A DNA stretch of 60,936 nucleotides, taken from the NCBI GenBank assembly GCA_944320795.1, contig CALUIU010000020.1, positions 1 to 60,936 of the forward strand. The letters run 5' to 3'. Made by a program: the position numbers and the translations under genes. Of this stretch, positions 1-60,936 are shown in pieces. This stretch comes from Candidatus Paraprevotella stercoravium (lineage in GTDB: Bacteria; Bacteroidota; Bacteroidia; Bacteroidales; Bacteroidaceae). A model generated the notes under the pieces. The model was given only the letters and a program-made list of their open reading frames with translations. It did no database searches and was not told where the DNA came from. Within the stretch, counting starts at the first letter, position 1. Each line of letters opens with the position of its first letter.

Positions 1-83
1 CAGATTTATCAAAACTTTCTATAGATTAAATTATTGAATATCAGCGAATAAAGATATTTTTAAAGGACGACTAAATAAAGGAA

Positions 84-120
84 TCCCCCACAGACGGTTG
101 ATTAAGTTCGCTGTGAGGGA
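84..120 (-). terminator. Terminator of the DUF6057-like gene
   Basis: A 10-bp stem (TCCCCCACAG at 84-93 with CTGTGAGGGA at 111-120, one wobble pair) lies just after the stop of the minus-strand gene ending at 129. Read on the minus strand it is followed by a T-containing run. The rest of 1-83 is AT-rich and shows no gene. Confidence 0.6.
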
Positions 121-128
121 AAAAAGAA

Positions 129-1850
129 TTATTCTTTAAGAGGTTTTACGTCAGTAAACAAGTAGTAGTACCAGTAACTATTACCATAATACTGAGTCAG
201 CTCATTTATGCGATCTTCATTCAAAAGCTGTAAGAAATTCACCCAGTTCTTCACTTTATTTTGTGGGATTTTGAATCCCAATGAGTAACTTTTATTTTCA
301 GTATTGGCCATTAAATATGCTTCAGTATATGCTTCTGGCAAATGCTCTGCAAACAGCTTCTGATAAATACTTAAGGCTTGTTTAAACCGTTTCATATCTT
401 TCTCTAAAAGAAAACTGCAAAGCATCAGATTTATTCGTTTTATATTTGACGAATCATTTAAAGCCGTATAGATGAATTCTGTTTTAGGTTCATAAGATCC
501 GATAAAGAAAGCGCTACGGTCAGGAATGGATTTCGTGTTTTGTAGCCCGTCGTGATGTCTAAGTTGCCTTTCAATATTTTCAGTCCATTTCAGATCTTTT
601 TGGCTTGTTCGTGCGATTTTGAAATATTTTTGTGCCAGTTTCATATCTCCTTGCATCAATGCGGCTTCTGTAAGATGTCGGATTGCTCGGGCCGATGTGG
701 TCGAATGATTTTGTGTACCCATCTCAAAAATCTGATGCATGTATTCATCGGCTACATGAATGTTTTTATAGAACAGTGCATTAAAGAAAGCTGCTTCTTT
801 TTCGGTGTTTCGCCAGAAGAATAAGTCTGTTGTTGATGCAACTGGATAAGAAAATAGGTGATCAGCCAAGGTTCCAGCTTCATTTTCGGCCAGCAAAGCA
901 TATCTTAAATGAAAATCTGAATAGGATGAAGTATTGGCATTGGCTAATTGATATACTTTATGCCAGTCAGCAGATTCCGCAGCTTGTTCCATGGCATAAT
1001 AATTTTCTTTTAGCATGATTTTGCTTTTCTGAGTCATACAGAGTAATGGCATCATTAAGGCTGCTAACAGGCGTATTCCCCACTCCACACAGGAAAAACG
1101 AACTTTATTCGCAACCTTTAGCAATGTTTCAGATAGTAACGGAATGAATGGTACTATCAGCATGATCAGTGAATGACATGTATTGTCGACAAACAGTTGT
1201 CTTTGTTGTTCATTAAGATAGAAAACATAATCGCTCCACAAATAGGAAAAGAATGTAGTCAGGATCATTCCCAATGCACTGAATACCCAGATACGAGGAT
1301 TCCGACTCGTAATCAGGTCATGGAACAGCATGGCTGTATAGAGGCTGAATGTGATGGCTGTACCCAATACTGGATAGACTAACAAGAAAATACTAGGCAG
1401 CCAATTCCATGTGTTGTTTTTTCCTATTCTTATATAGGAATATAGGCAATAAACGAGTAATGCCAGTGTTGTTTGCAGAAGTTGTAATATATCTGGAAAT
1501 TCAAAAAAAAGAATACTCGCTGCCAGAATAAAACCTATAACCGACGTTGCCCGCATCTGCTTCATCCGAAGGGTAGCACCTATAGAACAGGCACAGATAC
1601 TTGTCAAGGTGGCAGCAATAGCCGCTCCTATCCATGGCGAAATAAAAAGCTGTTGCAAGGCAGTATTGGCGATGAACAATATTCCTCCCGGGTAGCGCAG
1701 GCTTTCAGCAATGAAATCTCCTGCACCCAATAAAGGATTGTGAGCTTCGATATTTTTTATTGTTGCAGGCATACCTAGGGCCAAAGTGAAGAAATTGGCA
1801 ACCCAAAACAGGAGGTTGCCTGCATAGTGAGAATATTTCTTGAATTGCAT
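129..1850 (-). CDS. DUF6057-like polytopic membrane protein
   Basis: A 573-residue protein. The N-terminal half is a series of hydrophobic segments (roughly residues 8-290, about eight to ten helices). The C-terminal half (about 300-573) is soluble and helical, with TPR-like spacing (for example around residues 390-420 and 480-515). This layout fits the Bacteroidales DUF6057 family, whose function is unknown. It starts 16 bp after the stop of the TolB-like lipoprotein gene, so the two are probably cotranscribed and may act together at the cell envelope. The family name is from memory of the architecture. The membrane topology is what the sequence shows. Confidence 0.7.
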   Translation of the reverse strand: MQFKKYSHYAGNLLFWVANFFTLALGMPATIKNIEAHNPLLGAGDFIAESLRYPGGILFIANTALQQLFISPWIGAAIAATLTSICACSIGATLRMKQMRATSVIGFILAASILFFEFPDILQLLQTTLALLVYCLYSYIRIGKNNTWNWLPSIFLLVYPVLGTAITFSLYTAMLFHDLITSRNPRIWVFSALGMILTTFFSYLWSDYVFYLNEQQRQLFVDNTCHSLIMLIVPFIPLLSETLLKVANKVRFSCVEWGIRLLAALMMPLLCMTQKSKIMLKENYYAMEQAAESADWHKVYQLANANTSSYSDFHLRYALLAENEAGTLADHLFSYPVASTTDLFFWRNTEKEAAFFNALFYKNIHVADEYMHQIFEMGTQNHSTTSARAIRHLTEAALMQGDMKLAQKYFKIARTSQKDLKWTENIERQLRHHDGLQNTKSIPDRSAFFIGSYEPKTEFIYTALNDSSNIKRINLMLCSFLLEKDMKRFKQALSIYQKLFAEHLPEAYTEAYLMANTENKSYSLGFKIPQNKVKNWVNFLQLLNEDRINELTQYYGNSYWYYYLFTDVKPLKE

Positions 1851-1866
1851 ATTCTGATTTATTTGA

Positions 1867-3321
1867 TTATTCGAACAAATGTGCTACAGACTCTTCCAAA
1901 ATGATTTCTCCATTGACAAATTCCGGGATGTTGTATGAATAAAGTCTTTCAGTGTTGTGTTCCGGATTTTTCTGAGGTAAAAGGACGGGTTTGGAGAATC
2001 CGATTTTAGGGTCAAAGTGAGCTATGAACAGACGGGTGTAACGTCCGTCCAGTCTTCTGCTACTGAAAATAATCCATTTCCCGTTCTCATCCCAACTGTG
2101 ATAACTGTCTACATCCTTGCTGTTTACTGGTGCCGTATCTACATATCTGTTTGTTTTGAGATCAATCATTTTCAGGTCAGCTTGTTTGTGCCATATAGGA
2201 AAAGTACCGCTTTCTGATTCTGTAAACAGTAAGAATCTGCCATCTGGAGAGATTCGCGGGAAAGAAGCGCTGCCTCCGTCTGTGCGAGGGTTATAGATGG
2301 TGTCTACCTTGTTGCCCAACGTGCCGTTTGTTTCGTTAAAATCAGTACGTAAGATTGCATATTTCAATTGAGCGTATTCTTTAGGAATGTTTCTGGCACG
2401 AGCCTGGCAAAAATACAGACTTTTGCCGTCTGGTGAAAAAGCAGGAAAAGTTTCCCAATATTGTTTTTCCGTGAATCTTGGATCAGTAATGATTTTATGT
2501 TCTTGAGAATCATATACCATCAAATCCGATTCCAGATCATAAACTTCCACTTTGTTATTGCTCTGTCCGTAGAATGCCTGATGGGTGTCGCAGTTAGCCA
2601 GTACAACAAATCTCCCTTTAGGATGCCAATAAGGATATGTACCTTTAAAATATGGAGCCATTTTATCCAGTTCCAATCTTTCTGCCTTTCCGTTCTTGAC
2701 CATGACACTGCATCCGTTTTTACCTCGGGCATGGAATAAGAAACGTTGAGGTGAATAATTATGAAAGCTGTGACAGTTGATACATCCTTCATGATTCTCA
2801 TTATTGCTAACAATACAGTTTTCCTCGAAATCTTCCAGATGTCTTTGATATATTCCCATGGTCTTCCACAAAACGTATCCAGGTGGGATAAGGCGGTAAG
2901 CTATCCATGGAGTAATGGAATCATTGGATACGGTAATTCTGAAGTCCCGATATTTTATGCCTTCCTGATGCTGATCATTCCATACGGAAACGACAACTTT
3001 CAGTTGTTTGCCTTTGGCCCGTTCTAAACTTTCCATCCATGTTTTTTGAGAAATCTCAATAACATGATCACCATCTACGGTAAAAAGCTTTTCGTGTTCC
3101 AGATAAAAATCAGCGGAAATTTTATGGGCATTCTCAATCATAAAGTTGACAGGGGCAATGTTACAGGGAACAATAACATCCTTATAATCCGGAAATATGT
3201 CAGGATACTCCGTGCTGGTTTCTTTGGGTAGACTTGTGGTACAAGCGTTGATTAATAAGATCAGACATCCAGTCGATAGGATATTTGTTATGAAGTGTTT
3301 AGAGTATTGTCTTGTTTTCAT
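1867..3321 (-). CDS. TolB-like beta-propeller lipoprotein with a CxxCH heme motif
   Basis: A 484-residue exported lipoprotein. A hydrophobic signal ends in a lipobox with Cys27. Residues 180-184 read CINCH, the canonical covalent heme c attachment motif, followed by several PD40/WD40-like TolB repeats with SPDG-type turns (around residues 290-300, 355-362 and 405-420). Proteins of this kind in Bacteroides are often annotated as TolB-like or cytochrome c biosynthesis proteins. Whether heme is bound is not shown; Met or His at the sixth ligand position cannot be assigned by eye. It is first in an apparent operon with the DUF6057-like membrane protein. Function unknown; an envelope-associated role is inferred from the lipobox. 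Confidence 0.75.
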   Translation of the reverse strand: MKTRQYSKHFITNILSTGCLILLINACTTSLPKETSTEYPDIFPDYKDVIVPCNIAPVNFMIENAHKISADFYLEHEKLFTVDGDHVIEISQKTWMESLERAKGKQLKVVVSVWNDQHQEGIKYRDFRITVSNDSITPWIAYRLIPPGYVLWKTMGIYQRHLEDFEENCIVSNNENHEGCINCHSFHNYSPQRFLFHARGKNGCSVMVKNGKAERLELDKMAPYFKGTYPYWHPKGRFVVLANCDTHQAFYGQSNNKVEVYDLESDLMVYDSQEHKIITDPRFTEKQYWETFPAFSPDGKSLYFCQARARNIPKEYAQLKYAILRTDFNETNGTLGNKVDTIYNPRTDGGSASFPRISPDGRFLLFTESESGTFPIWHKQADLKMIDLKTNRYVDTAPVNSKDVDSYHSWDENGKWIIFSSRRLDGRYTRLFIAHFDPKIGFSKPVLLPQKNPEHNTERLYSYNIPEFVNGEIILEESVAHLFE

Positions 3322-3394
3322 GTAGATTTTCTATTATTGTGATAAGGGCCTGCTCAATGAGTGTTTTCGTTACCTTGGGTCAGTTATAAACGCT

Positions 3395-3432
3395 AAAGTG
3401 GGCCATCTGTCATTAGACAGGTAACCCACTTT
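3395..3432 (-). terminator. Terminator downstream of spt
   Basis: The arms AAAGTGGG (3395-3402) and CCCACTTT (3425-3432) enclose a second small hairpin, CTGTC-ATTA-GACAG. It lies about 40 bp beyond the spt stop and upstream of the TolB-like gene, so it probably ends the spt transcript. Confidence 0.6.
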
Positions 3433-3471
3433 ATCATTATTATTAATATTGTTTGTCAAGGGGAAGCCGTG

Positions 3472-4656
3472 TTAGAGAATATCCAACTGCTTGAACACCT
3501 TCACCAGTTTCTCAATGGCTTCGTCAACCTGCTCATGTGTATGATTTGCCATTAGGGCAAAGCGTACTAGGGTATCCTGAGGAGCACATGCCGGTGGAAT
3601 GACCGGATTAATAAATACTCCTTCATCGAATGCCAGTTTTGTCACCAAGAATGTTTTATCTGTATCACGTACATACAAAGGAATGATAGGTGATTCTGTC
3701 GCACCAATTTCAAATCCTTCCTCGCGGAATCGTTTCAGGGCATAGTTAGTTACATCCCACAATTTCTGGATGCGTTCCGGTTCCTGTTGCAGAATGTGCA
3801 GGGCTTCGAGTGCAGAGGCGGTTGCTGCCGGAGTGTTTGAAGCACTGAAGATATATGTACGGGTATTATGTCTTAACCAATTGATGATTGTCTTATCAGC
3901 CGCAATGAAACCGCCAATTGAAGCCAGAGACTTGCTGAAAGTACCCATGATCAGATCTACTTCGTCGGTCAGATTAAAATGATCGCATACTCCCCTACCG
4001 TTACGTCCGAATACGCCTAATCCGTGTGCTTCATCCACCATTATGCTGGCATTATACTTATGTTTCAGACGTACGATTTCAGGCAAGTTGGCCAAATCAC
4101 CTTCCATAGAGAATACACCGTCAACTACAATGAGTTTAACAGCATCCGGTTTACATTTCTGGAGCTGTTTCTCCAGATCTGCCATGTCATTGTGCTTGTA
4201 TCTCAGATTATGTGAAAAAGACAGTCTTCTACCATCTACAATCGAAGCATGGTCTCTGTCATCACAGATAATATAGTCGTTTCTGTCTGTAATACATGCC
4301 AATACACCTGAGTTTACTGTAAAACCAGTTGAGAAACAGAGTGCTTCATCTTTTCCGACAAAAGCGGCAAGCTCTTTTTCCAACTGCACGTGCAAGTCAA
4401 GTGTTCCGTTGAGAAATCTGGATCCGGCACATCCTGAACCGTATTTTCTTAAAGCTTGCACGCCGGCTTCAATAACACGCTCGTCGCCGGTTAATCCTGT
4501 ATAAGCGTTGGAACCGAACATCAGCACGCGATGGCCTTCCATCAAAACTTCTGTGCCCTGTTTTCCTTCGATTTCTCTAAAATAAGGATACACACCCGCT
4601 TCCATAAATTTTTGGGGTGCATCATACTTTGCTAATTTGTCTTGTAATAATCCCAT
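3472..4656 (-). CDS. spt: Serine palmitoyltransferase
   Basis: A 394-residue PLP-dependent alpha-oxoamine synthase. It would condense serine with a fatty acyl-CoA to 3-ketosphinganine, the first step of Bacteroides sphingolipid synthesis. Visible marks are DEAHGLG (residues 208-214) and the PLP lysine Lys242 in GTFSKSLAS, both standard for this fold. The family also contains BioF and Kbl. The assignment to SPT rests on the close overall resemblance to the Bacteroides enzyme and on the neighbouring lipid kinase. The start chosen is the ATG at 4656; an upstream in-frame extension to 4713 overlaps the promoter. It is divergent from the lipid kinase gene. Confidence 0.85.
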   Translation of the reverse strand: MGLLQDKLAKYDAPQKFMEAGVYPYFREIEGKQGTEVLMEGHRVLMFGSNAYTGLTGDERVIEAGVQALRKYGSGCAGSRFLNGTLDLHVQLEKELAAFVGKDEALCFSTGFTVNSGVLACITDRNDYIICDDRDHASIVDGRRLSFSHNLRYKHNDMADLEKQLQKCKPDAVKLIVVDGVFSMEGDLANLPEIVRLKHKYNASIMVDEAHGLGVFGRNGRGVCDHFNLTDEVDLIMGTFSKSLASIGGFIAADKTIINWLRHNTRTYIFSASNTPAATASALEALHILQQEPERIQKLWDVTNYALKRFREEGFEIGATESPIIPLYVRDTDKTFLVTKLAFDEGVFINPVIPPACAPQDTLVRFALMANHTHEQVDEAIEKLVKVFKQLDIL

Positions 4657-4710
4657 TTTCAATGTTAGGTTTATAGAAATTCTTCGGATAGATTTCATAA
4701 AAGTCCGTTG

Positions 4711-4718
4711 CAAAAGTA
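4711..4718 (-). promoter_or_regulatory. -7 element of the spt promoter
   Basis: On the minus strand this reads TACTTTTG, matching the Bacteroidetes -7 consensus TAnnTTTG, about 55 bp upstream of the chosen spt start. No convincing -33 box was found at the usual distance. Its position supports the start at 4656 over 4713. Confidence 0.5.
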
Positions 4719-4814
4719 ATAATTAAAATTTTTAATTGAGGAAAATCAAACATAAAAAATACCAAAATCCTCACAGTTGGATTCTTATTTCGAAATAATG
4801 TCACAAAAAGTAAT

Positions 4815-4822
4815 TATATTTG
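4815..4822 (+). promoter_or_regulatory. -7 element of the lipid kinase promoter
   Basis: TATATTTG fits TAnnTTTG and lies about 36 bp before the kinase ATG. The -33 region is not clear. The spt -7 element is about 100 bp away on the other strand, so the two genes share a divergent promoter region. Confidence 0.5.
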
Positions 4823-4858
4823 TGAATACAAAATAGCCAATTTTCATCAACCCTATTT

Positions 4859-5896
4859 ATGTCTGGAAAGAAAAAAATCTATTTCATAATCAATCCTATC
4901 TCAGGTACTCAAAAAAAAGATCTGATAATAAAGGATATAAACCGTTATTTAGACAATTCTAGATTTGATTATGAAGTTAAATATACGCAATATGCAGGCC
5001 ATGCGGCTGCTATTGCTCGTGAAGCAGCCAATGCCGGTCTGGACATTGTTGTTGCCATTGGTGGTGACGGGACAGTTAACGAAGTCGCTCGTTCGTTGGT
5101 CCATCACACCACGGCTTTAGGTATCATTCCTTGTGGTTCCGGTAACGGACTGGCGCGCCATTTACAGATTCCGATAGATCCCGTTGGAGCTATACAGGTA
5201 CTCAATGAATGCGTCATTCAGGAATTGGATTATGGGAAAATCAATAATATACCTTTCTTTTGCACTTGTGGTATTGGATTTGATGCATTTGTGAGTTCAA
5301 AATTTGCGGAAGCAGGAAAGCGAGGTTTTCTGACCTACATTGAAAATACCCTTCGTGAAGGTCTGGCATATAAGCCGGAAACTTATACCATTACCATTGA
5401 TGGAAACGACCAGTTGATCTATAAGGCATTCCTGATAGCATGTGCAAATGCATCGCAATATGGAAACAATGCTTACATCGCCCCCAATGCTTCAATGAGT
5501 GACGGACTGATGGATGTTACGATTATGGAGCCTATTTCTGTACTTGAGGCGCCGCAGATTGCCATACAGTTGTTTAACCGCACAATTAATCATAACAGTA
5601 AGATTAAAACATTTCGTTGTAAAAAGGTAAACATAGAGCGGAAAAATCCGGGCGTGATTCATTTTGACGGCGATCCGGTGATGAGCGGAAAAAACATTGA
5701 AGTGGAGTTGGTAGAGAAAGGCTTGAACGTTGTGGTGAATTCTCATAGTAGTCCACAACCGCCTTTATTGAGAATCTTCTCTGATTTTTATGAGGATTTC
5801 AATCAATTCCGTGATGAATTGTTCGAAAAGCACAAACGCATTCTGCGTTCTCAGCAGGAACATGTGCGCAATAGTCTCAAACGTTTTAATAAGTAA
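4859..5896 (+). CDS. Diacylglycerol kinase-family lipid kinase
   Basis: A 345-residue protein of the DAGK_cat/YegS fold. It begins with a KKIYFIINPISGT segment (residues 4-16) and has the nucleotide-binding GGDGTVNEVARSL (about 74-86) and PCGSGNGLARHL (about 97-108). These enzymes phosphorylate lipid hydroxyls such as diacylglycerol, or sphingoid bases in eukaryotic relatives. The gene is transcribed divergently from serine palmitoyltransferase, so a sphingolipid or ceramide substrate is plausible, but this is inference. The last 50 or so residues are charged and helical beyond the core domain. A terminator follows 16 bp downstream. Confidence 0.85.
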   Translation: MSGKKKIYFIINPISGTQKKDLIIKDINRYLDNSRFDYEVKYTQYAGHAAAIAREAANAGLDIVVAIGGDGTVNEVARSLVHHTTALGIIPCGSGNGLARHLQIPIDPVGAIQVLNECVIQELDYGKINNIPFFCTCGIGFDAFVSSKFAEAGKRGFLTYIENTLREGLAYKPETYTITIDGNDQLIYKAFLIACANASQYGNNAYIAPNASMSDGLMDVTIMEPISVLEAPQIAIQLFNRTINHNSKIKTFRCKKVNIERKNPGVIHFDGDPVMSGKNIEVELVEKGLNVVVNSHSSPQPPLLRIFSDFYEDFNQFRDELFEKHKRILRSQQEHVRNSLKRFNK

Positions 5897-5912
5897 GAAT
5901 CTATAAAAATAA

Positions 5913-5957
5913 AAGAGCCTTGTCAAACCCCTTTTCAGGTGCTATGATAAGGCTCTT
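5913..5957. terminator. Bidirectional terminator between lipid kinase and trmN6
   Basis: A 13-bp stem (5913-5925 with 5945-5957, one wobble) is flanked by an A-run on the left and GGTTAT on the right. It lies between convergent genes and can serve both. Confidence 0.75.
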
Positions 5958-5973
5958 GGTTATATTAAGGATA

Positions 5974-6678
5974 CTATAACTTCAGATAGAAATCACCTGT
6001 AAGCAGACGGTATTCTTCTGTGGGCTCATTGGTCTGAGTCTTTAATACCAGCTGTTCGCTTAAAGGATATGGAACTTGAGTTCGTGAAAAAGAAAGCAAA
6101 ACACGTTTTGCCGGTTTGTTTTCTTTTGTGTGTACCCATACTTTTCTTAATGCATATAGATTATTTTCCCAACACAACTGACTGAAGAGATCGCAACTCT
6201 CGGCCGGAATAATGACATGGAATGTTCCCTGTTCTGTAAGTAGTGAGACGCATGCACGAATCAGATCTTCAAAGGGCAAACAAGCTGTTTGCCGTGCTTG
6301 ATTCCGTAAATCTGTTGGAGACAGGAGCCCGTTGGAGTAAAATGGCGGGTTGCATAAAATACAGTCAAACTTTGTTTGCGGATTCCAACAACGGATGTCA
6401 GCCAGAATGACTGTTATGCGTTCTGCCCATGGTGATTGCCGGACATTAAATTCAGCCTGTTGTACGGCCGAAGGATCAATTTCTATGGCAGTAATATGTG
6501 CCGACGGATTGCGTTGCGCAGCCATCAATGCCAGAATGCCGGAACCGGTACCGACATCCAGAACTGTATGTGCGGAACAACAGTCGCTCCAAGCCCCTAA
6601 AAGTACACTGTCTGTACCCACTTTCATGGCGCAAAGTTCATGATGGACGGAAAATTGTTTAAAATGAAATGCGTTCAT
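5974..6678 (-). CDS. trmN6: tRNA1(Val) adenine-37 N6-methyltransferase
   Basis: A 234-residue Rossmann methyltransferase. It has the SAM-binding motif DVGTGSG (41-47) and the N6-adenine catalytic motif NPPFY (110-114). The N-terminal FHFKQFSVHHELCAMKVGTD stretch is typical of the YfiC/TrmN6 group, which methylates A37 of tRNA1(Val). HemK-type and RsmC-type enzymes share the NPPF/Y motif, but the N-terminus and short length favour TrmN6. It is divergent from lon with overlapping promoter regions; the minus strand has a TATTTTTG at 6712-6719. Confidence 0.85.
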   Translation of the reverse strand: MNAFHFKQFSVHHELCAMKVGTDSVLLGAWSDCCSAHTVLDVGTGSGILALMAAQRNPSAHITAIEIDPSAVQQAEFNVRQSPWAERITVILADIRCWNPQTKFDCILCNPPFYSNGLLSPTDLRNQARQTACLPFEDLIRACVSLLTEQGTFHVIIPAESCDLFSQLCWENNLYALRKVWVHTKENKPAKRVLLSFSRTQVPYPLSEQLVLKTQTNEPTEEYRLLTGDFYLKL

Positions 6679-6748
6679 TACTCAAGAATCAGGTTATTAT
6701 TTTTATTGTTGCAAAAATAACTAATTAAAATCAAATACAATATTTATA

Positions 6749-6780
6749 CTTGGTATAATAGCCACATTTTTGTATCTTTG
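6749..6780 (+). promoter_or_regulatory. Promoter of lon
   Basis: CTTG at 6749-6752 and TATCTTTG at 6773-6780 are 20 bp apart, a good match to the Bacteroidetes housekeeping promoter. It would start transcription about 40 nt before the lon ATG. No heat-shock inverted repeat (CIRCE) was seen. Confidence 0.7.
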
Positions 6781-6827
6781 CCGAGTTTCACAAAAAAATA
6801 AAAACAATATATTAGATTATAGAGTTT

Positions 6828-9284
6828 ATGCAAATCGACGAAAATCAGAATCCTTTTTCTTTAGTAGCCGACTTTGAGGGAGATGAGTCCAGTGTATTCG
6901 AGGTAGATGTGGACGAGACATTGCCCATTCTGCCCTTGCGAAACATGGTATTGTTTCCGGGTGTTGTCATGCCGGTTGCCGTGGGACGAAAGAGTTCGCT
7001 CAAGCTCATTAAGGCAGCAGAGAAAAAGAATTTTCATATAGGTGTAGTCTGTCAGCTGGCTCCGGAGACAGATCATCCGGGTTTTGAAGACCTATACCAT
7101 GTTGGTACGGTTGCCAAAATTGTTAAAGTGCTCGAATTACCGGATCAGTCTATTACTGTTATTCTTCAGGGAATGAGCCGTTTTAAATTGTCTGGCATTG
7201 TTGAGACCACACCTTATTTAATTGGTAATGCGACTAAGATTGACGAAGTGTTGCCAGAAAAAGAGGATACTCAATATGAGATTCTGGTGGAAAGCTGTCG
7301 CGAGGTAACTATGAAATACATCAAAATGAATGAGCAGTTGCCCCGTGAGTCTATGTTTGCCATCAAAAATATCTCAAACAAGACATTCCTGATTAATTTC
7401 ATCTGTGCCAATTTCCCGTTTGCCATCAGTCGGAAAATGGAACTGTTGGGCGAGGCTTCAATGGTAAAACGCACAGAGCTTCTTCTGCGTCAATTGAACA
7501 AAGAGATCCAATATGCGGAACTGCGTGCGGAAATTCAGCGCCGTACACGTGAGGATCTGGATGTTCAGCAAAAAGAATATTTCCTGCAACAGCAAATCAA
7601 GAATATTCAGGATGAATTGGGCGGAACACCACAGGATCAGGACATACGCCAGTTGAAGAATCAGGCTGCCATGAAAAACTGGAGTGCGGAGACCGATCAG
7701 GTATTTCAGCGTGAACTCGCCAAACTGGAGCGTTTGAATCCGCAGAGTCCCGACTATAATGTGCAGCTGAATTATTTGCAGACATTGTTAAGCTTGCCTT
7801 GGAATACCTATACAGAGGATAACCTGAATCTGAAGAATGCCGAGAAAGTTCTTAATAAAGACCATTATGGGCTGGAAAAAGTAAAGGAACGTATTTTGGA
7901 GCATTTGGCAGTATTGCGTCTTCGGGGCGATCTTAAGTCACCGATCATTTGCCTGTATGGCCCTCCGGGAGTCGGAAAAACCTCGTTGGGACGCAGTGTG
8001 GCTACAGCCTTAAAGAGAAAATACGTGCGTATGTCTCTTGGCGGATTACACGATGAGTCTGAAATTCGCGGTCACCGCAAGACTTATATCGGCGCTATGC
8101 CGGGACGGATCATCAAGAATCTGATCAAGGCAGAGAGCTCCAATCCGGTATTTATTTTGGATGAAATTGACAAGATTACTCAAAATACCGTGCAGGGCGA
8201 TCCGTCTTCGGCCTTGTTGGAGGTGCTGGATCCGGAACAGAACAATGCTTTCCATGACAATTTCCTGGATTTGGACTATGATTTGTCGAAAGTACTGTTT
8301 ATCGCCACTGCCAATAATGTAGGCACCATCCCTCGCCCACTGCTTGACCGTATGGAACTGATAGAGGTGAGCGGATACATCACAGAAGAGAAAATTGAAA
8401 TCGCCAAGCGTCATCTTATTCCGAAGGAAAAGGAAAACAATGGTTTGGCCGGAGAGCAGGATATCAAGTTTACACGCCCGGCCATAGAATTCCTGATTGA
8501 GAACTACACACGTGAATCAGGTGTACGTGGTTTGGAGAAAAAGATCAACAAGGTATTCCGTAAAATCGCTTTGGAATATGCGCGTACGGGTGTGATACCG
8601 TATACCGAAATCAAGCCTGCAGATATTGAAAAACTGCTTGGCAAACCGGAGTTCACCCGCGACATCTATCAGGGCAATGAATATGCCGGTGTTGTAACCG
8701 GTCTGGCGTGGACTTCTGTCGGTGGAGAGATTCTCTTTATCGAGACCAGTCTGAGCAAAGGAAAGCCCGGCAAACTGACACTTACCGGAAATTTGGGCGA
8801 TGTAATGAAAGAGTCGGCTATGCTGGCCCTGGAATATATCAAGGCACATGCGGAGGCTCTGGAAATCGATAACCGTATTTTCGAGAACTGGAATATTCAT
8901 ATTCACGTACCCGAAGGAGCCGTACCTAAGGACGGTCCGTCTGCCGGTATCACGATGGCTACATCATTGGCCTCGGCTTTGACCCAACGTAAGGTACGCA
9001 GCAATCTGGCGATGACCGGAGAGATTACTTTGCGTGGAAAGGTTCTGCCTGTTGGCGGTATTAAAGAAAAAATATTGGCAGCCCGACGTGCTGGAATTAA
9101 GGATATCATACTCTGTAAGGAAAACAAAAAGAATATAGAGGAGATTCCGGCCATGTATCTTAAAGGCCTCACATTCCATTATGTGGATAATGTGAAGGAA
9201 GTCCTTCAGTTTGCTTTGCTGAAAGAAAAGGTAAAGGATCCGATTATCTTTAAATTTGAAGAAAACAATGGTGACCATAAATAA
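6828..9284 (+). CDS. lon: ATP-dependent Lon protease
   Basis: An 818-residue Lon of the LonA type. It has an N-terminal substrate-binding LAN domain (about 30-240), a coiled-coil linker (240-330), an AAA+ module with Walker A GPPGVGKTS (378-386), and a C-terminal serine-lysine protease with Ser705 in PKDGPSAG and Lys746 in PVGGIKEK. It degrades misfolded and regulatory proteins in the cytoplasm. The stop overlaps the start of tgt by 17 bp, so lon leads a plus-strand operon with tgt and the LptF/G permease. Length and motifs are complete. Confidence 0.97.
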   Translation: MQIDENQNPFSLVADFEGDESSVFEVDVDETLPILPLRNMVLFPGVVMPVAVGRKSSLKLIKAAEKKNFHIGVVCQLAPETDHPGFEDLYHVGTVAKIVKVLELPDQSITVILQGMSRFKLSGIVETTPYLIGNATKIDEVLPEKEDTQYEILVESCREVTMKYIKMNEQLPRESMFAIKNISNKTFLINFICANFPFAISRKMELLGEASMVKRTELLLRQLNKEIQYAELRAEIQRRTREDLDVQQKEYFLQQQIKNIQDELGGTPQDQDIRQLKNQAAMKNWSAETDQVFQRELAKLERLNPQSPDYNVQLNYLQTLLSLPWNTYTEDNLNLKNAEKVLNKDHYGLEKVKERILEHLAVLRLRGDLKSPIICLYGPPGVGKTSLGRSVATALKRKYVRMSLGGLHDESEIRGHRKTYIGAMPGRIIKNLIKAESSNPVFILDEIDKITQNTVQGDPSSALLEVLDPEQNNAFHDNFLDLDYDLSKVLFIATANNVGTIPRPLLDRMELIEVSGYITEEKIEIAKRHLIPKEKENNGLAGEQDIKFTRPAIEFLIENYTRESGVRGLEKKINKVFRKIALEYARTGVIPYTEIKPADIEKLLGKPEFTRDIYQGNEYAGVVTGLAWTSVGGEILFIETSLSKGKPGKLTLTGNLGDVMKESAMLALEYIKAHAEALEIDNRIFENWNIHIHVPEGAVPKDGPSAGITMATSLASALTQRKVRSNLAMTGEITLRGKVLPVGGIKEKILAARRAGIKDIILCKENKKNIEEIPAMYLKGLTFHYVDNVKEVLQFALLKEKVKDPIIFKFEENNGDHK

Positions 9285-10425
9285 ACAGACCAATACCCAG
9301 TTTACACTGTTGCACACCGACGGCAAAACCAATGCGCGCGCCGGTGTGCTCAAAACCGACCATGGAGAGATTGAAACACCGATCTTCATGCCTGTCGGAA
9401 CCTTGGGCAGTGTCAAAGGTGTCCAGTTGAAAGATCTCACAGAGGACATCAAAGCGCAGATCATTTTGGGAAATACTTATCATTTGTATCTGCGTCCCGG
9501 CACGGAAATTCTGGAGAAGGCAGGCGGATTGCACCGTTTTAACGGGTTTGACAAACCGATGCTGACAGACAGTGGCGGTTTTCAGGTATTCTCGCTCACC
9601 GGAATCCGCAAGTTGCGTGAGGAAGGCTGTGAGTTCCGTTCACATATTGACGGCTCCAAGCACTTTTTCACTCCGGAAAAGGTGATGGATATCGAGCGTT
9701 CCATCGGTGCCGACATCATGATGGCATTTGACGAATGCCCGCCGGGAGATTCCGATTATGAGTATGCCCGCAAAAGTCTGGAACTGACTCATCGGTGGTT
9801 GGACCGCTGTATCAACCGCTACAATGAGACCACCCCGAAATACGGTTACGGACAGTCTCTCTTCCCTATTGTTCAAGGATGCACCTATCCGGATTTGCGC
9901 CGTCGTTCCGCGGAGTTTGTTGCCAGCAAGAATGCCGACGGTAATGCCATCGGCGGACTGGCTGTCGGCGAACCGGCAGAAGTCATGTATGAAATGATTG
10001 AAGTCGTGAATGAGATTCTGCCCAAAGACAAACCACGTTATCTTATGGGTGTAGGTACTCCGGTGAACCTGCTCGAGGGTATTGAACGGGGTGTCGATAT
10101 GTTCGATTGTGTCATGCCTACGCGTAACGGACGTAATGCCATGCTCTTTACGCGCAATGGTATTATGAACATGCGCAACCGTAAATGGGCAGATGATTTT
10201 TCACCGGTCGATCCGGATGGTACTTCTTATGTAGATACCGCTTACTCCAAAGCCTATTTGCACCATCTGTTTAAAGCTCAGGAGCTGTTGGCCTTGCAGA
10301 TTGCTTCCATTCATAATCTGGCTTTCTATATCTGGTTGGTTCAGGAAGCCCGGAAACAGATTTTGGCTGACAATTTCTCTACATGGAAAGCAGAAATGGT
10401 AAGAAAAGTATCTGTAAGATTATAA
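9268..10425 (+). CDS. tgt: tRNA-guanine transglycosylase lacking the usual zinc cysteines
   Basis: A 385-residue queuine/preQ1 tRNA-ribosyltransferase, exchanging G34 of GUN anticodon tRNAs. DSGGFQVFSL and the FDCVMPTRNGRNA segment mark the active site. The bacterial zinc site, normally CxCxxC followed by a His, reads DGTSYVDTAYSKAYLHHL here, so the three Cys positions carry Gly, Ser and Asp while the downstream HH remains. ATG 9268 is taken as the start; the in-frame TTG at 9256 lies inside lon. The gene overlaps lon by 17 bp and is followed 11 bp later by the permease. Confidence 0.95.
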   Translation: MVTINKQTNTQFTLLHTDGKTNARAGVLKTDHGEIETPIFMPVGTLGSVKGVQLKDLTEDIKAQIILGNTYHLYLRPGTEILEKAGGLHRFNGFDKPMLTDSGGFQVFSLTGIRKLREEGCEFRSHIDGSKHFFTPEKVMDIERSIGADIMMAFDECPPGDSDYEYARKSLELTHRWLDRCINRYNETTPKYGYGQSLFPIVQGCTYPDLRRRSAEFVASKNADGNAIGGLAVGEPAEVMYEMIEVVNEILPKDKPRYLMGVGTPVNLLEGIERGVDMFDCVMPTRNGRNAMLFTRNGIMNMRNRKWADDFSPVDPDGTSYVDTAYSKAYLHHLFKAQELLALQIASIHNLAFYIWLVQEARKQILADNFSTWKAEMVRKVSVRL

Positions 10426-10436
10426 AAAGAGCCTGC

Positions 10437-11600
10437 ATGAAAATCTTCAAAAAGAAACAAAAGGAAGCTGTTGGCAGAAGAAAGTCCCTTTCAAGACTTT
10501 CTTCTGCCAATCCGTTGAATCGGTTGGACCGCTATTTGATTGGTAAATTCTTAGGTACATACTTTTTTTCAATAATCCTGATTATTTCCATTGCCATTGT
10601 TTTTGACTACAATGAGAACATTGATAAGTTTACAACAAACAATGCGCCGCTTAAAGACATCGTATTCGAATACTATGCCAATTTTGTCCCCTACTATTCG
10701 AATCTGTTCAGCCCGCTGTTCGTATTTATTTCAGTGATTTTCTTTACCTCCAAATTAGCTGAGAATTCTGAGATTATCGCTATGATGTCTACTGGTATGA
10801 GTTTCGAGCGCCTGATGCGTCCCTATATGGTATCGGCGGCCATCATTGCTTTAATGACATTTCTGCTGGGAGCATATGTTATTCCCCGAGGAAGTGAGCG
10901 GCGACTGAATTTTGAGAATGTCTATAAAAAGAAACAGAAGGCTAATTTTGCCCAAAACGTACAGTTGCAGGTCGATACCGGCGTCATTGCCTTTATCGAG
11001 CATTTTGACGGAGATACCAAGACCGGATACCGTTTCTCGTTGGATAAATTCGAGAACAAGAAACTGGTTTCCCATCTTACAGCCAGTACCATAAAATATG
11101 ATACGCTGTCCGACGAGCAATATCACTGGCAGATCAGCAATTATACCATTCGCGAAATGAAGGGTATGCGTGAACACATCACTTCCGGAATGAAACTTGA
11201 TTCATTGATCCGGATAGAGCCGGCAGATTTTCTGGAGGTACGTGATCAGCAGGAAATCCTGACGAATCCGGAATTGAAAGAATATATCGAAAAGCAGAAA
11301 CGGCGTGGTTTGGGAAATATCAAGCCTTTTGAGGTTGAATATTACAAGCGCTATGCCACTCCATTCGCATCCTTTATCCTGACAACCATCGGTTTGTCGC
11401 TTTCTGCCCGCAAGCGGAAAGGAGGTATGGGTATGTATTTGGGTATTGGTTTGGGTCTGAGTGCCTCTTATATTTTGTTCCAGACAATCTCAGCCACATT
11501 GGCCATAAACGCCGACTGGCCTTCAGCCTTGGCCGTATGGCTGCCGAATATTATATTTACTGTTATTGCTTTCTTCCTTTATAAGAAAGCACCAAGATAA
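10437..11600 (+). CDS. LptF/LptG-family lipopolysaccharide export permease
   Basis: A 387-residue inner-membrane protein of the YjgP/YjgQ family. It has about three N-terminal transmembrane helices (roughly residues 35-150), a periplasmic beta-jellyroll region (about 165-285) and three C-terminal helices (about 300-385). LptF/G pair with the LptB ATPase to drive LPS to the LptC-A-D bridge. Which of the two it is cannot be decided here. ATG 10437 follows the tgt stop by 11 bp; the longer reading from 10383 lies within tgt. The basic N-terminus is consistent with a cytoplasmic start. Confidence 0.85.
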   Translation: MKIFKKKQKEAVGRRKSLSRLSSANPLNRLDRYLIGKFLGTYFFSIILIISIAIVFDYNENIDKFTTNNAPLKDIVFEYYANFVPYYSNLFSPLFVFISVIFFTSKLAENSEIIAMMSTGMSFERLMRPYMVSAAIIALMTFLLGAYVIPRGSERRLNFENVYKKKQKANFAQNVQLQVDTGVIAFIEHFDGDTKTGYRFSLDKFENKKLVSHLTASTIKYDTLSDEQYHWQISNYTIREMKGMREHITSGMKLDSLIRIEPADFLEVRDQQEILTNPELKEYIEKQKRRGLGNIKPFEVEYYKRYATPFASFILTTIGLSLSARKRKGGMGMYLGIGLGLSASYILFQTISATLAINADWPSALAVWLPNIIFTVIAFFLYKKAPR

Positions 11601-11612
11601 AGATTTAACAAC

Positions 11613-13055
11613 GTGGATTTTTACGAACTAGACTTGAATGACCAGGTGCTCGATGCCCTGGATGATATGAACTTTATTGATTGTACCCCTATTCAGGAAC
11701 ATGCTATTCCGGCTATTCTCGAAGGGCGTGACGTCATCGGTGTAGCACAAACCGGTACTGGAAAAACTGCGGCTTATGTTTTGCCGGTGCTGAGCCGTTT
11801 GTGTGATAATCCTGGCCCTGAAAATAAAATCAGCTGTATCATCATGTCACCCACACGGGAACTGGCTCAGCAGATTGACCAGTCTTTGGCCGGTTTCTCT
11901 TATTACGTGCCTATTTCCAGTGTTGCGGTTTATGGCGGTAACGACGGAATACGCTATGAGCAGGAGAAACGCGGCCTGACAATGGGAGCTGATATTATCA
12001 TCGCCACACCGGGACGCCTGATCAGTCACCTTAGTTTGAGCAATATTGATCTTTCCGGAGTGAAATATTTCATTCTCGACGAGGCAGACCGTATGCTCGA
12101 CATGGGGTTCAGTGATGACATCCTGCAGATCGAAAAGATGCTGCCTCGTGAGCGTCAGACGATTCTGTTCTCGGCAACCATGCCGGCCAAGATCCAGCAG
12201 CTGGCCCGCACGATCCTGAAAGATCCGGTCGAGATCAAAATCGCGGTTTCCAAGCCGGCAGAGAAGATCAAACAAGAGGTGGTTTTCTGCTGTGAGGTGG
12301 AAAAACTTAAGGCCGTGAAATGGCTTTTTACCCACTATCCTACCCAGCGTGTCATCATCTTTGCTTCTTCTAAAATCAAGGTGAAGGATATTGCGCGTGC
12401 GCTGCTTCGCAAGGGATTCAATGTCGGAGAGATGCATTCCGATCTGGACCAGAAAGAGCGTGATGCGGTCATGTATTCTTTCAAGACACAGCAGATTGAT
12501 ATTCTGGTGGCAACCGATATTGTTGCCCGAGGAATTGATATTGACGACATACAGCTTGTCGTCAATTATGACCTGCCCCACGATGCGGAGGACTATGTAC
12601 ACCGTATCGGCCGAACTGCCCGTGCCAACAACGATGGTAATGCCCTGACTCTGGTCAGCGAAAAAGAGTATACTGCTTTCAAACGGATGGAAAGACAATT
12701 GGAAATAGAGATTCCGGCCGTAACGCTTCCTGAGGATTTTGTCAAACCAGAGTTGAAAGAAGAATCTTTCAAGAAGAAAGGCAGACGACCGAAGAAAAAA
12801 GGTAAAGGCGGTCAAGGCGAAGGCAAGCCAAAGTCTGAATCCAGAAAGTCAGATACTCCAAAGTCTCAGAAGGCACAAAAGCCACAGGAAGGCAAGACTG
12901 CAGCCGAAAATGCAACTGACAACACAGGCAACGAGGTGAAAGCGGATCAGGCGGAAAAGAAACCGGCCAAGAAAAGACGGAGTCGGCATCGCCGCAAAAA
13001 GTCAGACAAACCGACTGAAGGAGGTGAACAGAAACCGGCAACACCGACAGAATAA
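11613..13055 (+). CDS. DEAD-box ATP-dependent RNA helicase
   Basis: A 480-residue SF2 helicase. It has a Q motif (TPIQ), motif I AQTGTGKT (about 48-55), motif Ia PTRELAQQ, motif II DEAD, motif III SAT, and motif VI HRIGRTAR in the second RecA domain. Residues from about 380 on form a long Lys/Arg/Glu-rich, low-complexity tail that probably binds RNA. It is closest in layout to RhlE/CsdA-like helicases, which act in ribosome assembly and RNA decay. GTG 11613 is the only in-frame start after an upstream TAA at 11598. It follows the permease by 12 bp. Confidence 0.93.
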   Translation: MDFYELDLNDQVLDALDDMNFIDCTPIQEHAIPAILEGRDVIGVAQTGTGKTAAYVLPVLSRLCDNPGPENKISCIIMSPTRELAQQIDQSLAGFSYYVPISSVAVYGGNDGIRYEQEKRGLTMGADIIIATPGRLISHLSLSNIDLSGVKYFILDEADRMLDMGFSDDILQIEKMLPRERQTILFSATMPAKIQQLARTILKDPVEIKIAVSKPAEKIKQEVVFCCEVEKLKAVKWLFTHYPTQRVIIFASSKIKVKDIARALLRKGFNVGEMHSDLDQKERDAVMYSFKTQQIDILVATDIVARGIDIDDIQLVVNYDLPHDAEDYVHRIGRTARANNDGNALTLVSEKEYTAFKRMERQLEIEIPAVTLPEDFVKPELKEESFKKKGRRPKKKGKGGQGEGKPKSESRKSDTPKSQKAQKPQEGKTAAENATDNTGNEVKADQAEKKPAKKRRSRHRRKKSDKPTEGGEQKPATPTE

Positions 13056-13073
13056 ATAATTACGGAAAAAGAT

Positions 13074-14093
13074 ATGAAAACAAAGAAAAAGGCACTTCTT
13101 ATCAGCGGTGCCGTTGTATTGGTTGCCGCTTGTGCAGCGGTATATGCTCTGTTTTTCAGTTCTTGTTACAAGATCAGTGAAACGGTGTATGTTTACATAG
13201 ACAATGATGACACCAGCGATTCTATTCAGGCAAAGATTGAAACCGCAGCCCGTCCTTCCTGTCTTTGGGGATACTCTCTCATCGAGACTTTGAAACCGAT
13301 GACGGTGCATCCGGGACGCTATGCCATCGAACCGAATGAAGGCCAGTTGGCCACTTACCGCAAACTGGCCAGCGGAAACCAGTCACCGGTAAACCTGACG
13401 ATTCCCAGTGTGCGCACCATCGACAAGCTGGCAGGAGTTTTGGGGCGCAAGCTGATGATTGATTCTACTGCCATTTGCGAGGCGTTACAGGATTCTGCAT
13501 TCTGCGCTACCCTGTCATACGATACGGCAACCATCATGGCCCTCTTTATTCCAAACACCTATCAGGTATATTGGAATGTCAGTCTGGAGGATCTGATGAA
13601 GCGCATGCAGAAAGAGAATGCGGCTTTCTGGAAAGCGGAAGGACGTTCCGAACTGGCACAGAAGTTGGGACTGACTCCCAACGAGGTGATCACTGTCGCT
13701 TCCATTGTCGAGGAAGAGACGGCCAACAATACCGAGAAACCGATGGTGGCCGGTATGTATCTCAACCGTCTGAAACAGGAAATGCCCTTGCAGGCTGATC
13801 CTACAGTCAAGTATGCCCTGAAGGATTTCTCTCTGCGACGCATCTATCACAAGCATCTGACCATCGACAGTCCTTATAACACCTATAAGAATGTAGGATT
13901 GCCACCGGGACCGATCCGTATCCCGACCGTCGCTTCCATTGATGCCGTGCTGCATCGGGTTGATCATGACTACCTGTATATGTGCGCCAAGGAAGATTTC
14001 TCGGGAACCCACAATTTCGCCCGTACTTATGAGGAACATCTGCAGAATGCGCAGAAATACACCGAAGCGTTAAACAAGAGAAATATTAAATAA
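13074..14093 (+). CDS. mltG: Endolytic murein transglycosylase
   Basis: A 339-residue MltG/YceG-family protein. It has a single N-terminal membrane anchor (residues 8-29), a LysM-like region, and the catalytic domain with ASIVEEET (209-216) and a QADPTVKYAL segment. MltG cleaves nascent peptidoglycan strands in the periplasm and sets glycan length. It starts 18 bp after the helicase gene and the operon ends at the hairpin at 14101-14145. Length and active-site glutamates are intact. Confidence 0.93.
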   Translation: MKTKKKALLISGAVVLVAACAAVYALFFSSCYKISETVYVYIDNDDTSDSIQAKIETAARPSCLWGYSLIETLKPMTVHPGRYAIEPNEGQLATYRKLASGNQSPVNLTIPSVRTIDKLAGVLGRKLMIDSTAICEALQDSAFCATLSYDTATIMALFIPNTYQVYWNVSLEDLMKRMQKENAAFWKAEGRSELAQKLGLTPNEVITVASIVEEETANNTEKPMVAGMYLNRLKQEMPLQADPTVKYALKDFSLRRIYHKHLTIDSPYNTYKNVGLPPGPIRIPTVASIDAVLHRVDHDYLYMCAKEDFSGTHNFARTYEEHLQNAQKYTEALNKRNIK

Positions 14094-14100
14094 TGAGGCA

Positions 14101-14145
14101 AAAGGGCCATATCACGACTCAATTCAGAGTTTGATATGGCCCTTT
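14101..14145 (+). terminator. Terminator after mltG
   Basis: A 14-bp perfect stem (14101-14114 with 14132-14145; AAAGGGCCATATCA and its complement) lies 7 bp after the mltG stop. It closes the lon-tgt-lptF/G-helicase-mltG run. It may also limit read-through from the opposing gcv operon, whose last gene ends at 14253. Confidence 0.8.
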
Positions 14146-14252
14146 CCTGTGTTATAACTACCATCTGTAATTTTTCGTGTACTTTTTGTTTTGACGCATT
14201 CCTTTATCTTTTGTTGCATATCGGCAAAACACGAAGTTCCGTTTTTCTCCTT

Positions 14253-15623
14253 TTATTCTTCCTTCACTGCGTCCAAAAGGACCTCACCCAGCGTAGGATG
14301 GGCATGGATGGTGTTTCTCAAATCCTCTACCGATTTTCCGTTCTGGATCAGAACCGTCAGTTCCTGAATCAGATCAGCCGCATGCGGCCCCACCAGATGT
14401 CCGCCCAATAGCGCTCCGCTTTCCTTATGGCTCAACAGTTTGCAGAAACCCTCCGTTTCCTGAAGGCATACCGCCTTTCCGTTGGCACGGAAAAAGGATT
14501 TGTGCGTACGGTAAGAAATACCGTTTGCCTTGCATTCCTCTTCAGTCAGTCCCACGGCAGCCGCTTCCGGATGAGTGAATACCGCAGCCGGCACAATATC
14601 CAGCCGCAAGTTATCTGTAAGTCCCTGTATGTGGTTCAGAGCTCTCATTCCCTGGAATGTGGCCGCATGAGCTAGCATCTGCCGGCCGATGATATCCCCT
14701 ATGGCATAAATGTGGGGCACATTTGTCTGCATCTGCTCATTGACCTCAATTCCCCGTTTGGTGTATCTCAATCCGATGTCATCCAGATTCAGCGATTCCA
14801 GATTTGCCCGCCGTCCTACAGCCATCAGCACATAATCGGCATCCACACACACTTCCTTTTCCTTTTTCAGATAGTGTACACGAAGCACTCCCTCTTCTGT
14901 CTGCTCTATTTGCTGCACCTGTGCCTGAGTCTGTATTTCGATGTCGCGTTTGCCCAAACTCTGTTTCAGACGTTTGGCCAGATCCGTATCAAAATGCGGA
15001 AGGATGTCCCGGCAATATTCCAGCACGGTGACCTGACTGCCAAAGCTCCTGAAAATTGAAGCGAACTCCAAGCCAATCACTCCTCCACCAATCACACAAA
15101 GATGACGTGGTACGCAGTCCAGATTCAGGATTTCTGCAGAAGTCATCACGTGGGGCAGATCATGGCCCGGTATCGGCAGCATCTGGGAAACAGAGCCGGT
15201 GGCAATCAGGATATGATCAGCCGAATATCTTTCCTCACCGACCAGCACCGTGTGCTCATCCTCAAAACGGGCGCAGCCCGTGACACGTCGGATCAGTTTG
15301 TTCTGCAGCAAAGTCTCCACTCCTTGACGGAGCTGTCCGATGATCTGTTCCTTCCGGCGGAGCACCGTGTGATAGTCAAATGAGAAACTCAGGTTGTTGA
15401 TGCCCAGTGTTTCCGCTTCCTGCAAATCATCGAGCATCCGGGCATGACGGCAAAAAGCCTTGGTCGGAATGCACCCTTCGTTCAGACATGTTCCTCCCAC
15501 CGGTCCTTTTTCTATCAGTGTCACTTCAATCCCCCTTCGGGCGGCTAGCAGCGCCGTTTCATATCCGCCGGGGCCGGCTCCGATAATCAGCAAGGGGCTA
15601 TGTACGGTTTGATTCGTATTCAT
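14253..15623 (-). CDS. lpdA: Dihydrolipoyl dehydrogenase (L protein)
   Basis: A 456-residue FAD-dependent pyridine nucleotide-disulfide oxidoreductase. It has the FAD Rossmann motif GAGPGGYE, the redox disulfide GGTCLNEGCIPTK, a second NAD-binding GGGVIGLE, and the C-terminal HAHPTLGE with the catalytic His. It reoxidises the dihydrolipoyl arm of GcvH, and perhaps of other 2-oxoacid dehydrogenases. It is the last gene of the glycine cleavage operon. The ATG at 15623 is preferred; 15653 is possible. Its position directly after gcvPB argues for a dedicated glycine-cleavage role. Confidence 0.93.
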   Translation of the reverse strand: MNTNQTVHSPLLIIGAGPGGYETALLAARRGIEVTLIEKGPVGGTCLNEGCIPTKAFCRHARMLDDLQEAETLGINNLSFSFDYHTVLRRKEQIIGQLRQGVETLLQNKLIRRVTGCARFEDEHTVLVGEERYSADHILIATGSVSQMLPIPGHDLPHVMTSAEILNLDCVPRHLCVIGGGVIGLEFASIFRSFGSQVTVLEYCRDILPHFDTDLAKRLKQSLGKRDIEIQTQAQVQQIEQTEEGVLRVHYLKKEKEVCVDADYVLMAVGRRANLESLNLDDIGLRYTKRGIEVNEQMQTNVPHIYAIGDIIGRQMLAHAATFQGMRALNHIQGLTDNLRLDIVPAAVFTHPEAAAVGLTEEECKANGISYRTHKSFFRANGKAVCLQETEGFCKLLSHKESGALLGGHLVGPHAADLIQELTVLIQNGKSVEDLRNTIHAHPTLGEVLLDAVKEE

Positions 15624-15677
15624 AAGGCACATCATTTTAATAGCGTTATGCAATCCGTCGCTTCTTTTCGTTTCGCT

Positions 15678-17138
15678 TCAGGAAGCAGCCAGATCAGCAA
15701 AAGTAAGTACAGGTTGCTTGGCGGCCGTCGTTTCATCCAACCGGCGCACAGGAGTGTGATGCGGTGCCCCGCGCAACTTCTCCGGATTCTCCAGAGCCTC
15801 TTGGGCAATGCGACGCATTACCGCAATAAAACCGTCGAGTGTTTCCTTGGATTCGGTTTCGGTCGGTTCGATCATGATAGCCTGATGGAAAAGAAGCGGG
15901 AAATAAATGGTCGGCGCATGGAAACCGTAATCCAGCAACCGTTTGGCCACATCGAGCGTGGTGATTCCGGTCGACTGGTCTTTCAGTCCGTCAAAGACAA
16001 ACTCATGCTTGCAGCAGGTGTCAATCGGAAGTTTGAAGCAGTCTTTCAGTTCCTCTTTGATATAATTGGCATTCAGAGTAGCCAGCGGACCTACCTTCTT
16101 TACGTGTTGCCGCCCCAGTCTCAGGATATAGGCGTAAGCACGCATCAGCACGCCGAAGTTACCCATAAATCCAGAGATGCGTCCGGCAGCGGTATCATTA
16201 CCTTCAATGGTGTAATGTCCGTCCTCCTGGCGCACTACCTTCGGATTCGGCAGATATTCGATCAGATGTGCTGCGACTCCTACCGGTCCGGCACCCGGGC
16301 CACCGCCACCATGCGGTGTGGAGAAAGTCTTGTGCAGATTCAGATGCAGGATGTCAAATCCCATATCTCCCGGTCGGGCCACTCCTACAAGCGGATTCAT
16401 GTTGGCTCCATCATAATAGAGCAATCCTCCACAATCGTGCACCAGTTTGGCAATTTCAAGAATCTCCGTTTCAAACAGTCCCAGTGTGTTCGGATTGGTC
16501 ATCATGATGCCCGCAATCGTATCGTCCAGCAGCGGACGCAGATCCTCCACATCGATAGTACCCTGTGGTGTGGACTTCACCTCCACCACCTCAAGTCCGC
16601 AAACCGCCGCGCTGGCCGGGTTGGTACCATGGGCACTGTCGGGCACGATTACCTTCGTGCGTTTGCTGTCGCCACGTTGCAGGTGATATTGCCGCATGAT
16701 CATCAGTCCGGTAAGCTCGCCATGAGCTCCGGCAAAAGGATTCAGCGTAAACTTTGCCATACCGGTAATGGCCGATAAAGCACGGTCCAGCTCATCGTAA
16801 ATCTGGAGAACGCCCTGCACTGTTTCCACCGGCTGCAAGGGATGAATCCCCTGAAACCCGGGCAGGGCAGCAATCTCATCATTGATTTTCGGGTTGTACT
16901 TCATCGTACAGCTGCCCAGCGGATAAAAGCCCGTGTCCACGCCGAAATTCATGTTCGACAGATTGGTATAATGGCGCACCACATCCAGCTCGCTTACCTC
17001 CGGCAGTGCGGGCCGTTGCGTTCGTTTCAGTTTCTCCGGCAGCGCGTCCAGGCTTTGACTCCATGTGTTTTCCGGCAGAGAGAACCCTTGCCGGCCCTCT
17101 TTGGAAAGTTCAAAAATCAGTTTATCGTAATATTTCAT
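15678..17138 (-). CDS. gcvPB: Glycine decarboxylase P protein, subunit 2
   Basis: A 486-residue PLP-dependent subunit of the split P protein. The PLP lysine is Lys270 in NLHKTFSTPHGGGG. The CTMKYNPK motif (77-84) and the HGTNPASAA segment (about 170-178) are also typical. With GcvPA it decarboxylates glycine and passes the aminomethyl group to the lipoyl arm of GcvH. Its start overlaps the gcvPA stop by 4 bp (ATGA), indicating translational coupling of the two subunits. Confidence 0.96.
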   Translation of the reverse strand: MKYYDKLIFELSKEGRQGFSLPENTWSQSLDALPEKLKRTQRPALPEVSELDVVRHYTNLSNMNFGVDTGFYPLGSCTMKYNPKINDEIAALPGFQGIHPLQPVETVQGVLQIYDELDRALSAITGMAKFTLNPFAGAHGELTGLMIMRQYHLQRGDSKRTKVIVPDSAHGTNPASAAVCGLEVVEVKSTPQGTIDVEDLRPLLDDTIAGIMMTNPNTLGLFETEILEIAKLVHDCGGLLYYDGANMNPLVGVARPGDMGFDILHLNLHKTFSTPHGGGGPGAGPVGVAAHLIEYLPNPKVVRQEDGHYTIEGNDTAAGRISGFMGNFGVLMRAYAYILRLGRQHVKKVGPLATLNANYIKEELKDCFKLPIDTCCKHEFVFDGLKDQSTGITTLDVAKRLLDYGFHAPTIYFPLLFHQAIMIEPTETESKETLDGFIAVMRRIAQEALENPEKLRGAPHHTPVRRLDETTAAKQPVLTFADLAAS

Positions 17139-18463
17139 GGCTTCAGTTGCTTAATGATGGATAACATCCGGTTGATTTCCTCCCGGTTTCTTTTTTCGGT
17201 AACACAGAAAGACACATATTCCTCTTCCGTTTCCAGTGCGGCCAGAAAACCTTCCTGAAGCAGAGCCTGCTGTAAAACGGCAGCCGGGATTTTGCTTTTC
17301 AGAACAAATTCCTTGAGGAACGGTCTGTCAAAAACCTCTTCAAACAAGCCGGTAGCTATCAGCTGGTCATGAAGTTCATGTGCGCCACCATAAGACAATG
17401 CGTTTACCTGCCGCAAGCCTTCCGGCCCCATCAGCGACAGATAAATGGTTACGTAAAGAGCCATAAGCGACTGGTTGGAACAGATGTTGCTGTTCGCTTT
17501 CTCACGCCGTATATGCTGTTCACGCGCTTGTAGTGTCAGTACGAAGGCCCGTTTGCCGTCCAGATCATGCGTAGCGCCGACAATGCGTCCCGGCAGTTTG
17601 CGCACCAGCTCCTTGCGACAGGCCAAATAGCCCACATAAGGCCCTCCGAACAACAGCGGAAGTCCCAGAGTCTGGGCATCTCCGCAAGCGATGTCTGCAC
17701 CCCATTCCCCCGGTGTTCTGATCACAGCCAGGGCCGAAGGATCGGCATATACCATCAGCAGGGCCTTGACCGCATGCAGGGCATCGGCCATGCCCGTAAG
17801 GTCTTCAATGATACCGAAACGGTTTACCGAAGGAACCAAGGCTCCGGCCACATCACCGGACTCCAGTTCCCGTTGCAGAGATTCCAGATCCGTATTTCCG
17901 TCCTTGTGTGCTATTCTTCCGATCTCCACGCCGTGATATTTCGCGTAGGTCCTCACCACTTCGCGCACCTGTGGCAATAAGGTATCAGCCAATAAGACAC
18001 GTTTCTTTTTCTTTGTGGCCGCCATGGCCATCAGCATGGCTTCGGCAGCGGCGGTCGGTCCGTCATACATGGATGCGTTGGTACAGTCCATCCCTGTAAG
18101 TCCGGTTATCATACTCTGATACTCGAAAATATAGCGCAGCGTGCCCTGCGAGATTTCAGCCTGATAAGGAGTATAGGCTGTCAGAAACTCACTGCGTGCA
18201 ATCAGGGCCGGAATGACCGCCGGCGCATAATGGTCATAAGCCCCGCAGCCGCAGAACACCGTCAGCCGGTTGTTCTTCCGGTCCAGTTCCTCAAATTTGC
18301 GCCTCAGTTCAATTTCCGACAGGGAGTCCGGCAGGTCGAACTCCCGTGTATAACGAATCTCCGCCGGAACATCGGCATACAGGTCTTCGAGCGATTTTAC
18401 ACCGATACGCTCGAGCATTTGCCGGATGTCCTCGTCGGTATGTGGAAAATAGGCAAAACTCAT
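17135..18463 (-). CDS. gcvPA: Glycine decarboxylase P protein, subunit 1
   Basis: A 442-residue alpha subunit of the split glycine decarboxylase. It begins with the typical FPHTDEDIRQMLERIGV segment and contains TPYQAEISQGTLRYIFEYQS and the LPLLFGGPYVGYLA region of this subfamily. It does not carry the PLP lysine, which is on GcvPB; the two form a heterotetramer. It lies 48 bp after gcvH and overlaps gcvPB by 4 bp. Confidence 0.96.
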   Translation of the reverse strand: MSFAYFPHTDEDIRQMLERIGVKSLEDLYADVPAEIRYTREFDLPDSLSEIELRRKFEELDRKNNRLTVFCGCGAYDHYAPAVIPALIARSEFLTAYTPYQAEISQGTLRYIFEYQSMITGLTGMDCTNASMYDGPTAAAEAMLMAMAATKKKKRVLLADTLLPQVREVVRTYAKYHGVEIGRIAHKDGNTDLESLQRELESGDVAGALVPSVNRFGIIEDLTGMADALHAVKALLMVYADPSALAVIRTPGEWGADIACGDAQTLGLPLLFGGPYVGYLACRKELVRKLPGRIVGATHDLDGKRAFVLTLQAREQHIRREKANSNICSNQSLMALYVTIYLSLMGPEGLRQVNALSYGGAHELHDQLIATGLFEEVFDRPFLKEFVLKSKIPAAVLQQALLQEGFLAALETEEEYVSFCVTEKRNREEINRMLSIIKQLKP

Positions 18464-18511
18464 AATTGTTTCTTTTTAGGTGATAGCTGTAAGATTTCTG
18501 GAGAACGCTTC

Positions 18512-18892
18512 TTATTGTTGGGCGCAGAAAGCGGCATAGGCATCGGCATCCATCAGCCGGTCCAGTTCTTCGGGTTCGCTCATCTGCACCTTAATGATCC
18601 AGTTATCATACGGATCCTGATTCAGCAGTCCCGATTCATCTTCTAGTGCTTCGTTTATTTCCGTAACGGTACCCGAAACCGGACTGATCAGATCACTGGC
18701 AGCCTTGACACTCTCCACCGCACCGAATTCCTCTTCGGCAGTAACCTCGTCATCCACCTCAGGCATATCCACATAAACAATATCCCCCATTGCCTTTTGG
18801 GCAAAATCCGTAATACCAATGATGGCAACTTCGCCGTCAACTTTTACCCACTCGTGTGACTCGCTGTAATATAATCCTTCTACTGTTTTCAT
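18512..18892 (-). CDS. gcvH: Glycine cleavage H protein
   Basis: A 126-residue lipoyl-domain carrier protein. The lipoylation site is Lys63 in ESVKAASD (60-67). It shuttles the aminomethyl group from the P protein to the T protein and is reoxidised by LpdA. The lipoate ligase gene in the same operon supplies its cofactor. Length and motif are complete. Confidence 0.97.
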   Translation of the reverse strand: MKTVEGLYYSESHEWVKVDGEVAIIGITDFAQKAMGDIVYVDMPEVDDEVTAEEEFGAVESVKAASDLISPVSGTVTEINEALEDESGLLNQDPYDNWIIKVQMSEPEELDRLMDADAYAAFCAQQ

Positions 18893-18981
18893 GATTCTTA
18901 ATGTTTTAAGGGTTTTTATAATATATGATGGTCTATAATAAATGCAGGATGAATTACTCTGACAATCATCTGACAGAGTCC

Positions 18982-20079
18982 TTATTTCTTATAATTCTTG
19001 TCGTAGAAACGTTTCTTGCAGATTACTCCGGCAAATGTTTTCTTACGCACCCGTACCGATACGGGGCGTCCTGTTTCCGCATAAGCCCGGTTGATCAGTG
19101 CCATGCAGACATATTTGCCGGTAGAGATGGACTGATAGCCTGTGGTCACCTCGCCGATCACTTCCCCGTCACATTCCACCGGATATCCGGCCCGGGGAAT
19201 CGCCTTTTCGGTCAGCTCGATGCCGACCAGCTTACGGGCCGTACCTTCCGTCTTCTGACGCAGGATGCTGTCATGCCCGATAAACTCCTCCTTGTCCGTT
19301 TTTACAAACATACTCAGTCCGGCTTCTATCGGAGAAATCTCCGCGCTCAGTTCGTGTCCGTAAAGCGGAAGCCCCACTTCGAAGCGCAGCGTATCCCGGC
19401 AGCCTAATCCGCATGGCGTTACACCGTTTTCCATCAGTTTGTCCCACAAGGCTACAATAACCTCCGGAGCCGCATAGAATTCAAATCCGTCCTCGCCGGT
19501 ATATCCCGTGCGACTCAGCAGAATCGGCGCTCCGTTCCAGCTTGTTTCGGTAAAGGTATAGAATGCCAGATCCCGGGCGTTCTCCAGTCCGAGCACCTCC
19601 ACCGCAATCCGTTCGGCATCCGGTCCCTGCAAGGCAACCTCTCCCCACCGGTCCGACTGGTTGTCGATGCACACCTCGTAGCCGGAGCTCTGACTGCGGA
19701 TCCATTCCTCGTCCTTGGCAATGTTGGCGGCATTCACCACCAGCAGATAATGATCCGGTTCTGCAAGCTTGTAAACCAACAGATCGTCAACCACCCCGCC
19801 GTCGGGATAAAGCATCATGCCATACTGGATCTTTCCGGCCGGCATGATCCGGATATCGTTTGTGAAAATATGATTGATGAACGCTTCGGCATCCGTTCCG
19901 CTGACAAAGATTTCCCCCATGTGCGAAACATCGAACATGCCCGCTTTTTGGCGCACCGCCTGATGCTCCTCCACGATGTTCGAATACTGAATGGGCATGA
20001 TAAAACCGCCGAATGGACTCATTTGTGCCTTTAACGCCTCGTGCCGGTCGTAAAGACAGGTTTTCAAAAGGTCTTCCAT
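18982..20079 (-). CDS. gcvT: Aminomethyltransferase (T protein)
   Basis: A 365-residue tetrahydrofolate-dependent aminomethyltransferase. Typical segments include MPIQYSNIVEEHQAVR near residue 28, FDVSHMGEIFVSG, the FNFK-equivalent region LSRTGYTGEDGFEFY (about 190), and GLGCRDTLRFEVGLPLYGHEL. It releases ammonia from the H-protein-bound aminomethyl group and forms methylene-THF. It lies 51 bp after lplA and 89 bp before gcvH. Confidence 0.96.
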   Translation of the reverse strand: MEDLLKTCLYDRHEALKAQMSPFGGFIMPIQYSNIVEEHQAVRQKAGMFDVSHMGEIFVSGTDAEAFINHIFTNDIRIMPAGKIQYGMMLYPDGGVVDDLLVYKLAEPDHYLLVVNAANIAKDEEWIRSQSSGYEVCIDNQSDRWGEVALQGPDAERIAVEVLGLENARDLAFYTFTETSWNGAPILLSRTGYTGEDGFEFYAAPEVIVALWDKLMENGVTPCGLGCRDTLRFEVGLPLYGHELSAEISPIEAGLSMFVKTDKEEFIGHDSILRQKTEGTARKLVGIELTEKAIPRAGYPVECDGEVIGEVTTGYQSISTGKYVCMALINRAYAETGRPVSVRVRKKTFAGVICKKRFYDKNYKK

Positions 20080-20130
20080 GATGTTGTTCTATTAAATAAG
20101 GTTGATGAATCTTCGTAAACGATAATCATG

Positions 20131-21117
20131 TTACTGATCCGGTTTTGGAAAAACCAGCTGTATCCAGTCTTCTGTACGGAGCCTGTAGATATATGCTCCC
20201 AGATCCACGCCCGCCAATGCCTTTCGGAAGGCATCTTCCTGAATGGGCTGCCCACGCAGACACTCCTCAAGCAACGGAACGGGATCCTGCAGAACAAAGA
20301 AATCCCCTTCCAGTGTCAGCCCGTCAATCTTTCCCGACTGCATTCGGAAGCGGACGGTAAAACCTCCCACTCCATCGATCCGTCCTTCATAAGTAAGATG
20401 GCAGGCCGAATTTCTCCCCCAAAGAAAATCATCCGTAAGATACGTGGCTTCGATTTCCTCTATGGCTTTGATTTCTTCGGGTGTGAGCACGCGCTCCTCG
20501 TCACAGAGTGCCTGAATGAGGTGCTGTTTTACGTCCTCCTTGCTCCAGTTGGTATGCTCTGTCAGGTTTGTGACCCTCTGGCGTACCGAAGCTACCCCCT
20601 TGCTTTCCGTTTTGGACTGTGCCGGAGTGATGGCCCGCACCAGATGTTCAAAGTTCGTTTGATAAAGCAAGGTACCGTGTACAATACTTTTGGCGGGAGT
20701 CTGATAGAAAGCGTTGCCCGATACTTTCCGTCCGTCAATCAGGATGTCATTGCGTCCGGACACAGTGGCCCGCGCTCCGGTGTCGTTCAGCAGTTCGGCT
20801 ATCCGTTGCAGATAGCGGTCAAATGTCTGCTGCACTCCTTCGGAACGGGTAATCCAGGTGAGCATCATATTCCCCTCATCGGAATAGACGCAGCCTCCCC
20901 CGCTCTTTCTTCTGAATACGTTGATTTTGTTTTTGTGACAATAGTCCAGATTCACTTCGGCTTCAATATTCTGGTTGCGGCCGCAGATCACGGTGGGCGC
21001 TACCTGCCAGATGAAGAAAGCTTCTTCATCATTGTTTTCCCGGGCCAGAAATTCCTCCATAGCCAGATAAAACACCAATCTTCGTTCCCGTGAGTCGGGC
21101 AAAAGAATATGCTTCAT
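20131..21117 (-). CDS. lplA: Lipoate-protein ligase A
   Basis: A 328-residue LplA-type ligase with RRKSGGGCVYSDEGNMM (about 59-75), the lipoyl-AMP binding region, and SGNAFYQTPAKSIVHGTLLY (about 133-152). It attaches free lipoate to lipoyl domains such as GcvH. It is the first gene of the glycine cleavage operon, so scavenged lipoate is probably the route of H-protein activation here. The C-terminal accessory domain (about 250-328) is present. No glycine riboswitch fold was recognised in the 100 bp upstream. Confidence 0.93.
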   Translation of the reverse strand: MKHILLPDSRERRLVFYLAMEEFLARENNDEEAFFIWQVAPTVICGRNQNIEAEVNLDYCHKNKINVFRRKSGGGCVYSDEGNMMLTWITRSEGVQQTFDRYLQRIAELLNDTGARATVSGRNDILIDGRKVSGNAFYQTPAKSIVHGTLLYQTNFEHLVRAITPAQSKTESKGVASVRQRVTNLTEHTNWSKEDVKQHLIQALCDEERVLTPEEIKAIEEIEATYLTDDFLWGRNSACHLTYEGRIDGVGGFTVRFRMQSGKIDGLTLEGDFFVLQDPVPLLEECLRGQPIQEDAFRKALAGVDLGAYIYRLRTEDWIQLVFPKPDQ

Positions 21118-21216
21118 GAGTTTGAGATTAGTGACGGCTAAATATAGAAAATGTTTTTGTAAAGCGGAACGGAGAAAGTTGCTTTTATTTCAGATTTAAC
21201 AGACTTTTCAATAAAA

Positions 21217-21241
21217 AAGGACCACCATATAGGCAGTCCTT
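21217..21241 (-). terminator. Terminator downstream of the Abi gene
   Basis: AAGGAC (21217-21222) pairs with GTCCTT (21236-21241), with an inner CC/GG. On the minus strand the stem runs into a T-rich tract (TTTTTTATT). It separates the Abi gene from the lplA-gcv operon. Confidence 0.65.
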
Positions 21242-21343
21242 CATCAGTTACTTTTATAGTGCAGTATGAAAGCCTATAGCTAGCAAGTGCACTTTATTCT
21301 ATTGCAAATATAGAAAGAAATTCTTTTACTTCCAAAAAATACG

Positions 21344-22234
21344 TTATAAATCATTCGGTCTAAATCCTGAATTGTTGTAAATGATATCTTTAACGGGCTG
21401 ATAAGTAACACGATCAAAAGCCTTTAACAGTTCAGCTTTCATCTCTGTAACCCTATTTGGGGATATTTTGCCCAAAAAGTAACAAAATACCTTATAGGCG
21501 CCAACCAATATATTTTTTTGATTGCCCAAATAGCCTAGAGGTCCATTGCTTATTGCTTCTGGAAGTGTCATATCAAAAAGGACTTTTCCATGTGCACAAT
21601 AATTTCTGAGTCTTCTAATCGTATTTATATAACTTGAAAACTGTGAGGGTGACTGCATTCCATAAACAACAGAAATGTCATGTTTCAGACCGCCATCCAG
21701 CAAACTATCATATATTGATATAACAACTCCAAAACTCATATATTCAATGGCTTTCCAAGCAGGGGCATATTGTCTTCTGTGCATGTTTAAATCCTGTTTT
21801 ATTACAGGTTCACTATTAATATCTTTAAGTGATTTCTGAAAAAGCTCGCTGTCAATAAAATCCTTTTTCAACACTTTAGAATTTATATACCAAAAAGGAT
21901 CATCTTTAAATTTGTTTGATATCATATAGATTAAAGTCGTTCTGAAATTTATCTCAATTCGGCCTATATAACGTAAAAAAAGATTCCTTAAGTCAAAATC
22001 AAAATAATAAAGCTTTATCGCAAAATCAAAATTAGTTCCTTCTTGGAAAATGTGATCTCTTTTCTTTTTTCTTGGATATGATTTTTCGAAAGGAAACCAA
22101 TAAAATCCTAATCGGTAATAACCGATGTCTGAAAGGTTTTCTATTGCTTTCTTCTCATCATTAATACACATTCCTCTTGCTCTAAGAGTTTCTATCTGTT
22201 CCTGGACGGTTGTAGCTTTTTTCAGATTCTCCAT
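21344..22234 (-). CDS. Abi_2 (AbiD/AbiF-like) abortive-infection protein with HEPN motif
   Basis: A 296-residue protein of the Abi_2 family. Typical segments are the early YYRLGFYWFPF (residues 39-49), LRNLFLRYIGRIEINFRTTL (82-101) and PAWKAIEYMSFG (158-169). Residues 210-215 read RNYCAH, the RxxxxH motif of HEPN ribonucleases. Family members abort phage infection or act as toxins; one AbiF-like group works with an ncRNA antitoxin. The start at 22234 is preferred over the in-frame 22294. It lies next to two DUF262 genes but a strong hairpin separates them, so it may be transcribed on its own. Confidence 0.8.
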   Translation of the reverse strand: MENLKKATTVQEQIETLRARGMCINDEKKAIENLSDIGYYRLGFYWFPFEKSYPRKKKRDHIFQEGTNFDFAIKLYYFDFDLRNLFLRYIGRIEINFRTTLIYMISNKFKDDPFWYINSKVLKKDFIDSELFQKSLKDINSEPVIKQDLNMHRRQYAPAWKAIEYMSFGVVISIYDSLLDGGLKHDISVVYGMQSPSQFSSYINTIRRLRNYCAHGKVLFDMTLPEAISNGPLGYLGNQKNILVGAYKVFCYFLGKISPNRVTEMKAELLKAFDRVTYQPVKDIIYNNSGFRPNDL

Positions 22235-22367
22235 TTCCCTTGAATTTTGTGTAAATATACGACAAATCTTGTTTTTATAGCTAATAATATCCAACTTTTT
22301 TCTGAGACCTTAATTATAGAATATTATGGTACTAGTCCGAATCATTTTTTTCATTCATTAATAAAAG

Positions 22368-22413
22368 GTCCTGCTCCGGAAAGCATACGGAAAATCCGTT
22401 TCCGGGGCAGGAC
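22368..22413 (-). terminator. Strong hairpin between the DUF262 gene and the Abi gene
   Basis: A 15-bp stem (GTCCTGCTCCGGAAA at 22368-22382 with TTTCCGGGGCAGGAC at 22399-22413, one wobble) lies 90 bp beyond the stop of the second DUF262 gene. T-rich flanks occur on both strands. It probably ends the DUF262 transcript. Because it lies upstream of the Abi gene it could also be part of an RNA acting with that gene. Confidence 0.7.
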
Positions 22414-22500
22414 AATCTGTTTTTCTACGATCTGTTCCATGTATCCTTCTGTTTGGAGTCAATCAGATTTGCCATTGTTTAAAACAAGGTTTTCATGTTC

Positions 22501-24603
22501 CTAAAAAGTAAAATCAAAAGTAGGAAACATATTTGTCAACTTATGCTCCCAATTTTCCGGCAATTGTTTGTACTGCCATTTGTACTTTTTACCGCAGACT
22601 CTATTTCCCACGATAGTATGCTTAAGAAAAGCGGGATTGCCCGTGTCGATATCATCATGGAATCCAAGATCTTCATGCAATTCCAGTTTCCACAGCTGCC
22701 CGTCCGTAATCGTATCAAAGAAAATGGCGAGCCGTCTGTCGGTCCATTTTGAATCATTAAAGCGCCTGTTACATTCTTCTGCAAAGAACTCTTTCTGTTT
22801 TTTATCTAAAAAGGCCAATAAGTTCTCCAGTGTGAACGTGTCTGCATAATTATTGCTGATTTCCTTATAGAAATTCAGGAAAGCACCGTGTCGCACAATA
22901 CGTTTCCAGGAGGAGGTTTCATAGTTTCTGTCATAATACGGACTCGTTTTCTTCCAGAAAGTATAACCGTTTTTGTCTTTATAATGAAGAAGAATTCGTT
23001 TCAGCAGAATTTCATTTTGTGCCCTTACCCCTTTTTCTGTAGGAAACATGATATCATAGTTATATATCAAACATCTTAGAGCTTTTTTCATATCCACGTT
23101 ATTAGCGGCAATGTCTTTGAGGTAATTGATTATGGTATCACCTCCGACATCTTCACCGTCAAGAAAATACGGTTTGTCCTGAATTTCCCAGATGAGAGAT
23201 TCCATTTCAGGATCATTTATATATCTTGATATGAATGAATGTTCTTCAGATATGAATTTCAGACTTTCAATATCCAATTCGTCCAGCTGCGTCATGTTAC
23301 TTTGTCGAATATGAAGTGCTTCGACAAAAGTCTTTATTGAGGCTGCGTTGGTTTTCTTTGAGTGGAAATTCAGGTAACAAAGATGCATGAGTCTGATGAA
23401 AGCCATTCTATTGCCCCCTTCCATCTTTCTTGTTGACTCTTGAAGAAAGTTGTAATAAAACAATGGCCATAATAAAACGGCATTTTCTCTTTGAGTCGTG
23501 TCTGAATCGTTTTCAATCAGCCATTTTGCATCAGTTGTATTTATTCTTGCCCAGATGTCAGATTTGAGAGCGCTAATCCAGCCAGAATAATATTCGGGAT
23601 ATATTTTCACTAATTCGTTCTCCCAATCCGTTTCAAGCATGAATTGCAACGCATCTACAGAGTTCTTGATGTCTTCAATGGATTCAAACTGAGTCTTGAA
23701 ACTATTCCCCATTGCGTTTATGCATGCAAGAAGGTTATTAAAGCCCTTGTCAGCGTCAAAGTTTCCCTTGTTTCCGCATCCCTTTGTACGATTTCTCCAG
23801 AAATAGGTTTGCCATTCTTCCCATAATGGTCCCCATTTTAATTGTTCTTTTCCTTTTAGTTGTCTTGATTTTTGGATTTCGTTATTTGAGAGTTCTTCTC
23901 CACGTGAGTTCATTGTAATATAGAGTTCCTCTCCTTGTGAGGTTATCTCTGTCTTGAAATGCCAAAAATGTATTTTGGTAAGAAGATAGTCATAATAGAA
24001 TCCGTCAGAGTCAGCAAACACTTCCTCGATACATTTTATTGCTTGAATCATGTTGCTGACAGTCATATCATTCTGATAGTCTTTCAGAAGCCAATTAGGG
24101 TAACTTCCGTCAGTAATTTCCTTTAAAGTTTGCAGTCCTTTTTCATTCAGATGTTCGATCAGATCATAAATAAATCTGTGGGTCAATTGGCGTACTTTAT
24201 AATCGAAAGCTATTGATTCGTCCTCCCAATGTATCAGATTACAGAAATCCGACATCCGGTCTTCCCTGACAGCTCTTATGAGAAGAAGGATGAATAAAGA
24301 CGTAAACCGTTGCTGGCCATCTATCAGATATTCATCAATGATTCTGCTAGACAGGTTACCTATATATTGTGGCTTGTACGAATAAAGGAATCCTATATGA
24401 TGATTTTCCTTGCCATGTGCATAATGACAATGCTCATTTATTTGTGCCTCGTCTCTGATACTTTCCAGGAATGGAACAAGTACACTACCGTAATTGTCAG
24501 GGCTGCCCCAAACATATTCCCGCTGAATTTCAGGTACGATAAAATCATGAAGAGAGAGCAGCGTAAGCAAGTTTTCATCTTTCAAACATGTTTGTCTTTT
24601 CAT
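22501..24603 (-). CDS. DUF262 (GmrS-like) protein without a recognisable HNH domain
   Basis: A 700-residue protein with an N-terminal DUF262/ParB-like NTPase domain. PEIQREYVWG (24-33) and IDGQQRFTS (94-102) are its nucleotide-binding signatures. The rest is a long helical region (about 170-560) and a C-terminal domain ending in YKWQYKQLPENWEHK. No H-I-x-P (DUF1524/GmrD HNH) motif was found. GmrSD proteins restrict modified (glucosylated hydroxymethyl-) DNA. This gene starts 7 bp after the stop of the other DUF262 gene, so the two are cotranscribed and probably form one system, with this protein as the sensor or NTPase partner (inference). Confidence 0.8.
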   Translation of the reverse strand: MKRQTCLKDENLLTLLSLHDFIVPEIQREYVWGSPDNYGSVLVPFLESIRDEAQINEHCHYAHGKENHHIGFLYSYKPQYIGNLSSRIIDEYLIDGQQRFTSLFILLLIRAVREDRMSDFCNLIHWEDESIAFDYKVRQLTHRFIYDLIEHLNEKGLQTLKEITDGSYPNWLLKDYQNDMTVSNMIQAIKCIEEVFADSDGFYYDYLLTKIHFWHFKTEITSQGEELYITMNSRGEELSNNEIQKSRQLKGKEQLKWGPLWEEWQTYFWRNRTKGCGNKGNFDADKGFNNLLACINAMGNSFKTQFESIEDIKNSVDALQFMLETDWENELVKIYPEYYSGWISALKSDIWARINTTDAKWLIENDSDTTQRENAVLLWPLFYYNFLQESTRKMEGGNRMAFIRLMHLCYLNFHSKKTNAASIKTFVEALHIRQSNMTQLDELDIESLKFISEEHSFISRYINDPEMESLIWEIQDKPYFLDGEDVGGDTIINYLKDIAANNVDMKKALRCLIYNYDIMFPTEKGVRAQNEILLKRILLHYKDKNGYTFWKKTSPYYDRNYETSSWKRIVRHGAFLNFYKEISNNYADTFTLENLLAFLDKKQKEFFAEECNRRFNDSKWTDRRLAIFFDTITDGQLWKLELHEDLGFHDDIDTGNPAFLKHTIVGNRVCGKKYKWQYKQLPENWEHKLTNMFPTFDFTF

Positions 24604-24610
24604 CGTGATG

Positions 24611-26509
24611 TCAGTCTAAATATTTATCAATCTGTTTTACAATGTATCTTCTTCGCGACATTATATCGCTCTTGTCCCACTGTAGCATGTATGAAGAATC
24701 CGTTCTTTTCTCGTCGTCAGCCATAATTTTGGAAAACGCGTCAAGAACATGTGGTCTGATATACTCACCTGAAGCCGCTTTCTTCATAATGTCAAAATGC
24801 TTTTGCGTGTATGAAGCATTACCATAACTCCTATTGACTTTATCTTGTAGAAGACATACGTTTCCCAAAGAATTCAGAGGAATAATCTCGCTTGTCAGTT
24901 TCTTGTTGAACCACTCTCTGAACTTGTCATTTTCCAGGATTCGCTCCCAATAGTAGTCAACTAACCCAAAAGCCCATTCTGTGGTCTTTTTTTTGTAGCC
25001 GCACTTGTAAGCTATTCTTATGTAATCCTTCAATGTTTTCATATCATATCCGATGTTGAGCGGTGTTTGTGGAAATATATGCTCTTTGTCTTCTTTGACT
25101 GCTCGAAAATGTGCTGCATCCAGATTGGCTATCGGAAATCTTGTTGTCTTAGAATTCTGAATGCGGATTATATCCAGGAGCACCATCACAGGATTTATGT
25201 CTTCATCATCATACCAATTCTGTTTGAAGTTGAGGTCACTCTCAGAAATAACATCTCCATCTACGTTTGTGGTTTTGAGCACGGATTCTATCCAATCGGT
25301 CTCTCTAATCTTCTTTTTTAAAGTTGAAATGAAAGATGAGTGATTTTTTGAGAACCATAGATTGGTAAGCTCACTGAACGGCATTCCTAGATAAATGGCA
25401 CAGTACATTACCAGATGATATAATTCAGAGTCATCATACCAATGTTCGACAAGACGTTGGATATCCTGCATATACTGAAATATCTGGCACAAATTGTCAG
25501 AATGTTCAAAAAACGCCAACTTGATTTTTCCGCTGCCGTTCAAAAGAGTTTCTTTATGAATGCCCAGATATTCCTGCCCTTTTGGAGTCTGGATTATCAG
25601 TTTGTAAAGGGTATCTATCGGATATTTGCTTTCATCAAACCTGATATGTTCTCCTTTTGAGTTGATATTTGTAGTGAAGTGTCTGAAATACTTCTGCCTC
25701 TCTTCATTGCTCCACCATGCATTGATTGCATCTAGCTTAAGCCCGTTCTTGACACGGTTTTCATTCAGAATAACATTATACCTGATGGAATCATTAACTT
25801 CTTCAATATCCTTTCTGGCAACTCTGGTAATAATCATTGCCCGGATCAGATCCGCTCCATCCAAAGCAACCCGTTTGCCATTAAGATTATCAAACAGGTC
25901 AAACTCTTGATCCGCATTTATCTGGGGAAGATTGACAATCAATTTTACATGATTCATGATTTTATCTTTCATGACCTCCTTTATTTCACCATGCTCCTTG
26001 AACCATAATTCTATCGTTCTGCATGCATTGTACATATAAAATATGTCTTGATAATTGTATTGGTCCGTTTCCTCAATACCTAGCTCATTCCATTCCAGCA
26101 AATTGTCTTCTTCTTTCATGCCGGAATTGTTCTTGAATTCCGAAAGAGTCCAATCAAACACATAATTTTGAAGGAAATCCATAGATTCTTTGCGGATTTC
26201 ATATTGTAATTTCCCTTTTATCAGATTACTTTCACCCAAATATGCAAGGAGCAATGAAAGGGTTGTAAGTCTTTGCTGGCCATCTACTACATTATAATTC
26301 TTATCTTCATTGTTTACCAAAGTTATGTTCTGAAGACAATAAAAGATTTCATTATCCCCATGAGTCTGGAAAGAGTTAATATCATTCAATAACAGTTCTA
26401 TATCCGTTGTTTTCCATTTATAACCACGTTGATATGCTGGAATTGTGAAATGTCTTCCTGTAGGAAGATATATTGAAAATAATTCCTTCACAGAATAAAT
26501 AAGTTCCAT
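24611..26509 (-). CDS. DUF262-DUF1524 GmrSD-like nuclease
   Basis: A 632-residue protein. The N-terminal DUF262 domain has PAYQRGYKWK (24-33) and VDGQQRLTT (75-83). The C-terminal DUF1524-type HNH region has KEHIFPQTP (475-483) and NSLGNVCLLQDKVNRSYGN (546-564), the His and Asn elements expected of a beta-beta-alpha metal nuclease. Single-chain GmrSD/BrxU relatives cut modified phage DNA using NTP binding. It is the first gene of a pair with the nuclease-less DUF262 protein downstream. The target is unknown and could be modified DNA or another phage signal. Confidence 0.87.
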   Translation of the reverse strand: MELIYSVKELFSIYLPTGRHFTIPAYQRGYKWKTTDIELLLNDINSFQTHGDNEIFYCLQNITLVNNEDKNYNVVDGQQRLTTLSLLLAYLGESNLIKGKLQYEIRKESMDFLQNYVFDWTLSEFKNNSGMKEEDNLLEWNELGIEETDQYNYQDIFYMYNACRTIELWFKEHGEIKEVMKDKIMNHVKLIVNLPQINADQEFDLFDNLNGKRVALDGADLIRAMIITRVARKDIEEVNDSIRYNVILNENRVKNGLKLDAINAWWSNEERQKYFRHFTTNINSKGEHIRFDESKYPIDTLYKLIIQTPKGQEYLGIHKETLLNGSGKIKLAFFEHSDNLCQIFQYMQDIQRLVEHWYDDSELYHLVMYCAIYLGMPFSELTNLWFSKNHSSFISTLKKKIRETDWIESVLKTTNVDGDVISESDLNFKQNWYDDEDINPVMVLLDIIRIQNSKTTRFPIANLDAAHFRAVKEDKEHIFPQTPLNIGYDMKTLKDYIRIAYKCGYKKKTTEWAFGLVDYYWERILENDKFREWFNKKLTSEIIPLNSLGNVCLLQDKVNRSYGNASYTQKHFDIMKKAASGEYIRPHVLDAFSKIMADDEKRTDSSYMLQWDKSDIMSRRRYIVKQIDKYLD

Positions 26510-26663
26510 ATTTCTTGTTATTTAAGTATAAGATTGCCGGTTTTGCCTATGGACATCATATTCCATTGTCATTACCCATATCAAACAGAGTAGAATTACA
26601 GGGTTGCAACAGCCCGATAAAGCCATTCTTCTTCGTCCTATAGATTTATAAATAAAAGGATTC

Positions 26664-27437
26664 TTACTGTCTGTTCAACGTATAGTTCAGTTTGGGGTCA
26701 ATCGGATTCATCTGCTGGTCCAGCATCACGAGCTGATCCTTTTTCTTCTCGAAAAACATCTTCGTTTTCTGATCAAAGGAAATCAGTTCCAGAACCGTAG
26801 CGTTCTTATTTCCGGAATGTCCGCGCAGGGTGTATTGCCGTCCGTAAATCATGTCGCATCGGTCCTTTCCGTTTTCGGCTTCCAGATAGTTCAAGGCAGC
26901 CTGAAACACTCCGTCACCACTGTGCTCCTGATGATGGATGGTAACGGTATATTCAATGCCCGGACCGGATGCTGCCGGCAGCGTTCCTTTATAGGTCTGT
27001 GCCACTATCGGACCGCCGTCGGGAACCAGCTTCAGCGAGTCTACCACATCCACGGCATCCACTTTTTCTGTGCGATAATACACTCTTTGATAGGTACCGT
27101 GTTTTCCTACAACCAGCGTATCTTCTGTCAGCCTGATAATATCCAGCGTATCATCAAAAGCGATTGTCTGTCCGTTGCCTACGCTTTTGCCGGAAAGAAT
27201 CAGCGTATCACCTGTTTGTTGCCATTGTTCATAGAGCAAAGTTTTCATGCCGATTGAAGCGGCAGAACCGTCTTCGTTCAGAGTCACTCCCTGAATAAAT
27301 TTGGGGTTGGCCGGCATCACTTCGATCCAGTTTCCGGTAATCTGGTTTTGAGCATCAGAAGTTTCTTGCGCAGGTTTCTTTTCCGGGTTACATGCAGCCA
27401 AAAGCAATAAAGCTGCAAAAGGCATCCATTGTTTCAT
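26664..27437 (-). CDS. Lipocalin-like lipoprotein
   Basis: A 257-residue lipoprotein with lipobox LLAAC (Cys16). Two beta-rich halves follow. The first (about 35-120) has ITGNWIEVMP, as in the lipocalin-like family of Bacteroidales. The second (about 140-257) has YTVTIHHQEHSGDGVF, recalling NlpE/META-type sensors. Its precise function is unknown. Base composition resembles the housekeeping genes, unlike the AT-rich defence genes on both sides, so it is probably a resident gene separating two accessory blocks. It has its own promoter at 27488-27519. Confidence 0.65.
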   Translation of the reverse strand: MKQWMPFAALLLLAACNPEKKPAQETSDAQNQITGNWIEVMPANPKFIQGVTLNEDGSAASIGMKTLLYEQWQQTGDTLILSGKSVGNGQTIAFDDTLDIIRLTEDTLVVGKHGTYQRVYYRTEKVDAVDVVDSLKLVPDGGPIVAQTYKGTLPAASGPGIEYTVTIHHQEHSGDGVFQAALNYLEAENGKDRCDMIYGRQYTLRGHSGNKNATVLELISFDQKTKMFFEKKKDQLVMLDQQMNPIDPKLNYTLNRQ

Positions 27438-27487
27438 AGGGTAATCATTTTGAATTGAAAATTGTTAGTTGAATTAAGGTATGTGCA

Positions 27488-27519
27488 CAAAGATAATGGA
27501 ATCACCTGTTCCTGTCAAG
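27488..27519 (-). promoter_or_regulatory. Promoter of the lipocalin-like lipoprotein
   Basis: On the minus strand CTTG (27516-27519) and TATCTTTG (27488-27495) are 20 bp apart, matching the Bacteroidetes consensus. It lies about 50 bp upstream of the ATG. Between here and the hipBA promoter (27520-27850) no gene was seen, only AT-rich sequence with a small GTCTAAACAGAC dyad. Confidence 0.65.
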
Positions 27520-27852
27520 AAGATTTTTTTCCCATCGTTAACAGCTTCTCATACAGCATTCTGAGGGATAGCACTGTTTGGTCGTATGTAAGTCGTTGAT
27601 ATTCAAAAGAGAAAAAGATCTATCTTCTGTCTAAACAGACAAATCTTTGGAAACCCTCTTCCCTTTCATTTCGGTATTTTTTATGAAAGAAAAGCCTTTT
27701 TGCTTTTTGATTAACGTAAATACCCTTTATAGACTTATCATCAAATGAAGATAGTAGTTTTATAACAATTTGACATAGGTCATATAGGTTCTCTTTGATT
27801 AGAAAAAAGTAAGAAAAACAAATCTAAAAAAGGCTAGAATCATACAAAATTA

Positions 27853-27887
27853 TTTGTCAAAGAGCGTAGTAATTACTATATTTGACA
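27853..27887 (+). promoter_or_regulatory. hipBA promoter with overlapping operator-like dyads
   Basis: TTTG (27853-27856) and TATATTTG (27877-27884) are 20 bp apart, a near-perfect Bacteroidetes promoter. The same stretch holds TGTCAAA (27855-27861) and its inverted copy TTTGACA (27881-27887). Between them lies a perfect 12-bp palindrome, TAGTAATTACTA (27867-27878). The dyads cover both promoter boxes, as expected for autorepression by the HipB-like protein encoded next. Confidence 0.75.
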
Positions 27888-27937
27888 TATTATATTAAGA
27901 GATAAATATATATAATTATATTTTGGCAGAATATATT

Positions 27938-28249
27938 ATGGAATATAGTTTTGATATTTTCGATAAGAATCCTGAGCGACTGGCAACAATCTTGGCAGAA
28001 AACTGTCGTAAGCGCAGACTTGACAAAGGTCTGAGCAGACGCAGTCTTTCTGAAAGAACGGGTATCCCGGAACCGACGCTCGAGCGCTTTGAAACCAAAG
28101 GAAAGGTATCTCTCGAAGCATTTCTGAAATTGGTCGTTGAATTTGGCTGGTTTGACGAAATGAGTGCTATTATGAGTAAAAGTAAGTTCACCACGGGAGA
28201 GGAACTTGAGACAATAAATAAGAACCAAGGAAGACAGAAAGGGCGATGA
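27938..28249 (+). CDS. HipB-like HTH antitoxin/repressor
   Basis: A 103-residue XRE-family protein. The helix-turn-helix lies at about residues 15-70, with LATILAENCRKRRLDKGLSR and RTGIPEPTLERFETKG as the recognition region. HipB proteins neutralise HipA kinases and repress the operon. The ATG at 27938 is chosen over an in-frame TTG at 27923. The stop overlaps the hipA-like start by 4 bp (ATGA). The dyads over the promoter at 27853-27887 are likely operators. Confidence 0.85.
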   Translation: MEYSFDIFDKNPERLATILAENCRKRRLDKGLSRRSLSERTGIPEPTLERFETKGKVSLEAFLKLVVEFGWFDEMSAIMSKSKFTTGEELETINKNQGRQKGR

Positions 28250-29373
28250 AAGATATACTGAAAATCATAGTTTCATTAAACGGACGTACAGTCGGCACTT
28301 TGCAGATGACACCCGAAAGAGACCGGAGTGTGTTCGAGTACGACAAGGATTGGATAGCAAGTGGGTTCTCGATATCCCCATGGGAATTGCCACTCCAGAC
28401 GGGACTCATATACTCAAAAGAAAATAGTTTTGGTGGCGGATTTGCAGCGTTTGAGGACAGTATGCCGGACGGGTACGGGCTATATCTGCTTGACAGAATG
28501 CTTCGACGTGAAGGCTGTTCTTTGGCCGAACTATCTCCTCTTCAGAGGCTGTCTCTGGTTGGCAGCTCCGGAATGGGAGCACTTTGCTATAAGCCAGAAG
28601 CTTCCAAAGAACATCCTACTACCATTACAGACAACGACTTTGACGAACTTCAGCGTAAAGCTATTAATGTACTCTCCGAGAAAAGCGATGCGGATGCATC
28701 CTTTCTTTACTACAATAGTCGAAATTCTGGCGGAGCAAGGCCAAAGGCGGTATTTAAGGCTGCTGACGGTTCGGAATGGATTGTAAAATTCAGACATATA
28801 TACGATCCCTCAGATATTGGTAAGACAGAATATCAATACATGAGGACAGCCAAGAAATGTGGAATTGACATTCCTGAAATCCGCCTCATTAATGACCGCT
28901 ACTTTTCAATTAAAAGATTCGATATATACGAAGGTCATCGTATTCATACACTTACTGCGGCAGCTCTTTTACAATCGGATTTTCGCGCTCAGAATATAGA
29001 TTACGTAAATCTTCTTGCCCTAACCGGTTATCTTACTCAAGATCCAGAACAGGTGGAGCAAATGTTTCGCAGGATGGTTTTCAATATTGTATGCGCCAAC
29101 AAGGACGATCACGCCAAGAATTTCAGTTTTCTCTGCGAAAACGGCAGATGGACACTTGCTCCTGCATACGACATTACTTACTCTCCGGAAGGCACCAGAG
29201 GCGAACATGCAACATCTGTCAAATACTCGGGCAATCCAAGTCTTCAAGATATCATTTCTGCCGGAACAGGTATCCGTATAAGCCGAAAACGCTGCATTGA
29301 AATTATTGAAGAAATCGAATCTGTCTGCTATGCAGAACTTGATATTGATAAAATAGTAAAAATCAAAGGTTAA
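28246..29373 (+). CDS. HipA-like serine/threonine kinase toxin
   Basis: A 375-residue HipA-family protein with its N-terminal subdomain (about 1-110), then the kinase. Visible parts are a Gly-rich loop NSGGARPKA (160-168), ATP-binding Lys181 in WIVKFR, the catalytic loop ANKDDHAKN (284-292, Asp288) and the metal-binding AYDIT (307-311, Asp309). HipA kinases phosphorylate glutamyl-tRNA synthetase or other tRNA synthetases and stop growth. The target here is unknown. It is coupled to the HTH gene by a 4-bp overlap and convergent with the restriction operon. Confidence 0.88.
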   Translation: MKDILKIIVSLNGRTVGTLQMTPERDRSVFEYDKDWIASGFSISPWELPLQTGLIYSKENSFGGGFAAFEDSMPDGYGLYLLDRMLRREGCSLAELSPLQRLSLVGSSGMGALCYKPEASKEHPTTITDNDFDELQRKAINVLSEKSDADASFLYYNSRNSGGARPKAVFKAADGSEWIVKFRHIYDPSDIGKTEYQYMRTAKKCGIDIPEIRLINDRYFSIKRFDIYEGHRIHTLTAAALLQSDFRAQNIDYVNLLALTGYLTQDPEQVEQMFRRMVFNIVCANKDDHAKNFSFLCENGRWTLAPAYDITYSPEGTRGEHATSVKYSGNPSLQDIISAGTGIRISRKRCIEIIEEIESVCYAELDIDKIVKIKG

Positions 29374-29395
29374 TAGAAGAGCGTCGATTGATTTC

Positions 29396-29411
29396 TTGCC
29401 GTTATCGGCAA
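29396..29411. terminator. Short hairpin between convergent hipA and vsr
   Basis: TTGCCG-TTAT-CGGCAA lies 22 bp after the hipA stop and 5 bp before the vsr stop. The stem is short and the T tract is weak on both strands, so termination is plausible but not certain. Confidence 0.4.
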
Positions 29412-29416
29412 AAGCA

Positions 29417-29866
29417 TCATTGAGGTTCAGCTACTTTACATGATTCCTCAACTACCTGATATTGTTTTGTACACCTGTCACTTAAGAAAATATGATTCAG
29501 TGTATACTCCAGTGATTTCAAAGTCTGTTGGCGGACTTTCGGCTTTAGCTGGCATTCCCAGATGGTAATGCAATGCCAACCCATAGATGCCAGCTGGCGT
29601 TGTTCTTCCACGTCACGAACCCGATTCCTTTCGATTTTATTCTGCCAGAACTCAACGTTTGATTTAGGAAGAACAAAATACTTGCATCCCTGATGTCCGT
29701 GCCAAAAGCAGCCGTTTACAAAAATAACCGTTTTGTATTTTCGCAATACAATATCCGGATGCCCCGGGAGGCGTGGATGATTCAGTCTGTAACGGAACCC
29801 ACGACTGAACAAGAACTTCCGTACCAGCAATTCGGGCTTTGTATTCTTGCCCTTTATTGCTGACAT
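29417..29866 (-). CDS. vsr: Very short patch repair endonuclease, N-terminus cut by a nonsense codon
   Basis: A 149-residue Vsr-type endonuclease that nicks next to T:G mismatches arising from deaminated 5-methylcytosine. It has PGHPDIV with catalytic Asp38, NGCFWHGH (51-58) with the metal and catalytic His residues, and WECQL near the end of the core. Upstream in the same frame, ATG 29900-29902 encodes MDKLNKE and then TAA (29879-29881), followed by RHRC and the Met used here. Homologues usually read EQRxxCMS at this point, so TAA appears to replace a Gln CAA. The shortened form lacks the N-terminal helix. It is the last gene of the operon carrying the C5 methyltransferase. Confidence 0.85.
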   Translation of the reverse strand: MSAIKGKNTKPELLVRKFLFSRGFRYRLNHPRLPGHPDIVLRKYKTVIFVNGCFWHGHQGCKYFVLPKSNVEFWQNKIERNRVRDVEEQRQLASMGWHCITIWECQLKPKVRQQTLKSLEYTLNHIFLSDRCTKQYQVVEESCKVAEPQ

Positions 29867-29924
29867 GCAACGGTGCCTTTATTCTTTGTTCAGTTTGTCC
29901 ATGCTAGTTCAGGAAATTCACCTA

Positions 29925-32054
29925 TTATTTTAATAGTGACATTGTTATATATTGTGCATCATATCTTGTTTCTGGAGTGAATGCTTTGCGTGACGAATGA
30001 AGAGAAGAGGAATCTAGCTCGTCCGTCTCAAATTCTACGACTGCATACATCTTCGCTGTACTGATGTTCCTATATATATCGGTAGGTATCTCTTCTTCTG
30101 AAAGGAGTTTCACTTTGTAGAGCACCTTGTATAGGTGCTGACCTGCGTCCTTTCTCGTATGGAATAGTATATAACCAATCTCCGACAGATGCTCCACTAT
30201 TTCCATTGAATCTTTTGTATATTTTATACCGATTGCAATTTGACCGTTAGCTAAAAATTTAGCACTTTTAGTTTCGTACTGCTCCATCATAACCAAGAGG
30301 ACGCCATTCTTATCAGATCTTACAACTGCAGACGTACCCAGATTTGTTGCTTCTGTTAGAATACGTTCTGGATCAGCACCTATGCAAACCTCTTCTACAT
30401 AAAATGATTTACGCAACTCATTAAGTAAAGCTTCATTTTCATCTTTATACTTTTTATCCTTATCTAATGCCAATGAAAAGTATTCATCTCTATGGTAAGG
30501 TTGATAAAGTTTTCCTAATACAGATTGAAAATTAGATTTGATATACTCTTCAGCATTGACATCGGAGTGTGCGGTCATAGCATAGAATGTAAAGCGAGAT
30601 TTGAGCATTTCTTGAATTTCTTCTCTAAACCTTTTGCGCACCTTCTGTTTCCACTGATTTTTTGAACTATCGTTGTCTTGTGCATAAAGCGATACAATGT
30701 ACAAAAAATTTACATCATAATGACTAATAAGCAATGTATCTCTATCGAACAATCTATTCTCAAAATGCCGTGAGATAAAAGATTTTTTCTTATTTTCTGT
30801 TGGATATATATCTTGAGAATATGACAAACCTTCATCCATTCGTGCACTAATGAAAAAATTGGGGACAATATTGTATCCTTCAGTTAGTTTATTTCTATAA
30901 CATGTCTCTTCCTGGTGATTGTCTAGAAAAAGATTCATATTCCATTGGATTATATTTCGAGCATAGGTGTATTGTTTATATACCGATTCTGCTGTAATAT
31001 CGTTACCTAACTTATAGTATTTACTATCACCAATGTAGTATATTGACTTATCATTTGTGTTGGTCAATCCTATATCTTCATAAATATGGTCAACACGTTT
31101 TCCATCTTCTTGATCTTTAAGACCAGTAGGCAGATTTTCCTTTTTATCACCTACCAATTCATCAATCATTGCTTCAAATACAATATTATAATTTTGGGCA
31201 ATCAGATACTCCTGCAATTCACTAGCAATAGATATATTATGCGATTTATCAAAGAATGCATAACATAATCCCCATAATTCCAATGATTTATCAGAGAAGT
31301 ACTTATATTTAATTTGTCTTAATCTTACTTTGCCAAATCCATTGAGATAGTTATTGAATTTAGCTCCTGTGATCAAATCAAATCCCACATTTATAAATAC
31401 AGGAAAACCATACTTGCTATTAATATGATGTAGAATGGAAAAGAAAATAATCAATAATTCTTCATCAAAATTAATTTGTCTCTTCTTATTGATAGGATTA
31501 AGATAAATAGGTTCATTGTTTTGAACAATAGCTGTGCAATGAGCAATTGTCCGAGTCCAATTTATCTTATTATGACCTGAATGAATATTTTTCAGAATGG
31601 TCATAAAAAAGTTTTGGTTCTTACGGTTGAACTCAAGCAAGGCAAGCAAAACCTCCAAATAGGTATTACTCATATGTCGATGGTTCATACCAGCTTGCAC
31701 CATTTGCTTATGATAGATGATATTGTTCTTGGGGTTATATTTGTTGAATACGTACAAAGAGCGATATATCCACACAGCAAATTCATAGATAAATTTATGC
31801 TCCTCCCCAGTTAATCCATTTGCTTTTTCTATATGAATGATATCAGCCGGACTTAAATGAGAGAATGCTTTCCCATTTCTATCTATTATGACCTTAGGCA
31901 ATATGAAAACACAATCTCTGATATACGGGTTGTATAAATAACCAACATAATTTATCACAACCTCATGGCTGACGTTCTCAAAGAAATCAAGACCTTTGAG
32001 AACGTCAGTTACTTCAGAAGCTTGGTAATGATAGCCTTCAATTAGTATTCTCAT
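29925..32054 (-). CDS. LlaJI-family restriction endonuclease subunit
   Basis: A 709-residue protein that resembles the LlaJI R2 / McrC-like nuclease family. A PD-(D/E)xK core is visible in the middle: FEAMIDEL (293-300), VDHIYE (321-326) and the YIGDSKYYK strand (340-348) with Asp343 and Lys345. The N-terminal 270 residues and the C-terminal 250 are extra domains of unknown role. It starts 3 bp after the McrB-like gene, its likely NTPase partner. A perfect 15-bp inverted repeat sits inside codons 16-29. The coding sequence is notably AT-rich compared with the flanking core genes. The family call rests on the motif and on the operon context. Confidence 0.78.
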   Translation of the reverse strand: MRILIEGYHYQASEVTDVLKGLDFFENVSHEVVINYVGYLYNPYIRDCVFILPKVIIDRNGKAFSHLSPADIIHIEKANGLTGEEHKFIYEFAVWIYRSLYVFNKYNPKNNIIYHKQMVQAGMNHRHMSNTYLEVLLALLEFNRKNQNFFMTILKNIHSGHNKINWTRTIAHCTAIVQNNEPIYLNPINKKRQINFDEELLIIFFSILHHINSKYGFPVFINVGFDLITGAKFNNYLNGFGKVRLRQIKYKYFSDKSLELWGLCYAFFDKSHNISIASELQEYLIAQNYNIVFEAMIDELVGDKKENLPTGLKDQEDGKRVDHIYEDIGLTNTNDKSIYYIGDSKYYKLGNDITAESVYKQYTYARNIIQWNMNLFLDNHQEETCYRNKLTEGYNIVPNFFISARMDEGLSYSQDIYPTENKKKSFISRHFENRLFDRDTLLISHYDVNFLYIVSLYAQDNDSSKNQWKQKVRKRFREEIQEMLKSRFTFYAMTAHSDVNAEEYIKSNFQSVLGKLYQPYHRDEYFSLALDKDKKYKDENEALLNELRKSFYVEEVCIGADPERILTEATNLGTSAVVRSDKNGVLLVMMEQYETKSAKFLANGQIAIGIKYTKDSMEIVEHLSEIGYILFHTRKDAGQHLYKVLYKVKLLSEEEIPTDIYRNISTAKMYAVVEFETDELDSSSLHSSRKAFTPETRYDAQYITMSLLK
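31969..32008 (-). promoter_or_regulatory. Intragenic hairpin at the start of the endonuclease gene
   Basis: CTGACGTTCTCAAAG (31969-31983) and its exact complement CTTTGAGAACGTCAG (31994-32008) are separated by 10 nt. They lie within codons 16-29 of the LlaJI-like gene, 46 nt after its start codon. The endonuclease mRNA would fold into a 15-bp perfect hairpin here. It could pause RNA polymerase or ribosomes, or mark a processing site. No U tract follows, so a simple intrinsic terminator is unlikely. Confidence 0.6.
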
Positions 32055-32057
32055 TGC

Positions 32058-34499
32058 TTATATTTTTACAATGCTAAAACCTATATTTGCAGAATTAACG
32101 GCGTTAATGAAAGTCTGAATATTCCCGCTACCTACTTGAGTTGATATATATATAGATTCTCCGTTTGAAAGTTTTAACTCTTTAGCTCTTTTATTAACGT
32201 CTATAGACCCCATAGTTCTACTATCAAATTCAGTTTGGGTTTCAACAAGGTGCCCTATTCCGGTATTAAGCCCCATCCAAAAAGTTCGAATATCGATTGC
32301 ATTAGAACTAGATAATTGTTCGCAATATAATTCAATCACACGTCTTACTAATTCACCTTTACCATACATTCCATTACCATTAATGGAATATTTCGAATAG
32401 TCTCTTTGTGAAGAGGGGACACCAGCTTCATCATCAGTGAAATTTTCATCTTGGTTATTCTCTGAATTATAAGAAATAGGATTAATACCATTCGCTTGCA
32501 TAAAAGAATATAACTTTTCTTCTCTTCCTGCTCCAAAGAATTCTATGAAAGTTACTTTCTTGGAACTATTACCATCTACGATTCGGAATATACTCCTATT
32601 GTCATCTGTATAATCCTTGTATACATCATTCCATAAATAGAAAAGTACTTTTGAAACGAACTGATCGCATTTTATGGTTGTACTATTTCCGGCAGGTTTT
32701 GCAAACCAATAGCCCAATTTCTTGTCTTCTGAACCTGTAATTTCATCAATCTTACTATTAATGATAGATATGAAATTCCACCAGTCGTATTTTTTATTTC
32801 CTATTTCTATGACAAAGTCTTTATTTCCCTTTTCTATTGGGATATATTCCCAATCCCAACGACGTTTGAATGCTGAGTCAATAGGAAACAAACTTTGGTC
32901 ACTGGTATTCATTGTTGCCCAGATATATAAATTTGATGGTAAACGCATTTCTTTACCATTCTTTATTGCATCTGGAATATTTGTTGCATTATTGAATTGT
33001 TCTGCTAAATACCTTCTGATATCTTCATCTGGGCAAATAGCGTATTTTGATTCTCCATTTTCTCCTCTGTCTAATAGTTGGAATAAGTCTCCGAATATCT
33101 GAGCACAATTGCCACGATTTATTTCTTCTATAATCAAATAATATGGGGAATTGTCTAACTTATCAATTAAGTTCCAAGAGTTTACATATGCTTTTAAGAA
33201 TGCTTGAGGTACATATTTGTATGAAATATGGGACTCCTTAGATTGTTTTAGATACTCTTCACCTATTGCAATACTTTTATCTAATTCAACCGTATAGCTA
33301 TCAGATATTGCGCAAGATGCTAAGATATCTTTTTTATCTAGTATGTTCAAATTCTTTAATGAACGCCAATATTTTGCTGCAAATTTATGAACAGAATATG
33401 GAACACCACTATTCTTAAATTCAGTCAACTTATTTATGAGCTCCCCTTTGGTATATATTTTATCATCATACCCTTCCATTGTAGGTTTATATGCTCCTAC
33501 AAATGTTGAGTAATCGCTGTCTGGGTGGAATGTTGTACGAATTCTATTATTATCATTAGTACACTCTTCTATTTTATTTGATTTTCCAGTTCCTGGTGCA
33601 CCATAATAAATTATTTGATGCGTATTATTGGGGTCAGAACTATTGAGGTTTAAATTGTCTAATACTTCTTGATATATAACAGTCTTTTTTGGGGAAAGGT
33701 TAAGAGTTGTCTCAACAATATTCTTATAAACATTTAACTCTTTATTATTGTTGCAATGGAATTCATTGTTTTCCAATTTAAGAAACGGATGAAGATTTTC
33801 TCTTACAAATGATTTAAAGATCCTAAAAGGACCAACATCTTCTTGTTCATCTTTTGCAATAACACCTACCTCATTGGATATTCTATTATAAATACCAATT
33901 TGTTGAAATACAACTTCTTCTCCATTAGCACGTATTTTATATTGAGTGTCTTCTGAAAAAGCTGTCAAAATCTGTTTTAATCCTTTACTTATAGCGGTGT
34001 CAGACGGTGAACAATTAAGCCATGAAATAATTTCATTCTTCATTAAATCATTAGGCCATGCCATTAAATACAAATCTAATAATTTCATATTTAATGCAAA
34101 ATTCATGACCTTTCGAAATCGGTCACCACCTGTTCTTTCTTTAGTATCAGTAGTTGGAAAATCAACAAAAGAAACATTAGCTAAATGAAACATTAATCCT
34201 AAACCTACTTGTAAGGCTTCAAGTTGTGATGTTAATAATGGATTATTATTTAAAGAATCCTCATCAATAGTATAATTATCCATAATCCATTGTTTATAAG
34301 AATTCTTTAGAACGAGTTTCTTTTTTCCATTGGATAGCTTTATTTCATCTGCATATACAATCTCATTATTTTTATTATTAGCACAATATAAAAGATAAGA
34401 AAGAGCTACGATAGATGAAATATGATTTAAAGAGGACTTTATTCCCAAACGACAATCTAAGTCGTTCCTCTGTTCTATTTTTGATGGTAATATGGCCAT
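32058..34499 (-). CDS. McrB-like AAA+ restriction subunit
   Basis: An 813-residue AAA+ protein. Walker A is GAPGTGKS (300-307), Walker B is LIIEEINRG (455-463), the McrB signature is MNTSDQS (530-536), and the arginine-finger segment is FKRRWDW (544-550). The first 290 residues should hold the DNA-recognition part; no fold was recognised. In LlaJI and McrBC systems this GTPase recognises the site and translocates DNA for the partner nuclease. Neighbouring genes are 4 bp upstream (C5 methyltransferase) and 3 bp downstream (nuclease), so the operon is very compact. Confidence 0.88.
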   Translation of the reverse strand: MAILPSKIEQRNDLDCRLGIKSSLNHISSIVALSYLLYCANNKNNEIVYADEIKLSNGKKKLVLKNSYKQWIMDNYTIDEDSLNNNPLLTSQLEALQVGLGLMFHLANVSFVDFPTTDTKERTGGDRFRKVMNFALNMKLLDLYLMAWPNDLMKNEIISWLNCSPSDTAISKGLKQILTAFSEDTQYKIRANGEEVVFQQIGIYNRISNEVGVIAKDEQEDVGPFRIFKSFVRENLHPFLKLENNEFHCNNNKELNVYKNIVETTLNLSPKKTVIYQEVLDNLNLNSSDPNNTHQIIYYGAPGTGKSNKIEECTNDNNRIRTTFHPDSDYSTFVGAYKPTMEGYDDKIYTKGELINKLTEFKNSGVPYSVHKFAAKYWRSLKNLNILDKKDILASCAISDSYTVELDKSIAIGEEYLKQSKESHISYKYVPQAFLKAYVNSWNLIDKLDNSPYYLIIEEINRGNCAQIFGDLFQLLDRGENGESKYAICPDEDIRRYLAEQFNNATNIPDAIKNGKEMRLPSNLYIWATMNTSDQSLFPIDSAFKRRWDWEYIPIEKGNKDFVIEIGNKKYDWWNFISIINSKIDEITGSEDKKLGYWFAKPAGNSTTIKCDQFVSKVLFYLWNDVYKDYTDDNRSIFRIVDGNSSKKVTFIEFFGAGREEKLYSFMQANGINPISYNSENNQDENFTDDEAGVPSSQRDYSKYSINGNGMYGKGELVRRVIELYCEQLSSSNAIDIRTFWMGLNTGIGHLVETQTEFDSRTMGSIDVNKRAKELKLSNGESIYISTQVGSGNIQTFINAVNSANIGFSIVKI

Positions 34500-34503
34500 A
34501 AAC

Positions 34504-35562
34504 CTAGTTATTTATATTTGATTCATTTTTTATTATCTCTTTAGCTATAGCATACGCTAAATATGGTGGAACAGCATTTCCTACTTGTTTCATTTGTGAA
34601 GTTTTAGAACCATAAAAAATAAAACTATCAGGAAATGTTTGTATTCTTGCGGCTTCTCTAGTTGTAATACATCTATTTAATATCGGATGAGTAAACCTAC
34701 CAGACGATGGAGTATCAAAACGAGTCGTAATGGTTGCAGCCACATCATTTTCAAGCAAGCGGCAATATGTTCCGCTATAAATAGACTTCGTACGTTCTTC
34801 TTCTGGGAGAACTTTTCCACCTTCTCCAATGGGAATCATTGCCATTCTTCTCAACGCTGTTAAACTATGTTTTGTAGCAACATGATTATACAAAACCAGA
34901 GAATCTCCACGTAAATCTTTCTGTAGCTTAGATTCTGGTTTTTTATCATATGCACATTTTTCCTTTCCCTCTCCGGATAATATTATTGGCAAATCTGAGA
35001 TTGCATCTTTAACTGTATTCCTTATACCATTTGGCTTGGGAAATGTAACCCCAAGCTTTCCCTTCTGCCCAATAAATACAGCACGCCTTCTGTCTTGTGG
35101 AACACCAAAATCTATAGCTTTGAGAATATCACAACAAACATCATATCCTAAATTGTTAAAGGCGCGTATTATTTCATCTTTAAAAAAACCATTCTCAGTA
35201 GTTATAATGTTAGGAACATTTTCCAAAACAAAATATTTGGGAGAAAATTCTTCCACAAAACGAATAAATTGCTTAAAAAGGAAATTACGAGGATCATTTA
35301 TACTTAACCGTTTTCCTTTCTGAGAGAATCCTTGGCATGGAGGGCCTCCTACGACTACATCAATCTGTGGATGTTTATTATGTATTTCTTTAAAATCTAA
35401 ATCACAAATATCAGATGCATATACATCAGTATATGGATGATTTTTTTTATATGACATTGCAATTTCTTTATCAAATTCTATAGCAATAGCAATCTCAAAA
35501 CCTGCTTTGAGAAAACCTTGAGACAATCCACCTGCTCCTGCAAATAAATCAGCGACTTTCAT
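34504..35562 (-). CDS. DNA (cytosine-5)-methyltransferase
   Basis: A 352-residue C5 methyltransferase with the usual motifs in order: DLFAGAGGLSQGF (5-17, SAM binding), GGPPCQGFS (72-80) with nucleophile Cys76, VLENVPN (112-118), a target-recognition region (about 190-270), REAARIQTFP, and QVGNAVPPYLA at the C-terminus. It should protect one strand of the operon's recognition site. Its start overlaps the stop of the DPPY methyltransferase by 4 bp. The Vsr at the operon end fits a 5-methylcytosine-producing system. Confidence 0.95.
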   Translation of the reverse strand: MKVADLFAGAGGLSQGFLKAGFEIAIAIEFDKEIAMSYKKNHPYTDVYASDICDLDFKEIHNKHPQIDVVVGGPPCQGFSQKGKRLSINDPRNFLFKQFIRFVEEFSPKYFVLENVPNIITTENGFFKDEIIRAFNNLGYDVCCDILKAIDFGVPQDRRRAVFIGQKGKLGVTFPKPNGIRNTVKDAISDLPIILSGEGKEKCAYDKKPESKLQKDLRGDSLVLYNHVATKHSLTALRRMAMIPIGEGGKVLPEEERTKSIYSGTYCRLLENDVAATITTRFDTPSSGRFTHPILNRCITTREAARIQTFPDSFIFYGSKTSQMKQVGNAVPPYLAYAIAKEIIKNESNINN

Positions 35563-36293
35563 TTTTTTTCCAATATTCTTTGAGTTGCTATATTATAATA
35601 CTTTTCATCTAATTCAAAACCAATAAAGTTTCTATTCAATAGTTCACAAACAACCCCAGTACTACCGCTCCCCATAAAAGGATCCAATATAACATCTTTT
35701 TCATTAGACAATATTTCTATAAAGTGTTGTAATAATACTTTGGGTTTCTGTGTTGGATGTTTCCCCAATTTATGTTCTGCAGCAGATATAGTTGAAGTCT
35801 CTATAAAATCATGTATGGGTCTTCCATTATTATTAAATGTTCCTGTATGTCCATCATTAATGAAATATAACCACGGTTCTATTGAGTTAATAAAATGCAA
35901 ATTCATATTCCGAGGCATGGGGTTAGTTTTATGCCAAGCACCAACCGTTTTATAATATAAACCGACATCGGTAGCTAGTTTAATGATGGTTTCAACCTTC
36001 ATTATTGACATAAACATTATGAGTGAGCCTTTTGATTTAAGTACCCTAGCACACTCTTTCATAAACTTTTTCATTACTCTACTCCATTGGGCATATTCCA
36101 TATCATCCCAACCTGAATATGCAAAATGATTATTCCTCATTCCTTTTATATTCGTCCCCCTTTTATGCATAAAAAGGCCTAAATTGTATGGTGGATCGGT
36201 TAATATTAAATCTACGGATTTGTCAGGTAAACTCTTAATTAATTTTAAACAGTCACCACATCCTATTAAAGAGTTTGTTGTTATTTGTTTCAT
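35559..36293 (-). CDS. Beta-class N6-adenine/N4-cytosine DNA methyltransferase
   Basis: A 244-residue methyltransferase. The catalytic motif DPPY (33-36) comes before the SAM motif DPFMGSGSTG (204-213), the order of the beta class. DPPY favours N6-adenine but N4-cytosine is not excluded. The target-recognition segment lies between about 40 and 190. It is the first gene of the restriction operon and overlaps the C5 methyltransferase by 4 bp. Two methyltransferases of different chemistry suggest an asymmetric site modified differently on each strand (inference). Confidence 0.93.
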   Translation of the reverse strand: MKQITTNSLIGCGDCLKLIKSLPDKSVDLILTDPPYNLGLFMHKRGTNIKGMRNNHFAYSGWDDMEYAQWSRVMKKFMKECARVLKSKGSLIMFMSIMKVETIIKLATDVGLYYKTVGAWHKTNPMPRNMNLHFINSIEPWLYFINDGHTGTFNNNGRPIHDFIETSTISAAEHKLGKHPTQKPKVLLQHFIEILSNEKDVILDPFMGSGSTGVVCELLNRNFIGFELDEKYYNIATQRILEKK

Positions 36294-36339
36294 TATTAAT
36301 CTCTAATTCTAAGCCAACTATTGGTTTGTATAAATATTT

Positions 36340-36360
36340 CCATATATGGCATCATATGAT
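36340..36360. promoter_or_regulatory. Twin palindromes in the restriction-operon leader
   Basis: Two 10-bp perfect palindromes, CCATATATGG (36340-36349) and ATCATATGAT (36351-36360), are side by side in the leader between the promoter and the first methyltransferase. They could bind a regulator or be target sites. No controller (C) protein gene was found in the operon. Confidence 0.4.
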
Positions 36361-36409
36361 CTCTATTTTGATACCTTCTTTCCATAGAAAACATTTCTAC
36401 ATTTACGTG

Positions 36410-36441
36410 CAAATTTACACATAAATATAGAAAGTATCAAG
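36410..36441 (-). promoter_or_regulatory. Promoter of the restriction-modification operon
   Basis: On the minus strand CTTG (36438-36441) and TAAATTTG (36410-36417) are 20 bp apart, matching the Bacteroidetes consensus. The leader to the first methyltransferase is about 110 nt. An inverted pair TTGATAC/GTATCAA (36368-36374 and 36434-36440) flanks the promoter. Confidence 0.65.
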
Positions 36442-36648
36442 CAAACATAATTATATAGACAACGTATACTATAACTTCTCCTCTCTTTACCATCTTAAAA
36501 AACATCTTCTATGATAGGTTCCTTCATCCTTCGTACAATTTCTGAAGTATGCAAAAGCAAAGTTCAAATGTAGTTATGATAAGTTGTTGTATGTTTATTT
36601 ATCAATAAGTAATTTTGTATTACGAATATAAGCTTCCTCCTTAGGATA

Positions 36649-36679
36649 TTGTTTAGGCGAAAAATTGTATATATTTTTG
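36649..36679 (+). promoter_or_regulatory. Promoter of the 37-codon ORF
   Basis: TTG (36649-36651) and TATTTTTG (36672-36679) are 20 bp apart and read toward the small ORF, which would have a leader of about 60 nt. The rest of 36442-36640 shows no gene. Confidence 0.5.
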
Positions 36680-36746
36680 CCGCGTATTTTTTAAAAGGAA
36701 ATCACTATTGTAAAAATAATCAAAATTCAGAAAGGAGGTGTTATTT

Positions 36747-36860
36747 ATGAGGCATGGCAAATATATTGTCATTGATAGTATTTGGTATTGTATATACGAG
36801 AGATCAGGTATAGATGAATTCGGATATTTTTTTGAAAGAGAATATAGGGAATTGAAGTAA
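36747..36860 (+). CDS. Small ORF (37 residues) with a perfect Shine-Dalgarno sequence
   Basis: An ATG is preceded by AAAGGAGGTG (36731-36740) at 8-nt spacing, a full match to the anti-Shine-Dalgarno. This is rare in Bacteroidetes, which mostly do without it. The peptide starts MRHGKYIVIDSIWYCIYERS and ends in EREYRELK; it has aromatic residues throughout, no signal peptide and no clear membrane helix. A promoter lies upstream and a very strong terminator 17 bp downstream, so the unit looks complete. No family was recognised. It could be a leader peptide or a small regulatory protein; the RNA itself may also be the product. Confidence 0.55.
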   Translation: MRHGKYIVIDSIWYCIYERSGIDEFGYFFEREYRELK

Positions 36861-36877
36861 CTGGTCATTAGATTTTG

Positions 36878-36921
36878 AAAGTCCCGTCTCAAAATCTAAT
36901 TTCATTTTGAGACGGGACTTT
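36878..36921. terminator. Perfect 18-bp bidirectional terminator
   Basis: AAAGTCCCGTCTCAAAAT (36878-36895) and its exact complement (36904-36921) enclose an 8-nt loop, with TATATTCTT after it on the plus strand. It lies between the small ORF and the convergent ABC-F gene and can end both. Confidence 0.85.
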
Positions 36922-37021
36922 ATATTCTTAATCACCAACATGCATCAGCCATGGTCGTGATCATCCATTAATTGCAGTAAAGCTGATTTATATATTTTGA
37001 CTAAACTAACAAAACAATCCA

Positions 37022-38662
37022 TCACGCATTCTTCCTCTCCAACTCATTCAGATGCTCCATCTTCTTGGCTTCTAAGAACTCATAGATGCCGCAGAGATGT
37101 TCTTTCACCTTACCGCCACCGAATTCATAAACCTTGGTGGCCAGTCCGTCTAAGAAGTCACGGTCGTGGCTTACGACAATCAGAGTGCCGTCGTAGGCAA
37201 TCAGGGCCTGTTTCAGAATATCCTTCGTCTTGAGGTCCAGATGGTTGGTCGGCTCGTCCAGAATAAGCAGGTTCACCGGTTCGAGCAACAAACGCAACAG
37301 CGCCAGACGGGTGCGCTCGCCTCCCGAAAGTACTTTCACTTTCTTGGTGCTCTCCTCGCCCCCGAACATAAAGGCACCCAGCAAATCCTTGATCTTGTTG
37401 CGGATTTCACCTTTGGCAATGTCGTCAATGGTCTGGAACACCGTAAGATTCTCATCCAGCAGTGAAGCCTGGTTCTGGGCAAAATAACCGATCTTCACGT
37501 TGTGCCCCAGTGTCAGTGTTCCGTCGAACGGGATTTCACCCATGATACACTTTACGAGCGTTGATTTACCCTCACCGTTACGGCCCACAAAGGCAATCTT
37601 ATTCCCCCGCTCCACGGTCAGGTTCACATTCTGGAATACGGTATGCTCGTCGTAGCGCTTCCCTACTCCGTCCATGATGACCGGATAGTTTCCGCTTCGT
37701 GGCGAAGGCGGGAATTTCAGGCGCAGCGCCGAGGTATCTTCCTCGTCCACCTCTACCAGTTCCAGCTTTTCAAGCATCTTCACACGGCTCTGCACCTGCA
37801 ACGTCTTGCTGTAGGTACCTTTGAAGCGCTCGATGTAGTCCTTCGTTTCCTGAATCATCTTCTGCTGCTCCTCGTACTGCTTGAGCTGTTGCGCACGGCG
37901 CTCCTGACGCAACTCCAGATACTTGCTATAGTTCACCTTATAGTCGTAGATGCGTCCCATGGTCACCTCGATGGTGCGCGTGGTGATGTTGTCCACAAAC
38001 TTACGGTCGTGACTGATCACAACAACCGCCTTGGCGCTTTCCATCAGGAACTGCTCCAGCCACTGGATACTTTCGATGTCCAGGTGGTTGGTCGGCTCGT
38101 CGAGCAACAGCACGTCGGGGTTCTGCAACAACAGCTTGGCCAGCTCGATACGCATGCGCCATCCGCCGCTGAATTCCGAAGTCTGCTTGTTGAAGTCCTC
38201 ACGCTCGAATCCCAGTCCCAGCAGGGCTTTCTCCACGTCCTCCTCAAAGTGAGTCAGATCGATGGCATAGAATTTTTCGCTCATCGAAGCCACCTGTTCA
38301 ATCAGGGCCATGTAAGAGTCGCTCTCATAGTCGGTGCGCTCCGCCAGTTCCTTGTTCATCGCTTCGATTTCGGCTTCCATCTCCTTCAGATGGGCAAAGG
38401 CCTGCGATGCCTCTTCAAACACCGTGCGTCCGTCTTCGGTCATCAGGTGCTGCGGCAGATAAGCCACCACGCAATCTTTCGGTGTGGTTACCTTGCCACG
38501 GGTGGGCTGGCGCACTCCGGCCAGGATCTTGAGCATGGTGCTCTTGCCGGCTCCGTTCTTGCCCATCAGGGCGATGCGGTCTTTTTCGTTGATCTGAAAC
38601 GAGATGTCGCTGAATAATGTTGTTCCTCCAAATTCTACTGTTAATCCTTCTACTGAAACCAT
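37022..38662 (-). CDS. ABC-F family ATPase
   Basis: A 546-residue soluble protein with two ABC domains and no membrane segment. Walker A motifs are GKNGAGKST (about 34-42) and GRNGEGKST (about 360), the signatures are SGGWRMRIE and SGGERTRLA, and two LLDEPTNHLD/LILDEPTNHLD Walker B regions are present. The linker between domains (about 245-310) is the charged helical pair that enters the ribosomal E site in ABC-F proteins. This subgroup (Uup/YbiT-like) eases stalled translation. It starts 30 bp after the malQ stop, so the two genes are probably cotranscribed. Confidence 0.93.
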   Translation of the reverse strand: MVSVEGLTVEFGGTTLFSDISFQINEKDRIALMGKNGAGKSTMLKILAGVRQPTRGKVTTPKDCVVAYLPQHLMTEDGRTVFEEASQAFAHLKEMEAEIEAMNKELAERTDYESDSYMALIEQVASMSEKFYAIDLTHFEEDVEKALLGLGFEREDFNKQTSEFSGGWRMRIELAKLLLQNPDVLLLDEPTNHLDIESIQWLEQFLMESAKAVVVISHDRKFVDNITTRTIEVTMGRIYDYKVNYSKYLELRQERRAQQLKQYEEQQKMIQETKDYIERFKGTYSKTLQVQSRVKMLEKLELVEVDEEDTSALRLKFPPSPRSGNYPVIMDGVGKRYDEHTVFQNVNLTVERGNKIAFVGRNGEGKSTLVKCIMGEIPFDGTLTLGHNVKIGYFAQNQASLLDENLTVFQTIDDIAKGEIRNKIKDLLGAFMFGGEESTKKVKVLSGGERTRLALLRLLLEPVNLLILDEPTNHLDLKTKDILKQALIAYDGTLIVVSHDRDFLDGLATKVYEFGGGKVKEHLCGIYEFLEAKKMEHLNELERKNA

Positions 38663-38692
38663 GTATTATTTATTCGTGAAATGTTTTTACTG

Positions 38693-41404
38693 TTACTTTT
38701 TCAGAAATTCATCGGCGCGACCGCTGCGTTGGATCAGCGCGCGCACGGTGTTGTTAAATTCGTGTTCGTTCATCAGCTGCTCTACGGTGAGATGCATGCG
38801 GTAGCGCCAGTAATGACGCGGATTGGCCGGGATGTTGATGCGCTCGCTCTCCTCGTCGGGATTGCGCAAGCGGTCGTCCATCGACATCCAGTCCTGCCAG
38901 GAGATCAGGCAGAGCATGGACGGCGAGAACAGATGGCGGGCGATAATCTCCTCGCAGAGCCAGCCCGGAATATCGGCCGGCGGTTCTCCGTCCTTTTGCA
39001 GAATCTCGTGGTAATACTGACGGGTGGTGTCGGCATCCTCACGCCACCACAGACGCAGAGTCGGCATGTCGTGGGTAAAGATGGTGGCCACACTCTTATA
39101 GGGGTTGTTCTCCAGATGGGCAAAGCGTCCGTCCATCCCTTTGGGCATGGACTGGATCTCGAGCGTCAGGATCTGAAGCTCGTTCAGCACCCATTGCACG
39201 CATTCGGGCACCATACCCAGGTCCTCGGCACAGGCCAGCATCGGGGTTGCCTCGATCATGCGGGGCAGCTTCTGCATGGCGGTCTGATACCAGAAGGAGT
39301 TGTGACGATGATAATAGAAATCCTCATACAGGGCGGCAAAACTCTCCTTCTCGCGCTGGGTCAGCGTCTGGAATATGCTGCTCTGCATGGCCGAGATGCG
39401 CGGATGATAGTGTTCCGGCTGTTGCGGATCCTCGATAAAGAGCACGTTGGAAATGAGTTCGTAAATTCCTTCCTTCATGCGGTTGCGCTCCTCGCTCCAT
39501 TTCTGACGGCCGAAGAAGGCTTCCACCTGTCGCTGGGTAGCGAACTGGGGCTTCATTTCATACCAGTCATATCCCAGAGCGTTCAGGAAGACACGCTTCA
39601 CCAAGGCGGTCTTTTCGCCGAAGAGGGGTTCCAGCACCCAGTCGGCAATGTAAGGACGCGTAAAGGCTTCCTTGCGGAAATCCATACCGAAATTCTGGAT
39701 CTCTTCGATGGTGAGCGGCAGGGCCGGAGTGAAATAGCCCAGCAGTCCGTGTACGGCATGCGTCGGAATCTCCCAGATGCGGAAGAAACCCAATACGTGG
39801 TCTATACGGTAGGCATCGAAGAACTCCGACATTTTTTCCAGACGGCGGGTCCACCAGCGGCAACCGTCCTGCAGGATCGCTTTCCAGTTATAGGTGGGGA
39901 ATCCCCAGTTCTGTCCGTTGGCCGAGAAGGCATCCGGTGGCGCTCCGGCCTGACCGTTGCGGTTGAAGAAATGCGGTTCCATCCACACATCCACCGCCGC
40001 GCGGCATACTCCGATCGGGATGTCGCCTTTGAGCAGCACGCCCTTGCTGCGGGCATAGTCGTGCGCTTCCTTCATCTGGGTGTAGAGCAGGAACTGGGCA
40101 TAATAGGTGTGGCGGATCTGTTGTTCGGCTTCCGGATTCCCGTGCACCAGCTTATAGATCTCGTGTGCGTCATAACGTGCGTATTCGCCCCACTGCTCAT
40201 AGTCGGCGGTGCCTTTCACTTCTCTCAGATAGACATAGGCCGCATAGGGAATGAGCCAGAAGGAATTCTCGTCAAAATAACGGCGGAACCCGTCCGTGTC
40301 CAATACCCGTACTCCGTCCTGGGCAAAGCTTTCGGCCAGAAACTCCGTCTTGAGGTGATACACCGCTTCATAATCCAAGGCCGGAAGCGCGTTGAGCCCG
40401 GCAGCACGCTTGCGGTAGGCTTCCATCCTGTCGCTGTCGGCCAGTGCCGGCAGACGGTTCATATCGAGATATTGCAGGTGCAGGGCATAGACCGAGATGC
40501 AGTTATACGGATAGGAATCGGCCCACGAGCCGGTGGTGTTGGTATCGTAAATGGGCAACAGCTGCACGGCCTTCATGTCTACGGATGCCGCCCAGTCGGT
40601 GAGTTGCATCAGGTCGCCGAAATCGCCCACACCCCAGCTCTTCTCGGTGCGGATGGAAAACAGCGGGATAACCACTCCGGCAATTTTCTTGCGCGGATAG
40701 TCCATGCGGATAATACCGTCGTGATAGACCAGAATCTGGTTGCGCTCCAGTCCCTTGAATTGGGTGACACGGTTGTCGCCTTCCTCCCAGCGTTTCACCT
40801 CGCCGCTGTGGCGGTTGATGAGGACATATTTGTATTCGAAAGGAAAGAGCATGCCTTCGGCACTAAGCGAAATGCCCCACTCGTTCTGTCCGCGTCGGGT
40901 GAGCGGCAGAGCCTTGTCCGTCTGCCAGGCCCCTACAGCCGGAATGCTTCCGATGATGGCGGGCAGTTCATCCTCGCTTAATTGCGGAACATGTATGCGG
41001 AAAGCCACGGTACGGTCGTAGTACGAATCGGGCAACGAGTTTCCTGACGGATCGTTTTCCGGTTGCGCGCTGAAGGCGGCCGAATAAAGATGGTCGCACG
41101 ACGGAATAGCCTGCCAGCTGTCCGGCAGAAAGTATTCGCGCGTCATGTCGGCACGCAGACGGCGCCACGCGTGTTTCCATTCCCGGCGTACGGTCTGTTC
41201 GCCGGCACGCACCACATACTGGTATTCAAACCAGGATGCCGACGGATAGGTATATATGTAGTCACCCTTCCACTGCACGCCGTCGGCCGTGTCGAGCGGA
41301 ATGTTGCATTCATTCACCTTTCCCTGGGGCAAATGCATGCGCAGAACCACTTCAATGTGTTCTCCCCAATGCGTGCGGTAATCTATTGAAAAATGAAGTT
41401 TCAT
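38693..41404 (-). CDS. malQ: 4-alpha-glucanotransferase with N-terminal starch-binding domains
   Basis: A 903-residue amylomaltase of the GH77 family. The first 260 or so residues form two CBM20-like starch-binding domains: FSIDYRTHWGEHIEVVLRMHLP at the start, then a second from about residue 130 with VAFRIHVPQLSEDELPAIIGS. The GH77 catalytic region begins near IAGVVIPLFSIRTEKSWGVGDFGDL and includes FDAYRIDHVLGFFRIWEIP (nucleophile Asp) and CAEDLGMVP (acid/base Glu). It lacks a signal peptide, so it acts on cytoplasmic maltodextrins and glycogen. Its promoter at 41483-41513 is divergent from that of the ncRNA. Confidence 0.93.
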   Translation of the reverse strand: MKLHFSIDYRTHWGEHIEVVLRMHLPQGKVNECNIPLDTADGVQWKGDYIYTYPSASWFEYQYVVRAGEQTVRREWKHAWRRLRADMTREYFLPDSWQAIPSCDHLYSAAFSAQPENDPSGNSLPDSYYDRTVAFRIHVPQLSEDELPAIIGSIPAVGAWQTDKALPLTRRGQNEWGISLSAEGMLFPFEYKYVLINRHSGEVKRWEEGDNRVTQFKGLERNQILVYHDGIIRMDYPRKKIAGVVIPLFSIRTEKSWGVGDFGDLMQLTDWAASVDMKAVQLLPIYDTNTTGSWADSYPYNCISVYALHLQYLDMNRLPALADSDRMEAYRKRAAGLNALPALDYEAVYHLKTEFLAESFAQDGVRVLDTDGFRRYFDENSFWLIPYAAYVYLREVKGTADYEQWGEYARYDAHEIYKLVHGNPEAEQQIRHTYYAQFLLYTQMKEAHDYARSKGVLLKGDIPIGVCRAAVDVWMEPHFFNRNGQAGAPPDAFSANGQNWGFPTYNWKAILQDGCRWWTRRLEKMSEFFDAYRIDHVLGFFRIWEIPTHAVHGLLGYFTPALPLTIEEIQNFGMDFRKEAFTRPYIADWVLEPLFGEKTALVKRVFLNALGYDWYEMKPQFATQRQVEAFFGRQKWSEERNRMKEGIYELISNVLFIEDPQQPEHYHPRISAMQSSIFQTLTQREKESFAALYEDFYYHRHNSFWYQTAMQKLPRMIEATPMLACAEDLGMVPECVQWVLNELQILTLEIQSMPKGMDGRFAHLENNPYKSVATIFTHDMPTLRLWWREDADTTRQYYHEILQKDGEPPADIPGWLCEEIIARHLFSPSMLCLISWQDWMSMDDRLRNPDEESERINIPANPRHYWRYRMHLTVEQLMNEHEFNNTVRALIQRSGRADEFLKK

Positions 41405-41482
41405 GCTTTTCTGTTATTTGGATTTTCGGGATTAGTCTGCCGCGGCAAAAGTGTTTTTTCTTCACGGCTTCTTCTTTTATTG

Positions 41483-41513
41483 CAAAGATAAAAAATCAAT
41501 CTGTATTTTCAAG
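41483..41513 (-). promoter_or_regulatory. Promoter of malQ
   Basis: On the minus strand CTTG (41510-41513) and TATCTTTG (41483-41490) are 19 bp apart. The leader to the malQ ATG is about 75 nt. Confidence 0.65.
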
Positions 41514-41550
41514 AGATTCAAAAATAAATCTCGATATTTTTACGATAAAA

Positions 41551-41582
41551 TTTGGCAGGTATCCTAAAATGATTTACCTTTG
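41551..41582 (+). promoter_or_regulatory. Promoter of the structured ncRNA
   Basis: TTTG (41551-41554) and TACCTTTG (41575-41582) are 20 bp apart, a full consensus match. Transcription would start near 41589, just before the first stem of the RNA at 41597. Confidence 0.75.
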
Positions 41583-41588
41583 TAGTAT

Positions 41589-41800
41589 CAAAATTGCCGC
41601 ATCGGTTAGATTGGGATACTCATCAAAAAATTTCTGAAAACCGAGAAAGCTTCATTCTCCAATGGCGGGCCACGCCTTCGGGTAGCATTTATGCCGGTGG
41701 ATTACAAAGGAGGTGGGCACTCAAATCTTATTATACTCGGAGTTTCATCACATCATCGGTGCGGTTCTTATAAAGGACGTCCTTTCGGGCGTCCTTTCTT
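41589..41800 (+). ncRNA. Structured small RNA, possibly 6S-like (Bacteroidales-1 class)
   Basis: A roughly 200-nt unit runs from a consensus promoter to an intrinsic terminator without a credible ORF. An outer stem pairs CCGCATCGG (41597-41605) with TCGGTGCGG (41756-41764). An inner stem pairs GATTGGG and CTCATC (41609-41624) with GGTGGG and CTCAAATC (41712-41727). Inside it CCAC (41670-41673) pairs with GTGG (41697-41700) around two small hairpins, one with a CCTTCGGG tetraloop. A long single-stranded side (41728-41755) remains. The rod with a bubble recalls 6S RNA; the class is a guess, the structure is not. Confidence 0.7.
41772..41797 (+). terminator. Terminator of the ncRNA
   Basis: An 11-bp stem (41772-41782 with 41787-41797, one wobble) with a TTTC loop is followed by a T-rich CTTCGTTTC stretch. 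It closes the ncRNA unit. Confidence 0.85.
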
Positions 41801-41966
41801 CGTTTCTAACACTTTATTCCTATTTTCCGGGTTTTACTTTCAATCTGTAAGAATATGCGGTTTTCCGGTCTTTTGAATTTTTCTCATTCAAGTGCATGAA
41901 AATTGCATATTTATGCAGAAACAGAGAGAGAAAAACGGGATATATCCGCTTTTTATGCAAAAATTT

Positions 41967-42018
41967 GTCCCGTCGATTTGAACAAATCGTCTCAACGAAT
42001 GAAACAAATCGACGGGAC
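41967..42018. repeat. Inverted repeat with competing inner arms
   Basis: GTCCCGTCGATTTG (41967-41980) and its exact complement (42005-42018) are separated by 24 nt. The loop starts with another CAAATCG (41983-41989), so the left arm can instead fold locally as GATTTG-AA-CAAATC. On the minus strand the stem is followed by AAATTTTTG, so it may end the transcript of the gene at 42285-43205. The rest of 42019-42284 shows nothing recognisable. Confidence 0.55.
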
Positions 42019-42284
42019 TAATTGAAAAAATACTCAAATCGCTTCCCGAAAAATCTCTAATTTAACCTTATTTAATATTTAAAAGAGGCCATATTTTAAG
42101 CCTGTTATTCCCCTATATTCTTGTTTCTCTGAATTTTACATTTTCTGAAATCCTGAGACTTTGATTTTTCGGACCAGAATACGGAGCGCACGCAAAAAAT
42201 GAATTCTCAGCGGGTGATTTTATGCAGGAACTTACATTCTGATATTTGACCATTTTAGGAATGCAGCCTGTTACGCCTGAGTTA

Positions 42285-43205
42285 TTATAATCCGGCAGAC
42301 ACACCGGAATGGCTGTTCTTTACTTCAAACTCCGTATTCAGATAGACTCTCAACTGCAATCCGATTTTATATTTTCCGGATTGCAGGCGCCCTTTACTGA
42401 ATTTTTTGCGATAATTGGGATCGGTGATGCGCTTCACATCCCACGAAACCGGAATGGTAAAAATCATCGCCTCTCCCCCTTTCAGCCGGGCAAATCTTCG
42501 CATGTATTCCGCCTCACCGCTCCACCCAGAACGGGCAAACGGGTGCAGCATGTATTCTTCGTCTGAACCCACACTGGGAAAAAAGAGCGGAATAACTGTC
42601 AGATTCGTGTGATTTTCAAACAGGATGCGGAGCGAATCCTCTTCCGACTCCAAGACACGAAACGTGAAAGCGTCTTTGTGCTCCGTGCCGGAAACCGGAC
42701 GGATTTTTTGCCCGTCCAGAATGCAATAGGTGTCCAAATCGGTAGAAACATAAATATTGGCCTGATAACGTTTTCCGGACTGAAGCGGATTCTGATATGC
42801 GGACAGATGGATTTCTTCCGGCAAACTTTTCCCTTCGGTCAGCAGGCGTCCTATTCCTGCAAAACTTATATTCGGTTTGAATGGAAAACGGACCCACTTT
42901 CCTTTCTCCCAGACCATGAGCCATGGATCCTGGGGTTCTGTTGGCGGAGCATTACGGTTCATGATGGTCAGGTTGATTATCTTCACCGTATCGGGATAGA
43001 CTGCCTTTGATGCTCGAAGCAAGTAGGCATCCGGGTGAGTGATTGCGACATCTGACTGACGGCAAAGCCTGACTCTTGATTCGTATTTTTCTATTTCCCG
43101 CCGGGAAAGCGGAAAATCTATGTCCTGTGCCTTCAACTGCGGTAAAACACAGAAAGAACAGAGTAACAAACAAAGTAATCCTTTCATGACCTTGATATAT
43201 TTCAA
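42285..43205 (-). CDS. Secreted protein with Ig-like domains
   Basis: A 306-residue protein with a signal peptide (about residues 5-26, cleavage after LKA). Two beta-sandwich regions follow (about 70-180 and 190-300), each ending in a segment like LQSGKRYQANIYV or LQSGKYKIGLQLRVYL. This is how bacterial Ig-like domains of the Big_14 type look. Function unknown; the exported location is the main inference. A second in-frame Met (43187) would give the same mature protein. Nothing in the neighbours points to a pathway. Confidence 0.65.
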   Translation of the reverse strand: MKYIKVMKGLLCLLLCSFCVLPQLKAQDIDFPLSRREIEKYESRVRLCRQSDVAITHPDAYLLRASKAVYPDTVKIINLTIMNRNAPPTEPQDPWLMVWEKGKWVRFPFKPNISFAGIGRLLTEGKSLPEEIHLSAYQNPLQSGKRYQANIYVSTDLDTYCILDGQKIRPVSGTEHKDAFTFRVLESEEDSLRILFENHTNLTVIPLFFPSVGSDEEYMLHPFARSGWSGEAEYMRRFARLKGGEAMIFTIPVSWDVKRITDPNYRKKFSKGRLQSGKYKIGLQLRVYLNTEFEVKNSHSGVSAGL

Positions 43206-43322
43206 TGATACCCGGTAAATATATTAAAAATATTTCTTCTCCTGTCGGTTATCTCTGAAAAAGCAACATATTTTCATTCAGGATTATTCAGAAAGGTATA
43301 CGCAACATTCAATTAAATTTCC

Positions 43323-43330
43323 TATCTTTG
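43323..43330 (+). promoter_or_regulatory. -7 element of the RluA-family gene promoter
   Basis: TATCTTTG lies 34 bp before the ATG at 43364, matching the Bacteroidetes -7 consensus. No clear -33 box was seen. Confidence 0.5.
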
Positions 43331-43363
43331 CAACGAATTATATAAAATAGAGCAAAACAAGTT

Positions 43364-44272
43364 ATGAGAAATAAAACAGGCGCTGCCTATGCGGCTACAA
43401 AGTATATGGAGTTTTATGTAAAGGAACCGTGCATCCTGATGGATTTCCTGATGAAGGAAATGTCGGGAATCAGCCGGAACAAGGTGAAAGCCATTCTGGC
43501 CGGACACGGAGTCAGCGTAAACCGCAAAATGACTACTTTATATAATTATGAACTCAAGCCGGGTATGGTGGTGCGTGTGAGCCGTCACAAGCGCAGCACG
43601 GAGCTGAACAGCAAATTCGTGAAGATCGTTTATGAAGACAAGGACCTGATTGTCATCGAAAAGAGCATCGGCATCCTGTCCATGGCTTCGGCCGCCAATC
43701 AGTTCTGTGTGAAGACCATTTTGGACGAGTATTTCAAGAAGCGTCATTTCAAGTGCACGGCCCATGTGGTGCACCGTCTGGACCGCGATACCTCGGGACT
43801 GATGATCTATGCCAAAAACATAGAAACCCAGCAGATTCTGGAAGAACACTGGCACTCGATCGTGAGCGACCGCCGATACATCGCCGTGCTCTGCGGCAAG
43901 ATGGAACAGGAAGGCGGCACCGTGACTTCCTGGCTGAAAGACAACAAGGCGTTCATCACTTATTCCAGCCCTACGGACAACGGTGGCAAATACGCCGTGA
44001 CACATTATCACCGCCTGAAAACTACCGATGATTTTTCACTGGTGGAACTGAAACTGGAAACCGGACGCAAGAACCAGATCCGCGTGCATATGAGCGACTT
44101 GGGACATCCGGTGGCCGGAGATGTGAAATACGGTAACGGACGCAATCCGATCGGACGACTGGCCCTGCATGCCTTCCGCCTGAACTTCACGCATCCGCGC
44201 ACGGGAGAGTTCATGGATTTTGAAACTCCTTTCCCTACTGCATTTATGAATCTCTTTTCAGAGAAAAAATAG
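43364..44272 (+). CDS. RluA-family pseudouridine synthase
   Basis: A 302-residue enzyme with an N-terminal S4-like RNA-binding region (about 25-80, SGISRNKVKAILAGHGVSVN) and the RluA catalytic domain. The motif HRLDRDTSGLMIYAKN (about 140-155) holds the catalytic Asp, and the later KNQIRVHMSDLGHPVAGD is typical. It converts uridine to pseudouridine in rRNA, probably 23S, or tRNA. Which site is modified cannot be read from the sequence. A lipoprotein gene follows 19 bp later. Confidence 0.9.
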   Translation: MRNKTGAAYAATKYMEFYVKEPCILMDFLMKEMSGISRNKVKAILAGHGVSVNRKMTTLYNYELKPGMVVRVSRHKRSTELNSKFVKIVYEDKDLIVIEKSIGILSMASAANQFCVKTILDEYFKKRHFKCTAHVVHRLDRDTSGLMIYAKNIETQQILEEHWHSIVSDRRYIAVLCGKMEQEGGTVTSWLKDNKAFITYSSPTDNGGKYAVTHYHRLKTTDDFSLVELKLETGRKNQIRVHMSDLGHPVAGDVKYGNGRNPIGRLALHAFRLNFTHPRTGEFMDFETPFPTAFMNLFSEKK

Positions 44273-44291
44273 GACTTAAAAACTTTTAATT

Positions 44292-44945
44292 ATGAAATCG
44301 AATTTTTTGCATGTTTTTTCGTTCCTGGCACTTTCAGCTATGGTCAGCAGCTGTGGCATTCCGGGAGCGGGTACAACAAACACAGTAACCAACAACACGA
44401 ACAACGCTCAGGCTTCCGCTGCAGGAGGCATTCTGGGTTCGGTACTCGGATCAATCCTGGGCCAGAACAACCAGATCTCAAAGGAACAGCTTGCCGGAAC
44501 CTGGAAATACAACGGTATTTCATGCAAATTTGAATCGGAGAACCTCCTGAAACAGGCTGGCGGTGAATTTATCGCTTCTTCACTCGAAGGCAAGATCGAT
44601 GACGCTTTTGCCAGAATCGGTATCCAGAAAGGAACTTCAAGCATTACTTTTGCGAGCGACGGCACATGCAGCTACGCCATGGGCGAACGTGCGATAGCCG
44701 GAACTTATGAGTTTGACCAGACAACCGGAAAACTGATCATTACCGGAACTGTAGGCCTGGTAAAGACCGAAGGCTATGTGATGAAGAACAGTGACGGAAG
44801 CATCAGCATCCTGTATGATGCGGACAAACTGCTGGATGTGGTTAACATGATCAGCAGCAAGACCTCAAACACAAGCCTGAAAACCATTTCTTCTTTGTTG
44901 GGATCTTATGACGGCATCAAAGTGGGAATGAACCTGAAGAAATAA
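44292..44945 (+). CDS. DUF4923-like lipoprotein
   Basis: A 217-residue lipoprotein with lipobox VSSC (Cys21). An Asn/Thr/Ala-rich linker follows (about 28-45), then a Gly-Ser region and a beta-rich domain beginning LAGTWKYNGISCKFES (about 68-83). This matches the Bacteroidales DUF4923 family, whose function is unknown. The LAGTWKY and GTYEFDQTTGKL segments recall lipocalin-like or META beta-barrels. A 13-bp hairpin lies shortly after the stop. Confidence 0.7.
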   Translation: MKSNFLHVFSFLALSAMVSSCGIPGAGTTNTVTNNTNNAQASAAGGILGSVLGSILGQNNQISKEQLAGTWKYNGISCKFESENLLKQAGGEFIASSLEGKIDDAFARIGIQKGTSSITFASDGTCSYAMGERAIAGTYEFDQTTGKLIITGTVGLVKTEGYVMKNSDGSISILYDADKLLDVVNMISSKTSNTSLKTISSLLGSYDGIKVGMNLKK

Positions 44946-44975
44946 AAAGAATATATATAAAGAATAAGATATCAT

Positions 44976-45016
44976 CATTCTGCCGGAAGCAAATATTGTG
45001 CCTTTCCGGCAGAATG
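44976..45016 (+). terminator. Hairpin after the DUF4923-like gene
   Basis: CATTCTGCCGGAA (44976-44988) and TTCCGGCAGAATG (45004-45016) form a perfect 13-bp stem with a 15-nt loop. The T tract after it is poor, so it may act as a weak terminator or an mRNA stabiliser. Confidence 0.55.
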
Positions 45017-45041
45017 TGTAAACAGAGGATTGCTCTTTACT

Positions 45042-45854
45042 ATGATAAAAAAATATATGCCCTGGGTTTGGGCTGTCGTGTCTATGGCCGGAATCATTGC
45101 CGCATCGGCCGCCTATGTGGAGGAGCAGAAAGGAAAACTGGAAGAGTACAACCGCTATCAGATTGCCCTGACATCGTACTCCGAAGAGGAGATCCTGCGC
45201 TTCCAGAAGGATTTTCCCGACAGCAAATACACCGATATGCTTGACTTGCGGAAAACCCAGATCCAGAACATACATAAGGAATGGGAATTCCTGAAAAGTT
45301 TTGGCGAGGTTCAGGATTTTCGTGACTTCGCCAAACGCTATCCCCAGTCGCCTCTGGCCTATGAGTGTGACCGTATAATCGACTCGCTCGACTGGTGTGA
45401 GGCGGTAGAGACACGCTCGCTGGACGCTTTTGTCGCTTATCTGGAACAGCACCCGAACGGCCTGTTTGTCAAAGAGGCTACCGAGGAAAAAAAGAAAATA
45501 GAACGCACGGTGCTTACCGAAGAGGAACTGGCGGAAGTGAACCGGATCATGAACCGGCTGAAAGAGGCCATCGATCATGGCTACACGGACGAATACGCGC
45601 AACTGCGGCAAGAGGGCGTGAATCTTTCGGACTCCCTGCTCATGAAGTATCTGTTTGAAAACTATCGCTCGATTACCAACATGAGCCAGACAACAATCCG
45701 CAAAAAGTTCATCAATGAGGTAACCCTTTACGAGGCGCATGTGGGAGTTACCTATGCCGAACACCAGGAGGACAGTGTCCTCTCGGTAGACATCTCGCTG
45801 ACAACGATACTAAACGGGGATTTCAAGATCAAAAGCATTGTGCTGAGACGGTAA
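45042..45854 (+). CDS. Membrane-anchored helical protein of unknown function
   Basis: A 270-residue protein with one N-terminal transmembrane helix (about residues 5-25). A helical periplasmic or cytoplasmic part has repeated FxKDFPDSKY / FAKRYPQSPLAY / YLEQHPNGLFV units (about 45-58, 88-100 and 125-138). These resemble the TPR-like repeats of outer-membrane assembly factors and TolA-associated proteins. The C-terminal 80 residues form a beta-rich tail (VGVTYAEHQEDSVLSVDISL). No family was recognised. ATG 45042 is used; the longer reading starts at a TTG. Confidence 0.55.
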   Translation: MIKKYMPWVWAVVSMAGIIAASAAYVEEQKGKLEEYNRYQIALTSYSEEEILRFQKDFPDSKYTDMLDLRKTQIQNIHKEWEFLKSFGEVQDFRDFAKRYPQSPLAYECDRIIDSLDWCEAVETRSLDAFVAYLEQHPNGLFVKEATEEKKKIERTVLTEEELAEVNRIMNRLKEAIDHGYTDEYAQLRQEGVNLSDSLLMKYLFENYRSITNMSQTTIRKKFINEVTLYEAHVGVTYAEHQEDSVLSVDISLTTILNGDFKIKSIVLRR

Positions 45855-45917
45855 ATTCTCAAAAAAAGAAAAAAATTAGTGTATTGACTACACTTTTCCC
45901 AAAAAAGCAAGAAAAAC

Positions 45918-45950
45918 CTTGCATTTCTATGAATATTAGTTGTAACTTTG
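45918..45950 (+). promoter_or_regulatory. Promoter of the Nudix-type regulator
   Basis: CTTG (45918-45921) and TAACTTTG (45943-45950) are 21 bp apart. Transcription would start near 45957, which places the upstream in-frame Met codons outside the mRNA and supports the ATG at 45989 as the true start. Confidence 0.65.
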
Positions 45951-45988
45951 CAGAAGTAAACCAATTGATATTCACTAAAACGGGTTCT

Positions 45989-46654
45989 ATGCCTTCTAGC
46001 AATTCAAATTTATATCAGGTATCTGTATGCTGCCTGTTCTTTGGGTACAAAGACAATGAACTCAAACTGCTGGTCCGGAATGCGGATTCTTCCGGAAAAC
46101 TGCTTTTTCCGGAAAAGAAGCTGCAGACAGGACATTCGCTGTATGAAACGGCCTGCGGCATGGCCGGACATCTTCTGGAACGGAATGATTACTATATCAA
46201 ACAGATAGGTGCCGGAGACTCGGAAATGTCGGCTGAGAATGAAGAACCGAGTCTGATTGTTACGTATTATGTGCTGACACAATGTGACAATCTGAACGCG
46301 GAAAACAGTAAGGCGGATGATTACTACTGGATAAGTCTGAACGAAGCGAATCTGAACAGTGAACAGAAAATGCTGGTGGAGACAACGCTCAAACGGGTGC
46401 GCCGTAAGATCGGCACACAGCCTGTTGCCTTTTATCTGTTGCCGGCCCTTTTCACCTTGAGCCAGTTACAGCACTTATATGAGCTGATTCTGAATGCGCC
46501 GGTAGACAAACGGAATTTCAGAAAAAGAGTCTGCGAAATGAATTATATCCAACAAACGGAACTGATAGACAAGACGTCATCAAAACGGGGAGCTCATCTC
46601 TACTCGTTCAACGCGGAACTCTTTCGCAAATCAAGAATTATTTTCAAACTATAA
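45989..46654 (+). CDS. Nudix-domain (NrtR/AraR-like) transcriptional regulator
   Basis: A 221-residue protein. It has an N-terminal Nudix-like domain (about 8-140) that lacks a complete Nudix box, so it probably senses a ligand rather than hydrolyses one. A C-terminal winged helix follows, with LSQLQHLYELILNAPVDKRNFRKRV (about 150-175). This is the build of NrtR-family regulators such as Bacteroides AraR, which controls arabinose use. The gene lies 33 bp before transketolase and rpiB, so control of pentose metabolism is likely but inferred. Confidence 0.8.
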   Translation: MPSSNSNLYQVSVCCLFFGYKDNELKLLVRNADSSGKLLFPEKKLQTGHSLYETACGMAGHLLERNDYYIKQIGAGDSEMSAENEEPSLIVTYYVLTQCDNLNAENSKADDYYWISLNEANLNSEQKMLVETTLKRVRRKIGTQPVAFYLLPALFTLSQLQHLYELILNAPVDKRNFRKRVCEMNYIQQTELIDKTSSKRGAHLYSFNAELFRKSRIIFKL

Positions 46655-46687
46655 TAACAATCACATCTAATATAATTTTAACTGAAA

Positions 46688-48703
46688 ATGAACGATATTA
46701 AGGTTATGAACCGCGCTGCGGATAATATCAGAATTTTGTCTGTAGCAATGGTCGAGAAAGCTAAGTCTGGTCATCCCGGCGGTGCTATGGGAGGTGCCGA
46801 CTTCATCAATGTGCTCTATTCCGAATTTATGGAATATGATCCGGAAAATCCGACATGGGCTGGCCGTGACCGGTTCTATCTTGATCCGGGACATATGTCG
46901 CCTATGCTGTATGCAGAACTGGCGCTTACCGGCAAGTTCACCATGGAGGAACTGAAACAGTTGCGCCAGTGGGGCTCTCCTACTCCGGGACATCCTGAAG
47001 TGGATATTACCCGTGGTATTGAAAACTCTTCCGGTCCTCTGGGACAGGGACATGTCTATGCGATCGGTGCCGCTATCGCCGCCAAATTCCTGGCTGCACG
47101 CACCGGCAATCCGATTTTCGAAAAGGAAACTATTTATGCGTATATCTCTGACGGTGGCGTTCAGGAAGAGATCTCACAGGGCGGCGGACGCCTGGCCGGA
47201 CACTTGGGTCTGGGCAACCTGGTGATGTTCTACGATGCCAACGACATTCAGCTCTCTACCGAGACTGCCGAGGTGATGTCGGAAGATACCGCAATGAAAT
47301 ACCGCTCTTGGGGCTGGCATGTGATCGAAATCAACGGTAATGACTGCAATGAGATCCGTGCGGCTCTGAAAGAGGCTAAATCTGAAACCGAACGCCCGAC
47401 CCTGATCATCGGCCGTTGTATCATGGGTAAGGGTGCCCGTCAGGCGGACAACTCTTCTTACGAGCGCAGCTGCAAGACTCACGGTGCTCCGCTCGGTGGT
47501 GACGCGTACAAGAACACGATCCTGAATCTGGGCGGTGACCTGGAGAATCCGTTCGTGATCTTCGACGAGGTTAAGGAACTGTATGCAAAACGTGCCGAGG
47601 AACTGAAAATCATCATGGCCGGACGCTATGCTGAGGAAAAGGCTTGGGCAGAGGCCAATCCGGAAAAGGCTCAGATGCAGCAGGATTGGTTCGACGGAAA
47701 GATTCCGGCAATCGACTGGGACAGCATCCAGCAGAAACCGAACGGACCGACCCGTGCCGGATCGGCAGTCGTACTGGGTGTATTGGCTGAGACCGTAAAG
47801 AACATGACTTGCTCATCTGCTGACTTGTGCAACTCTGACAAGACAGACGGCTTCCTGAAGAAGACCCAGATCTTTATGAAGGGTGACTTCAGCGGTGCCT
47901 TCCTGCAGGCTGGTGTGGCTGAGCTGACCATGGCTTGTGTGTGCATGGGTATGATGTTGCACGGTGGTGTGATCTCCAGCTGCGGAACCTTCTTCGTATT
48001 CTCTGACTATATGAAACCGGCGCTCCGTATGGCTGCCCTGATGGAATTGCCGATCAAGTTCATCTGGACTCACGATGCATTCCGCGTGGGTGAAGACGGA
48101 CCGACTCACGAACCGGTGGAACAGGAAGCTCAGGTGCGCCTGTTGGAGAAGATGAAGAATCACTCTGGCAAGAACTCTATGCTGGTACTCCGTCCGGCTG
48201 ACGTGGAGGAAACTACCGTTTGCTGGCGTCTGGCTATGGAGAACAACGACTCTCCTACCGGTCTGATCCTGTCACGTCAGGATGTGCCGATGCTGCCGGA
48301 AGGCAACGATTACAGTCAGGCCAAGTATGGTGCCTACATCGTGAAGGGTTCTGACGAGAATCCGGATGTCATCCTGGTAGCTTCAGGTTCTGAGGTGGCT
48401 ACTCTGGTGGCCGGTGCCGAACTGTTGCGTAAGGACGGACTGAAGGTACGCGTCGTAAGCTGTCCGTCAGAGGGTCTGTTCCGCTCACAGAGTGCCGAAT
48501 ATCAGGAAAGCATTCTGCCGAACGGTGCCAAGATCTTCGGTCTGACTGCCGGTCTGCCTGTAACCCTGCAGGGTCTTGTAGGATACAACGGAAAGGTATT
48601 CGGACTGGAAAGCTTCGGATTCTCTGCCCCTTACAAGGTGCTGGACGAGAAACTGGGCTTCACCGCTGAAAATGTGTATAACCAAGTAAAAGCAATGTTC
48701 TAA
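46688..48703 (+). CDS. tkt: Transketolase
   Basis: A 671-residue thiamine diphosphate enzyme of the non-oxidative pentose phosphate pathway that transfers two-carbon units between sugar phosphates. The start KSGHPGGAMGGADF (about 25-38), the SSGPLGQGHVYAIG segment, and the ThDP/metal motif SDGG...FYDAND are visible. The first Gly of the common GDG motif is Ser here. HDAFRVGEDGPTHEPVEQ (about 455-472) marks the pyrimidine domain. It shares one base with rpiB (TAATG) and follows the Nudix regulator, forming a small pentose operon. Confidence 0.95.
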   Translation: MNDIKVMNRAADNIRILSVAMVEKAKSGHPGGAMGGADFINVLYSEFMEYDPENPTWAGRDRFYLDPGHMSPMLYAELALTGKFTMEELKQLRQWGSPTPGHPEVDITRGIENSSGPLGQGHVYAIGAAIAAKFLAARTGNPIFEKETIYAYISDGGVQEEISQGGGRLAGHLGLGNLVMFYDANDIQLSTETAEVMSEDTAMKYRSWGWHVIEINGNDCNEIRAALKEAKSETERPTLIIGRCIMGKGARQADNSSYERSCKTHGAPLGGDAYKNTILNLGGDLENPFVIFDEVKELYAKRAEELKIIMAGRYAEEKAWAEANPEKAQMQQDWFDGKIPAIDWDSIQQKPNGPTRAGSAVVLGVLAETVKNMTCSSADLCNSDKTDGFLKKTQIFMKGDFSGAFLQAGVAELTMACVCMGMMLHGGVISSCGTFFVFSDYMKPALRMAALMELPIKFIWTHDAFRVGEDGPTHEPVEQEAQVRLLEKMKNHSGKNSMLVLRPADVEETTVCWRLAMENNDSPTGLILSRQDVPMLPEGNDYSQAKYGAYIVKGSDENPDVILVASGSEVATLVAGAELLRKDGLKVRVVSCPSEGLFRSQSAEYQESILPNGAKIFGLTAGLPVTLQGLVGYNGKVFGLESFGFSAPYKVLDEKLGFTAENVYNQVKAMF

Positions 48704-49146
48704 TGGAAATAAAGACTATCGGCCTGGCATCTGATCACGCAGGCTATGAACTGAAAGAATTTGTGAAGACTTATCTTCAGGAAAAGGGAATCGAATTCCA
48801 GGATTTCGGTACGTACAGCGAAGCAAGCTGTGACTATCCGGACTTTGCCCATCCTTTGGCAGAGGCTGTAGAGGCAGGAACCTGCTATCCGGGTATCGCG
48901 ATCTGCGGTAGCGGCGAGGGTATCAGCATGACGCTGAACAAGCATCAGGGTATTCGTGCGGCTTTGTGCTGGAAAGAGGAAATCGCAAAGCTCTGCCGTC
49001 AGCACAACAATGCCAATGTGCTGGTTATGCCGGGAAGATTTGTGAGCCACGAAGAGGCACGCCAGATCATGGACGCCTTCCTGAACACTGAATTCGAAGG
49101 AGGCCGTCATCAGGCACGTATCGACAAGATTCCGGTAAAAAAATAA
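48703..49146 (+). CDS. rpiB: Ribose-5-phosphate isomerase B
   Basis: A 147-residue RpiB/LacAB-family isomerase interconverting ribose 5-phosphate and ribulose 5-phosphate. The catalytic-loop segments GLASDHAGYELK (about 6-17) and ICGSGEGISMTLNKHQGIRAALC (about 67-89) are present, the latter with the general base region. Its ATG overlaps the tkt stop by one base, so translation is coupled. A strong terminator follows. Confidence 0.93.
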   Translation: MEIKTIGLASDHAGYELKEFVKTYLQEKGIEFQDFGTYSEASCDYPDFAHPLAEAVEAGTCYPGIAICGSGEGISMTLNKHQGIRAALCWKEEIAKLCRQHNNANVLVMPGRFVSHEEARQIMDAFLNTEFEGGRHQARIDKIPVKK

Positions 49147-49171
49147 GGAGAACCGGTATTTCACGGAATAT

Positions 49172-49228
49172 AGATCCGGGTTTTGCGCCGACCTTTTACA
49201 AGGTGGGTGCAAAACCCGGATCTTTTTT
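49172..49228 (+). terminator. Terminator of the tkt-rpiB operon
   Basis: A 15-bp perfect stem (AGATCCGGGTTTTGC at 49172-49186 with its complement at 49209-49223) contains an inner ACCTT/AAGGT helix. It runs directly into TTTTTT. Confidence 0.9.
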
Positions 49229-49357
49229 GAGAAACTCTGTTAATCTTTTCGGATTTCTCCTTATATAAATGGAAAAGATTTCTCATTTTCTGTCCGCAAT
49301 ATGGTAATATGAAGCTTTTTTATTAACTTTATCCGTGTTGATTAATAACAAGAAGAT

Positions 49358-50206
49358 ATGAGAAAAAGAAGTTTTTTATGTTCCGCGGCAATATTAGCGC
49401 TCTTGTTTGTTTCTTCCGCATGTGACCGCAAGGGAGAAACGAAACCGGCTGGAGGAGAAAATACAGCCGATACCGTGAGTGTACAAATGGAATATCGGGA
49501 TACCTTGGGAAAAAGCGAATTGAGTTGTTTTATGAAAGGAGCTCTGCCCAATACGGACAACAAACAGCTGAAAAAGATCATAAACGAATGGATCAATGAG
49601 CGTTTGGGCGGTGTCTATAAAATGGAGGATCCGCTGAACAGTAATGCGATTCTGGATTTTTACCAGAAAAGATGGGTTGATTCTACAACCGTGGTTGTCA
49701 AGGAGCTCGCGTCATTGGGTGACTATAGTCCGGACTGTACCTGGGACACACAGTTTAAAGTCATGGCAGAAAGCAAGAAATATATCTCGCTTTCCATCAC
49801 CTCCTATTGTTATGAGGGAGGCGCGCATGGAGGAACTGTAGTTTCACAGCAGACTTTCCGGAAAGAAGACGGTCGCGAACTGGGCTGGAATAATATGTTC
49901 AATGACGAAAATAAATATAGGCTGACCGACATCATCCAGAAAGGTCTTGCCGAATATTTCAAGGTGAAGCCGGGAGAAGACGTGAGGGATTATCTGCTGC
50001 TTTCTGACGGTTCAAGCTTTATTCCGCTTCCGGAAACGCCTCCGGTATTATTGAAAGACGGAGTAGGCTTTGTTTACCAGCAATATGAAATTGCCGCATA
50101 TGCCATGGGAATGCCGCGTTTTGTAATACCTTATAGTGAAATCAAGCCTTTGCTCACGACAACAGCATTGAGCCTGATAGAAGAAGAAACTGATGACAAA
50201 CTGTAA
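49358..50206 (+). CDS. DUF3298 (RsiV-like) lipoprotein
   Basis: A 282-residue lipoprotein with lipobox SSAC (Cys22). The body has a DUF4163-like part (about 45-150) and a DUF3298 part (about 155-275) with SYCYEGGAHGGTVVSQQTF and the QQYEIAAYAMGMPRFVIPYSE ending. This is the layout of RsiV/PdaC-type extracytoplasmic domains, which in RsiV bind lysozyme. Here there is no anti-sigma part, so a periplasmic binding or stress role is only a guess. The YecH-like gene follows 14 bp later. Confidence 0.8.
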   Translation: MRKRSFLCSAAILALLFVSSACDRKGETKPAGGENTADTVSVQMEYRDTLGKSELSCFMKGALPNTDNKQLKKIINEWINERLGGVYKMEDPLNSNAILDFYQKRWVDSTTVVVKELASLGDYSPDCTWDTQFKVMAESKKYISLSITSYCYEGGAHGGTVVSQQTFRKEDGRELGWNNMFNDENKYRLTDIIQKGLAEYFKVKPGEDVRDYLLLSDGSSFIPLPETPPVLLKDGVGFVYQQYEIAAYAMGMPRFVIPYSEIKPLLTTTALSLIEEETDDKL

Positions 50207-50220
50207 GTAATAATCCGACA

Positions 50221-50457
50221 ATGAAAAAACTGCACGCACACGAGGTTCTGGACATGATGGGAACAAAAACCTATACCGAGGAACTTCTGAAAAAAGAGAT
50301 TCTGGAGAAATTCGGTGAAGACACCTTGTTCTACACTTGCTCGGCTGAGGACATGAACGCCGATGAGTTGATCGCCTTTCTGAAACAGAAAGGCAAGTTC
50401 AAACCTCAGGAAGATGGATTTGCCTTTGATGAAACCAAAAGGTGTAATCATCACTAG
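50221..50457 (+). CDS. YecH-family metal-binding protein
   Basis: A 78-residue protein of the YecH/DUF2492 family. It begins HAHEVLDMM (5-13) and has the conserved TCSAEDMNADELIAFL (about 39-54) and a C-terminal CNHH. His and Cys residues at both ends suggest metal binding. The biological role is unknown. It is probably cotranscribed with the DUF3298 lipoprotein and followed by a strong terminator. Confidence 0.85.
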   Translation: MKKLHAHEVLDMMGTKTYTEELLKKEILEKFGEDTLFYTCSAEDMNADELIAFLKQKGKFKPQEDGFAFDETKRCNHH

Positions 50458-50472
50458 AATACAGACAAAATG

Positions 50473-50519
50473 AAGCGGCTGCATTCCGTCATGCTTTTCA
50501 GCATGGGATGCAGCCGCTT
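50473..50519. terminator. Bidirectional terminator between yecH-like gene and fcl
   Basis: AAGCGGCTGCAT (50473-50484) pairs with ATGCAGCCGCTT (50508-50519) around an inner ATGCT/AGCAT helix. A TTTATTTTTATT tract follows on the plus strand and an A-rich start precedes it. Confidence 0.88.
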
Positions 50520-50549
50520 TATTTTTATTCACCGAATTTTCCGGGATTG

Positions 50550-51650
50550 CTACTTAGTCTGGTGATTGATGCAGATGCCTTGCAGATACCAGTCGTAGAG
50601 CTTGCGTACACCTTCGTCAATTTCAATCGTATGATGCCATCCCAACTGATGTAGCTTGCTTACATCGGTAAGCTTGCGCAGGGTGCCGTCCGGTTTTGAA
50701 GAATCCCAATGCAGTTCTCCCTCATACCCTACTGTACGCACAATCAGTTCGGCCACCTCGCGGATGGAAATTTCCTTGCCGGTACCCACGTTAATGTGAC
50801 AGTTGCGGATGTTCTTGTCCGACGGGTCGTAGGTATCCTTGAAATCTACATTCAGAAGCACATGCACACTGGCATCGGCCATCTCTTCGCTCCAAAGGAA
50901 CTCACGCATCGGTTTTCCGGTTCCCCACAAACGGACTTCGGCCGGAGTAATGCCATATTTGTCCAGAATCTGCAGAATCTCCCCGTCGGAAGCTTCACCG
51001 GAAACACCTTCTACCGGACGCAGATTCAGATCCTTGCGTACGGCTTCCCAATCCTGAGTATGCAGGCATTTGGCCAGATGGATCTTGCGGATCATGGCCG
51101 GAAGCACATGACTGTTCTCCAGATGGAAGTTATCGTTCGGACCATACAGGTTGGTAGGCATCACAGCTATATAGTTGGTACCATACTGAAGATTAAAGCT
51201 TTCGCACATCTTCAAACCGGCAATCTTCGCAATGGCATAAGGCTCATTGGTATATTCCAGAGGAGAAGTCAGCAGGACATCCTCGGTCATCGGCTGGGGC
51301 GCGTTGCCAGGATAAATGCACGTGCTACCCAAAAAGAGCAGTTTCTTGACCTGATGGCGGAAACTTTCTCCGATTACATTCTGCTGGATCTGCAGATTGT
51401 TATAAATGAAGTCGGCACGATAAAGGCTGTTAGCCATAATGCCGCCGACGTGTGCTGCCGCCAGAACAACATACTCGGGTTTCTCCTGATCAAAAAACTG
51501 TTTTACGGCAACCGGATCCATCAAATCAAGTTCTTGGTGGGTGCGGCCTACCAGATTGGTATAACCCCTCTGCTTCAGGTTATTCCAGATGGCAGAACCG
51601 ACCAGTCCATGATGACCGGCCACATAAATTTTTGCGTTTAAGTCTATCAT
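50550..51650 (-). CDS. fcl: GDP-L-fucose synthase
   Basis: A 366-residue short-chain dehydrogenase that epimerises and reduces GDP-4-keto-6-deoxymannose to GDP-L-fucose. It has the NAD(P) motif GHHGLVGSAI (about 12-21), the catalytic YAIAK (Tyr-xxx-Lys), and the AAAHVGGI segment of the family. ATG 51650 matches the usual N-terminus MIDLNAKIYVAG. It lies 10 bp after gmd. GDP-fucose feeds capsule and glycoprotein fucosylation, which Bacteroides depends on for gut colonisation. Confidence 0.95.
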   Translation of the reverse strand: MIDLNAKIYVAGHHGLVGSAIWNNLKQRGYTNLVGRTHQELDLMDPVAVKQFFDQEKPEYVVLAAAHVGGIMANSLYRADFIYNNLQIQQNVIGESFRHQVKKLLFLGSTCIYPGNAPQPMTEDVLLTSPLEYTNEPYAIAKIAGLKMCESFNLQYGTNYIAVMPTNLYGPNDNFHLENSHVLPAMIRKIHLAKCLHTQDWEAVRKDLNLRPVEGVSGEASDGEILQILDKYGITPAEVRLWGTGKPMREFLWSEEMADASVHVLLNVDFKDTYDPSDKNIRNCHINVGTGKEISIREVAELIVRTVGYEGELHWDSSKPDGTLRKLTDVSKLHQLGWHHTIEIDEGVRKLYDWYLQGICINHQTK

Positions 51651-51660
51651 CGTTTTTCGC

Positions 51661-52746
51661 TTATTTTTCCATCTTGTCCTGCAAATGCAGTTTGCGGACA
51701 TATTTCATGTCTGATTCAACCATGATGCGTACCAGCTCCTCGAAAGTGGTTTTTCTGGGGTTCCATCCCAAAACAGTCTTGGCTTTTGTCGGATCGCCAA
51801 GCAGTTCCTCAACTTCACACGGACGGAAATATTTCGGATCAACCTCTACCAACACACGGCCGGTAGCGACATCGATACCTTTTTCTTCAACACCCTCGCC
51901 CTCCCATCGGAGTTCAATACCACAGGCCTTGAATGCCAATTCGGTAAACTCACGTACGGAATGATATTCGCCGGTAGCGATGACAAAATCTTCCGGCTCG
52001 TCCTGCTGCAACATCAGCCACATGCACTCCACATAGTCCTTGGCATATCCCCAGTCGCGCATGGCATTCAGATTACCCAAATAAAGCTTGTCCTGATAAC
52101 CCTGAACTATACGTGTGGCTGCCAGCGTAATCTTACGGGTTACGAAGTTCTCTCCGCGACGCTCGCTTTCGTGATTGAAAAGAATACCGTTGCAGCAATA
52201 CATTCCGTAGCTTTCGCGATAGTTCTTCACAATCCAGAAACCATACTGCTTGGCCACCGCATACGGTGAACGGGGATAAAACGGAGTGGTTTCCTTCTGA
52301 GGCTTTTCCTGAACCTTCCCGAACAGTTCTGATGTAGAGGCCTGATAAATGCGGCACTTCTTCTCCATACCCAGGATACGCACAGCCTCCAACAGACGCA
52401 ACACGCCTACCGCATCGGTTTCTGCCGTAAACTCCGGAACATCAAAGCTGACCTTTACGTGGCTTTGGGCTGCCAGATTATAGATTTCCGTTGGCTGACA
52501 CTGACGGATAATGCGCACCAATGAACTGGTGTCGGTCACATCGCCCCAATGTAACTCTATAAGGCGCGCTTTCTTCATGTCGCGTACCCACTCGTCCAGA
52601 TACAGATGCTCGATACGCTCTGTGTTGAACGAAGAAGAACGGCGCAACACACCATGCACCTCATATCCCTTTGAAAGCAGAAACTCTGCCAGATAAGAAC
52701 CATCCTGACCGGTTATTCCGGTTATTAAAGCCACTTTTTTTTCCAT
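51661..52746 (-). CDS. gmd: GDP-mannose 4,6-dehydratase
   Basis: A 361-residue SDR enzyme converting GDP-mannose to GDP-4-keto-6-deoxymannose. [15 protein letters not shown] (about 9-23) is the NADP motif, and [11 protein letters not shown] and YAVAKQYGF carry the catalytic Ser/Glu and Tyr-xxx-Lys residues. It is middle in the manC-gmd-fcl operon, 14 bp after manC and 10 bp before fcl. Confidence 0.96.
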
Positions 52747-52760
52747 GTCTAAATATCTTT

Positions 52761-53822
52761 TTATTCGCTGAATTGCTTGATTCTCTGTTCTTCAGAGAGC
52801 TTGCAAATTAATAATGTATCATCTTTTTCCGCAACGATATATCCGTCAAGGCCCTGTACAACCACCTTCTTTTCCTGAGTCGTATGAATCATGCAGTTGT
52901 GCGTGTCGTATACTTTTATATTGTTGCCGATACAGGCATTGCCGTATGCGTCGTGCGCCACATGTTCCTGCAGGGATCCCCATGTGCCCAGATCACTCCA
53001 TCCGAAACTGGCCGGGAATACAAATATCTCCTCCACCTTTTCCATAATGGCATAATCTACCGAAATATTTTCGCACTGCGGGAATTTTTCGTTGATCTGT
53101 GCCTGCTCCTCTGCGGTTCCGTAATACGGAAGCATGCTCTCAAAAATTTCTGCAATCGCAGGCTGATAAACGCGGAACGCATTGACAATGGTACTTACAT
53201 TCCAGATGAAAATACCGGCATTCCAAAAATAATTATTCCTTTGAATGTATCTTTCCGCTGTCTGCAAATCCGGTTTCTCACGGAAGAAATCCACGCGGAA
53301 AACTTCCTTGTTACGCACCGAAGAAGCTGACAGGTCGGCCTGAATATAACCATATCCGGTTTCCGGACGGTTCGGTTTCATACCTAAAGTAATGATGGCG
53401 TCTGACTCCCCGACAAACTGCAGGCATGATTTGACAACACGCTGAAACTCGGTCGGATTCATGACGATATGGTCACTCGGTGATACGACAATATTTGCCT
53501 GAGGATCTTTTGCCTTAATGCGCCAGCTGACATAGGCAACACATGGTGCCGTATTACGGCGGCAAGGCTCCTTCAGAATATTCTGCTCCGGAATGTCGGG
53601 GAGCTGCTCACGGACGATGTCCACATAGCTGGCCGATGTAACAACCCAAATGTTTTCGGGATTGCAGATTCCTTCAAAACGGTCAACCGTTAATTGCAAC
53701 AAAGTACGGCCGCAGCCTAAAACATCAATAAACTGCTTAGGTCTGTCAGGAGTACTCATAGGCCAGAAACGGCTACCGATGCCTCCGGCCATAATTACTA
53801 AATGATTATGTTGATCAGCCAT
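52761..53822 (-). CDS. manC: Mannose-1-phosphate guanylyltransferase
   Basis: A 353-residue GDP-mannose pyrophosphorylase with the nucleotide-binding [11 protein letters not shown] (about 12-22), VVSPSDHIV and FVEKPD-like FFREKPD regions. It lacks the C-terminal phosphomannose isomerase domain seen in bifunctional ManC. It makes GDP-mannose from mannose-1-phosphate and GTP, the substrate for the following gmd and fcl. ATG 53822 is chosen because the in-frame extension to 53852 overlaps the promoter. The three genes form a complete GDP-fucose pathway. Confidence 0.94.
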
Positions 53823-53851
53823 ATTTTCTCTATTTTGTTTATACTGCTCCA

Positions 53852-53859
53852 CAAATTTA
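53852..53859 (-). promoter_or_regulatory. -7 element of the GDP-fucose operon
   Basis: On the minus strand this reads TAAATTTG, a match to TAnnTTTG, about 30 bp before the manC ATG. A clear -33 box was not found. Confidence 0.5.
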
Positions 53860-53945
53860 ATGTATTTATTTAAAATAAAGACGGTTTAGTCTATAAATTT
53901 ATTTTTAAGAATGAAACTTGTCTGAAACAGGTTTCCGTGTAAAAA

Positions 53946-53976
53946 TTGGATTTTACCCCGTTTTTTCATACTTTTG
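53946..53976 (+). promoter_or_regulatory. Promoter of the sulfatase gene
   Basis: TTG (53946-53948) and TACTTTTG (53969-53976) are 20 bp apart. They lie 40 bp upstream of the sulfatase ATG. Confidence 0.6.
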
Positions 53977-54016
53977 CCACCAATAAACATATACGCAAAT
54001 ATTAACCATTCAACAA

Positions 54017-55573
54017 ATGTATAAATTTCTGACCGCTTTTCTGACCGGAAGTGTGGCGCTGACAGCCACAACAGTCGCGCAAACAGCCAAACAACCGAAT
54101 ATCATTATGTTTCTGGTAGATGATATGGGCTGGCAGGATACCTCCGTCCCTTTTTACAATAATGAAAAAACAAGCCTGAACAAACGCTTCCATACGCCGA
54201 ATATGGAGCGTCTGGCACAAAAAGGCGTACGATTTACCGAAGCTTATGCCTGTGCGATTTCATCGCCCACGCGATGCAGCCTGATGTCGGGTATGAACGC
54301 GTCGCGGCACAGGGTTACCAACTGGACCCTGGAGCTGAACCAGAAAACAGACCAGAGCAGCAATGTCATCAACCTGCCGGAATGGAACTATAACGGAATC
54401 CAGCCGGACAGCTGTGCCGGCAAGATCAACAATTCAACGACAATCACCGCTCTGCCTCAGGTTTTGAAGGACCACGGATATCATACCATCCATTGCGGAA
54501 AAGCTCATTTCGGAGCCAGAACAACCCCTGGTGCCAATCCGCACAATATGGGATTTGACATCAATATTGCCGGTGATGCAAACGGAGCGCCGGGAAGCTA
54601 TCTGGGAACACGCAATTTCGGCGAAGGATCACGCTTTGCCGTGAAGGGACTGGAAAAATATCACGGACAGGATATCTTCCTGACCGAAGCTCTTACACTC
54701 GAGGCCATAGACGAGATGAAGAGATCCATTGAAATGGACCGGCCGTTTTATCTGTACATGTCTCATTATGCCGTGCATAGCCCGTATGATGAGGACAAGC
54801 GCTTCACGGGAAAGTATCGAGGCAAATTTGACGAACAGCTGAATGCTCCTATGAATGAAAACGAAGCCCGTTATGCCGCTTTGGTTGAAGGTATGGACAA
54901 GAGTCTGGGAGATATTCTGGACTTTCTGGAAGCACGACCGGAAGTGGCAGAAAATACGATTATCCTTTTCATGTCTGATAATGGCGGACAAGGACTGAAC
55001 AACGCCCGTCAAGGTAAGGAGAACCGAGACCAGAACTATCCGGCAAGAGCCGGCAAAGGATCGGCCTTTATGGGCGGTGTACGCGAACCGATGATGGTTT
55101 ACTGGCCAGGTGTGACCAAAGGAAATACGATAAACGAACAAAGGGTTATTATCGAGGATTTCTATCCTACTATCCTGGAAATGGCGGGCATCAAGAAGTA
55201 TAAGACCTATCAGAAAATCGATGGAGTCAGCTTCGTAAAAGCTCTGAAAGCAAACAAAGCCAAATATTCACGGCCGGTGGTTTGGCACTTCCCGAATCTC
55301 TGGGGGGAAACACAAAACAAAGAAGAGGGTTATGGCGCTTATTCGGCTATCCTGTCCGGTGATTATCATTTGATTTACACTTGGGAGACCCAGACCTGCA
55401 GATTATATAATGTGAAGAATGACATCGGTGAACAGCATGATCTGGCGGCAGAATATCCGAAAATCGTCAAGAAACTGTCGAAAGAACTGTCTGACTATCT
55501 GAGAAAACGCGATGCCCAGCGTCCGACGATGAAAGAAACCGGAAAAGTTATCCCTTATCCGGATGAAATTTAA
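54017..55573 (+). CDS. Exported serine-type sulfatase (S1 family)
   Basis: A 518-residue sulfatase with a signal peptide (about residues 1-22). Metal-binding Asp pair VDD (34-36) and the formylglycine motif SSPTR (82-86) are visible, so Ser82 would be oxidised by an anaerobic sulfatase-maturating enzyme. HCGKAHFG (about 156-163) and FMSDNGGQG follow. The substrate could be a sulfated glycan from mucin or glycosaminoglycans; the subfamily cannot be told by eye. No SusC/SusD pair is next to it, so it is not in a classic polysaccharide utilisation locus. It has its own terminator. Confidence 0.92.
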   Translation: MYKFLTAFLTGSVALTATTVAQTAKQPNIIMFLVDDMGWQDTSVPFYNNEKTSLNKRFHTPNMERLAQKGVRFTEAYACAISSPTRCSLMSGMNASRHRVTNWTLELNQKTDQSSNVINLPEWNYNGIQPDSCAGKINNSTTITALPQVLKDHGYHTIHCGKAHFGARTTPGANPHNMGFDINIAGDANGAPGSYLGTRNFGEGSRFAVKGLEKYHGQDIFLTEALTLEAIDEMKRSIEMDRPFYLYMSHYAVHSPYDEDKRFTGKYRGKFDEQLNAPMNENEARYAALVEGMDKSLGDILDFLEARPEVAENTIILFMSDNGGQGLNNARQGKENRDQNYPARAGKGSAFMGGVREPMMVYWPGVTKGNTINEQRVIIEDFYPTILEMAGIKKYKTYQKIDGVSFVKALKANKAKYSRPVVWHFPNLWGETQNKEEGYGAYSAILSGDYHLIYTWETQTCRLYNVKNDIGEQHDLAAEYPKIVKKLSKELSDYLRKRDAQRPTMKETGKVIPYPDEI

Positions 55574-55599
55574 ATTTCATAATTAGCGAACTGGTGAAA

Positions 55600-55639
55600 A
55601 GAGTACAATTGATTCGTTTCGGAGAATCAATTGTACTCT
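55600..55639 (+). terminator. Terminator after the sulfatase gene
   Basis: A 16-bp perfect stem (AGAGTACAATTGATTC at 55600-55615 with its complement at 55624-55639) is followed by TTTTATC. Confidence 0.85.
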
Positions 55640-55655
55640 TTTATCTTTTCCCGAA

Positions 55656-55687
55656 ATTGCTCAGTTCAGGATTTTGTATTATTTTTG
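55656..55687 (+). promoter_or_regulatory. Promoter of the GH109-like gene
   Basis: ATTG (55656-55659) and TATTTTTG (55680-55687) are 20 bp apart, 28 bp upstream of the ATG at 55716. Confidence 0.55.
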
Positions 55688-55715
55688 TGTGGTTTAAAAA
55701 CAAGATTATAAAAAG

Positions 55716-56909
55716 ATGAATCACGAAAGTCATGTATTGAATCTACGTTGTGAAGCCCTACCTGTTGTGCGCATCGCCTTTATCGGCATGGGCAACCGTG
55801 GCTTGGCTACATTGAAACGTTACATGATACAGAATGGAGTAAACATTGTTGCCATTTGCGACCTCAACCCTGAAAACATCCAAAAGGCAAAAGATATTCT
55901 CAAGCACTCAAAATATGAGGACTGCCTCATGTTTACCGGTGAGAACGACTGGCGCGAAATCTGCAGATCATCCGGTATTGACCTGATTTATATCTGTACC
56001 GACTGGAACACGCATGCTGCTATGGCCATGGAGGCTATGGAATGCGGAAAACATGTGGCGGTAGAGGTTCCGCTGGCCATGACCGTAGAGGACTGCTGGA
56101 ATATCGTGGAAAAAGCAGAAGAAACACAAAGGCACTGCTTTATGCTGGAGAACTGTTGCTATGATCCTTTTGCACTGATGACGTTGCGCATGGCACAAGC
56201 GGGAGTTTTGGGTGACCTTACTCACTGTGAAGGGGCTTATATCCATGACCTGCGGGAACGCTATCACGCAGATACGGCCAACGGTGGGTATTTTAATGGT
56301 TGGATGGCCGAGTATTGTCAAGGCTTTCAAGGGAATCCCTATCCTACTCACGGACTTGGGCCTATCGCCCAGCTGCTGAACATTCATCGGGGTGATCGTC
56401 TCAAATATCTGGTATCTATGCCGGGGAAAATTGAAAACGGTACTCCAATGATTAACAACACCCTGATTCGTACGGAAAAAGGAATCTCAATACTGTTGCA
56501 ATATGATGTTTCTACACCACGGCCATACAGCCGTCTGCAAACAACTTGCGGAACCAAAGGATTCACCCAAAAATATCCAATGCCTTGCGTGCGCGTGGAC
56601 GGCATGTCGGAGGACTTGGATGCTGATTATTTCTTGCGCACCTACCGTCACCCGCTTTCTGCAACTCTAGGTGAAGAGGGAAAAGCGGCAGGAGCGACAA
56701 ACGAAATGAACTACATCATGGACCGTCGCCTGATTTATTGTCTGCAAAACGGTCTGCCTTTGGACATGGATGTTTATGATGCGGCCGAATGGTCTTGTAT
56801 CACGCAACTAAGCGCTCAATCAGCTGCATTGGGAGGACAGCCCGTAGAAATACCGGACTTTACCCGAGGACGCTGGCAACTGATCCCCGGATTCCAGTAT
56901 CATATGTGA
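55716..56909 (+). CDS. Gfo/Idh/MocA-fold enzyme of the GH109 type
   Basis: A 397-residue protein with an NAD-binding Rossmann domain (IAFIGMGNRGLATL, about 18-31) and an oxidoreductase-like alpha/beta domain. The segments HVAVEVPLAMTVEDCW, ENCCYDP, GNPYPTHGLGPIAQLLNIHRGDR and PMINNTLIRTEKG match the GH109 family of NAD-dependent alpha-N-acetylgalactosaminidases. Most GH109 members are exported, but no signal peptide is seen here. A cytoplasmic dehydrogenase of another substrate remains possible. It is downstream of a sulfatase but with its own promoter. Confidence 0.75.
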   Translation: MNHESHVLNLRCEALPVVRIAFIGMGNRGLATLKRYMIQNGVNIVAICDLNPENIQKAKDILKHSKYEDCLMFTGENDWREICRSSGIDLIYICTDWNTHAAMAMEAMECGKHVAVEVPLAMTVEDCWNIVEKAEETQRHCFMLENCCYDPFALMTLRMAQAGVLGDLTHCEGAYIHDLRERYHADTANGGYFNGWMAEYCQGFQGNPYPTHGLGPIAQLLNIHRGDRLKYLVSMPGKIENGTPMINNTLIRTEKGISILLQYDVSTPRPYSRLQTTCGTKGFTQKYPMPCVRVDGMSEDLDADYFLRTYRHPLSATLGEEGKAAGATNEMNYIMDRRLIYCLQNGLPLDMDVYDAAEWSCITQLSAQSAALGGQPVEIPDFTRGRWQLIPGFQYHM

Positions 56910-56938
56910 TTTTTATTCTCCCTAGACCTGGTATATAT

Positions 56939-57760
56939 ATGAAGTACATACATATAATGACAATAGCGGGATCTGATTGCAGCGGCGGCGCTGGCATACA
57001 GGCGGATATCAAAACGATTTCTGCTTTGGGAGCATATGCTTCATCAGTAATTACTGCGATAACCGTACAGAATACTTGCGGTGTCTCCGCAGTATATCCT
57101 GTACCCGCCGATATTGTCGGTCAGCAAATCCATGCCATACGGACGGATATATTGCCCGATGCAATCAAAATAGGAATGGTAACCGACGAAAACATCATCC
57201 GTTCCATCTGCAAGGAACTGAAAGAAATTACAGATATACCCGTAGTCTTTGATCCGGTTCTGGTTTCCAGTTCCGGATTTTCATTAGCAACACCAGAGGC
57301 TTTGGAATCCATCAAAACAGAAATGATTCCTTTATGTTATCTTCTCACACCGAATCTGCCCGAAGCCCAATTGCTCAGCGGCATTACCATTGACGATGAA
57401 ACATCCGTACGGAGCGCGGCTGAAGTACTGCTGAATATGGGTTGCAAGCATGTCCTGATAAAGGGAGGGCACCGTTCCGACGGAGAAATGAAGGATCTGC
57501 TTTTTTCCAAAGATACAGTCAATAATCCTCTTTCGTTTTCAGAACAGAAGATACATACCCGTAATACGCATGGCACCGGGTGTACTCTTTCTTCTGCTAT
57601 TGCCACTTTCATTGCGAGAGGATGTATGCTGCCCGAAGCTGTAAGTGAAGGCAAAAAATATCTGACCAAAGCTTTAACGGCAGGAAAGGATATCCGTATC
57701 GGACAGGGACAAGGACCTTTAAATCATTTTTTTGATCCCCAAAAGGCTATATTGAAATAG
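56939..57760 (+). CDS. thiD: Hydroxymethylpyrimidine/phosphomethylpyrimidine kinase
   Basis: A 273-residue ribokinase-fold kinase of thiamine synthesis. IAGSDCSGGAGIQADIKT (about 9-26) is the ThiD signature, with the anion-hole motif GTGCTLSSAIA (about 211-221) near the C-terminus. It phosphorylates HMP and HMP-P. It may also act on pyridoxal. ATG 56939 is used; the longer frame starting at 56789 lies inside the GH109-like gene. It is 29 bp downstream of that gene. Confidence 0.92.
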   Translation: MKYIHIMTIAGSDCSGGAGIQADIKTISALGAYASSVITAITVQNTCGVSAVYPVPADIVGQQIHAIRTDILPDAIKIGMVTDENIIRSICKELKEITDIPVVFDPVLVSSSGFSLATPEALESIKTEMIPLCYLLTPNLPEAQLLSGITIDDETSVRSAAEVLLNMGCKHVLIKGGHRSDGEMKDLLFSKDTVNNPLSFSEQKIHTRNTHGTGCTLSSAIATFIARGCMLPEAVSEGKKYLTKALTAGKDIRIGQGQGPLNHFFDPQKAILK

Positions 57761-57811
57761 TTTTTTCGTATCTTCGCATCATAAAATTAAATAAACTAAA
57801 AATAAATAACA

Positions 57812-58705
57812 ATGAAAGCATTTGTTTTTCCCGGACAGGGAGCACAGTTCGTAGGAATGGGTAAGGACTTGTATGAAAATAATCCATTGGCCAAGGAACT
57901 TTTTGAAAAGGCAAACGAGATATTAGGTTTCCGCATCACAGATATTATGTTCGATGGAACAGACGAGGAACTGAAACAAACAAAGGTAACCCAGCCGGCC
58001 GTATTCCTGCATTCCGTTATTTCTGCGTTTTGTTTGGGCGACAGTTTTGCACCGGATATGGTTGCAGGACACTCTTTGGGTGAACTTTCTGCTTTGGTTG
58101 CTGCCGGTGCCCTGAGCTTTGAGGATGGTCTGAAACTGGTTTATGCACGTGCGCTTGCCATGCAGAAAGCTTGTGAAATGGCTCCTTCTACAATGGCTGC
58201 AATTGTGGGTCTCGATGATGCTACAATCGAAAAGGTTTGTAGCGAAGTAAGCACCGAAGGTAATTTGGTTGTTCCTGCCAACTACAATTGTCCGGGACAG
58301 CTGGTCATCAGCGGAAATATTGATGCGGTTAATGCTGCGTGCGCCCAATTAAAAGAGGCAGGAGCAAAACGTGCCCTGGTACTTCCGGTAAGCGGAGCAT
58401 TCCATTCTCCTTTGATGCAACCTGCCAAGGAAGAATTGCAGGCAGCTATCGAAGCTACAACTTTCAGTAAGCCTAAATGTGCCGTTTATCAGAATGTAGA
58501 CGCTCAGGCTCACACTGAACCAGAAGAAATTAAGGCTAATCTGATTGCACAACTTACTGCTTCTGTAAAATGGACCCAGGAGGTACTGAACATGATTGCA
58601 GCTGGAGCAAAAGATTTCACCGAGTGTGGTCCGGGCAAGGCTTTACAGGGAATGATCGGTAAAATTGCCAAAGGCCAGGACGTTTCCGTTCACGGAATTA
58701 TTTAA
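57812..58705 (+). CDS. fabD: Malonyl-CoA-ACP transacylase
   Basis: A 297-residue acyltransferase that loads malonyl groups on acyl carrier protein for fatty acid synthesis. FPGQGAQFVGMGKDL (6-20), the nucleophile Ser88 in GHSLGE, and SGAFHSPLM (about 195-203) with the catalytic His are present. Upstream TATCTTCG near 57769 resembles a -7 element. A strong terminator follows the gene, so it is probably transcribed alone. Confidence 0.95.
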   Translation: MKAFVFPGQGAQFVGMGKDLYENNPLAKELFEKANEILGFRITDIMFDGTDEELKQTKVTQPAVFLHSVISAFCLGDSFAPDMVAGHSLGELSALVAAGALSFEDGLKLVYARALAMQKACEMAPSTMAAIVGLDDATIEKVCSEVSTEGNLVVPANYNCPGQLVISGNIDAVNAACAQLKEAGAKRALVLPVSGAFHSPLMQPAKEELQAAIEATTFSKPKCAVYQNVDAQAHTEPEEIKANLIAQLTASVKWTQEVLNMIAAGAKDFTECGPGKALQGMIGKIAKGQDVSVHGII

Positions 58706-58721
58706 TCAAAATTAATATCGG

Positions 58722-58753
58722 GGCATTTTCCACTACGCAAAGTGGGAAATGCC
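58722..58753 (+). terminator. Terminator of fabD
   Basis: GGCATTTTCCACT (58722-58734) pairs with AGTGGGAAATGCC (58741-58753, one wobble) and runs directly into TTTTTT. Confidence 0.88.
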
Positions 58754-58781
58754 TTTTTTCGTTTATTCCTAAGAAACAACT

Positions 58782-60461
58782 ATGAGTCAGAAGATAATTA
58801 TATATCAGGTTTTTACCCGATTATTCGGTAACAAGACTGTCAGCCTTCAAGTCAATGGCAATATCCAGGAAAATGGATGTGGCAAAATGGCTGACTTTAC
58901 GGCTAAAGCCCTGAATGAAATCAAAAATTTAGGAGCTACACATATTTGGTATACAGGGATTATCGAACATGCCACACAAACTGATTACAGTTCATACGGC
59001 ATTCTCCCTGACCATCCGGCTGTAGTCAAGGGAAAAGCGGGCTCTCCTTACGCCATAAAGGACTACTATGACGTTGACCCCGATTTGGCGGTAAAGGTGG
59101 AACACCGTATGAAGGAATTTGAGAATCTGGTAAACCGAACTCATAAGGCCGGACTGAAAATGATTATTGATTTTGTACCTAATCATGTGGCACGGCAATA
59201 TCATTCCGATCAGAAGCCAGAAGGTGTTGAGGACCTTGGTGCACGAGACAACAAAGGCATGGGATTTGATCCACAGAACAATTTCTATTACATTCCTAAC
59301 GAACCGCTGCATTTGGATAATCTGAATGTGTCACCAAAAGATTATCTTGAGAATCCGGCCAAAGCAACCGGAAATGATGTATTCTCAGCCTGGCCCGGAC
59401 AAAATGACTGGTATGAAACAATCAAATTAAATTATGGAGTTGATTATTGTAATGGCCGTACCTGCTGTTTTGATCCGATCCCGGATACCTGGAAAAAAAT
59501 GTTAGATATTCTTTGTTTCTGGGCAACAAAAGGTATTGACGGTTTCCGTTGCGATATGGCAGAAATGGTTCCCGTCGAATTCTGGGGATGGGCAATTCCA
59601 CAAGTAAAGGCTCTTCACCCTTCTATTATCTTCATAGCAGAAGTTTATAATCCTGCAGAATATAGAAATTATATTCATAAGGGACATTTTGACTATTTAT
59701 ATGATAAGGTAGGACTTTACGATACCTTGCGTGCTGTAAGCTGTGGTTATACATCAGCTGGAAATATCACTTCATGCTGGCAGCAGGTAAATGATATTCA
59801 GGCGCACATGCTTAACTTCCTGGAGAATCACGATGAACAGCGCATTGCATCTGATTTCTTTGCCGGAAATGCCCGGAAAGGTAAAGCTCCCTTATTGGTT
59901 TCAGCCTGCATGCGTAGCAATCCGATGATGATCTACTTTGGACAGGAATTTGGAGAAAAAGGTATGGATCAGGAGGGATTTAGTGGTCGCGATGGTCGTA
60001 CTACCATTTTTGATTACTGGAGTGTCGACACTATTCGCAGATGGAGAAAAGGAAGCCTTTCCATGAAATATATGACCACGGAAGAAAAAGAACTATATGA
60101 TTTTTATCAAAAGGTACTGACTCTTTGCAATAAGGAAAAGGCCCTCAGTGAAGGTGATTTCTATGATTTGATGTACGTTCAGGCTCCTCATCATTTTGAT
60201 GTATATAACTGTTATGCCTTCTTACGCAGATATAAAAACACTTTATTATTGGTTGTTGCCAACTTTAGCAATAGCAAACAGAATTTAAGTGTATGTATTC
60301 CGGCTCACGTTTTTGAATTCTATGAAATTAAACCATTAGAGGGTTGTATTGGAAAAGAATTAATCAGCGGAAATAAAGAGAAAATAAACATCTTGCCTGA
60401 TGCACACATAAACCTGGAAATTCCTGCGTATGGTGGTTGTATCTGGAAATTTACTATATAA
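58782..60461 (+). CDS. Cytoplasmic GH13 alpha-amylase-family enzyme
   Basis: A 559-residue TIM-barrel glycosidase with no signal peptide. Conserved GH13 regions are FVPNH (131-135), GFRCDMAE (254-261, nucleophile Asp258), FIAEVYNP (284-291, acid/base Glu287) and FLENHDEQR (346-354, Asp351). A C-terminal beta domain follows. It probably trims maltodextrins or glycogen inside the cell; amylase versus glucosidase or transferase activity cannot be told. MalQ, in the same window but 17 kb away, would share its substrates. Confidence 0.9.
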   Translation: MSQKIIIYQVFTRLFGNKTVSLQVNGNIQENGCGKMADFTAKALNEIKNLGATHIWYTGIIEHATQTDYSSYGILPDHPAVVKGKAGSPYAIKDYYDVDPDLAVKVEHRMKEFENLVNRTHKAGLKMIIDFVPNHVARQYHSDQKPEGVEDLGARDNKGMGFDPQNNFYYIPNEPLHLDNLNVSPKDYLENPAKATGNDVFSAWPGQNDWYETIKLNYGVDYCNGRTCCFDPIPDTWKKMLDILCFWATKGIDGFRCDMAEMVPVEFWGWAIPQVKALHPSIIFIAEVYNPAEYRNYIHKGHFDYLYDKVGLYDTLRAVSCGYTSAGNITSCWQQVNDIQAHMLNFLENHDEQRIASDFFAGNARKGKAPLLVSACMRSNPMMIYFGQEFGEKGMDQEGFSGRDGRTTIFDYWSVDTIRRWRKGSLSMKYMTTEEKELYDFYQKVLTLCNKEKALSEGDFYDLMYVQAPHHFDVYNCYAFLRRYKNTLLLVVANFSNSKQNLSVCIPAHVFEFYEIKPLEGCIGKELISGNKEKINILPDAHINLEIPAYGGCIWKFTI

Positions 60462-60585
60462 AAGTATATTTTTCGTGCATGAATATATTTTGAGATATGT
60501 TGCATCTTAACCATATCCAAATTTAGGAAACTCCTTCGTTTTGACTACCAGATCTTATTCTTTTGGGAAATACCTAAAGAAACAT

Positions 60586-60630
60586 AAAGCCAACCAATTC
60601 ACAATACTTTGTGGTGAATTGGTTGGCTTT
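60586..60630 (+). terminator. Terminator of the GH13 gene
   Basis: A perfect 17-bp stem (60586-60602 with 60614-60630; AAAGCCAACCAATTCAC and its complement) is followed by TTAATATCCTT. The stretch from 60631 to 60872 shows no gene. Confidence 0.88.
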
Positions 60631-60872
60631 TTAATATCCTTAAAATAAAATAGAAATTCCCGTTAAAATATTTCTTTGAAGAAAATATAAATGTCATCAA
60701 AATACTGACTTGAGTGACACTTATAGCAAGGTTGATTACTAATGGTAATTCTTTTATTAGAAAATGATGCAAAGACCAGTCTTTTTATTTCTTCTTCGTA
60801 CTAAAATATCAGGTAGGCCCATTTTCCAGCGAATCCCAATTTGGGAATAGTCTTAGAGAAGTATACAAAAAA

Positions 60873-60906
60873 GAATCCCTCCGGAGATTGCTCTCTGAAG
60901 GGATTC
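60873..60906 (-). terminator. Terminator of the rRNA operon
   Basis: GAATCCCT (60873-60880) pairs with AGGGATTC (60899-60906), with an inner CGGAGA/TCTCTG helix. On the minus strand it is followed by TTTTTTGTAT. It lies just beyond the 3' end of the partial 5S rRNA. Confidence 0.85.
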
Positions 60907-60916
60907 ATCTGTAAAA

Positions 60917-60936
60917 GTGGCGGCTACCTACTCTCC
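60917..60936 (-). rRNA. rrf: 5S rRNA, 3' end only (runs off the window)
   Basis: Read on the minus strand the last 20 bases are GGAGAGTAGGTAGCCGCCAC. This has the GAGAGTAGG-GCC form of bacterial 5S rRNA 3' ends. The terminator at 60873-60906 directly downstream supports an rRNA operon ending here. Only the 3' end is inside the window; the remainder, with any 23S and 16S genes, would lie beyond it. Confidence 0.75.

Follow-up and report, generated by a model that had tools for sequence, protein, structure and literature searches.

A probable conserved mRNA structure within the first codons of LlaJI-type restriction nuclease genes, with a perfect inverted repeat as one of its arms

The avoidance of self-cutting upon the arrival of a restriction system in a new host is an old question, and the answers given to it have mostly been of transcriptional control. 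At the level of translation, hairpins, antisense RNA, coupling and the nature of the early codons are listed as possible controls in a 2025 review, where hairpins that limit access to nuclease start sites are described with Cfr9I as the cited case (PMC12707154), while an antisense RNA has been reported for EcoRI (PMC3874152). As in these two systems, RNA pairing is predicted to limit nuclease translation in the gene described here; however, the Cfr9I and EcoRI controls are described as acting at the start site or in trans (PMC12707154, PMC3874152), whereas the present structure is internal to the coding sequence and, in the family, keeps the start region open. In the case of EcoVIII, the synthesis of the nuclease is slowed by rare arginine codons early in its gene (PMC6456624), so that there, as predicted here, silent features in the first codons of the nuclease gene limit its synthesis, although by codon rarity and not by RNA structure. 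The overlapping C and R genes of PvuII resemble this locus in having an upstream gene that ends at the nuclease start and hairpins predicted nearby, but disruption of the hairpins and displacement of the stop codon are described as having no significant effect in that system (PMC2997769), which is a warning for the present reading. In gene content the likeness is to the LlaJI cassette, in which two methyltransferase genes are followed by an McrB-related gene and the nuclease gene, with the difference that both LlaJI methyltransferases are 5mC enzymes and one of those found here is of the N4/N6 type; the main text of the LlaJI paper discusses transcriptional regulation and contains 0 occurrences of "translation" and of "secondary structure" (PMC1459862). 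Among the matches listed in open-access full text, no report of the present structure was found.

The restriction locus and its inverted repeat

The window, that is, the whole stretch of 60,936 nucleotides of Candidatus Paraprevotella stercoravium DNA that was analysed, carries a five-gene cluster on its minus strand, in the order N4/N6 methyltransferase, C5 methyltransferase, McrB-like GTPase, nuclease and Vsr. This order bears out the earlier note made from the sequence, which had the nuclease last but one and the methyltransferases first.

35559 to 36293, minus strand: N4/N6 methyltransferase gene
34504 to 35562, minus strand: C5-cytosine methyltransferase gene
32058 to 34499, minus strand: McrB-like GTPase gene (AAA_5, weak McrB match; solved McrB GTPases at 6.2e-13)
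29925 to 32054, minus strand: putative LlaJI-type restriction nuclease gene, 709 aa (its homologue L004 matches PF09563 RE_LlaJI above the cut-off)
29417 to 29866, minus strand: Vsr-type nicking endonuclease gene
31969 to 32008, minus strand: inverted repeat, helix P2; perfect 15-bp stem with a 10-nt loop, nt 46-85 of the coding sequence (A of ATG = 0)

Searches of Pfam, NCBIfam and PADLOC gave no match to the window nuclease protein itself, and RE_LlaJI gave none at E <= 1; one of the seven family members scanned, L004 (54% identical to the window protein), scores 29.1 bits with RE_LlaJI (PF09563), above the cut-off of 23.6. No closer copy of the nuclease gene was found in plasmids, phages or viral contigs, where the best matches reach 32%, 52% and 54%, respectively. 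Directly upstream of the nuclease, 51 of 52 loci encode an McrB-related GTPase, and of the 52 loci long enough to judge, 36 have an upstream C5 methyltransferase gene; in the window both methyltransferases of the cassette (C5 and N4/N6) are present. Only 3 nt separate the end of the McrB-like stop codon from the nuclease start in the window, and among 145 genes (window gene included) the upstream stop overlaps the nuclease start or lies at most 4 nt away in 96, and 5-15 nt away in 36 more. P2 is present in 9 of 20 loci with a detected methyltransferase against 2 of 9 without, numbers too small for a claim.

Within the genus, 2 of 18 genomes have a match to the nuclease, namely the window's own and G160, whose copy (L097) is 52% identical and has no strong stem. 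In G160 this nuclease of the same family shares contig C29 (L340-L341, L097) with lptG, as in the window, and perhaps this is the same locus with an exchanged restriction system. Beside the restriction genes, at window positions 24611-29373, are genes for a GmrSD-like protein (Pfam GmrSD_N, GmrSD_C) and for a HipA-like one that has a helix-turn-helix partner, which suggests a defence cluster.

The arms of the repeat (31969-31983 and 31994-32008) are 15 nt long each, 100% complementary and 10 nt apart, confirming the perfect repeat that had been placed in codons 16-29, starting 46 nt into the nuclease gene. It had also been called very unlikely by chance, and it does lie far beyond chance, though the genome has several other such stems. 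With the protein held fixed, 12 of 12 tested pairs are Watson-Crick against a mean of 6.8, and none of 500 synonymous permutations reaches 12. The 201-nt RNA containing the repeat folds at -53.9 kcal/mol, compared with -36.8 ± 3.9 for dinucleotide shuffles (z -4.4), and in the RNA fold the helix has 16 bp with an 8-nt loop.

Several ordinary identities were considered for the repeat. An intrinsic terminator is ruled out, since a G+C-rich stem and a U run are needed and no T run follows the stem on either strand as read from the sequence. A dispersed repeat is likewise rejected: elsewhere in the genome the arm never occurs with fewer than 2 mismatches, and its 5 sites with 2 mismatches are about what the reversed control pattern gives. 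As for a known RNA family, Rfam returns 7 matches up to E 10, all far under their gathering scores.

Pairing across the nuclease family

The family was sampled as 192 coding sequences from 80 named-record loci (80 of 211 relatives were kept) and from further genomes, the genome searches being samples of 399, 393, 398 and 251 genomes; 146 sequences, window gene included, are non-redundant at 92%. The arms of the repeat pair codon to codon, D16 with V27, V17 with N26, L18 with E25 and K19 with F24 (codons counted from 0), or DVLK against FENV, and a peptide close to [DE]-V-[LI]-x-G-[IL]-D-x-L-E-N-V is widely kept in homologues and supplies part of the complementarity. The stem had been thought to constrain the protein; it is partly the reverse, with the conserved peptide providing much of the pairing. 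Because so much complementarity comes free with the peptide, each gene was compared with its own synonymous-codon permutations. At the same positions, 74 other homologues have 492 Watson-Crick pairs against 425 ± 10 under permutation, a figure inflated by relatedness.

Folding excess was scanned by synonymous-codon permutation in 100 windows of 16 codons each along 145 homologues, with the window gene excluded. The windows starting at codons 12, 30, 33, 18, 15 and 36 are the six lowest of all, with mean z from -1.33 to -0.91 over a background of -0.27 (sd 0.29), and in random subsets of 29 homologues the lowest window has its start within codons 9-36 in 200 of 200. The codon 0 window is the least folded (+0.47): the start region of the family is less folded than expected, and shared folding sets in from about nt 15. 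Simple pair counting ranks the repeat axis 7th of 5622 in the first homologue set and 14th to 19th of 5472 in the enlarged set, a modest excess; the picture from folding is clearer. Pair maps, axis scan, helix cut-offs and the G·U and A·C counts are based on 87 of the 145 homologues, those without gaps up to codon 56, and the axis scan is reported for the 14 windows, out of 28, in which 40 or more homologues are ungapped. Subtracting permuted from real base-pair maps leaves three main helices, P2, P3 and P1, and with relatives down-weighted their axes, 131 (P2), 171 (P1) and 240 (P3), hold ranks 1, 2 and 3 of 4774, with excesses of 3.47, 3.02 and 1.93 pairs, respectively, compared with 0.95 for the best axis elsewhere in the gene. 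In family coordinates P2 joins nt 49-63 with 68-82 (about codons 16-28); the remaining elements are placed as follows.

31898 to 32039, minus strand: P1 in its family placement, pairing 32032-32039 with 31898-31905 and 32024-32029 with 31906-31911 (codons 5-7 with 49-52, nt 15-22 with 149-156); long-range helix closing the junction
31922 to 31946, minus strand: P3 in its family placement, pairing 31937-31946 with 31922-31931 (nt 108-117 with 123-132, about codons 36-44)
31905 to 32052, minus strand: closing helix particular to the window gene, pairing 32045-32052 with 31905-31912 (nt 2-9 with 142-149), from base-pair probabilities and the minimum-energy fold
31887 to 32051, minus strand: modelled element of 165 positions (covariance model R1), scoring 116.5 bits; R1 was trained on 60 sequences, the window gene among them

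With cut-offs of at least 6 expected pairs for P2 and at least 5 each for P1 and P3, the helices are formed in 36 (P2), 42 (P1) and 46 (P3) of the 87 homologues, all three in 20 and none in 23. The structure is retained in relatives beyond the needs of protein and codon use, and it is not universal. A comparison of homologues had been proposed in the earlier note as a way to check the pairing, and its outcome is divided: the excess falls on the very axis of the repeat, but the perfect stem is not conserved. Homologues that keep the peptide without the pairing, named there as evidence against the reading, do in part exist, since in the two nearest (72 and 71% identity) much of the peptide is retained while only 6 of 12 pairs at the repeat are Watson-Crick, and 51 of the 87 ungapped homologues lack a stem of at least 6 expected pairs.

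Over the helices together, 112 cells have changed on both sides, against 65.4 ± 7.5 when shuffled (reached in 0 of 500) and 61-76 with slid partners, and 70.9% of cells are paired against 38-52% when slid; for P2 alone the both-side-changed cells number 82, compared with 52.2 ± 7.0 in column shuffles (0 of 500) and 37-47 slid. Pairs that show any change on both sides are not exceptionally numerous, at 17 for the helices together (reached by 36 of 500 shuffles) and 11 for P2 alone (163 of 500). Among the cells of P2, G-C and A-U combinations are in excess (714 versus 618 ± 12), G·U stands at expectation (159 versus 157 ± 9) and A·C is depleted (115 versus 151 ± 8). P3 follows the same pattern, with A·C depleted and G·U at expectation, while in P1 A·C is depleted and G·U falls as well (202 versus 257 ± 11). 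Since A·C is depleted in all three helices and G·U is kept in both hairpins, most evidence points to a pairing in the sense RNA; this is firm for P2 and P3 and weaker for P1, because P1 loses G·U cells too.

Hold-out sequences gave mixed results. P2 is formed in L250, when its two-codon insertion is allowed for (12.2 expected pairs against 2.2 permuted); L362 has 12.8 expected pairs, which is not significant given permuted values of 9.0 or 7.9; and in the near twins L251 and L252 P2 is absent. Representatives were limited to 60 of 67 by leaving out the 7 most divergent (L115, L116, L118, L119, L196, L197 and L202), and RNAalifold gave no common fold in the 60-sequence alignment. Searched against 251 family genomes, the covariance model gives 36 hits spread over 33 of them, and every hit coincides with the start of a listed nuclease match; as the model also scores conserved coding sequence, this search says no more than that the element did not turn up at other places. 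Synonymous codon identity points to the same region within clades, the top 12 of 525 windows starting at codons 5-36 in the [HYQ]GI clade (n=34) and at codons 21-34 in the KDI clade (n=15), with a third clade mostly peaking here, even though synonymous change is near saturation in the largest clade (identity 0.447 versus 0.383 expected). When the 87 homologues are pooled the synonymous peak is not unique, codons 475 and 273 ranking equal.

Base-pair probabilities and the register test place P1 and P3 of the window gene outside the family register. Its predicted closing helix reaches the last base of the start codon, and a shifted hairpin within 31928-31962 replaces P3. The modelled fold of the window gene is one in which P2 has grown very strong while P1 and P3 have moved register.

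Gene starts, coding hairpins and other explanations

An explanation that we regard as improbable would take these signals for a general property of gene starts, consisting of an open start, firmer folding after it and slow synonymous change, with nothing specific to this gene. In its favour, 400 random ORFs (nuclease genes included) show a folding dip to -0.44 at codons 12-15, the MalQ-like control (29 genes) reaches -0.56 at codon 12, and low synonymous change at the 5' ends of bacterial genes may be mutational according to a study of such ends (PMC12725619), which weakens the evidence from synonymous identity but does not explain the pairing-specific signals. The nuclease family nevertheless descends to -1.33, whereas the C5 methyltransferase control (46 genes) goes no lower than -0.52 and the MalQ-like genes are nowhere below -0.88, although Vsr genes, with uncertain starts, do reach -1.24. 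Likewise, no axis in the control windows covered is as high as axes 131 and 171, a comparison of small samples with the MalQ-like 5' window left out. The third helix is less distinctive: control genes match its excess with 2.04-2.58 (n 12-29), and as single axes of 1.6-2.6 pairs occur at small sample size, P3 alone would not convince. The McrB and N4/N6 families, with 2 usable genes each, were left out as controls. In the Vsr genes (41, from nuclease loci) the first codons are strongly folded, with mean z of -1.07 and -1.24, and one axis sum is 2.58 in 13 genes.

Long perfect stems in coding DNA were examined at large. An excess of such stems in prokaryotes has been reported earlier. In ORFs of at least 200 aa, this genome has 4 stems of at least 15 bp over 671 kb, compared with 0 over the 770 kb of the 80 related loci, and eight synonymous shuffles of either set average 0.0; stems of at least 10 bp are themselves over-represented 2.7-fold in this genome (34 versus 12.5) and 2.9-fold in the relatives (41 versus 14.25). 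When ORFs of at least 120 aa are admitted, some of which are probably not genes, the sample of the window's own genome (L210-L249 plus the window) has 8 perfect stems of at least 15 bp in 769 kb of coding sequence against 1 in the 80 related loci (854 kb). Eight stems of at least 12 bp could be aligned to G160, some in doubtful ORFs, and 107 of their 121 pairs are unchanged compared with 74% in the sham; 5 have changed on both sides and all of these are still complementary, while 9-bp stems resemble the sham (73 of 99).

In the genus, the stems of folK and queG share their axis across large divergence. A perfect 17-bp coding stem in folK of the window's own genome (L230:7054-7091, HPPK by Pfam) is identical in G160 (L284), and 14 of 14 other aligned genus members (44-54% identity) share its axis: their best Watson-Crick stems there, allowing loops up to 20, have 6-11 bp and show changes in both arms. 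The 14-bp stem AAAGCCGAGGC/GCCTCGGCTTT in codons 13-23 of queG (L230:13570-13602, also the window's own genome) has nearly constant codons in 14 genus members (49-83% protein identity), and every one of these keeps its axis with 10-16 Watson-Crick pairs. A perfect 16-bp stem at window positions 10471-10510, between tgt and the conserved part of the LptF/LptG gene, has a counterpart of 14 bp in G160 (L254), with two pairs changed on both sides; this stem may precede the true gene start. Selection on coding hairpins, or their mutational upkeep, may be a wider habit, and a rival based on template switching must therefore be kept.

This rival holds that the repeat is functionless, a conserved peptide making the two stretches nearly complementary and template switching (quasipalindrome correction) then perfecting the stem in this lineage. 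The complementary peptide and the over-representation of perfect stems in coding DNA, here and in relatives, fit it, and template switching is documented as perfecting and maintaining stems and as acting in coding DNA (PMC8794818, PMC8604942); however, the 87 homologues show excess pairing on the same axis after peptide and codon use are allowed for, the keeping of G·U with the loss of A·C is not what a DNA-copying process would favour, and a companion long-range helix exists, so that we consider it unlikely, though the strongest of the alternatives. Less likely again is that the fold is a binding or cutting site for an RNA-binding protein (possibly the nuclease itself or its GTPase partner) or an RNase, leading to feedback or selective mRNA decay and not to a passive brake. 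A three-helix junction at a gene start does resemble the leader structures bound by ribosomal proteins (PMC4684408), and the start region stays open, but P2 and P3 are highly variable in sequence among homologues, which speaks against this reading.

A possible brake on nuclease synthesis

The repeat is real, and it belongs to what is probably a conserved mRNA structure of LlaJI-type nuclease genes; such a structure, with the repeat as its strongest arm, P2, is fairly well supported by the homologue comparisons. We give a probability of about one half to the specific reading that the repeat is helix P2 of a cis-acting brake within the first ~52 codons of the nuclease mRNA; a regulatory role of the fold is plausible, and it may limit the amount of a dangerous nuclease that is made. 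The regulatory hairpin proposed in the earlier note thus survives in part: the pairing excess at the exact axis, the both-side changes and the frequent C5 methyltransferase upstream speak for it, but the hairpin is not the whole element and many homologues lack the stem. More tentative is the wider proposal that Bacteroidales LlaJI-type nuclease genes possess a family of cis-acting RNA structures outside Rfam, located in the first 52 codons and selected at silent sites, which would limit or time the nuclease with respect to methylation.

The explanation builds on computed quantities, namely the pairing excess in homologues, its position, most of the signs of sense RNA and an upstream frame that usually ends on or near the nuclease start, from which we infer a brake acting in cis. 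The family element would be a three-way junction made of the long-range helix P1 and hairpins P2 and P3, beginning about 15 nt past the start codon and leaving the start region itself open. A distance of about 15 nt after the start codon corresponds approximately to the edge of an initiating ribosome. The open start and the folding from about nt 15 speak against simple occlusion of the start codon as the family's mode, and in favour of what would be a barrier at the ribosome entrance, with upstream translation feeding the start. Ribosomes ending the upstream McrB-like gene could restart on the nuclease, while the fold at the ribosome entrance would slow fresh initiation and early elongation. 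Little nuclease would then be made per transcript, and the methyltransferases encoded by the upstream genes could accumulate meanwhile. If a conserved fold within the coding sequence of the nuclease itself does act in this way, it would constitute a portable, regulator-free answer to self-cutting that travels with the gene.
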